The notes beneath the pieces were generated by a model. That model ran no database searches. It had not been told where the DNA came from and saw nothing but the letters and a program-made list of their open reading frames with translations. This document shows positions 1-29,759 of a DNA stretch of 29,759 nt, one piece after another. Source of the stretch: a virus. Position 1 is the stretch's first letter; each line of letters starts with the position of its first letter. Both the position numbers and the translations under genes were made by a program. The DNA is taken from positions 1 through 29,759 of IMG/VR virus record IMGVR_UViG_3300048007_000002. One strand, 5' to 3'.

Positions 1-21
1 CAATTAATGAAAGGTTATAAA

Positions 22-207
22 ATGAAAATAACAATAAATGCTGCTGATGTTATTAAAGCTCAGCAATTTAAAAAAGAAATGAGTGTCGAAGATTTTTCAA
101 AAACTGATGAATTTAAAACACTTCAAAATGCTGGACTAATGAGCATTGAACCAAACAAAGCATATAAAAAAGCTGTCAATACTTTAAGATTTAATTTAAA
201 AAAATAA
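22..207 (+). CDS. Small hypothetical protein
   Basis: A 61-codon reading frame, Lys-rich and predicted soluble, with no motif I recognise. I chose the ATG at 22 because AAGG at 11-14 sits at a normal ribosome-binding distance from it; the in-frame ATG at 7 has no such site. It ends just before a strong terminator, so it is the last gene of a rightward unit that begins outside the window. It is not clearly related to the packaging genes that follow. Confidence 0.55.
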   Translation: MKITINAADVIKAQQFKKEMSVEDFSKTDEFKTLQNAGLMSIEPNKAYKKAVNTLRFNLKK

Positions 208-222
208 ATAATAATAAACATT

Positions 223-262
223 AAACCCATCAGTAATTAATTTTATTGGTGGGTTTTTTTTA
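223..262 (+). terminator. Rho-independent terminator
   Basis: The left arm AAACCCATC (223-231) pairs with GGTGGGTTT (248-256) through a roughly 16-base loop, with one T-G wobble. An uninterrupted run of T follows the right arm. It ends the small gene at 22-207 and insulates the late operon from upstream transcription. Confidence 0.8.
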
Positions 263-373
263 TCTGTTAGATCCTGGAATATAATTGAAATGTTGTAAGG
301 GTTAAAACTAAGATTGAATAGAAAGTTGCTATCCTAATGTATAGAAAATTTTTTGTTGATCCTGTAAAAGATC

Positions 374-393
374 GGTCAGTATTGGTCAGTATT
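374..393. repeat. Tandem direct repeat GGTCAGTATT x2
   Basis: Two perfect adjacent 10-base copies at 374-383 and 384-393, followed by GTTGACC. The core recurs inverted as TACTGAC at 484-490, and more weakly as TACTGA at 441-446. Adjacent repeats plus inverted copies in non-coding DNA suggest binding sites for a repressor, an initiator or the terminase. Confidence 0.6.
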
Positions 394-517
394 GTTGACC
401 TATATTATAAGGACCATTTAAAAAGATTTTTATTTATAATTACTGATAACATTTTCTTATTGGAACCCTAGATTGTATATATTTACTGACTAGGATCGAC
501 TTTTTTCATTTGCTTGA

Positions 518-566
518 CCCCCCTATACCCCCAGACGCACCCGCCGATTATTATATATATATACAT
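518..566. other. C-rich tract followed by TA-rich tract
   Basis: Six C at 518-523, TATA, five C at 528-532, then CCC at 540-542 and GCC at 543-545. This is the most C-rich stretch in the window. It is followed at once by about 20 bases of A and T up to 566. Seen on the minus strand it has three G-runs of three or more, one short of a canonical G-quadruplex. The strand asymmetry next to an easily melted segment suits an origin or a packaging site. Confidence 0.5.
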
Positions 567-583
567 GGGACTCGAGGACACCT

Positions 584-592
584 TTATACACA
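584..592 (+). promoter_or_regulatory. DnaA-box consensus match (TTATACACA)
   Basis: A perfect match to TTATNCACA, 18 bases after the TA-rich tract and 47 bases upstream of the first gene of the packaging operon. The phage also encodes a DnaA domain IV protein (26193-26705), which makes the site plausible. One or two such matches are expected by chance in 30 kb of this composition, so it is suggestive only. Confidence 0.35.
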
Positions 593-638
593 CACACCTT
601 TTGCTTTCATTCCACACAGAATAAACTATATCTAGTAT

Positions 639-830
639 ATGAACTACTTTTCATCAGAAGATTTAGATTGTGTTTGCTATATTGAAGAAAAAACCAACAA
701 TGTTGTAATTAAATTCTTTGGTATGCCTAACCATGAGTCTGCACAATTATTTACATCTTACATTATGATGAGACTAGGATTTGAATACACACCTTTTGGA
801 GAAGATAATTTCAGCAAATCAGTTCACTAA
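639..830 (+). CDS. Hypothetical protein upstream of terminase
   Basis: A 63-codon protein, mildly acidic and probably a small alpha/beta fold, with no motif I recognise. It ends two bases before the large-terminase ATG, so the two are probably translationally coupled. The position is that of a small terminase subunit, but at 63 residues and without a visible helix-turn-helix it is too short to call as one. It has no clear Shine-Dalgarno sequence. It is the first gene of the rightward late operon. Confidence 0.6.
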   Translation: MNYFSSEDLDCVCYIEEKTNNVVIKFFGMPNHESAQLFTSYIMMRLGFEYTPFGEDNFSKSVH

Positions 831-832
831 TT

Positions 833-2104
833 ATGGACATCAAGATACCCTATACCCCAAGAAAGCACCAGGCTCACTTACACAAACAAATAGATAAGCA
901 CAGATGGAATGTATTAGTTTGCCATAGAAGGTTTGGCAAAACAGTATGTATGATCAACCACCTAATTAGGTCAGCATTACTGTCCAAACAGAAGAACCCA
1001 AGATATGCCTACATTGCACCCACCTTCAAACAAGCAAAAAGTATTGCATGGGATTACATGAAACAGTTTACCGCCAAGATACCCCACACCAAGTTTAACG
1101 AAACAGAACTGCGTGTAGACCTACCTAATGGTTCTCGTATCACCTTGCTAGGCTCAGAGTCTCCAGATGGATTAAGAGGTATATATCTAGATGGCTGCGT
1201 GATCGATGAGTACGCAAATGTAAACAGTAAGCTATTTCCAGAAATCATTAGACCAGCATTATCAGATCGTAAAGGTTACTGTGTGTTTATTGGTACACCT
1301 ATGGGAATGAACAATAACTTTTATGAATTATACCAACACGCACAAGGAGCTGATGATTGGTTTAACTACAAGGCAAAAGCTAGTGAAACATTAATCGTAG
1401 ACAATGATGAGTTGGTCAAGGCAAAAGAGGTTATGGGTGATAAAAAGTACCAACAAGAGTTTGAGTGTGATTGGATAGCAAACATAGAAGGTGCAGTATA
1501 TGGAGATATTATTGCAAAACTAGATGATGATAAACAATTATCTAGAGTTCCCTACGATCCTGCACTACCTGTATCTACTGCATGGGATCTTGGGGTCTCC
1601 GACCATAGTGCTATTATATTTTATCAGCAGTTAGGCAGAAGCATAAGTATAATAGATTATCATGAAGAGAGAGGTCAAGGTTTACCTTACTATGTTCAGC
1701 TTGTTAAAGACAAAGATTATGTTTACAAGGATCACTTTGCACCACACGATATTGAAGTTACAGACTTTGGTAATGGTAAGACCCGAAGAGAGGTCGCCTA
1801 CCAATTAGGAATTAGGTTCAAGGTAGTTCCAAAAATTCCACTAGAGGATGGCATACACGCAACCACAATGACCTTGCCTAGATGTTGGATTGATACAGAC
1901 CATTGCAAAAAGTTAATAGATGCGTTAAGACATTACCACAGGAAGTACATCGACAAAAACAGAATGTTCAGATCGAAACCTGTACATGATTGGAGTTCAC
2001 ACGCTTGTGATGCAATGCGTTACTTGTCTGTTGGACTACAAGAAATTAATACTAGACAAACTGCTCCACAAAGTGTAGCAGATAATAGTTATAGGATTAT
2101 ATAA
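833..2104 (+). CDS. terL: Terminase large subunit (TerL)
   Basis: ATP-driven motor and nuclease that packages concatemeric DNA into proheads. The N-terminal ATPase has a Walker A-type loop CHRRFGKT at residues 30-37 and a Walker B segment VIDE with the acidic pair D125-E126. The C-terminal RNase H-like nuclease shows its acidic residues in WDLG (D252), an HDIE segment around residues 309-312, and CDAMRY (D393). At 423 residues it is on the short side for TerL but complete. The start follows the upstream gene by two bases, and the Pro-rich small protein begins two bases after its stop. The identity is secure. The packaging mode (cos, pac or terminal repeat) cannot be read from the sequence. 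Confidence 0.97.
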   Translation: MDIKIPYTPRKHQAHLHKQIDKHRWNVLVCHRRFGKTVCMINHLIRSALLSKQKNPRYAYIAPTFKQAKSIAWDYMKQFTAKIPHTKFNETELRVDLPNGSRITLLGSESPDGLRGIYLDGCVIDEYANVNSKLFPEIIRPALSDRKGYCVFIGTPMGMNNNFYELYQHAQGADDWFNYKAKASETLIVDNDELVKAKEVMGDKKYQQEFECDWIANIEGAVYGDIIAKLDDDKQLSRVPYDPALPVSTAWDLGVSDHSAIIFYQQLGRSISIIDYHEERGQGLPYYVQLVKDKDYVYKDHFAPHDIEVTDFGNGKTRREVAYQLGIRFKVVPKIPLEDGIHATTMTLPRCWIDTDHCKKLIDALRHYHRKYIDKNRMFRSKPVHDWSSHACDAMRYLSVGLQEINTRQTAPQSVADNSYRII

Positions 2105-2106
2105 TT

Positions 2107-2328
2107 ATGGGATCAATATTCAAACCAAAAATGCCACCACTACCACCTGTGCAACCTGCACCAGAGCCACCAGAAGCAGAAATTTCAGCAGAGGAAAAAG
2201 AAGCGATTGCAAAAGAACAGGCAGCGGTTGAGAGAAAAAGAAGAGGTAGAAAGTCTACCATACTTACTTCACCTCTTGGTGTACAAGAATCTAAAGAAGA
2301 ACAATTAGAAACTTTATTAGGTAAATAA
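2107..2328 (+). CDS. Small virion/assembly protein, gp7.3-like
   Basis: A 73-codon protein with a Pro-rich N-terminus (residues about 8-23), an acidic/Ala helical middle, and a basic C-terminus containing RRGRKSTILTSPLG (about 45-58). Small proteins with a GRxSTILTS-type C-terminus sit beside the portal gene in many T7-like podoviruses and are loosely equivalent to T7 gp7.3, a tail assembly or ejection protein. That equivalence is recalled and positional, not shown. The next-but-one gene carries a related C-terminal motif. It probably belongs to the virion. Confidence 0.7.
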   Translation: MGSIFKPKMPPLPPVQPAPEPPEAEISAEEKEAIAKEQAAVERKRRGRKSTILTSPLGVQESKEEQLETLLGK

Positions 2329-2496
2329 ATGTTTGAGAAAATTAAAAAGATTTTTAAAAAAAAACCAAAAGCAGAAAAAGAGGTTAAGCAAAAAGAAGAG
2401 CCTTTAGTTTTGGTTGAAGAAAAGAAACCAGAAGTTAAATCTGAAACAAGAGAAACAAAATCAGAAACAACTTCATCACTAACATTCGGAGAATAA
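2329..2496 (+). CDS. Small Lys/Glu-rich hypothetical protein (55 aa)
   Basis: A 55-codon frame starting directly after the TAA of the preceding gene and ending one base before the next ATG, so it fills the gap exactly. The product starts MFEKIKKIFKKK, an amphipathic basic helix, continues with charged Lys/Glu repeats, and ends TSSLTFGE. It is highly charged and likely disordered. Its placement between two small proteins upstream of the portal suggests a virion assembly accessory. The tight spacing is the main evidence that it is real. Confidence 0.65.
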   Translation: MFEKIKKIFKKKPKAEKEVKQKEEPLVLVEEKKPEVKSETRETKSETTSSLTFGE

Positions 2497-2497
2497 T

Positions 2498-2914
2498 ATG
2501 GGAGCAGGACCAGCAGGAACTTCAAACGATAGTGGTGGTAAAGATACTCAAACACCATTTGGTACAGCATCAAGCACAAAAACAAAAACTAAATTTGGTT
2601 ACACTAAAACTAAAACTAAAACTAAAACTAAAACTACAAATCAACAAAACTTAGAAGATGCAGAAAGAATGCAAAGAGAAAATAGAGGTGGTAATCAACC
2701 TACAGTTAAGGTAACAGAAACACCAAAGGTAGATACATCACCTACACAAGTTGAGGTAGATCAAAGTTCTGCAACAGATGCAGACGCAGATGATATTTAT
2801 ACTAGAAAGAAAAAATCAAAAGCAAGAGGTAGATCAATAATGACACTAACTTCCTCTCAAGGCATAACAGATGAAAAATTAACATTAGGCAAACCAAGTT
2901 TATTAGGATCATAA
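2498..2914 (+). CDS. Low-complexity virion-associated protein with LTSxxG C-terminus
   Basis: A 138-codon protein with a Gly/Ser N-terminus, a Lys-Thr dipeptide run (about residues 27-46), a Gln/Asn/acidic middle, and a basic C-terminus ARGRSIMTLTSSQG followed by a TLGKPSLLG tail. The C-terminus resembles that of the 73-residue protein two genes upstream, so the two may be diverged paralogs or share a binding partner such as the portal or connector. The stop overlaps the portal ATG by one base. A long open frame on the opposite strand is a by-product of the repeat composition. Confidence 0.7.
   Translation: MGAGPAGTSNDSGGKDTQTPFGTASSTKTKTKFGYTKTKTKTKTKTTNQQNLEDAERMQRENRGGNQPTVKVTETPKVDTSPTQVEVDQSSATDADADDIYTRKKKSKARGRSIMTLTSSQGITDEKLTLGKPSLLGS
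2603..2635 (+). repeat. Hexanucleotide microsatellite (ACTAAA)n
   Basis: Five perfect ACTAAA units plus ACT, inside the gene at 2498-2914, coding for alternating Thr-Lys. The unit is six bases, so slippage would change the number of Thr-Lys pairs without breaking the frame. Confidence 0.85.
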
Positions 2915-4542
2915 TGGCAAGAACAGATTTAAGTAAAAATTTATTATCAAGATATGAAAAGCTAGAAGGTCAAAGGCAAAACTGGGAAACGCATTGGCAA
3001 GAGGTTGCAGATTATATGCAACCAAGAAAAGCAGATGTAACTAAGACTAGAGCTAGAGGGGATAAAAGAATGGAGCAAATTTTTGATTCATCACCCATAC
3101 AAGCAGTAGAGTTATTAGCAGCATCATTACATGGTATGCTAACAAACCCATCCACACCTTGGTTTACCCTAAGATTCAAAGACGAAGATGTTGACAACGA
3201 AGAAGAAGCAAAGATTTGGTTAGAGTCTGCAACAGACGCAATGTACACAGCGTTTAACAGATCAAACTTCCAACAAGAAATATTTGAATTGTATCATGAT
3301 CTAATTACATTTGGAACTGCTGCAATGTTTATTGAAGAAGATGATGAAGATATAATTAAATTTTCAACAAGACATATCAACGAAGTATTTATTGCAGAGA
3401 ATGACAAAGGTAGAATTGATACAATCTTTAGAAGATTTAAAATATCTGCTAGAGCTGCGGTACAAAAATTTGGCGATAATGTTTCATCAGATATTCAAGG
3501 GATTTTTAAAAAAGATCCTTATCAAGAAGTAGAAATATTACACGCAGTTTATCCAAGATCAGACTTTGATCCTAAGAAAAAAGACAAAGAGAATATGCCT
3601 TTTGAATCTGTTTACTTAGAATATAAAAATGCAAATGAATTATCAATCTCTGGATTCAAAGAGTTTCCTTTTGTAGTACCAAGATACTTAAAAGCATCAA
3701 ACGAAATCTATGGTAGATCACCTGCAATGACAGCTTTGCCAGACGTTAAGATGCTAAACGAAATGTCAAAGACTACAATTAAAGCTGCACAGAAACAAGT
3801 AGACCCACCACTATTAGTTCCAGATGATGGTTTCCTACTTCCTGTAAGAACTGTACCTGGTGGACTAAACTTTTATAGAAGTGGTACTAGAGATAGAATT
3901 GAACCATTAAACATTGGTGCAAACAATCCATTAGGTTTAAATATGGAAGAGCAAAGAAGAGATGCAATCAGAGCTGTGTTCTATGTCAATCAACTTATGA
4001 TGCAACAAGGTCCACAAATGACAGCAACAGAAGTTATCCAAAGAAACGAAGAGAAGATGAGATTGCTTGGTCCAGTATTAGGTAGACTACAATCAGAATT
4101 ATTAAAACCATTAATTGATAGAGTGTTTAATATATTACTTCGTAACAATGTTTTTGTACAAGCACCAGAATTTTTGTCTGGCAGAGATATAGAAATTGAA
4201 TATGTATCTCCACTTGCTAAAGCACAAAAATCTACAGAGCTACAATCTATTATGAGAGCAATAGAAATCTTAGGTAGCCTTGCAAATGTATCACCAGTAT
4301 TTGATTATGTTAATTTTGATAATCTTGTTAAACACTTAGCAGACATAGTTGGTATGCCACAAAAATTATTGAAATCACAAAATCAAGTTAATGCTGAAAG
4401 ACAACAAGCACAAGAACAACAACAACAAATGCAACAAATGCAACAGCTACAACAAGTAGCACAAGCAGGAGGAGATATAGCACCACTAGCGAAAGCATTG
4501 CCAGAAGAAGCAAAAGCTGTAGCAAATGCTGAAGTGGAATAG
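2914..4542 (+). CDS. Portal protein (head-to-tail connector)
   Basis: Dodecameric connector at the prohead vertex, through which DNA is packaged and ejected. The 542-residue length and the N-terminal pattern (a long helix with YEKLEGQRQNWETHW, then ADYMQPRK, then AASLHGMLTNPSTPWF) are typical of the podoviral head-tail connector family (T7 gp8, Pfam Head-tail_con). The tail from about residue 490 is Gln-rich (QQQQMQQMQQLQQ), as in many members. It starts at the TAATG overlap with the previous gene and is followed one base later by the Bbp19-like gene. The identity is secure from family features and from its position after terL. Confidence 0.95.
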   Translation: MARTDLSKNLLSRYEKLEGQRQNWETHWQEVADYMQPRKADVTKTRARGDKRMEQIFDSSPIQAVELLAASLHGMLTNPSTPWFTLRFKDEDVDNEEEAKIWLESATDAMYTAFNRSNFQQEIFELYHDLITFGTAAMFIEEDDEDIIKFSTRHINEVFIAENDKGRIDTIFRRFKISARAAVQKFGDNVSSDIQGIFKKDPYQEVEILHAVYPRSDFDPKKKDKENMPFESVYLEYKNANELSISGFKEFPFVVPRYLKASNEIYGRSPAMTALPDVKMLNEMSKTTIKAAQKQVDPPLLVPDDGFLLPVRTVPGGLNFYRSGTRDRIEPLNIGANNPLGLNMEEQRRDAIRAVFYVNQLMMQQGPQMTATEVIQRNEEKMRLLGPVLGRLQSELLKPLIDRVFNILLRNNVFVQAPEFLSGRDIEIEYVSPLAKAQKSTELQSIMRAIEILGSLANVSPVFDYVNFDNLVKHLADIVGMPQKLLKSQNQVNAERQQAQEQQQQMQQMQQLQQVAQAGGDIAPLAKALPEEAKAVANAEVE

Positions 4543-4543
4543 T

Positions 4544-4774
4544 ATGGAATCAAATAAACAGTTAGAAAAACTTATAGAAGGGTTAAGAAAAAATTACGAA
4601 TACATATTCAATACAGACGAAGGCAAAGAGGTCTTGGTCGATCTTGAAAAAAGATGTCATTATCATTCTACCACTAATGTAAAAGGTGATAGCCATGAGA
4701 GTGCATACATGGAAGGACAACGTAGTGTTCTTCTATTTATTAAATCAATGCTACGAAAAGATAAAGGAAAATAA
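4544..4774 (+). CDS. Bbp19-like phage structural protein
   Basis: A 76-codon protein between portal and scaffold. The pattern, a helical start, then FNTDEGKEVLVDL, then a His/Ser/Thr stretch, then AYMEGQRSVLLFI, matches what I recall of the Bbp19-like family (named from Bordetella phage BPP-1), found at this position in many podoviruses. An in-frame ATG at 4526 lies inside the portal gene; I prefer 4544, which follows the portal stop by one base. The molecular role is unknown, probably head assembly. Confidence 0.7.
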   Translation: MESNKQLEKLIEGLRKNYEYIFNTDEGKEVLVDLEKRCHYHSTTNVKGDSHESAYMEGQRSVLLFIKSMLRKDKGK

Positions 4775-4775
4775 T

Positions 4776-5645
4776 ATGTCAAGCGAACAGATAACACAGG
4801 AAACTGTGCCTGTAGAAACAACGACTACAGAAACAGTACAACCCACAGCAACACCAACTCCAGTTGCAAAAGCAGATACTCCTGCACCACAAACCTCTTG
4901 GAAAGATTCTATTAGTGAAGAGTACAGAGCTGATCCTAATATAGAAAAATTTACTGAGATAGATGCGTTAGCAAAAAGCTACATCAACGCAACTAAAATG
5001 ATTGGTCAAGATAAAGTTGTTATACCAAATAATAATTCAACAGACGATCAATGGAATGAAGTTTACTCTAAACTTGGTAGACCAGAATCTGCTGATAAAT
5101 ATTCTTTAGATGTAAAATCTGAAGTAGTTAGTTTAGATGAAAATGCAATTAAATCTTTTGCTGAACAATCTCACAAATTAGGTTTAAACAATAAACAGGC
5201 TCAAGGTATTTTAGAGTTCTATAAAAATAATATGGAAGGCACAGCTCAACAATCAAAGATTGATACTGAAACTGCACAAGCTCAAGCTGAGCAACAGTTG
5301 AGACAAGAGTGGGGTAGAGACTTTGAAGGTAAAGTTAAACAAGCAGGTGCATTAGCAAAAGCTAATATTAATCCAGAAGTTTTAGATATGACTTTATCAA
5401 ATGGTACTAGAGTTGGAGATCATCCAGAAATTATAAAAGGTTTTGCAAAGATAGCAAACATGATGTCAGAGGATAAAATTCTTGGTACTGAAAGTGAAAA
5501 TACAAATACTACTAAAGATATTGAATCTGAAATTGCAGCATTATCTAATGATAAGAATGGTCCATACTGGAACAGAATGCACCCAGATCATGATAAGGTA
5601 GTACAACAAGTTTATACTTTAAGAGAGATGTTAAATGCAAAATGA
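4776..5645 (+). CDS. Capsid scaffolding protein
   Basis: Internal scaffold expected to direct prohead assembly and then leave before packaging. The 289-residue product has a Thr/Val/Pro-rich disordered N-terminus (1-45), a WKDSI segment, a middle with LGRPESADKYSL, and a long Gln/Ala/Glu helical region (about 150-210) suited to coiled-coil packing. LGRPESADKY and QEWG-type motifs recur in T7-like scaffold proteins of marine podoviruses. The ATG at 4776 has AAAGGAAA just upstream; an upstream in-frame ATG lies inside the previous gene and is rejected. Its place directly before the capsid gene supports the call. Confidence 0.88.
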   Translation: MSSEQITQETVPVETTTTETVQPTATPTPVAKADTPAPQTSWKDSISEEYRADPNIEKFTEIDALAKSYINATKMIGQDKVVIPNNNSTDDQWNEVYSKLGRPESADKYSLDVKSEVVSLDENAIKSFAEQSHKLGLNNKQAQGILEFYKNNMEGTAQQSKIDTETAQAQAEQQLRQEWGRDFEGKVKQAGALAKANINPEVLDMTLSNGTRVGDHPEIIKGFAKIANMMSEDKILGTESENTNTTKDIESEIAALSNDKNGPYWNRMHPDHDKVVQQVYTLREMLNAK

Positions 5646-5814
5646 TAATCACCTTAATGATAAAGAAATTCGCTTAGAAATTTTGCGGTTGATAAAGGAA
5701 ACAGGTTCTGAAATGCAGAAAAATAATCCCTTGCCAACCGCAGACATTTATTATAAGTGGATAAATAGTAAGACAATTCGCAAGAACCTTACAGACAAGA
5801 AGGAAAGACTCTAG
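5635..5814 (+). CDS. Small hypothetical protein between scaffold and capsid (59 aa)
   Basis: A 59-codon frame beginning 11 bases before the scaffold stop, with AAGAGAG upstream as a plausible ribosome-binding site. The product is charged and helical (NDKEIRLEILRLIKETGSEM) and ends in a basic segment. Its codons fill almost the whole gap before the capsid leader. No family is recognised. The overlap start and good spacing favour a real gene, perhaps a head-assembly accessory. Confidence 0.6.
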   Translation: MQNDNHLNDKEIRLEILRLIKETGSEMQKNNPLPTADIYYKWINSKTIRKNLTDKKERL

Positions 5815-5904
5815 TCTAACAGACTTTAAATGCAAGAGATGCCTACCATTTGGTGGAGAACCTTTCTGATTATTTTAAATCAACAATAATATGGAGAGAC
5901 AAAT

Positions 5905-6759
5905 ATGTCATCACAAATAACTACAGCTTTTGTACAGCAGTATTCTGCTAACATACAAATGCTATCTCAACAAATGGGATCGTTATTAAGAGACAAAGTC
6001 AGAGTTGAAAGTGTTACAGGTAAAAATGCTTTCTTCGATCAAGTTGGCTCAGTAACTGCTGTTTTAAAAACTAGCAGACATTCAGACACTCCACAAATAG
6101 ACACTCCTCACTCAAGAAGAAGAGTATCTCTTGCGGATTATGAATTTGCTGATCTTATTGATCAACAAGACAAAGTAAGACTCTTAATTGATCCTACTTC
6201 ATCTTATGCTCAAGCTGCTGCTATGGCAATGGGTAGAGCAATGGATGATGTGATTATTGCAGCTGCAACTGGTACAGCTTTCACAGGCGAAACTGGTGCA
6301 ACTTCAACTGCTGCTCAAACTGCAATCGCTGCAGGTGGAGCTGGTTTAACAATCGCTAAGTTAAGAACTGCTAAGCAGACTTTTGATTTAGCTAGTGTTG
6401 ACCCTTCAATCCCAAGACACATCGTTGTGGGACCAGAGCAAATCACAAACCTTTTATCAACTACTGAAGTAACAAGTTCAGATTTCAATACTGTAAAAGC
6501 ATTAGTACAGGGTGAAATCGACTCGTTCCTTGGGTTTAAATTTACTGTATCAAACAGACTTGCAAAATCTGGCAATGACAGAACTTGCATAGCTTTCGCA
6601 CAAGATGGAATCACTCTTGCGATTGGAAAAGACGTATCAGCTAGAATAGACGAAAGAGCAGACAAATCTTACGCTACTCAAGTTTACTACTGCCAATCAA
6701 TCGGTGCTACTAGAATGGAAGAAGCTAAAGTTCTTGGTATAGTATGTCAAGAAGCGTAA
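5905..6759 (+). CDS. Major capsid protein
   Basis: Builds the icosahedral shell. It has 284 residues and a strong Shine-Dalgarno GGAGAG just upstream, as expected for the most abundant protein. The N-terminus (SSQITTAFVQQYSANIQMLSQQ), the RRRVSLADYEFADLID segment and a C-terminus listing recurrent contacts (YYCQSIGATRMEEAKVLGI) match the podoviral HK97-fold capsid family that I recall as Phage_capsid_2. There is no obvious frameshifted long form. It follows the scaffold and precedes an abundant-looking Ala-rich protein. The identity is secure by context and family pattern. Confidence 0.93.
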   Translation: MSSQITTAFVQQYSANIQMLSQQMGSLLRDKVRVESVTGKNAFFDQVGSVTAVLKTSRHSDTPQIDTPHSRRRVSLADYEFADLIDQQDKVRLLIDPTSSYAQAAAMAMGRAMDDVIIAAATGTAFTGETGATSTAAQTAIAAGGAGLTIAKLRTAKQTFDLASVDPSIPRHIVVGPEQITNLLSTTEVTSSDFNTVKALVQGEIDSFLGFKFTVSNRLAKSGNDRTCIAFAQDGITLAIGKDVSARIDERADKSYATQVYYCQSIGATRMEEAKVLGIVCQEA

Positions 6760-6774
6760 TAGGAGGATATTAAT

Positions 6775-7239
6775 ATGGCGACAGTTTATTCGATACAAAA
6801 GACTAAATGGGATCAGAACGTACCTTCCGAAAAGATAGACACTACTGAACTAAGTGGTAGAGTTAGAGTTGCTCATGCAGAGTATGAAGCATCTTCTCTA
6901 GCATCTGGTGATGTGATTCAAATGTTTAATTTACCAAATGGTGCAAGAATCATTTCTGGTAGATTAGCACATGACGCATTAGGTAGTTCAACTACTTTGT
7001 CAGTTGGTTACGCTGCTCACAATAATGCCGCTGGTACTGCTGTAAGTGCTTCAGCTGCTGCTTATAAAGCGGCTGCTGCTTCTACTTCTGCAACTGCAGT
7101 TAACGCTGCAAACACTATTGCATTAGGTGAAAACTCACTTGTAGACGCTGATAAGGATGGACTTCCTGTTTCAGTAACTATGGGTGGTGCTGCAGGTACT
7201 GGTACTATTCAATTAACTATGATGTACGTTGTAGATTAA
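6775..7239 (+). CDS. Probable capsid decoration / minor head protein
   Basis: A 154-codon protein with a near-perfect Shine-Dalgarno AGGAGG eight to nine bases before the ATG, implying high expression. It has an N-terminal polar region, a central beta-rich part (MFNLPNGARIISG, STTLSVGY) and a very Ala-rich segment (about residues 83-112). It sits between the capsid gene and a strong terminator, so it shares the capsid transcript level. This suggests a decoration or minor capsid protein. The role is inferred from position and composition; I do not recognise a named family. Confidence 0.75.
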   Translation: MATVYSIQKTKWDQNVPSEKIDTTELSGRVRVAHAEYEASSLASGDVIQMFNLPNGARIISGRLAHDALGSSTTLSVGYAAHNNAAGTAVSASAAAYKAAAASTSATAVNAANTIALGENSLVDADKDGLPVSVTMGGAAGTGTIQLTMMYVVD

Positions 7240-7253
7240 TTACTAATATTGGG

Positions 7254-7279
7254 TGGGGGAGTAATCCCCCATCTTTTTA
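7254..7279 (+). terminator. Strong Rho-independent terminator after capsid genes
   Basis: A perfect 7-base-pair stem TGGGGGA / TCCCCCA (7254-7260 and 7265-7271) with a 4-base GTAA loop, followed by TCTTTTTAT. It ends the capsid and decoration transcript while letting some read-through reach the tail genes, much as the T7 terminator does after gene 10. Confidence 0.92.
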
Positions 7280-7479
7280 TGAAACAGATTAAAGATTTAA
7301 AAACAATATTACATTTAAGGAAGGGTAACTATGTTTACCGATATGTATTGGTAGACAGGTTTAAAAATACAGGTAAAGTGCATCATGGTTTTGATGCAAA
7401 ACTTGAAAGAACTGAACATGAGATTTGGGGATTAGAAAAAGATAGACAGATAAGACGAAAATATATATTAAGGAAATAG
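7279..7479 (+). CDS. Small basic hypothetical protein
   Basis: A 66-codon protein rich in Lys, Arg and aromatics (KGNYVYRYVLVDRFKN, HHGFDAKLERTEHEIWGLEKD), of unknown function. I chose the ATG at 7279 over a TTG at 7249, because the latter would place the terminator stem inside the coding region. The ATG lies in the U-tract of the terminator, so the usual Shine-Dalgarno position is occupied by the hairpin; initiation may be weak or need read-through transcripts. It ends one base before the tail tubular A gene. Confidence 0.65.
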   Translation: MKQIKDLKTILHLRKGNYVYRYVLVDRFKNTGKVHHGFDAKLERTEHEIWGLEKDRQIRRKYILRK

Positions 7480-7480
7480 T

Positions 7481-8062
7481 ATGGCATCAGTAGTAGACAT
7501 TTGTAATGGAGCATTAAATCAACTTGGTGCTACAACTATACTTTCACTTACAGAAGATTCAAAAAACGCTAGACTTTGTAATTCAAGATACACTCAAGTA
7601 AGAGATGGTGTGTTTAGATCACACCCTTGGAATTGCTTACAGAAAAGAATTGAACTAGCAGCAGACACTACAGCTCCTGCATGGGGTTTTAGTAATGCTT
7701 ACACATTACCATCAGATTGTTTACGACTACTTAGAATATTAGATTATGATTCTAATTACAAAGTAGAAGGTAGAAAAATATTATCTAATACATCTAGCAT
7801 GAAAATATTATATGTTGCTAGAATTACTGATCCCAATGAATATGATGAGTTGTTAAGAGAAACTTTATCTGCATCGCTTGGTGCTGACATTGCTTTTGCA
7901 GTTACTTCTAATAATCAAACAGCTCAAAATATGTATCAACTATTTCAAGATAAATTAAGAGATGCTAGATTTGTAGATTCAACTGAAGGTCAAAACATAG
8001 AACAGGATCTAGGTATGACAGACGCAATAGACGCAGGTACATTTATTAACTCAAGGTACTAA
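7481..8062 (+). CDS. Tail tubular protein A (T7 gp11-like)
   Basis: Adaptor ring joining the portal to the tail nozzle. The 193-residue length and motifs (an N-terminal DICNGALNQLGA helix, CNSRYTQVRDGVFRSHPWN, then YTLPSDCLRLLRI) are hallmarks of the T7 gp11 tail tubular A family. It starts one base after the previous stop and precedes the nozzle gene by three bases, the usual gp11-gp12 order. Confidence 0.95.
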   Translation: MASVVDICNGALNQLGATTILSLTEDSKNARLCNSRYTQVRDGVFRSHPWNCLQKRIELAADTTAPAWGFSNAYTLPSDCLRLLRILDYDSNYKVEGRKILSNTSSMKILYVARITDPNEYDELLRETLSASLGADIAFAVTSNNQTAQNMYQLFQDKLRDARFVDSTEGQNIEQDLGMTDAIDAGTFINSRY

Positions 8063-8065
8063 CCT

Positions 8066-10375
8066 ATGGCTAGAGTTGCAGTTCAATTAACGAACTTTAC
8101 AGGTGGTGAGTTATCTCCAAGATTAGATGGTAGAAATGATTTAGCAAAATATTCATCTGGTTGTGCAACCTTAGAAAACTTAGTAGTATATCCACATGGC
8201 TCGGCAGCTCGTAGACCAGGTACAGACTTTGTTGCTGAAGTAAAAGATAGCACAAAGAAAACAAGATTAATTCCTTTTGAATTTTCTACAACACAAACTT
8301 ATATGTTAGAGTTTGGTGATCAGTACATAAGATTTTATAAAGACAATGGTCAAATATTATCTGGTGGTTCAGCTTACGAAATATCTACACCATACTTAGA
8401 AGCAGAACTATTTGATTTAAAATTTGCACAGAGTGCTGACGTTATGTACATCTGTCATCCGAATCATGAAGTAGAAAAATTATCTAGAACAGGTCATACA
8501 TCTTGGAGTTTAACTGATGTAGATTTTACCAATGGTCCATACTTAGATACTAATATATCGACTACAACGATTTCATCTTCAGCACATACAGTAGGAACTG
8601 GTAGAACTTTTACCGCTAGTGCTAATATATTTTCATCAACAGATGTTGGAAGATTAATTAGATTTAGAGATGGTTATGCAAAGGTAACAGGATTTACAAG
8701 TGCAACAGTAGTAACTGTTGAAATATTAAAAGATACAGGATCAGCTAGTTCATCTGTTGATTGGTCTTTAGGTGCGTTCTCAGATACTACAGGTCATCCT
8801 TCTTGCGTAACCTTTTTTGAACAACGATTAGTATTTGCTGCAACATTATCTCAACCACAAACAGTTTATTTTTCAAAGTCTGGTGATTACGAAAACATGG
8901 ATGCAAATATTGGTGGAACGATTGCAGATGATGATGCAATTATTTATACAATCGCATCTAACCAAGTTAATGCTATTAGATTTATGACAGCAACAAGAAC
9001 TTTAATTATCGGTACTGCAGGTGGTGAGTTTGCAGTAAGTGGAGGTGGTGCAGATAATGCTATTACTCCAACAAACATATTAATTAAAAAACAATCTAAC
9101 CATGGTGCAGCTAATGTAGATGCTATTGCTGTAGGAAACGCCACACTATTTTTGCAACGTGCTAGAAGAAAAATAAGAGAACTAGCTTTTAACTTTGATG
9201 TAGATGGTTATGTAGCTCCAGACATGACAATCCTTGCCGAACACATCACCGAAGGTGGTTTAACACAAGTTGCATATCAACAAGAACCCAATCAAATTAT
9301 TTATGCAACTAGAGAAGATGGAGAGTTAGTTGGATTAACTTATCAAAGAGAACAACAAGTAACTGCTTGGCACAGACATATCTTTGGTGGAAGATTTGGT
9401 ATAGCAACATTAACAGTTTCTGATTACGCAAACATTGCAAATGGAACTAAATTAACTTTAACAAAATCAGATGGTACAACTGTAGACTTTACTTCTACTA
9501 CAGGAACTGCAGGAACAAATGAATTTAAAACTGAAACTAATAACAATACTACAGCAACTAATTTAAAAACTGCAATCAATGCTCATGCTGATTTTACTGC
9601 AACAGTATCAAGTGCAGTAGTAACTATTACTGAAACTTCTCATGGAGCAACAGGATATTTAACTATTAAAAGTTTTGATAGCACAAGATTAACTGCAACT
9701 AGCGAAGGTAAAGCAGTAGCAGAAAGTGTGGCAGTTATTCCTACAGACGACAAAGAATATCAAACATGGGTAATTGTTAAAAGAACCATCAATGGTGCAA
9801 CTAAAAGATATGTTGAATATTTAAACGAACTTGATTTCGATGAAACAGATAATACATCATTTAATTTTTTAGATAGTGCATTAAGTTATAGTGGTTCACC
9901 AGCAACAAATATTTCTGGATTATCACACCTTGAAGGACAAGTTGTTTCAATATTGGCAGATGGTGCAACGCACCCCAATAAAACTGTAAGCTCTGGTGCA
10001 ATAACTTTAGATCGTTCAGCAAAGAATGTAAAAGTAGGTTTATCTTTTACCTCTTTATTGCAGACTATGAGAATAGATGCAGGATCACAAGATGGTACAT
10101 CTCAAGGTAAAACTAAAAGAATATTTGATATTACAGTTAGAATGTTTGAAACTATTGGTGTAGAAGTTGGACCAGATTTATCTGAGATGGAAAGAATACC
10201 TTTTAGAAGTTCTGCTGATTTAATGGATGAAGGTATACCACCATTTACAGGAGACAAAGAAGTAGAATTTAGAGGAAACTACGAGACAGATGGGTTTATT
10301 TATGTTAGACAAACTCAACCTTTACCTTTTACAATTTTATCGTTATACCCAAGGTTAGTAACAAATGATGGATAA
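8066..10375 (+). CDS. Tail tubular protein B / nozzle (T7 gp12-like)
   Basis: Hexameric nozzle of the short tail. The N-terminus NFTGGELSPRLDGRNDLAKY, with a CATLENLVVYPHGSA segment and then RRPGT, is the classic start of this family in marine podoviruses. The 769 residues are mostly beta-rich. A region at about residues 445-545 (TVSDYANIANGTKLTLTKSDG onward) looks like an inserted beta domain absent from shorter relatives. The C-terminus GFIYVRQTQPLPFTILSLYP is typical. The last codons overlap the next gene by 11 bases. Confidence 0.95.
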   Translation: MARVAVQLTNFTGGELSPRLDGRNDLAKYSSGCATLENLVVYPHGSAARRPGTDFVAEVKDSTKKTRLIPFEFSTTQTYMLEFGDQYIRFYKDNGQILSGGSAYEISTPYLEAELFDLKFAQSADVMYICHPNHEVEKLSRTGHTSWSLTDVDFTNGPYLDTNISTTTISSSAHTVGTGRTFTASANIFSSTDVGRLIRFRDGYAKVTGFTSATVVTVEILKDTGSASSSVDWSLGAFSDTTGHPSCVTFFEQRLVFAATLSQPQTVYFSKSGDYENMDANIGGTIADDDAIIYTIASNQVNAIRFMTATRTLIIGTAGGEFAVSGGGADNAITPTNILIKKQSNHGAANVDAIAVGNATLFLQRARRKIRELAFNFDVDGYVAPDMTILAEHITEGGLTQVAYQQEPNQIIYATREDGELVGLTYQREQQVTAWHRHIFGGRFGIATLTVSDYANIANGTKLTLTKSDGTTVDFTSTTGTAGTNEFKTETNNNTTATNLKTAINAHADFTATVSSAVVTITETSHGATGYLTIKSFDSTRLTATSEGKAVAESVAVIPTDDKEYQTWVIVKRTINGATKRYVEYLNELDFDETDNTSFNFLDSALSYSGSPATNISGLSHLEGQVVSILADGATHPNKTVSSGAITLDRSAKNVKVGLSFTSLLQTMRIDAGSQDGTSQGKTKRIFDITVRMFETIGVEVGPDLSEMERIPFRSSADLMDEGIPPFTGDKEVEFRGNYETDGFIYVRQTQPLPFTILSLYPRLVTNDG

Positions 10376-10829
10376 CATACTACATATAGTGCCTTATACT
10401 GCACAACATGGAAAATTTATTTTATCTCAACAAATGAACCACAAGGTATTAGAAGCAGATAGACATTACATTAATGTTGATGGTGATGCTAAAAACTTAG
10501 TACAAGATCATTTAGCATTTACTGGTATTGTTAATCACAATCCTATTTTTGCTGCAGGAATGAAAATGATTTGGGGTCAAGTTGCAGAAGGTTGGGTAAT
10601 TGCAACAAACGAAATGTGGAAACATCCACTAGGTGTAGCTAAAGCAATTAAAAAAGATTTTGCAAGAGTTGCTAAAGAAAATAATATTACTAGAGTTCAA
10701 TCTGCAATTAGAAAAGATTTTAAAGAAGGTCAAAGATTTGCAGAGTGGTTAGGTTTAGAAAAAGAAGGTCTGATGAGAAAGTGGGGTTTTGATGGCTCAG
10801 ACCAATATATGTATGCGAGGTTATTCTAA
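10365..10829 (+). CDS. Internal virion protein A-like (T7 gp13 / GNAT-like)
   Basis: A 154-codon protein at the position of T7 gene 13, between the nozzle and the gp14-like gene. The central GMKMIWGQVAEGWVIATNEM segment and the C-terminal EGQRFAEWLGLEKEGLMRKW followed by a YMYAR strand resemble the acetyltransferase-like (GNAT) fold of the T7 gp13 / DUF2833 family. It probably aids virion assembly rather than acting as an enzyme. An alternative start at the second Met is equally possible. It overlaps the preceding gene by 11 bases and the following gene by one base (TAATG). Confidence 0.85.
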   Translation: MMDNILHIVPYTAQHGKFILSQQMNHKVLEADRHYINVDGDAKNLVQDHLAFTGIVNHNPIFAAGMKMIWGQVAEGWVIATNEMWKHPLGVAKAIKKDFARVAKENNITRVQSAIRKDFKEGQRFAEWLGLEKEGLMRKWGFDGSDQYMYARLF

Positions 10830-11278
10830 TGGGTTGGCAGGCAGCAGTAGTAGGAGCAACAGCATTTGCAGGTTATCAACAAGCTGGAGCAATAGGTAAA
10901 TTCAATCAATCTGTTGAAAATCGTAATGCTTTAGTTAAAGAGCAAGAAAAAACAATACTTGATGATAAATTAAATATTGATTTAGCAAAATTTTACAAAG
11001 CATTTGAAAAACTTGAAGGCAGCACAAATGTAGCTCTTGCTAAATCTGGTGTTGATCCTTCATCTGGCACAGCAGCAAACATTAAACTTTCAAATTTATA
11101 TGAAAGAGAATTAGAAACTCAAATGATGAAATATAATACTGAAATAGGAAAAGCTAGAAAAGATGAAGAAGCAAATTTTGCTAGAATAAAAGGTCAAATG
11201 GCTAGAATGAGTTCAAGAATGGAACAGTTTAGAATTGCAAGTTCTGCTGGTTCAAGTTTGTTAACAATGACAGGATAA
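10829..11278 (+). CDS. Internal virion protein B-like (T7 gp14)
   Basis: A 149-codon protein with an N-terminal hydrophobic, Ala/Gly-rich segment (WQAAVVGATAFAGYQQAGAIG) followed by long charged helices with coiled-coil character. This is typical of the gp14-type ejection protein that enters the host outer membrane during infection. The order gp13-, gp14-, gp15-, gp16-like supports it. The segment SGVDPSSGTAANI recurs in related marine phage proteins. Confidence 0.85.
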   Translation: MGWQAAVVGATAFAGYQQAGAIGKFNQSVENRNALVKEQEKTILDDKLNIDLAKFYKAFEKLEGSTNVALAKSGVDPSSGTAANIKLSNLYERELETQMMKYNTEIGKARKDEEANFARIKGQMARMSSRMEQFRIASSAGSSLLTMTG

Positions 11279-11280
11279 TT

Positions 11281-11499
11281 ATGAGAAATTACAAATCAGA
11301 ATATAAAAACTACCATTCTAAACCAAAACAAAAAAAGAATAGAGCTGGTAGAAATACTGCAAGAAGAATTATGAAAAAAAAACTTGGTAATAGTATATTA
11401 GGTAAAGATATTGATCATAAAGATAGAAACCCTAGAAACAATAGCAGAAGTAATTTAAGAGTAAGATCCAAATCTTCTAACAGATCAAGGAATAAATAA
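11281..11499 (+). CDS. Small HNH-like basic protein
   Basis: A 72-codon, very Lys/Arg-rich protein. The C-terminal half, GKDIDHKDRNPRNNSRSNLR then SKSSNRSRNK, matches the first part of the HNH nuclease signature: D45-H46, then paired Asn at 53-54 and N58-L59. A clear final His is lacking (Asn67 stands at the equivalent place). Similar short proteins occur between gp14- and gp15-like genes in other marine podoviruses. It may nick DNA, or be a DNA-binding remnant packaged with the ejection proteins. It overlaps the next gene by one base. Confidence 0.7.
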   Translation: MRNYKSEYKNYHSKPKQKKNRAGRNTARRIMKKKLGNSILGKDIDHKDRNPRNNSRSNLRVRSKSSNRSRNK

Positions 11500-13454
11500 T
11501 GCCAAAAATACCTACATTTACATCTCAACAAGAAATGACAACAGAATCTTCTAGTGTTGTATCTGATTTAAAAATGTCTCCATCTAACAATATATTTACT
11601 GCAACACAACCTGTGCAAAAATATTTAGTTAATCAATATGTTAAAGAAAAAAAATTAGAAGCTGATAATAAAGCAACTTTAGCTTTATCAGATTTATATG
11701 TAAACCAAAACGATGGAACTAAAGGTTTATATACATTACAAAGTGAAACAGAAGCGAATGGTAATCCTGGAGACGCATCAATTTTTTTTGATGATGGTGT
11801 TAATAAATTATGGTCTTATGCTCAATCAAATAAAATAGGAGATTTAGATAATTTTACAAAAAAAGCATTAGAAAGAAAATTTTATGCTACAGCAGGTATA
11901 TTTAAAACTAAAGCATTATTGGGATCTAGAAATACTCAATTTCAAGAAACTAAAAAAATAACAGATGATTTTGTAATGAAAGATGCTTTAGCATTAAAAC
12001 TTAATGGTATAAATTATTTAGATGTATATAAAAACAATGTTCTTTCACGAATAGAACAAGACACAACTTTAGAAGATTCTGGTGTTAAAAAAAAACAAGC
12101 AAAACTTTATTTACAGTTTGGAGAAAATACTTTAGGAGCTTCTCTTGCAGTTTCTCAACCAGAATTTTTAAAAGCAAATATTAGTAAATTAACAAGTTTA
12201 TCTATTGAAGATAAACAAAAATTACTTAATGCTGCAGATGGTCAAATATTAGAAAATAATAAACAAATTTTTACTTCATCATTAAATTTAAATGAAGATA
12301 GCACAACATCACAACTTGTAAATGATTATCAAGAAATTGTTGATGGTACATTTAATGGTAATGTAGATTTAATTAAACAATGGCAAACTTTATCTAAAGC
12401 TGACAAAGCTTCAATTATAGATTTTGCTAGAACTAAAAGAAGAACAAATACATCAGAAATAAATAATAGACAAACAGCATTTTTAAATGAAGATAAACAA
12501 AAATCTGTAAACAAATATCAAAAATTATTTAATGATTCAGATTTTTTAGAAACTATTGATTTGTTAAAAATAAATCAAGTATTTGGAGATCCTACTAATG
12601 CTTATGAGTTAGATGCTAAAAATCAAATAACTGAATTATCTACTAAAGTTGGACAAGAAGAATTTAATAATGTTAATGAATATTATAAAAATTTTAAAAT
12701 ACAAAAAAAAATATTATCTGGAGAAGTAAAAGATCATATAACTAAATTTACATTACCTGGTGAAACAGAATCTAAAAGTATTACAGAAAGAGTTGGAGAA
12801 GGAATATCAAAAGCTGAATTTGGATTTTATTTAAACTATTTATTACCTAACACAAATAACCCAGATTTTATGACTAACAATAATAAGTTATTTAAAGTAA
12901 TAGAAACATTACAACCATCTATTGAGGGAGAAAGTTCATTAAAATATATTGATACAACAACAGATAACAGATTAAATAATTTTCAATCTCAAATGATATT
13001 AAGGTTTAATGAAGGTTTGCAAAAAGGAATAAATGCAGATGAGCTTTTAGATAAAACTAGCAAAAATTATATAGGTAAAGGTTTAATACAAATTTATAAA
13101 TCAAATAAAGATGCTATTACACAAATTATTGCAGAAAAATCTGCTGAAATATCTGGTGATAAAATTGAAATACCTCCTTATAGTAAAGAAAAATATGGAT
13201 CAGTTGAAAATTATTTAAATTCAAAAGAATATTTAGATTATAAATTTCCAGGTAGAGTAAAATTAAGAAAAGATTTATTAGATACTAGTGATATCACTCA
13301 AGAAGAATTTGATAACTTATATAATGAAGAAATTCCAAGAATTTTTGACGAAGGTATAACTTATAAAGATGGTTATTATGAATATGATAAACAAGAAAAT
13401 CCATCTAAAACATTTTTAAGAAGATTACAAAAAGATAGAGAAAATAATAAATAA
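11499..13454 (+). CDS. Internal virion protein C-like (T7 gp15)
   Basis: A 651-codon, mostly helical, charged protein in the gp15 slot. The start MPKIPTFTSQQEM is common in podoviral gp15 counterparts. There are no catalytic motifs. Such proteins are ejected and form part of the trans-envelope DNA channel. Codon use is extremely A+T-rich here and in the next gene, more so than in the head genes. The assignment rests on position, length and helical composition rather than on a diagnostic motif. Confidence 0.8.
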   Translation: MPKIPTFTSQQEMTTESSSVVSDLKMSPSNNIFTATQPVQKYLVNQYVKEKKLEADNKATLALSDLYVNQNDGTKGLYTLQSETEANGNPGDASIFFDDGVNKLWSYAQSNKIGDLDNFTKKALERKFYATAGIFKTKALLGSRNTQFQETKKITDDFVMKDALALKLNGINYLDVYKNNVLSRIEQDTTLEDSGVKKKQAKLYLQFGENTLGASLAVSQPEFLKANISKLTSLSIEDKQKLLNAADGQILENNKQIFTSSLNLNEDSTTSQLVNDYQEIVDGTFNGNVDLIKQWQTLSKADKASIIDFARTKRRTNTSEINNRQTAFLNEDKQKSVNKYQKLFNDSDFLETIDLLKINQVFGDPTNAYELDAKNQITELSTKVGQEEFNNVNEYYKNFKIQKKILSGEVKDHITKFTLPGETESKSITERVGEGISKAEFGFYLNYLLPNTNNPDFMTNNNKLFKVIETLQPSIEGESSLKYIDTTTDNRLNNFQSQMILRFNEGLQKGINADELLDKTSKNYIGKGLIQIYKSNKDAITQIIAEKSAEISGDKIEIPPYSKEKYGSVENYLNSKEYLDYKFPGRVKLRKDLLDTSDITQEEFDNLYNEEIPRIFDEGITYKDGYYEYDKQENPSKTFLRRLQKDRENNK

Positions 13455-13458
13455 AATT

Positions 13459-16400
13459 ATGACAGTTATATCTGAACAAATAAAAGACTTAACTGCTGCG
13501 GGAGTTTCTACTCAAGAAATAAACGAATGGAGCAAAGGAAAAGTAGAAGATATGATTGGTGCTGGTATACCTGCAGAAAAAATTACAGAAGCATTTGGCG
13601 TTGTACCTTTTGATAGAAAAAATGAAAAAAATTATTGGAAGTCTATATCCTCAGAAGTAGAAAAAGAAATAGAAAATTTTCAAGATATTAATTTTTCTAA
13701 AATGAAAAGTATTGAAGATATACCCAAGGAAGTTAATGCAGCTGGTGCAATAGAAAAATATTTACTGGGTACTGATGAAAGGTATCAATTTTTACCATAT
13801 GTAAAAAAAGCATTAGGAGCATCTGGTGTTAATAAAATCTTAAAGTATCACACAACAGGAGAGTTTGGTTTTGAAGTAGATATGCCACAACCAGAAGGCA
13901 CAGGATTTTTAGAAAAATTAACAGAAAGTGCTGTAGGTTTAGTTGCTGAACTACCAACATTTATTCCAGGTGCAGCTATTGGTGGACTTACTGGAGGACC
14001 AGGAGGTGCAGTTGTAGGCGGTGGATTTACCGCAGGTGCTATTCAAGGAATGTACACAGAAGCATTAGCAAAAGGTCAAGTTAAAAATTATGCAGAATGG
14101 TGGGATATATTTATGGAAGAAGGTTTAAGTGAAGGAGCTAAAACTGCTGCAAAATTATATGCTGCTTATAAATTACCTTCAGCTTTAGGAGTTACTTCTT
14201 TTATACCAAAAACATTACTTCAATCTAGTGCTTATACTGCAGCAGGAACTGTATTAGGAGATGGCTTACCAACAGCAGAAGATTTTGCTATTACAAACTT
14301 GTTATTTGCACCATTTAATATTAAATCATCAAAACAAAAATTAGAAAATGTATCTACAAAAACAGGTAAAAAACCTGTAAATATTATAGAAGATTTAATA
14401 CAAGACAGAACAATATGGGAAGATTTAAACTCTACAAATATAAAGATACCGAGAGCATATAGAGATGTTTCTATAAAAGAAAAAGATATTAAATTAGAAC
14501 CAATAAGTACAAAAGATAAACCTAATAAAATTATTGACGAAACTAGAGCAGAGTTAGACAAAAGTATTGCTTACGAAACTAAACAAAGAACATTTGATAC
14601 AAAAGGTTTTGTAGATGATTTGTTTTATAATTTTTTAGATCAAAACCATGTATATAAAAGAGCTGTAAAACAAGCTGAAAAATTTGGTGTTAAGTATGAA
14701 AAAGAAATTTCTCCTTATGAAAATTTTCAACTACTACATGGTGTTAAAGGTCCAATAGAAAGTTTTATTGAAAAAGGTGCAATAGATTATAAAACAGGAG
14801 AAATTGTAGGACCAGCATTAAAATCAATATTTACAAAATATAAAATAAATAATACAGATTTATATAAAGATTTTATTAGGTATTCTATTTCTAAAAGAGC
14901 TATAGAAAAAAGTTCTCAAAAACTTGAAACAGGTGTAAATATTAAAGCTGCAAAAAAATTTGTAAAAGAAAATCCTAAACTTGAAGCACCATTTAGAGAG
15001 GTTGTTAAAACTTCTGAACTATCTTTAAAATATTTATATGATGCTGGTGTTATACCTAAAGAAACTTATCAAGCTGCATTAAAAGCTAATAAAGATTTTG
15101 TTCCTTTTTACAGAGATTTTGTTGATGGTTCTGGCAGAGGTAATTTTTCTAAAAATGTTAGAAACCCTTTAAAATTTTTTAAAGGTAGTAAAAGACAAAT
15201 AGTAGATCCATTTGAAAGTGTATACAATAATATATCTACTTATATTACTATTGCCAAAAGAAACGAAGCCAATTTATCATTTATAGAAATGATTGAAAAA
15301 GTAAGAAAAGTTAATCCAGATTTTTTTCCAGAAGTTCAACTTTCAGTTAAAAGAACTAAAGAAACAAAAATTTCAGCTAAAGAATTAGAATCAGTTGTTG
15401 ATAACCCTGCCAATTTAAAACCATCTGTAGCAGAAGGTTTTTCTGTTTTTAGAAAAGAATCTGGATTATTAAAAGATTCAGAAATAGTTGTATATAGAAA
15501 TGGTAAGAGAGAAGTTTGGGAAGTAGGTGAAGCCTTTGCACGACCTACTAAGATGTTTGATAAAACTACATTTCAACATATTGCAAATTTTTTTTCAATA
15601 CCATCAAGAACATTAAGAGCTGGTGCTACTGGTGCTGGAGAATTTATATACAATAACGTAGCAAGAGATGCTGTTAGTGGAGCTATATTAAGTAAAGGTT
15701 GGTATCCTCCTTTTGCACAAACTTTAACAGGTATAGCAATGACTATAAATCCACTATCAAGAAAAACAGGTTACGACAAAATATCAGAAAAATATCAAAG
15801 ATCAGAAGCATTACAAAATTCACTTGTAACATTTGATAGAACTTATTTTAATCAATCAATGAAAGAATATTTTACTAATACTAGACCAACTAATATAATT
15901 AAAAATTTACCAGAATTTTTTAGAATATATACAGAATTTTCAGAAGGTATTAACAGAAAAGGTGTTTTTAAATATGCTGTAGAAAGAAATTTAAAAAAAG
16001 GATTATCAGAAAAAAATGCTATAAGAAAAGCATCTGTTGAAACAAGAGACAACCCAATAGACTACAGAAGAATGGGTGCGTCAATTCAAAGTCTTAATCA
16101 AATTTCTGCTTTTTTTAATGCTAGAATACAAGGTTTAAATCAAACTGTTAAAGCATTTAAAGATAGACCTGCACAAACTCTTGCAAAAACTTTTATGTAT
16201 GTAACATTGCCATCTGTATTACTTTGGATGCGTAACCATGATGATCCAGATTATCAATCATTACCTCAATGGAGAAAAGATTTGTTTTGGAATATTAGAG
16301 TTAATGGAACATATTATCCAATAGCAAAACCATTTGAAATAGGTTTAATTTTTGGAACTGGTGCAGAAAGATTTTTAGATTATTATTTTGATCAAGACCC

Positions 16401-17166
16401 CAAAGCATTAGAAAAATTTAAAGATGCAGTTGGAGTACAAACATTTAAAGGATTAATTCCTATACCAGATGTTGTTAAACCTTATTTTGAAACTAAAAAT
16501 AATAGAAGTTTTTTCTTTGATAGACCTATTATTCCTGCTGGATTAAAAAATGTACCATCTGAATATCAATATACAGATTTTACTTCTGAAACAATGAAAT
16601 TAATAGCTAGATTAATTAGAAAATTAAATGGAGATGATTTTTCTGCTTTTTCTTCACCATTAGTTTTAGAAAATGCTTGGAGAGGTTGGACAGGTGGAAT
16701 AGGTGGATATGTATTAACATTATCAGATTCACTATTGGATGCAGCTGGTATTGTAGATAGATCAAATAATAGAAAAAAAATGTTATCTGAATATCCTATT
16801 ATAAAAGCAATATTTATAAAAAATCCAGACAGAAATGCAGAACCTATAACAGATTTTAGAAAACTATATGAACCTGTTATGAAAAGAATTAATGCAAAAA
16901 GAATATTAGAAAATAGAGGTGAAATAGAAAAAGCAAAAATAGAACAAGATAAATTGCCTGCAAATTGGGTAGCATTAGAAAAAGCATACAGAGCTTTACA
17001 AGTTCAAGAAGAGGTTATAAGAAATATTAACGAAGGCACTAAAAATCCAGAAGAAAAATTGTATTTAATAAATATTGTGTTAAAAGATATGATTAATGGT
17101 GCAAAAGAAGCTATAAATCAATATTACAATAAAGATGTTTATACAATAAAACTAGACAATGATTAG
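13459..17166 (+). CDS. Large internal virion protein (T7 gp16-position), LPD38-like region
   Basis: A 1,235-codon ejection protein in the gp16 slot, the largest gene of the window. A Gly/Ala-rich hydrophobic segment at about residues 160-205 (ELPTFIPGAAIGGLTGG and following) could insert in membranes. I see no lytic transglycosylase catalytic motif at the N-terminus, unlike T7 gp16. The central part (about 520-975: LSLKYLYDAGVIPKETY, VPFYRDFVDGSG, FIYNNVARDAV, FFNARIQGLNQ, WRKDLFWN) resembles the LPD38 large-polyvalent-protein domain as I recall it. It probably forms the ejection channel together with the gp15-like protein. Confidence 0.85.
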   Translation: MTVISEQIKDLTAAGVSTQEINEWSKGKVEDMIGAGIPAEKITEAFGVVPFDRKNEKNYWKSISSEVEKEIENFQDINFSKMKSIEDIPKEVNAAGAIEKYLLGTDERYQFLPYVKKALGASGVNKILKYHTTGEFGFEVDMPQPEGTGFLEKLTESAVGLVAELPTFIPGAAIGGLTGGPGGAVVGGGFTAGAIQGMYTEALAKGQVKNYAEWWDIFMEEGLSEGAKTAAKLYAAYKLPSALGVTSFIPKTLLQSSAYTAAGTVLGDGLPTAEDFAITNLLFAPFNIKSSKQKLENVSTKTGKKPVNIIEDLIQDRTIWEDLNSTNIKIPRAYRDVSIKEKDIKLEPISTKDKPNKIIDETRAELDKSIAYETKQRTFDTKGFVDDLFYNFLDQNHVYKRAVKQAEKFGVKYEKEISPYENFQLLHGVKGPIESFIEKGAIDYKTGEIVGPALKSIFTKYKINNTDLYKDFIRYSISKRAIEKSSQKLETGVNIKAAKKFVKENPKLEAPFREVVKTSELSLKYLYDAGVIPKETYQAALKANKDFVPFYRDFVDGSGRGNFSKNVRNPLKFFKGSKRQIVDPFESVYNNISTYITIAKRNEANLSFIEMIEKVRKVNPDFFPEVQLSVKRTKETKISAKELESVVDNPANLKPSVAEGFSVFRKESGLLKDSEIVVYRNGKREVWEVGEAFARPTKMFDKTTFQHIANFFSIPSRTLRAGATGAGEFIYNNVARDAVSGAILSKGWYPPFAQTLTGIAMTINPLSRKTGYDKISEKYQRSEALQNSLVTFDRTYFNQSMKEYFTNTRPTNIIKNLPEFFRIYTEFSEGINRKGVFKYAVERNLKKGLSEKNAIRKASVETRDNPIDYRRMGASIQSLNQISAFFNARIQGLNQTVKAFKDRPAQTLAKTFMYVTLPSVLLWMRNHDDPDYQSLPQWRKDLFWNIRVNGTYYPIAKPFEIGLIFGTGAERFLDYYFDQDPKALEKFKDAVGVQTFKGLIPIPDVVKPYFETKNNRSFFFDRPIIPAGLKNVPSEYQYTDFTSETMKLIARLIRKLNGDDFSAFSSPLVLENAWRGWTGGIGGYVLTLSDSLLDAAGIVDRSNNRKKMLSEYPIIKAIFIKNPDRNAEPITDFRKLYEPVMKRINAKRILENRGEIEKAKIEQDKLPANWVALEKAYRALQVQEEVIRNINEGTKNPEEKLYLINIVLKDMINGAKEAINQYYNKDVYTIKLDND

Positions 17167-17190
17167 GTAATTTAATATAGGTAAAACAAC

Positions 17191-18822
17191 ATGACAGTAT
17201 CTTCAACTACAGTAAAAAATTCCTACTCTGGTAATGGGAGTACAACCCAATTTGCTTATGGTTTTAAAATATTTGCGGACTCAGATTTAATTGTAATTAT
17301 TAGATCATCAACAGGAACTGAAACTGTTAAAACTTTAACTACTCACTATACAGTAGCTGGTGCAGGAGATGCTAGTGGAGGTTCAATAACTTTCACATCT
17401 GGTAATACTCCAGCGTCTGGTGAAACAGTTGTGATCATTAGAGAAGTTCCGCAAACTCAAGCGATAGATTATATCGCTAATGATCCATTCCCTGCGGAAT
17501 CACATGAAGAGGGTTTGGATCGTGCAACCATGACTACTCAACAGGTTCAAGAAGAATTAGATAGATCAATTAAATTATCAAGAACAAACACAATGACATC
17601 TACAGAGTTTACTGTAGGTGCTACAGACAGAGCTAGTAAAGTTTTAGGATTTGACGCTAATGGTGAGCTTACTGTTACACAGGAACTTGGAACATTCAGA
17701 GGTAATTGGTCTGCATCAACTTCTTATGCTGCAAGAGATTTAGTAAAAGACACATCTACCAATAATATTTTTTTAGCTAACACAGCTCATACATCTTCTG
17801 GTTCACAACCACTTACAACAAATACAGATTCAGCTAAATGGGATTTAATAGTAGACGCTGCTTCTGCAACTTCTTCAGCTTCCGCTGCCGCCTCAAGTGC
17901 TACTGCTGCCGCTAGTAGTGAAACCGCAGCCGCAACATCAGCTACTGCTAGTGCTAACTCTGCCACAACTTCTGGTAACTCTGCTACTGCCGCTGCTTCC
18001 TCTGCTACTGCCGCTGCAACTTCAGCTACAGAAGCTGCCGCTTCAGCTGATGCTTTTGATGATATTTACTTAGGTTCTAAATCTTCTGATCCATCTACAG
18101 ATAATGATGGTGATGCTCTAGCTGCAGGTATGCTTTATTTTAATACTACCAATGATGTTCTTCGTGTTTATTCTGGTTCAGCTTGGCAAGACGCTGCAAT
18201 TAGTTCTACTGGTGTTGTAACATTAACTGGTACACAAACTTTAACAAACAAAACTTTAACTGCTCCTAAAATAAATGAAGATGTAGCAGTAACTTCTACT
18301 GCAACAGAATTAAATATTTTAGATGGAGCAACTGTAGTTGTTGGAGAAGTAAACGCTTTAGATTTAGGATCAACTGGAACAGGAACAGCAATAGCTAGTA
18401 AAGCTGTTGTTCTTGATAGTAATAAAGATTATACTGGAATAAGAAATGTTAGTTTAACTGGTACTCTCGGTGTTGCTGGGATTTCTTCTTTTGCTGTAGC
18501 AGCTAATGTTGCACAATCCTCACTTACCTCATCATCAAATGCTGTAGCTTGGGATTCTTCTGCAAAACCAAACGCAGTTCATGTTACAACAGAAAACACT
18601 ACATTCTCTGCACCCACTAATAATGTTGAAGGTGCGTTTATTGTTTTAGAAATTAATTACAATGGTTCACACACTATTGCTTTTAATACTATATTTGAAT
18701 TTGCAGGATCAACTGCACCAACATTTACTTCAACAGATGGTAAAACTGATATATTAGTATTCAGATACAATGGTGCTGTATGGCAAGAAGTAGGTAGAAC
18801 ATTAAACATGAGTGAAAGTTAA
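17191..18822 (+). CDS. Tail fibre protein with T7-fibre N-terminal domain
   Basis: A 543-codon fibre. The N-terminus (about residues 1-135: YSGNGSTTQFAYGFKIF, VIIREVPQTQAIDY, ESHEEGLDRATMTTQQVQEE) is the phage T7 tail fibre N-terminal domain that attaches to the tail. A repeated Ala/Ser segment follows (about 225-287), then LTNKTLTAPKI and ATELNILDGA motifs typical of trimeric fibre shafts, and a beta-rich C-terminal tip. It is the first gene of the host-recognition module. The distal tip probably cooperates with the proteins encoded next. Confidence 0.93.
   Translation: MTVSSTTVKNSYSGNGSTTQFAYGFKIFADSDLIVIIRSSTGTETVKTLTTHYTVAGAGDASGGSITFTSGNTPASGETVVIIREVPQTQAIDYIANDPFPAESHEEGLDRATMTTQQVQEELDRSIKLSRTNTMTSTEFTVGATDRASKVLGFDANGELTVTQELGTFRGNWSASTSYAARDLVKDTSTNNIFLANTAHTSSGSQPLTTNTDSAKWDLIVDAASATSSASAAASSATAAASSETAAATSATASANSATTSGNSATAAASSATAAATSATEAAASADAFDDIYLGSKSSDPSTDNDGDALAAGMLYFNTTNDVLRVYSGSAWQDAAISSTGVVTLTGTQTLTNKTLTAPKINEDVAVTSTATELNILDGATVVVGEVNALDLGSTGTGTAIASKAVVLDSNKDYTGIRNVSLTGTLGVAGISSFAVAANVAQSSLTSSSNAVAWDSSAKPNAVHVTTENTTFSAPTNNVEGAFIVLEINYNGSHTIAFNTIFEFAGSTAPTFTSTDGKTDILVFRYNGAVWQEVGRTLNMSES
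17863..18051 (+). repeat. In-frame 21-base Ala/Ser/Thr heptad repeats
   Basis: About eight degenerate 7-residue units of the SATAAAS type, within the tail fibre gene. The stretch is visibly richer in GCC and GCT codons than its surroundings. Such repeats form extended trimeric shaft segments and can change length by recombination. Confidence 0.75.
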
Positions 18823-18825
18823 AAT

Positions 18826-19440
18826 ATGTACGCAATAGTAGAAGATAACAATATTACACAATACATTAATAATCCAAAATCTATTGTAGTTGGAGATGTA
18901 AGATACCCAGCTAAAATATTTGAATTTTGGACACAAGCTGAAAAAGAAGCAATAGGATTATATGAAGTTATAACTGATTCAACTAATTACAAAGACCCAG
19001 CATATTACAATAACACAAACGAACAATATAATTTTGCAGATGGTCAAGTTACTAAATCTTGGGGAACTGCAACTGCTAAAAGATTAGAAGACGAAAACGC
19101 AGTAGATGAAGATGGTAATAATATTTTAGATGATGATGGCAACCAAGTTATTAATTATGGTTTAAAAACTGATAAGAAAAGAATAGTTAAAGATCAGGCA
19201 AGTGGATTACTTGCACCTACAGATTGGTATATTACAAAATCAACAGAGGTAGCTGATTATGATGTACCAGCAAATATCTTATCCTTTAGAGCAGATGTTC
19301 GATCTAAGTCTAATGAAATGGAAACTGCTATTAATAACTGTTCTAATGTTGATGAACTAAAAGCATTATACGAATACACAGAGCAAGAAGATGGTTCTAT
19401 CACAAGACCATTAGTAGAATTTCCAACATTGGAGATTTAA
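18826..19440 (+). CDS. Tail fibre-associated protein, DUF4376-like
   Basis: A 204-codon acidic protein. The C-terminal pattern ASGLLAPTDWYITKSTE, then DVPANILSFRADVRSKSNE and ELKALYEY, resembles the DUF4376 / tail-fibre-assembly type found after fibre genes. The N-terminus MYAIVEDNNITQYINNPKSI fits proteins that carry a short fibre cap or chaperone domain. A fibre chaperone role is inferred from position. The ATG follows the fibre stop by three bases, and the TAA overlaps the next ATG by one base. Confidence 0.75.
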   Translation: MYAIVEDNNITQYINNPKSIVVGDVRYPAKIFEFWTQAEKEAIGLYEVITDSTNYKDPAYYNNTNEQYNFADGQVTKSWGTATAKRLEDENAVDEDGNNILDDDGNQVINYGLKTDKKRIVKDQASGLLAPTDWYITKSTEVADYDVPANILSFRADVRSKSNEMETAINNCSNVDELKALYEYTEQEDGSITRPLVEFPTLEI

Positions 19441-20852
19441 TGATTATTATACCAGCTAACACTATCTCTGGTGGTTATGAAGTTGCTAACTCATTAAGAT
19501 TTGATGATGGGAGTTCTGATTATTTAACAAGAACACCCGCAAGTGCTAGTAATAGAAAAACTTGGACTTATTCTACATGGATTAAAAGTAATGTTTTAAC
19601 AGGTGCTCATAGATTATTTACATCTTATGATGGAAGCACAGCAACTAATCAATCTACAATAAGTTGGGGTGGTGGTTTGGATTATAGACTTCAATTATAT
19701 AACGCACCTAGTGGAAGTCCTACTATTAATTTAATAACAAACAGAATATTTAGAGATTTGTCAGCTTGGTATCATGTAGTAGTAGCTGTTGATACAACAC
19801 AAGCAACAGGAAGTAGTAGAGCAAAAATTTATATTAATGGTGTTCAAGAAACTTCTTTTTCAACAGAGTTATATGGTAGTCAGAATGAAGATTTTTGGAT
19901 TAACAGCAATCAATTACATACTATTGGAAGAAGGCAAGATAACTCACAATATTTTGACGGCTACATGTCAGAAGTATGTTTCATTGACGGACAACAACTT
20001 ACCCCAACATCATTTGGAGAATTTGACGAAGATACAAACATTTGGAAACCAATAGATGTATCTGGTTTAACCTTTGGCACAAATGGATTCTATTTAGACT
20101 TTGAAAACTCTGGTAGTCTAGGTGCAGATGTATCTGGTAATGGAAATAACTTTACTGTAAATAATTTAACTAGCATAGACCAAACTACTGATACTTGTAC
20201 TAATAATTTTGCTACATTAAATGCTTTAGCAAATTATTATTTTAATGGAACATTATCAGAAGGAAATCTAAAGGTAGTTTCAAGTGGTTCAGTTGAAAGT
20301 TATTTAACAGGCACAATAGCTGTTTCTACAGGAAAATGGTATTGGGAAATAAAAGTTACTGCTTCTGGATCTAATTACGAATTTATTGGTATTGCAGATA
20401 AACTTGCAACAGCTTCAAATTTTACACCTTATTCTGGAAATTCAAAAGTTATTTCTTATTCTGGACATGATGGAAAAAGTATATATGGAAGTACAGGTAC
20501 TGCATATGGTGATACTTATACAACAGGAGATATTATTGGTGTAGCTATGGATTTAGATAATAATAAATTGTACTTTTCTAAAAATGGTGTATTTCAAAAT
20601 AGTGGAGTACCTACATCTGGTGCAACAGGAACAGGTGCTTTAGCAATAGATTCTTCTCCAGCAGATGGTGTTTGGTATCCCCAATTTGCAAATATTCATA
20701 ACACTTCATCTACATTTGAGGCAAACTTTGGCAACCCACCATTCACAATCTCATCAGGCAACACAGATGGAGATGGCTATGGAAACTTTGAATATGCAGT
20801 ACCTAGTGGATATTATTCTTTAAACACAAAAAATTTAGCCGAATATGGTTAA
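19440..20852 (+). CDS. LamG + SPRY-like receptor-binding protein
   Basis: A 470-codon, probably virion surface protein with two predicted beta-sandwich domains. Residues about 15-215 read as a concanavalin/LamG fold (RKTWTYSTWIKS, SAWYHVVVAVDT, KIYINGVQETSF, YFDGYMSEVCFIDGQ). Residues about 285-440 read as a SPRY/B30.2-like fold (GKWYWEIKV, GDIIGVAMDLDNNKLYFSKN, FEANFGNPPF). This pairing is common in marine phage fibres and probably binds glycans or surface proteins. It ends in LNTKNLAEYG, a sequence that in related phages often leads into the DUF7483-type unit that here lies beyond an endonuclease gene. Confidence 0.85.
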   Translation: MIIIPANTISGGYEVANSLRFDDGSSDYLTRTPASASNRKTWTYSTWIKSNVLTGAHRLFTSYDGSTATNQSTISWGGGLDYRLQLYNAPSGSPTINLITNRIFRDLSAWYHVVVAVDTTQATGSSRAKIYINGVQETSFSTELYGSQNEDFWINSNQLHTIGRRQDNSQYFDGYMSEVCFIDGQQLTPTSFGEFDEDTNIWKPIDVSGLTFGTNGFYLDFENSGSLGADVSGNGNNFTVNNLTSIDQTTDTCTNNFATLNALANYYFNGTLSEGNLKVVSSGSVESYLTGTIAVSTGKWYWEIKVTASGSNYEFIGIADKLATASNFTPYSGNSKVISYSGHDGKSIYGSTGTAYGDTYTTGDIIGVAMDLDNNKLYFSKNGVFQNSGVPTSGATGTGALAIDSSPADGVWYPQFANIHNTSSTFEANFGNPPFTISSGNTDGDGYGNFEYAVPSGYYSLNTKNLAEYG

Positions 20853-20856
20853 TGCT

Positions 20857-21525
20857 ATGTTTATTAATAATAAATATAAATCTTGGTATGATTCTATAAT
20901 CCAAAAAGCAAACAATAGAACTATATCAACTTATAAAGAAAAACATCATATCTTGCCAAGATGTTTAGGTGGTAAAGACAATCAAAAAAATTTAGTAGAA
21001 CTTACTGCTAGAGAACATTTTATAGTTCATATGCTTTTATGTAAATTTACTAAAGGTCAAGCAAAACATAAGATGCTTTATAGTTTTAATGCTATGAGTA
21101 CTATGCGATATGGTAAAAGAAAATATAAATTACATAGCAGAACTGCTGGTGTATTAAGAAAAGAATTTTATCAATCTTTAAAAGGTCGTAAAGATTCTCC
21201 AGAAACTAAACTAAAAAAATCATTAAGATTTCAAGGAAAAAATAATCCTAATTATGGAAAAAAATTTAGTGAAGAACATAGAAGAAAATTAAGTGAAGCT
21301 AAAAAAGGTAAAAAACATATTTTATTTGGTAAGAAACATAAACCAGAAACAATAGAGAAAATGAAACAAAAAAAATTAGGGAAAAAATATAGTGATGTTT
21401 CAAGACTTAAAATGAGCATATCTCAAAGAAAATATAAAACTAAAATAAAGATACAAAAATATTTGAATCTATTTACATATTTAGATACAATGCAAAATTC
21501 TAATGAAATAAAAGGAAATTTATAA
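20857..21525 (+). CDS. Free-standing HNH homing endonuclease with NUMOD3 motifs
   Basis: A 222-codon Lys-rich protein. The HNH core is KHHILPRCLGGKDNQKNL followed by TAREHFIVHML, with His30-31, Asn45, His54 and His58 as likely metal or catalytic residues. Two NUMOD3 DNA-binding repeats follow: NPNYGKKFSEEHRRKLSEAK (about 130-149) and FGKKHKPETIEKMKQKK (about 157-173). It is a mobile gene that would cut an intron- or gene-free allele. It lies between two fibre genes and overlaps the first slightly; an earlier in-frame ATG at 20845 is possible. The next gene starts at the overlap with its stop. Confidence 0.9.
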   Translation: MFINNKYKSWYDSIIQKANNRTISTYKEKHHILPRCLGGKDNQKNLVELTAREHFIVHMLLCKFTKGQAKHKMLYSFNAMSTMRYGKRKYKLHSRTAGVLRKEFYQSLKGRKDSPETKLKKSLRFQGKNNPNYGKKFSEEHRRKLSEAKKGKKHILFGKKHKPETIEKMKQKKLGKKYSDVSRLKMSISQRKYKTKIKIQKYLNLFTYLDTMQNSNEIKGNL

Positions 21526-22595
21526 TGGCATATACTTCTATTGATGATCCGACTTTGTACTTCAACACAAAATTATATACTGGTAATGGCTCAACACAAT
21601 CCATAACAGGAGTAGGATTTCAACCAGATTGGGTTTGGATAAAATCTAGGTCATTTGCAGAAGAACATATATTGTATGATTCTGTAAGAGGTGTAACTAA
21701 AGACATAAGGTCTAATGGTACAGCAGTAGAAAATACTAATTCATCATCATTAACAGCTTTTGATAGTGATGGTTGGACTATGGGTAGTTTTGCAAATATA
21801 AATAAAAATGGAAGTACCTTTGCATCATGGAACTGGTTAGCTGGTGGCACAGCATCATCAAACACAGATGGAAGCATAACAAGTTCTGTATCTGCTAACA
21901 CTACTGCTGGATTTAGTATTGTGTCTTATACAGGAAATGGAAATGATAATGATACAGCAAAGGTTGGTCATGGATTAGGAGTTGCTCCAAATATGATTAT
22001 GATTAAATGTAGAAATAATGCTGGTGGTTGGCAAACATCTAGCACATCTTTAGGTTGGAATAATGTACTTCAATTAAATGAAACTAATGCACAAGCTAGT
22101 GGAACTTATGCTTTTGGTCAAAGTGGTGTTACTCCTACCTCAACAGTATTTACAGTTTCAGCAACAAGTGGTGGAAACCATACTAATACTAATAATAATA
22201 CTTACATAGCCTACTGCTTCGCAGAGAAAAAAGGCTACTCTAAGTTTGGCTCATATACAGGGAATGGAAATGCAAGTAATAATACTTTCGTATATACTGG
22301 ATTCAAACCAGCTTTTGTATTTGTGAAAAGAACAAATGGAACAGGAAATTGGTGGTTAGCAGATAACAAAAGAAATGATGCAGTAGGTGGTAATGATATT
22401 CAAAGAGTTTTATTTCCTAATTTAAGCAACGCAGAGGCAACTGATAGTGCTGGATATTATGATTTTTTTAGTAATGGTTTTAGAGTTTTATCTTCTTCAC
22501 CCGAATTAGGTGGTTCTGGAGATTCATACATCTACATGGCATTTGCAGAATCCCCATTTGTTTCATCAACAGGCATACCAACAACTGCTAGATGA
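21525..22595 (+). CDS. Fibre protein with three DUF7483-like repeats
   Basis: A 356-codon beta-rich protein made of three related units. Each starts with YTGNG and a GFQPDWVWIKSR-, GVAPNMIMIKCR- or GFKPAFVFVKRT-type strand, and each ends in FASWNWLAG, YIAYCFAEKKG or YIYMAFAESPF. This matches the DUF7483-type unit of marine phage tail proteins. A good ribosome-binding site (AAAGGAA) precedes the ATG, inside the endonuclease gene. It is probably the distal receptor-binding part acting with the LamG/SPRY protein. Confidence 0.85.
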   Translation: MAYTSIDDPTLYFNTKLYTGNGSTQSITGVGFQPDWVWIKSRSFAEEHILYDSVRGVTKDIRSNGTAVENTNSSSLTAFDSDGWTMGSFANINKNGSTFASWNWLAGGTASSNTDGSITSSVSANTTAGFSIVSYTGNGNDNDTAKVGHGLGVAPNMIMIKCRNNAGGWQTSSTSLGWNNVLQLNETNAQASGTYAFGQSGVTPTSTVFTVSATSGGNHTNTNNNTYIAYCFAEKKGYSKFGSYTGNGNASNNTFVYTGFKPAFVFVKRTNGTGNWWLADNKRNDAVGGNDIQRVLFPNLSNAEATDSAGYYDFFSNGFRVLSSSPELGGSGDSYIYMAFAESPFVSSTGIPTTAR

Positions 22596-22656
22596 TTATG
22601 TTCGTACTTACTCACATAAACATCCAGAATCTAACTTCGTTAGAAGCAAGGTAATT

Positions 22657-22872
22657 ATGAAATTTGTTTTAGCTTATACTATCTGCTCTGCGATCACAGG
22701 TTTATGCAACAATACAACAGTACCACCAATACATTTTAATACCTGGACAGATTGTACTAAAGCAGGTGCGATAGCAACGATTAAAGTTACTAACGAAAAT
22801 ATTGAAAAATTTAATAAAGAAAAATTATATGTAACTTATTTTTGTAATGAACATAAAGGTAAAAATGCCTAA
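22657..22872 (+). CDS. Small secreted Cys-containing protein
   Basis: A 71-codon protein with a hydrophobic N-terminus (MKFVLAYTICSAITGLC) that reads as an export signal. A short mature part carries a WTDCTKAG motif and a final YVTYFCNEH, giving four Cys in all and possible disulfides. I chose the ATG at 22657 because AAGG lies at the right distance; longer forms run into the fibre gene. TGLC is not a canonical lipobox. Similar small proteins precede lysis genes in other marine phages. The function is unknown; a periplasmic role is inferred. Confidence 0.7.
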   Translation: MKFVLAYTICSAITGLCNNTTVPPIHFNTWTDCTKAGAIATIKVTNENIEKFNKEKLYVTYFCNEHKGKNA

Positions 22873-23059
22873 GAATACTGCTTTAGAAAGAATAGAATCA
22901 CACGAAAAACTTTGTCGTATTATGCAGAAACAAACTCACCAAAAAATTCATAACATTGAATCAGAGATTAAAGATATTAAGAAACATCTATACTATGCTA
23001 TGTCAGCTTTAATAGGTGGTATGTTTACTATCATCATTATTTTATTTGAAAAACTTTAA
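22865..23059 (+). CDS. XhlA-like membrane protein, lysis accessory candidate
   Basis: A 64-codon protein with a charged helical N-terminal part (ERIESHEKLCRIMQKQ, HNIESEIKDIKKHL) and one C-terminal membrane span (about residues 43-61, MSALIGGMFTIIIILF). This arrangement resembles haemolysin XhlA-type proteins that help holin/endolysin lysis. The start at 22865 follows AAAGG and overlaps the previous gene by eight bases. The role is inferred from topology and from its place at the head of the lysis cassette. Confidence 0.7.
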   Translation: MPKNTALERIESHEKLCRIMQKQTHQKIHNIESEIKDIKKHLYYAMSALIGGMFTIIIILFEKL

Positions 23060-23073
23060 CTCTAAAGGTCTTT

Positions 23074-23376
23074 ATGGCTAGAAGAAAGAAAGCAGTTACT
23101 GGTCTAACCTCAGAATTAAAAGCACAGCTGCGTCTTGCTGAAGATCCTAATTTAATAGTGTTTACGCCAGTTGGTGGTCTTGGTCCAGTAGATATTGTTA
23201 CTTTAAATATGACCACAGGTGAGTATACTGCTTATGATGTTAAATCTAAGAACTATAGGAAAGTTGACAGTTATACTGCAAAAGATGGATATAAAAGAAA
23301 CCTTAAAGGATCATTTATATGTAGAGGTACAACTAAAGAACAAAAGAAACTTAATGTAAGGATTATATACGAATGA
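23074..23376 (+). CDS. Mini PD-(D/E)XK nuclease candidate
   Basis: A 100-codon protein. The core TPVGGLGPVDIVTLNMTTGE followed by YTAYDVKSKNYRK has the layout of a PD-(D/E)XK active site: Asp40 in PVD, a beta-hairpin, then Asp55-Val-Lys57. A C-terminal EQKKLNVRIIYE strand resembles the end of Holliday-junction-resolvase-like folds. It would need an early acidic residue (perhaps Glu14) to complete the site. Possible roles are branch clearing before packaging or host DNA attack. It overlaps the endolysin gene by four bases (ATGA), so its expression is late. Confidence 0.6.
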   Translation: MARRKKAVTGLTSELKAQLRLAEDPNLIVFTPVGGLGPVDIVTLNMTTGEYTAYDVKSKNYRKVDSYTAKDGYKRNLKGSFICRGTTKEQKKLNVRIIYE

Positions 23377-23846
23377 AATTATCAGAGAATTTTACACTAC
23401 AAGAACTAACTAAATCAGACACAGCAATTAGATTGGGTATACCTAATGAACCTAACTCAGATCAGATTACTAAACTACAAAACCTTTGCGAGACCTTGCT
23501 GCAACCAGTTAGAGATAAGTTTGGTCCAGTAATTATTACCTCTGGATTTCGTAGTGAGCAGCTATGTGTTAAGATAGGTAGTTCAATCAATAGCCAACAC
23601 GCTAAAGCTGAAGCAGTAGATTTTGAAGTTCCAGGTACAGATAATGCTGATCTTGCTTACTGGATAAAAGATAATATTGAAGGGTGGGATCAAATGATCC
23701 TTGAGTTCTACACAATCGGTGAGCCTTCAAGCGGATGGGTTCATTGTAGTGTAACAGATAAACCAAGAAAACAATTCTTGAGAGCTTACAAAGAAGATGG
23801 TAAGACGAAATATAAACCTATAATTGGAGATATAAGATGTGGTTAA
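23373..23846 (+). CDS. Endolysin, peptidase M15-type
   Basis: A 157-codon zinc peptidase expected to cut peptidoglycan peptide stems at the end of infection. The N-terminus LSENFTLQELTKSDTA and the core ITSGFRSEQLCVKIG, SQHAKAEAVDFE and GWVHCS are diagnostic of the M15_3 family. The Zn ligands are His76, Asp83 and His124. It has no signal peptide, so it depends on the holin encoded next. The start is fixed by the ATGA overlap with the upstream gene, and the end overlaps the holin gene. Confidence 0.92.
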   Translation: MKLSENFTLQELTKSDTAIRLGIPNEPNSDQITKLQNLCETLLQPVRDKFGPVIITSGFRSEQLCVKIGSSINSQHAKAEAVDFEVPGTDNADLAYWIKDNIEGWDQMILEFYTIGEPSSGWVHCSVTDKPRKQFLRAYKEDGKTKYKPIIGDIRCG

Positions 23847-24217
23847 GTGCTATTAAACTAGCGGTAAATGCTGGTAGTCATATTTATAAAAAGAAACAAG
23901 AAACTAAAATGATGATGGCTAATGCACAAGCTAAACACGCAGAGAAGATGGCTAGTGGTGAGCTTGAGTATAGTGGTAAGTTATTAGAAGCAAGACAATC
24001 GGATTGGAAAGACGAGTTCGTATTAATCGTGCTAACGCTGCCAATTTTAGTAATTGCGTATGGAGTCTTTAGTGATGATCCTGGTGCAGCTTCTAAGATA
24101 AAAGAGTTCTTTGAACAATTCCAACAGCTTCCCAGTTGGTTTACAAATTTATGGATTCTTGTTGTGGCTAGTATTTATGGGATTAAAGGTACACAAATAT
24201 TTAAAGGTAAGAAATGA
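23837..24217 (+). CDS. Holin, GTA-type (3TM family)
   Basis: A 126-codon membrane protein. A basic helical N-terminal region is followed by SDWKDEFVLIVLTLPILVIAYG (a membrane span at about residues 57-77), a short soluble stretch, then SWFTNLWILVVASIYGIKG (about 99-117). The WKDEF-then-span pattern fits the GTA_holin_3TM family of gene-transfer agents and alphaproteobacterial phages. It lies directly after, and overlaps, the endolysin, and should permeabilise the inner membrane. The TGA overlaps the ATG of a tiny Lys-rich gene. Confidence 0.85.
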   Translation: MWLSAIKLAVNAGSHIYKKKQETKMMMANAQAKHAEKMASGELEYSGKLLEARQSDWKDEFVLIVLTLPILVIAYGVFSDDPGAASKIKEFFEQFQQLPSWFTNLWILVVASIYGIKGTQIFKGKK

Positions 24218-24318
24218 TCAGTAAAAATTATTCACAACAATACAGTAAAAAGGTAACTATGTTATCGCAGCAAACTGGTAAGAAGAAAAAGAAAAAGAAA
24301 TATAAGAAGAAGAAGTAA
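24214..24318 (+). CDS. Lys-rich microprotein (34 aa)
   Basis: A 34-codon frame whose ATG overlaps the holin TGA and whose TAA overlaps the next ATG. It starts MISKNYSQQYSKKV and ends in an almost pure Lys tail. The product is strongly basic, so nucleic-acid or polyanion binding is likely. The perfect interlock at both ends is the main support. A DnaA-box match falls inside it at 24228-24236. Confidence 0.5.
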   Translation: MISKNYSQQYSKKVTMLSQQTGKKKKKKKYKKKK

Positions 24319-24455
24319 TGGCAAAACAAAAGTTTACACACTTTATACCTAGAGATAAACCTAAAAAGCGTGGACCAGGTCAACATAAAAAATCTATGAG
24401 CAAAGGTGAGAAACGTCAAAAACGTACTAGAAGATACAAAGGTCAAGGTAGATAA
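24318..24455 (+). CDS. Basic microprotein (45 aa), KRGPGQHKK type
   Basis: A 45-codon frame joined by one-base overlaps to the genes on both sides. The product contains PRDKPKKRGPGQHKK and ends GEKRQKRTRRYKGQGR. Short proteins ending in a YRGQGR-like tail recur in marine podoviruses as I recall, which supports a real gene. The charge is extremely positive; it may be DNA- or RNA-binding. Confidence 0.6.
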   Translation: MAKQKFTHFIPRDKPKKRGPGQHKKSMSKGEKRQKRTRRYKGQGR

Positions 24456-24547
24456 TGATGGAGTATGCCTATATGAATTATTATTTTACAGCTACATTAA
24501 TTATTCTATTTGTACTTCTTGCTTTCTTTGGAGGACCACCTAGATGA
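24455..24547 (+). CDS. Single-span membrane microprotein (30 aa)
   Basis: A 30-codon frame from the TAATG overlap to an ATGA overlap with the next gene. Residues about 9-25 (YYFTATLIILFVLLAFF) form one membrane span, and the protein ends GGPPR. It lies in the lysis region beside other membrane proteins, so a pinholin-like or lysis-regulating role is possible. The evidence is its architecture only. Confidence 0.5.
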   Translation: MMEYAYMNYYFTATLIILFVLLAFFGGPPR

Positions 24548-24906
24548 AAATATCTGAGAACACATCTGTTGCTATGCCAATTAAAAATATGGTTGGAATT
24601 ATTATTGGTGTCGCTATGGGTATTTTTGCTTACACAGAAGTTACTGCTAGACTTACATCCCTTGAGACATCAAGAGAATTAATGAACTCTGATCTACTTA
24701 AAAAGTCAGAACAAACTACAACTGATAAAGAACAATATCTTTTATTAGAGGATTTATACGAAACTGTAGAGAAGCATCAAGAACTTTTAGATAAGAATAT
24801 CCATACACAAGTTATGCTAGATCACATAGAAGCACAGTTAAAAAAAGCATTAGAAGATATTGAAGATTTAAAAGATAAGGTAAGACAAAATGGAAACAGT
24901 CATTAG
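24544..24906 (+). CDS. Membrane-anchored coiled-coil protein, i-spanin-like candidate
   Basis: A 120-codon protein. The N-terminus MKISENTSVAMPIKNMVG leads into a membrane span (about residues 16-34, MVGIIIGVAMGIFAYTEV), followed by a long charged coiled coil to the C-terminus (LEDLYETVEKHQELLDKN, AQLKKALEDIEDLKDK). This topology, with a small exported-looking protein in an overlapping frame just downstream, suits an inner-membrane spanin. The MKISENTSVAMPIKNM start recurs in marine phages. The spanin role is inferred; the membrane and coil features are plain. Confidence 0.75.
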   Translation: MKISENTSVAMPIKNMVGIIIGVAMGIFAYTEVTARLTSLETSRELMNSDLLKKSEQTTTDKEQYLLLEDLYETVEKHQELLDKNIHTQVMLDHIEAQLKKALEDIEDLKDKVRQNGNSH

Positions 24907-25114
24907 CACAGTTGTGGCTCTTTGTATGTTTGTTGCTGGAGAGTTACAAGAACATAGAATCCAAAACAAAATGTCAGATTGTTTAAAAGGCAAAAGACTT
25001 GCTGAAAGAACAAACACAGGAGATAACATTGAATATAAGTGTGGTAAAGTACAAGCTGAATTAGAAGATAATATAGATGGTAGTAAATCAATTAAAAAAA
25101 TAGTAGAAGAATAA
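24890..25114 (+). CDS. Small exported-type protein, possible spanin partner
   Basis: A 74-codon protein. The hydrophobic start METVISTVVALCMFVAGE is followed by a polar mature part with CLKGKRLAER, YKCGKVQAE and SKSIKKIVEE. It overlaps the preceding coiled-coil gene by 17 bases in another frame. VALC is not a standard lipobox, so an outer-membrane lipoprotein (o-spanin) is only possible. Cys12 lies within the hydrophobic stretch, and two further Cys could form a disulfide. Confidence 0.7.
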   Translation: METVISTVVALCMFVAGELQEHRIQNKMSDCLKGKRLAERTNTGDNIEYKCGKVQAELEDNIDGSKSIKKIVEE

Positions 25115-25116
25115 TT

Positions 25117-25398
25117 ATGGCTATCAGAAAAACTACTAAAGGTAAGAACGCAAACTACAGACCTACAAAGTCTGGAGCTGGTATGACCGCTAAAGGTGTT
25201 CGAGCATATCGAAGAGCTAATCCAGGTTCTAAATTGAAGACAGCAGTAACTGGTAAAGTTAAAGCAGGATCTAAAGCTGCTAAAAGACGTAAGTCATATT
25301 GTGCAAGATCATTAGGTCAACTTAAAAGATCATCAGCTAAAACTAGGAACGATCCTAACTCTAGAATAAGACAAGCAAGAAGAAGATGGAAATGCTAG
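25117..25398 (+). CDS. DUF6321-like basic protein
   Basis: A 93-codon protein, very Lys/Arg-rich. The signature GMTAKGVRAYRRANPGSKLK, then VTGKVKAGSKAAKRRKSYCA and DPNSRIRQARRRWKC, matches the DUF6321 family seen in marine phages. It is probably a nucleic-acid-binding protein; a role in DNA condensation or as a minor virion protein is inferred. It starts two bases after the previous stop and overlaps the next tiny gene by seven bases. Confidence 0.85.
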   Translation: MAIRKTTKGKNANYRPTKSGAGMTAKGVRAYRRANPGSKLKTAVTGKVKAGSKAAKRRKSYCARSLGQLKRSSAKTRNDPNSRIRQARRRWKC

Positions 25399-25511
25399 AT
25401 AGATTAATTTATAAATTTTGTGGTTGGATAGATAATCAATTTAAAAAAGTAGATAATGTTTTTACTTTTGATTTTACTAATTTTAGTAAAAGAAAAAAGA
25501 AAAAGAAATGA
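25392..25511 (+). CDS. Microprotein (39 aa) with basic tail
   Basis: A 39-codon frame starting inside the DUF6321-like gene and ending at an ATGA overlap with the next gene. The N-terminal half is hydrophobic and aromatic (LIYKFCGWIDNQF), then VFTFDFTNFSKRKKKKK. It is the only frame filling the 109-base gap. The function is unknown. Confidence 0.5.
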   Translation: MLDRLIYKFCGWIDNQFKKVDNVFTFDFTNFSKRKKKKK

Positions 25512-25720
25512 AGAAAAAAGGTTGGAAGAAACCTACTGAACAATCTTTAATTTGTGGCTACTGTGTGTGGTGCAAGAAGATGCTCATGAGTGATGCAGGA
25601 GGTTGGATAGTTACCCATAAGAAGCAATACTTTTGCCATGATGGTAAAGATGGTAGTTGCTTTGACAAATACTGTGTGGTAAAAATGAAACAACAAAAGG
25701 AGAACAATTATGTATGGTAA
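25508..25720 (+). CDS. Zinc-ribbon-like protein
   Basis: A 70-codon protein with a CGYCVWCKK knuckle (about residues 16-24) and a second Cys/His set, YFCHDGKDGSC then KYC (about 41-56), which together could bind one zinc. Trp and Lys surround the knuckles. Viral zinc ribbons of this size usually bind nucleic acid or host proteins. The start is fixed by an ATGA overlap. The last codons overlap the next gene, whose strong ribosome-binding site AAGGAG lies within this one. Confidence 0.7.
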   Translation: MKKKGWKKPTEQSLICGYCVWCKKMLMSDAGGWIVTHKKQYFCHDGKDGSCFDKYCVVKMKQQKENNYVW

Positions 25721-25817
25721 ATCAAAAGGTAAAAGTAAGCTAACAGCTAAACAAAAAACTTTACCAAAATTCTTACAAAATAAAATTAAAAAATCTAAAG
25801 CTAAAAAGAAAAAGTAA
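25710..25817 (+). CDS. Lys-rich microprotein (35 aa), LTAKQKTLPKFLQ type
   Basis: A 35-codon frame preceded by AAAGGAGAACAATT, one of the best ribosome-binding sites in this region. The product is MYGKSKGKSKLTAKQKTLPK and then a Lys-rich tail. A short LTxxQKxLPxxLQ motif followed by poly-Lys recurs in marine phage proteins as I recall. The TAA overlaps the next ATG by one base. Confidence 0.65.
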   Translation: MYGKSKGKSKLTAKQKTLPKFLQNKIKKSKAKKKK

Positions 25818-25957
25818 TGGCTAAAGTTTGTGCTAGAGGTAAGGCTGCTGCCAAGCGTAAATTTAAAGTATATCCATCTGCGTATGCTAATATGTATGCA
25901 AGTGGTGTATGCTCTGGCAGAATAAAACCTAAAGGTACTAGAAAAAAAAGAAAGTAA
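25817..25957 (+). CDS. Basic microprotein (46 aa), VYPSAYANMYASG type
   Basis: A 46-codon frame linked by one-base overlaps on both sides. The product contains CARGKAAAKRKFKVYPSAYA followed by NMYASGVCSG, a motif I recall from marine phages and large algal viruses, usually beside DUF5872-type proteins, as here. Two Cys could pair. Function unknown; the strongly basic tail suggests DNA or RNA binding. Confidence 0.7.
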   Translation: MAKVCARGKAAAKRKFKVYPSAYANMYASGVCSGRIKPKGTRKKRK

Positions 25958-26196
25958 TGTCTCTAAGAAAATGGACTTCACAGAATTGGGTTGACATCGC
26001 CAATAGAAAAAAAGGCGGTGGCTTCCCTAAGTGTGGTCGTAGCGGTGGGGAAAAAAGAAAGAACTATCCTAAGTGTGTACCCGCAGCTAAAGCAAGATCA
26101 ATGTCTGCAAGTCAAAGAGCAGCAGCAGTATCAAGAAAAAAGAAAGCTGAAAGAAAAACTAGAAAAAATAAAAGACCTAACTACGCAAGAACTTAA
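25957..26196 (+). CDS. DUF5872-like basic protein
   Basis: A 79-codon protein. LRKWTSQNWVDIANRKKGGG, then FPKCGR, YPKCVPAAKARSMSASQR and a Lys/Arg-rich tail match DUF5872-type proteins known from phages and large eukaryotic viruses. Two short CG/CV knuckles with neighbouring Lys may bind metal. It is the last rightward gene, and its stop overlaps that of the leftward DnaA-like gene. Confidence 0.8.
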   Translation: MSLRKWTSQNWVDIANRKKGGGFPKCGRSGGEKRKNYPKCVPAAKARSMSASQRAAAVSRKKKAERKTRKNKRPNYART

Positions 26197-26705
26197 TTAA
26201 TAAGTTTCTCAAACTCCTGCCATAACGATTGCTCTGGAGACCAAAATCTTTTCTGTTGTTTTTTCATTTCAATAGAATGTAGAACTGTGGTATGATCCTG
26301 TCCAAAATATTTACCTATATCTGTTAGGTTCATGTGATACTTTTCATACAATAAATTGTGAATTACATTTCTAGCTCTAACTATATCTGAGGTCCTACTC
26401 TTATTCATTAGAGTTTCTTTATGTACCTCAAAATGTATGCACACCTTATTAATAATACTTTGAACATCAGATGGTTTAGGTTTTGTAATCTTGTAACCAA
26501 TAATCTTTTTTACATTACTGTCTTGTATCTTTTCTTTTTGCAAGACGTTAGCAGCATATAAGAAACCTTCCGAGAACCCTACCTCATATAATCTTTCTTC
26601 TTGGTTCGTAAGAAGGTAAAATGCTTTCTTAACTTTGTATATAAAATTATTTTGATCTAAGTGTTTTATGTGTTTATTGTAATGTGTGCTTACATTTATG
26701 GTCAT
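26193..26705 (-). CDS. DnaA domain IV (DNA-binding) protein without AAA+ domain
   Basis: A 170-codon protein. Residues about 80-150 match the C-terminal DNA-binding domain of the replication initiator DnaA: a helical start, the NKSRTSDIVRARNVIHNLLY helix (101-120), then LTDIGKYFGQDHTTVLHS (127-144), which is the DnaA signature contacting the DnaA box. There is no Walker motif, so it cannot be an AAA+ initiator by itself. The N-terminal 75 residues are not recognised. It probably binds DnaA-box-like sites, either to start phage replication, to compete with host DnaA or to regulate genes. AGGGGA precedes the ATG. It is the last gene of the leftward unit. Confidence 0.88.
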   Translation of the reverse strand: MTINVSTHYNKHIKHLDQNNFIYKVKKAFYLLTNQEERLYEVGFSEGFLYAANVLQKEKIQDSNVKKIIGYKITKPKPSDVQSIINKVCIHFEVHKETLMNKSRTSDIVRARNVIHNLLYEKYHMNLTDIGKYFGQDHTTVLHSIEMKKQQKRFWSPEQSLWQEFEKLIN

Positions 26706-26756
26706 AAATCCCCTACAGTTTTTTTTGTTTTTTTTATCAATGTAAATTAATGAGTG

Positions 26757-26918
26757 TTATCTTCTCATTAATTCTTCTTTTGTCTGCTCAATTTGCCAAA
26801 TCAAATTAAAAGAATCTTGTTGCTTTTGCTCAACTCTTCTCTTGGCTTCCAAGTATTCTTCATGTGCTTTCGCTTGAAGATCCTTGAGTTTTTGCAGACG
26901 AGATTTTATCTCTTCCAT
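26757..26918 (-). CDS. Small coiled-coil protein (53 aa)
   Basis: A 53-codon frame with an excellent Shine-Dalgarno (AAGGAG, read on the minus strand) upstream of its ATG. The product is one long charged helix (MEEIKSRLQKLKDLQAKAHE, then AKRRVEQKQQ and QIEQTKEELMRR). It overlaps the end of the upstream 73-residue gene by 59 bases in another frame. The function is unknown; a coiled-coil partner is likely. Confidence 0.6.
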   Translation of the reverse strand: MEEIKSRLQKLKDLQAKAHEEYLEAKRRVEQKQQDSFNLIWQIEQTKEELMRR

Positions 26919-27081
26919 CTTTCTCCTTTTTTACTTTTGTAAAATCTACCTTTAAATTTTCGATCTTACATTCTACATACTCACCCTGTGCGTTGGGATC
27001 GGCAGCTTTCTCCACTTCATCAAATCTTTCAACCAGTTGAAAACTAGCTTCGCCAGATTTAATTCTTATATATTTAGTCAT
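26860..27081 (-). CDS. Hypothetical protein (73 aa)
   Basis: A 73-codon protein with a likely beta-rich N-terminal part (TKYIRIKSGEASFQLVERFD, EYVECKIENLKV) and a charged Ser-rich tail that overlaps the next gene. AGAGAT precedes the ATG. The first bases overlap the end of the DUF6378-like gene by eight bases, so it belongs to the leftward operon. No family is recognised. Confidence 0.6.
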   Translation of the reverse strand: MTKYIRIKSGEASFQLVERFDEVEKAADPNAQGEYVECKIENLKVDFTKVKKEKDGRDKISSAKTQGSSSEST

Positions 27082-27373
27082 TTTTATCTCTTTTGTCTAT
27101 ATCTTTTTTGTGTAGATTAAATGTCATGTCATTGTAAATAGATAGGTCATGGTAGTTATCTGCCTTATAACCTTTGGTAGTTCTAAACAATTTAAGTGTC
27201 ATCATGATTTGTCCTACTTGATATGGTCTTAGTTTTTTTTTTAAGTTATCTGCTAATATTAAAGTAAATAGATCAGCAAGTATAGTAAAATTGTATTGGT
27301 AATCCCCATAATCTTTTTGACGATCACTTACTATTTTCTTTTTAATCTCTTTGTCTATGTCTGTTATCTTCAT
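27074..27373 (-). CDS. DUF6378-like phage protein
   Basis: A 99-codon helical protein. SDRQKDYGDYQYNFTILADL, then LRPYQVGQIMMTLKLFRTTK and a final DNYHDLSIY resemble the DUF6378 family (R-x-x-YG...N...K-x-x-R...D-x-x-D), often seen among phage nucleotide and replication genes. The function is unknown; the conserved acidic and basic residues hint at a nucleotide-handling all-alpha enzyme, which is speculative. I chose the ATG at 27373, which overlaps the methyltransferase stop (ATGA), over a TTG six bases upstream. Confidence 0.65.
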   Translation of the reverse strand: MKITDIDKEIKKKIVSDRQKDYGDYQYNFTILADLFTLILADNLKKKLRPYQVGQIMMTLKLFRTTKGYKADNYHDLSIYNDMTFNLHKKDIDKRDKND

Positions 27374-27966
27374 ATCCAATCTATTGTTGGTTTACCTTCA
27401 AATCCTCTTTCCCAAATGTACCAAGCAAAAGCTAACATTCCTCCACCATGAGTTTTTTTATTAGAATCTGGATTAGTAAAAGTTATTCTTCTTGAAAAAA
27501 TATAAACTTTTTTAATAGGTGTAAGTTTAAACATTTTGGATCTAGCAACACCCTCTAAAAAATTAATTCTTGAAAACAATGCAACTTTTTTTGTTGCTAA
27601 TTGATTTGAGTGATAAGCAAAATCTATTCCTAATTTAAATGGTGGATTTGTAATTATATTATCTGTTGTTTTCTTGCTTTTTAAAAAATCTACTCCTGTT
27701 TCACCATAATTTCTGTCAATAAGATCGCTAGAATAAACATTATAATTATATTCTTTTAAAATATTTGAAATAGCACCATCACCACAAGCACATTCCCAAA
27801 TTTCACCCTCAAATTTTTCTCTTTCTAATAGTGGATAAATTGCATCTGGTGGAGTTGGATAAAAATCATCTTTTTGTCTATCATTGTTTAAGTTATGTCC
27901 TGCCATTCTCATTTTAGTGAGTTTATTTCCTTGAGAAATATTTAATATATCGTCTGCTTTACTCAT
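27370..27966 (-). CDS. Adenine-specific DNA methyltransferase (orphan)
   Basis: A 198-codon class I methyltransferase. DFYPTPPDAIYPLLE (34-48) precedes motif I, WECACGDGAI (57-66), the SAM-binding loop. TDNIITNPPF (101-110) carries motif IV NPPF, typical of N6-adenine methyltransferases. A C-terminal MLAFAWYIWE strand is characteristic of this phage family. No restriction enzyme is next to it, so it probably protects phage DNA from host nucleases or marks DNA for packaging or replication. Target specificity cannot be read. The ATG at 27966 is preferred over an upstream TTG, although its Shine-Dalgarno is poor. Confidence 0.88.
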   Translation of the reverse strand: MSKADDILNISQGNKLTKMRMAGHNLNNDRQKDDFYPTPPDAIYPLLEREKFEGEIWECACGDGAISNILKEYNYNVYSSDLIDRNYGETGVDFLKSKKTTDNIITNPPFKLGIDFAYHSNQLATKKVALFSRINFLEGVARSKMFKLTPIKKVYIFSRRITFTNPDSNKKTHGGGMLAFAWYIWERGFEGKPTIDWI

Positions 27967-28086
27967 ATTTTTTTTAAAGGTATGGCAAGGAAAAAACAAT
28001 TAAGGGAGCTTTAGCAAAGAAAGGGAAAGATGCTAATATGATTAACCCAAAAAAACCTCGCCACACCATTGAACTACAATTCTAAA

Positions 28087-28425
28087 TTAGTAGTTGTAGT
28101 TAGTTTTATTATATGCTGATCCTTGACCTTTTGCAAACCTGTTATTGTTAGGTGCAAAAGATTGCTGCGGTCCTCTCGGCTTTGCAGCGGATGAACCAGT
28201 ATTTGATGGTGTCAAGACTACATTGATAATGCCTGTGGGATTACCTTGTTCGTCAAGATCATCAAATCCTGCTTGGTTGTACCAATTCTCTCCAATCTTA
28301 ACACCTATTCTCCAGGTTTTACCCTCTGGTGATTTTGGATTTATCGGTGCAACAAAACTTGGTCTGTTGTCTCCTGCTTGTTTGTCTTGGTTGTGTGTAA
28401 GTTTTATATATATCTTATCACTCAT
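28087..28425 (-). CDS. Hypothetical protein, possible ssDNA-binding partner
   Basis: A 112-codon protein with a probable beta-barrel-like N-terminal part (KIYIKLTHNQDKQA, KTWRIGVKIGENWYNQAGFD, GIINVVLTPSN) and a disordered Gly/Asn/Pro/Gln tail (about residues 75-112). The layout, a folded domain plus a low-complexity tail, next to an annealing protein and an exonuclease, is reminiscent of an SSB. The tail lacks the acidic tip of bacterial SSBs and ends in aromatic NYNY. It overlaps the ERF gene by four bases (ATGA type). I am unsure of the function. Confidence 0.6.
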   Translation of the reverse strand: MSDKIYIKLTHNQDKQAGDNRPSFVAPINPKSPEGKTWRIGVKIGENWYNQAGFDDLDEQGNPTGIINVVLTPSNTGSSAAKPRGPQQSFAPNNNRFAKGQGSAYNKTNYNY

Positions 28426-29078
28426 TGTGTAACTCCTTGTTGGTTTAGTTTAGTCTCATGAGTTTCATATAGATCAGTTATCTGTCTATAAACTCTGAGA
28501 TTATTGTTAGGATCAAATAGTTTAGAATTACGTTTTCTAAATTCTCTTAAAACATAAATATTATCAATTTGTTTTATGATTTCTCCTATTTGATTCATAT
28601 CAATGTCCATATCGACATTGGCATGAGCTGTACCACTTGGTTTTTGTTGTGGAATTTTATTGGTAGGTTTAGGTTGTTCAAAAGGTTTTGCCTTGTAGCC
28701 ATCTTCATTATCTAAACCTGTTTTTAAATTAAGTGCATTTAAGAAAGCATACTTCTTAGCATAAGACATACCATTACCAGTACCAAACTTATCTAAGTTT
28801 CCCATTGCAGAACATCCTTCAATATCAATATGACTTGTTGGATCTTCGATGTCATGTATTCTCATTGAACAAGTAACCATGATAAAAGTTTCTTTAACAT
28901 AGTTAGTGTAAGTACAGATAGGATATAATCCATTGTTTAACAATGCTTCCATTGCCACCCTCTGAACTTCATCGTGTTGTAAAGGATTGAAGTGCATACC
29001 AGGAACTTTCTTTCCCTTTGCCACACCTCCTGCTTCACAAGCAGCTTTATGTAATTTTTGATATATGTTTAGTTTCAT
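28422..29078 (-). CDS. ERF-family single-strand annealing protein
   Basis: A 218-codon recombinase that anneals complementary single strands during phage recombination and concatemer formation. The N-terminus LNIYQKLHKAACEAGG and the core IEGCSAMGNLDKFGTGNGMS (about 86-105), then YAKKYAFLNALNLKTGLDNE (about 106-125), form the ERF-type signature (D...G...SYAxKY...L...D-x-E). The C-terminal third is a linker plus a helical tail. The ATG at 29078 overlaps the exonuclease TGA (ATGA) and has a G-rich ribosome-binding site. The partner exonuclease is encoded directly upstream. Confidence 0.85.
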   Translation of the reverse strand: MKLNIYQKLHKAACEAGGVAKGKKVPGMHFNPLQHDEVQRVAMEALLNNGLYPICTYTNYVKETFIMVTCSMRIHDIEDPTSHIDIEGCSAMGNLDKFGTGNGMSYAKKYAFLNALNLKTGLDNEDGYKAKPFEQPKPTNKIPQQKPSGTAHANVDMDIDMNQIGEIIKQIDNIYVLREFRKRNSKLFDPNNNLRVYRQITDLYETHETKLNQQGVTQ

Positions 29079-29759
29079 GCGTCTAACCCCCATAGTTTTT
29101 TGATTTGTTTTTTTTGATCGTCTATTAAATCCCTATAATAAAAAGGGTGATTTAATTCTGGTGGTTCTGCAAAGTGTGCTAACTTCTCTAAGCTACCTTC
29201 ACAGAAAACAATTAACTCTTCCCATGACTTTAACCTTTGGGTCATAAGATGGTATTGTTCTTTTAAATAATCTGGTCTCAACATATCGTGTCCATCATCA
29301 AATATTGTATACTCATTTTCATTCACATAAAACAAAAAAGGTTTTTTCTGTGTGCAATGATAGTAGAACGCAACTTGAGAAACGTGCATTGGGTCTGGAT
29401 CATTTGGCAGCTGCGTTGTTGCCATGTAGTATTCATCTTTACCTCTACGCTTTTTAATACTAACTGGTTTAGTCTTAGCTTCTCCTATAATGTCATTGCT
29501 TTCATAATCTATACGACCAATAATATCATGGATCATGTCTTTGCTTTTGCTTGACACATATCTTTCAGCAACTAATTTTGCATCACCAAATATTTCTTTG
29601 ACACATTTTTTCATGTTCTCGATTGTTGGATGTGCGAAGCTAATCATCATCTCTCTTGCAAGTTTATCCTTGCTATCTACTGGTGGACTATCTTTATCTA
29701 TTGCCTTTAACTCTTGCTCAAATACTTCATCATAGTTTTTATTTTCTAAAGTAATCTTT
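29075..29759 (-). CDS. RecB/Cas4-like PD-(D/E)XK exonuclease, partial (5' end off window)
   Basis: The frame is open to the window edge with no earlier in-frame stop. I see about 228 codons, beginning KITLENKNYDEVFEQELKAI; a Met at 29650 is internal. The nuclease core is DIIGRIDYESNDIIGEAKTK: an Asp in GRID, then Glu-Ala-Lys as (D/E)XK, followed by a HVSQVAFYYHC motif (the Q-x-x-x-Y of RecB-family nucleases). It probably resects duplex ends to feed the ERF annealing protein, as Red alpha/beta do. The gene is not broken, only cut by the window. Confidence 0.85.
   Translation of the reverse strand, partial: KITLENKNYDEVFEQELKAIDKDSPPVDSKDKLAREMMISFAHPTIENMKKCVKEIFGDAKLVAERYVSSKSKDMIHDIIGRIDYESNDIIGEAKTKPVSIKKRRGKDEYYMATTQLPNDPDPMHVSQVAFYYHCTQKKPFLFYVNENEYTIFDDGHDMLRPDYLKEQYHLMTQRLKSWEELIVFCEGSLEKLAHFAEPPELNHPFYYRDLIDDQKKQIKKLWGLDA

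Follow-up and report, generated by a model that had tools for sequence, protein, structure and literature searches.

A stand-alone DnaA domain IV protein in HTVC010P-type pelagiphages and its possible role at the boundary between early and late genes

The locus described here raises the question of what a phage might do with the DNA-binding domain of DnaA when that domain comes without the AAA+ domain. The window, by which we mean the whole stretch of DNA that was analyzed, is a 29,759-base virus record of an HTVC010P-type pelagiphage, one of a SAR11-infecting group, and apparently represents part of an approximately 35-kb genome. An ORF on its minus strand (26193..26705), beginning with ATG and supported by Pfam and by relatives, encodes a 170-aa protein that we call DnaA_C. 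A first-pass annotation had placed it in a phage, as is indeed the case, and had recognized a stand-alone DnaA domain IV for which it listed three functions without choosing among them: seeding phage replication, titrating host DnaA sites, or regulation. Among cultured phages, the window is closest to isolates of Polarivirus skadi, whose DnaA_C protein is 86.5% identical, and to other HTVC010P-type pelagiphages; the DnaA_C proteins of cultured HTVC010P-type relatives are 50-87% identical to that of the window across most or all of the protein.

The identity of the domain was confirmed. The Bac_DnaA_C profile (PF08299) matched the 170-aa ORF at E 2.1e-18 and 66.5 bits, compared to a curated cut-off of 31.5 bits, covering profile positions 2-67 of 69 and placing the domain at residues 82-146 (26268..26462, minus strand). 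A six-frame search of the window and ten complete relatives found the profile over its cut-off in 11/11 genomes, with a single Bac_DnaA_C copy in each. A profile of 21 relatives retrieved 1j1v, E. coli DnaA domain IV with DnaA-box DNA, at E 5.6e-10, and an AlphaFold2 model built from 29 sequences was confident across residues 81-150 (pLDDT about 88-92), with 1j1v_A as its best solved match (TM 0.82 by target length, 1.8 A, 90 columns). Two of the checks that the first-pass annotation had proposed, the profile search and the structure prediction, bore out its assignment. The N-terminal module (residues 1-70; 26496..26705, minus strand) was predicted to be helical and was poorly determined; these ~70 residues matched no family in Pfam, PHROGs or NCBIfam, as had been suspected, and the low-confidence model of the module gave no useful match. 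No DnaA AAA+ domain (PF00308) was found in the window or the ten complete relatives by six-frame search, again as claimed. The NCBIfam DnaA models (TIGR00362) aligned with the ORF only at their C-terminal end (positions 316-418 of 437) with 63.6 bits, far under the equivalog cut-off of 343.9 bits. Set beside a full DnaA initiator of the TIGR00362 kind, the system has neither AAA+ domain III nor a canonical box array; the dyad cluster described below is present.

Box contacts in E. coli DnaA are made by residues 399, 423, 432-435 and 438-439 (PMC5043019). We extracted 325 homologues, and filtering to below 95% identity left 91 non-redundant ones. All 91 have the equivalents of E. coli R399, R407, D433, H434 and T436, and 90 have that of T435; in DnaA_C numbering, Q136, D137, H138, T140 and S144 are invariant in 91/91 and T139 is found in 90/91. 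The L438 and H439 equivalents are mostly kept, and the P423 position is Ser/Thr in the family. The motif that had been read by eye is present, with R104 followed by DHTTVLHS at residues 137-144, within a recognition-helix segment, QDHTTVLHS (residues 136-144; 26274..26300, minus strand), delimited by the homologue alignment and the published contacts. What that reading had missed is that throughout the family the loop leading into the recognition helix lacks one residue relative to E. coli DnaA (FG-QDHTT versus FGGRDHTT) and that the position of Arg432, which contacts bases in E. coli, is Gln in 91/91 homologues. Judged by alignment, the set of DnaA-box base contacts thus appears largely, and not completely, retained.

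The dN/dS values relative to Skadi-1, 0.15 for the N-terminal part and 0.07 for the C-terminal part, show that the gene is under purifying selection (about 0.07-0.15). Because it is also intact in 11/11 genomes and yielded 325 homologues, the ORF is not a chance frame. Comparison of lineages shows a modular protein whose N- and C-terminal types occur in different combinations: L058 joins a window-type N terminus (90% identity) to a different C-terminal type (45%), and L063 likewise has the window-type module on a second C-terminal type, while L049 combines a different N terminus (37%) with a similar C terminus (82%), and L052 likewise has the window's C-terminal type with another N terminus.

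Upstream of DnaA_C, the ORF list and profile matches define a group of minus-strand genes (26860..29650) that includes a small ORF, a DUF6378 gene (27074-27379), an ORF without family assignment (28087-28425), an ERF annealing protein gene (28422-29093) and a nuclease-like ORF (29075-29650). A DNA methyltransferase-like gene (27370-27999; PHROG DNA methyltransferase family 799, E 3e-57) separates the DUF6378 gene from the recombination genes. DnaA_C is encoded on the recombination-gene strand, opposite the structural genes, and is convergent with the end of the structural series. Amid the structural genes, two plus-strand ORFs (20845-21525 and 11281-11499) look HNH-endonuclease-like by eye and are possible homing endonucleases; Rfam and tRNA searches of the window gave no match.

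The gene is not new, and the novelty implied by the first-pass annotation is reduced because relatives already bear DnaA-type names and the stand-alone kind is common in uncultured phages. Most deposits of the cultured relatives call the protein "DNA replication initiation (DnaA)," "DnaA-like" or "Bac_DnaA_C domain-containing," DnaA is among the proteins listed for all HTVC010P-related genomes (PMC6811365), and short "DnaA C-terminal" proteins from uncultured Caudovirales are numerous in BFVD. One match, L172 (PBPJ01000001.1, 17456 bp), filed as a Woesearchaeota archaeon metagenome-assembled genome (MAG), is pelagiphage DNA; as its length and match coordinates equal those of IMGVR_UViG_2785511133_000004, that MAG is contaminated or mis-binned.

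Does DnaA_C start replication, as these names say? Neither a DnaB-type helicase (DnaB C-terminal domain) nor DNA polymerase A was found in the window or the ten complete relatives by six-frame search, which agrees with the published account in which Skadi relies on host DNA and RNA polymerases (PMC10504331). A helicase loader has been reported for the phage (PMC10504331); the ten Skadi-1 early proteins that we examined gave no clear PHROG match to a P-like loader. A Skadi-1 protein deposited as "putative transcriptional regulator" matches several PHROGs that carry O-like or replication-initiation names, with a best E of 4.7e-7, and the same gene in four relatives from other lineages does so too, with best E values per protein for the five of 1e-7 to 6e-4, a remote similarity. 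The protein has a predicted winged helix and weak structural matches that include plasmid initiator-type domains. Its gene occurs in 10/10 complete genomes and also in contigs resembling the window (L004, L005, L010 and L026, for instance), on the minus strand past the right end of the window (L002:4008-4706; L026:4299-5003).

The part of this O-like gene that encodes the linker after the winged helix contains direct repeats at 21-22 bp intervals, and in many cases an inverted copy comes after them. The repeat is GATAGCCGT in HTVC100P and Greip and TATAAAAATGAAACAT in the window-like lineage; its sequence varies by lineage, with spacing and place constant. A codon-shuffle test gave p 0.03 or less in most lineages and no significant repeats in the HTVC203P/L052-like group, and the repeat region is without DnaA boxes. 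These repeats are a probable lambda-type phage origin that has gone unannotated. Being lineage specific, they fit the O-like protein rather than DnaA_C, whose contact residues, like the TTAT motif described below, are lineage invariant, and the O-like protein is more likely than DnaA_C to start phage replication, using the host replisome. It is this gene, not DnaA_C, that resembles lambda O, in its winged-helix N terminus and in the location of its repeats, although the similarity is remote and there are two to three repeats rather than four.

DnaA-box-like sequences are instead concentrated ahead of the terminase operon. The late, structural genes begin on the plus strand with a 63-aa ORF (639-830), followed by the terminase large subunit gene, terL (833-2104). 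A canonical DnaA-box match, TTATACACA, lies 55 bp before the 63-aa ORF (584..592, plus strand), where a boxA-like reading is also possible. A conserved TTATATATATATACATGGG (551..569, plus strand) is the presumed core of the late promoter, which we infer from its conservation; a consensus promoter scan did not report it. At 440..466 (no strand) is a dyad of DnaA-box-like half-sites, TTACTGATAA-N7-TTATTGGAAC, a candidate site that is imperfect in the window; its consensus, GATAA-N7-TTATC, lies about 140 bp further upstream of the canonical box, at a position conserved in relatives.

Across the 11 genomes, the canonical box TTATNCACA occurs 17 times, versus 27 expected under a second-order model and 19 under a third-order model, and so is neither enriched nor depleted overall. 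However, 6/17 fall within the 400-bp stretch that precedes the ORF next to terL, where 0.13 would be expected. The same 400 bp contain 16 TTATCRNWA sequences versus 1.9 expected, and 7/14 exact GATAA-N7-TTATC dyads are in the terL-upstream region. In 19 strictly thinned lineages, the summed dyad core score was 178, compared to a mean of 150.5 and a maximum of 160 in 200 Markov-shuffled sets, and 11 dyads lay within one 40-bp stretch (null maximum, 5), figures that overstate independence and significance in that the lineages share descent. The 45 thinned lineages supply 90 half-sites, of which 88 have a purine (A/G) at position 6 and 73 have A at position 9; these two positions were not scored directly, whereas the score did include palindromy. 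The Lederberg dyad and a site at -57 in that phage converge on one 9-mer, TTATC(A/G)ACA (TTATCAACA, TTATCGACA, TTATCAACA). In HTVC100P (L085, 34323-34373), the terminase genes are preceded by a tandem pair of GATAA-N6/7-TTATC dyads separated by about 30 bp, an arrangement that recalls a phage operator with several sites.

Other features of the same intergenic region were noted separately. A terminator-like hairpin with a T run (223-256, plus strand) follows a 66-aa ORF (7-207, plus strand) and precedes the presumed late promoter. At 375-400, GGTCAGTATTGGTCAGTATTGTTGACC contains a repeated and inverted GGTCAG motif, partly common to HTVC010P (GGTCAACATTACTGACC) and not seen in most other relatives.

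Several other candidates were set aside. Repeats near the DnaA_C gene are only weak, low-complexity pairs, and a non-coding origin just upstream of it was rejected, as relatives apparently keep the coding frame to about 60 bp before the gene. A two-fold depletion of boxes under a first-order model vanished under the third-order model.

The explanation that we favor, tentatively and at somewhat less than even odds, is that DnaA_C regulates phage transcription at the boundary between early and late genes, helping the change from early to late expression. What recommends it is the combination of invariant box-contact residues with a DnaA-box-like motif that keeps its place at this boundary across lineages. 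Under this model, DnaA_C would be a sequence-specific DNA-binding regulator that combines DnaA domain IV with a helical N-terminal module peculiar to the phage. Its targets would be DnaA-box-like 9-mers located where the early and late gene sets meet, the candidates being the TTATCRNWA dyad and the downstream box on either side of the presumed late promoter, and once bound the protein would help control the early-to-late switch. The N-terminal module may serve dimerization or RNA polymerase contact, and replication itself would start from the O-like protein on its in-gene repeats with the host replisome. We infer binding of the predicted sites, an effect on transcription and its direction alike. 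Of the functions first listed, regulation has gained support because the box excess sits ahead of the terminase operon, where early and late genes meet, and seeding of phage replication has lost ground because of the O-like initiator with its in-gene repeats and because canonical boxes are in excess at one place only. A narrower version, in which a captured domain IV is a dedicated early/late switch with its own TTATCRNWA-dyad operator, its specificity shifted by the shorter loop and the Arg432-to-Gln change, and replication proceeds from a separate lambda-type origin, is doubtful as a whole.

We consider it unlikely that DnaA_C is instead an initiator or accessory initiator, marking an origin, whether between the early and late genes or jointly with the O-like protein, with the N-terminal module recruiting the host helicase or loader without an AAA+ domain. 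The depositors' naming speaks for such a role, as does reliance on the host DNA polymerase (PMC10504331) in genomes that have neither DNA polymerase A nor a DnaB-type helicase. In complete genomes, moreover, the cumulative GC-skew minimum lies at or within about 700 bp of the box-bearing early/late region, as an origin would, which makes an origin there possible and counts against the regulator; gene orientation, which the skew also follows, could by itself give this pattern. The initiator reading is at odds with the separate O-like initiator and its 21-22 bp in-gene repeats in all lineages examined, and with the absence of a recognized helicase-binding domain from the DnaA_C protein. Nor was an oriC-like array of canonical boxes found as a phage origin: there is one canonical box near the late genes and one or two dyads.

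It is less probable again that DnaA_C serves in host takeover, as a free domain IV that fills host DnaA boxes without forming an AAA+ filament and so imposes a dominant-negative block on oriC, freeing the host replisome for the phage. Strict conservation of the box-contact residues, the missing AAA+ domain and the strong dependence on host replication proteins would all suit this role, whereas the changed loop and the Arg-to-Gln substitution might shift specificity away from such boxes. Competition for host boxes might also be expected to leave a sign of box avoidance, but phage genomes are not significantly depleted (17 versus 19-27 expected, within the spread of random patterns), and control pelagiphages without the gene look alike.

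The least probable of the explanations weighed is that the terL-upstream sites have nothing to do with DnaA_C, the -55 motif serving in RNA as a boxA-type antitermination element, the dyad belonging to another phage regulator and DnaA_C acting elsewhere. The exact canonical box is missing in about half of the thinned leaders, which have CCCTTACACACA instead; because that sequence resembles lambda boxA (CGCTCTTACACA), an element of this kind could account for the -55 motif, and leaders with TTACACACA fit an antitermination boxA as well or better. Relatives also encode other conserved DNA-binding candidates, and these or host DnaA could own the candidate sites. Further against the regulator, the dyad half-sites depart from the DnaA box at positions 6-8, while the residues of the reading helix equivalent to D433-T435 are conserved, and the early and late promoters are presumed ones. 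Unrelated sites, in turn, would leave unexplained that the dyad half-sites and the -57 site share one 9-mer in Lederberg. Regulation at the early/late boundary is thus preferred to initiation or host-origin blocking, with the reserve stated above.

The protein does not really differ from the DnaA-like proteins of cultured HTVC010P-type phages (HTVC010P, Skadi-1, Greip, Lederberg, HTVC203P and others), which share its family, genome position and architecture; it is their replication-initiation label that is doubtful given the O-like gene. It shares with E. coli DnaA domain IV (1j1v) the fold and most base-contact residues, but lacks domains I-III and has the shorter pre-helix loop and the invariant Gln at the Arg432 position. 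The "DnaA C-terminal" proteins of uncultured Caudovirales are also stand-alone domain IV proteins, mostly of about 90-190 aa in the listed matches, in which identity is 13-33% and largely confined to the domain. The DnaA DNA-binding domain has also been reused outside DnaA in TnpA-REP transposases of subclass 2.1, which have a Bac_DnaA_C-like C terminus but are fused to a HuH nuclease and are thought to target something other than the DnaA box (PMC6006769).

HTVC010P-type phages rank with the most abundant viruses of the ocean and are the second most abundant known pelagiphage group (PMC12753301); the protein now annotated as their replication initiator may be the wrong one. If the regulator model is right, the label "DNA replication initiation (DnaA)" would point to the wrong step, with the likely real initiator going by the name "transcriptional regulator," and these phages would offer a specific operator and a specific origin that can be tested directly. 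DnaA_C would then be a clear case of the DNA-binding domain of a replication initiator reused as a phage regulator.
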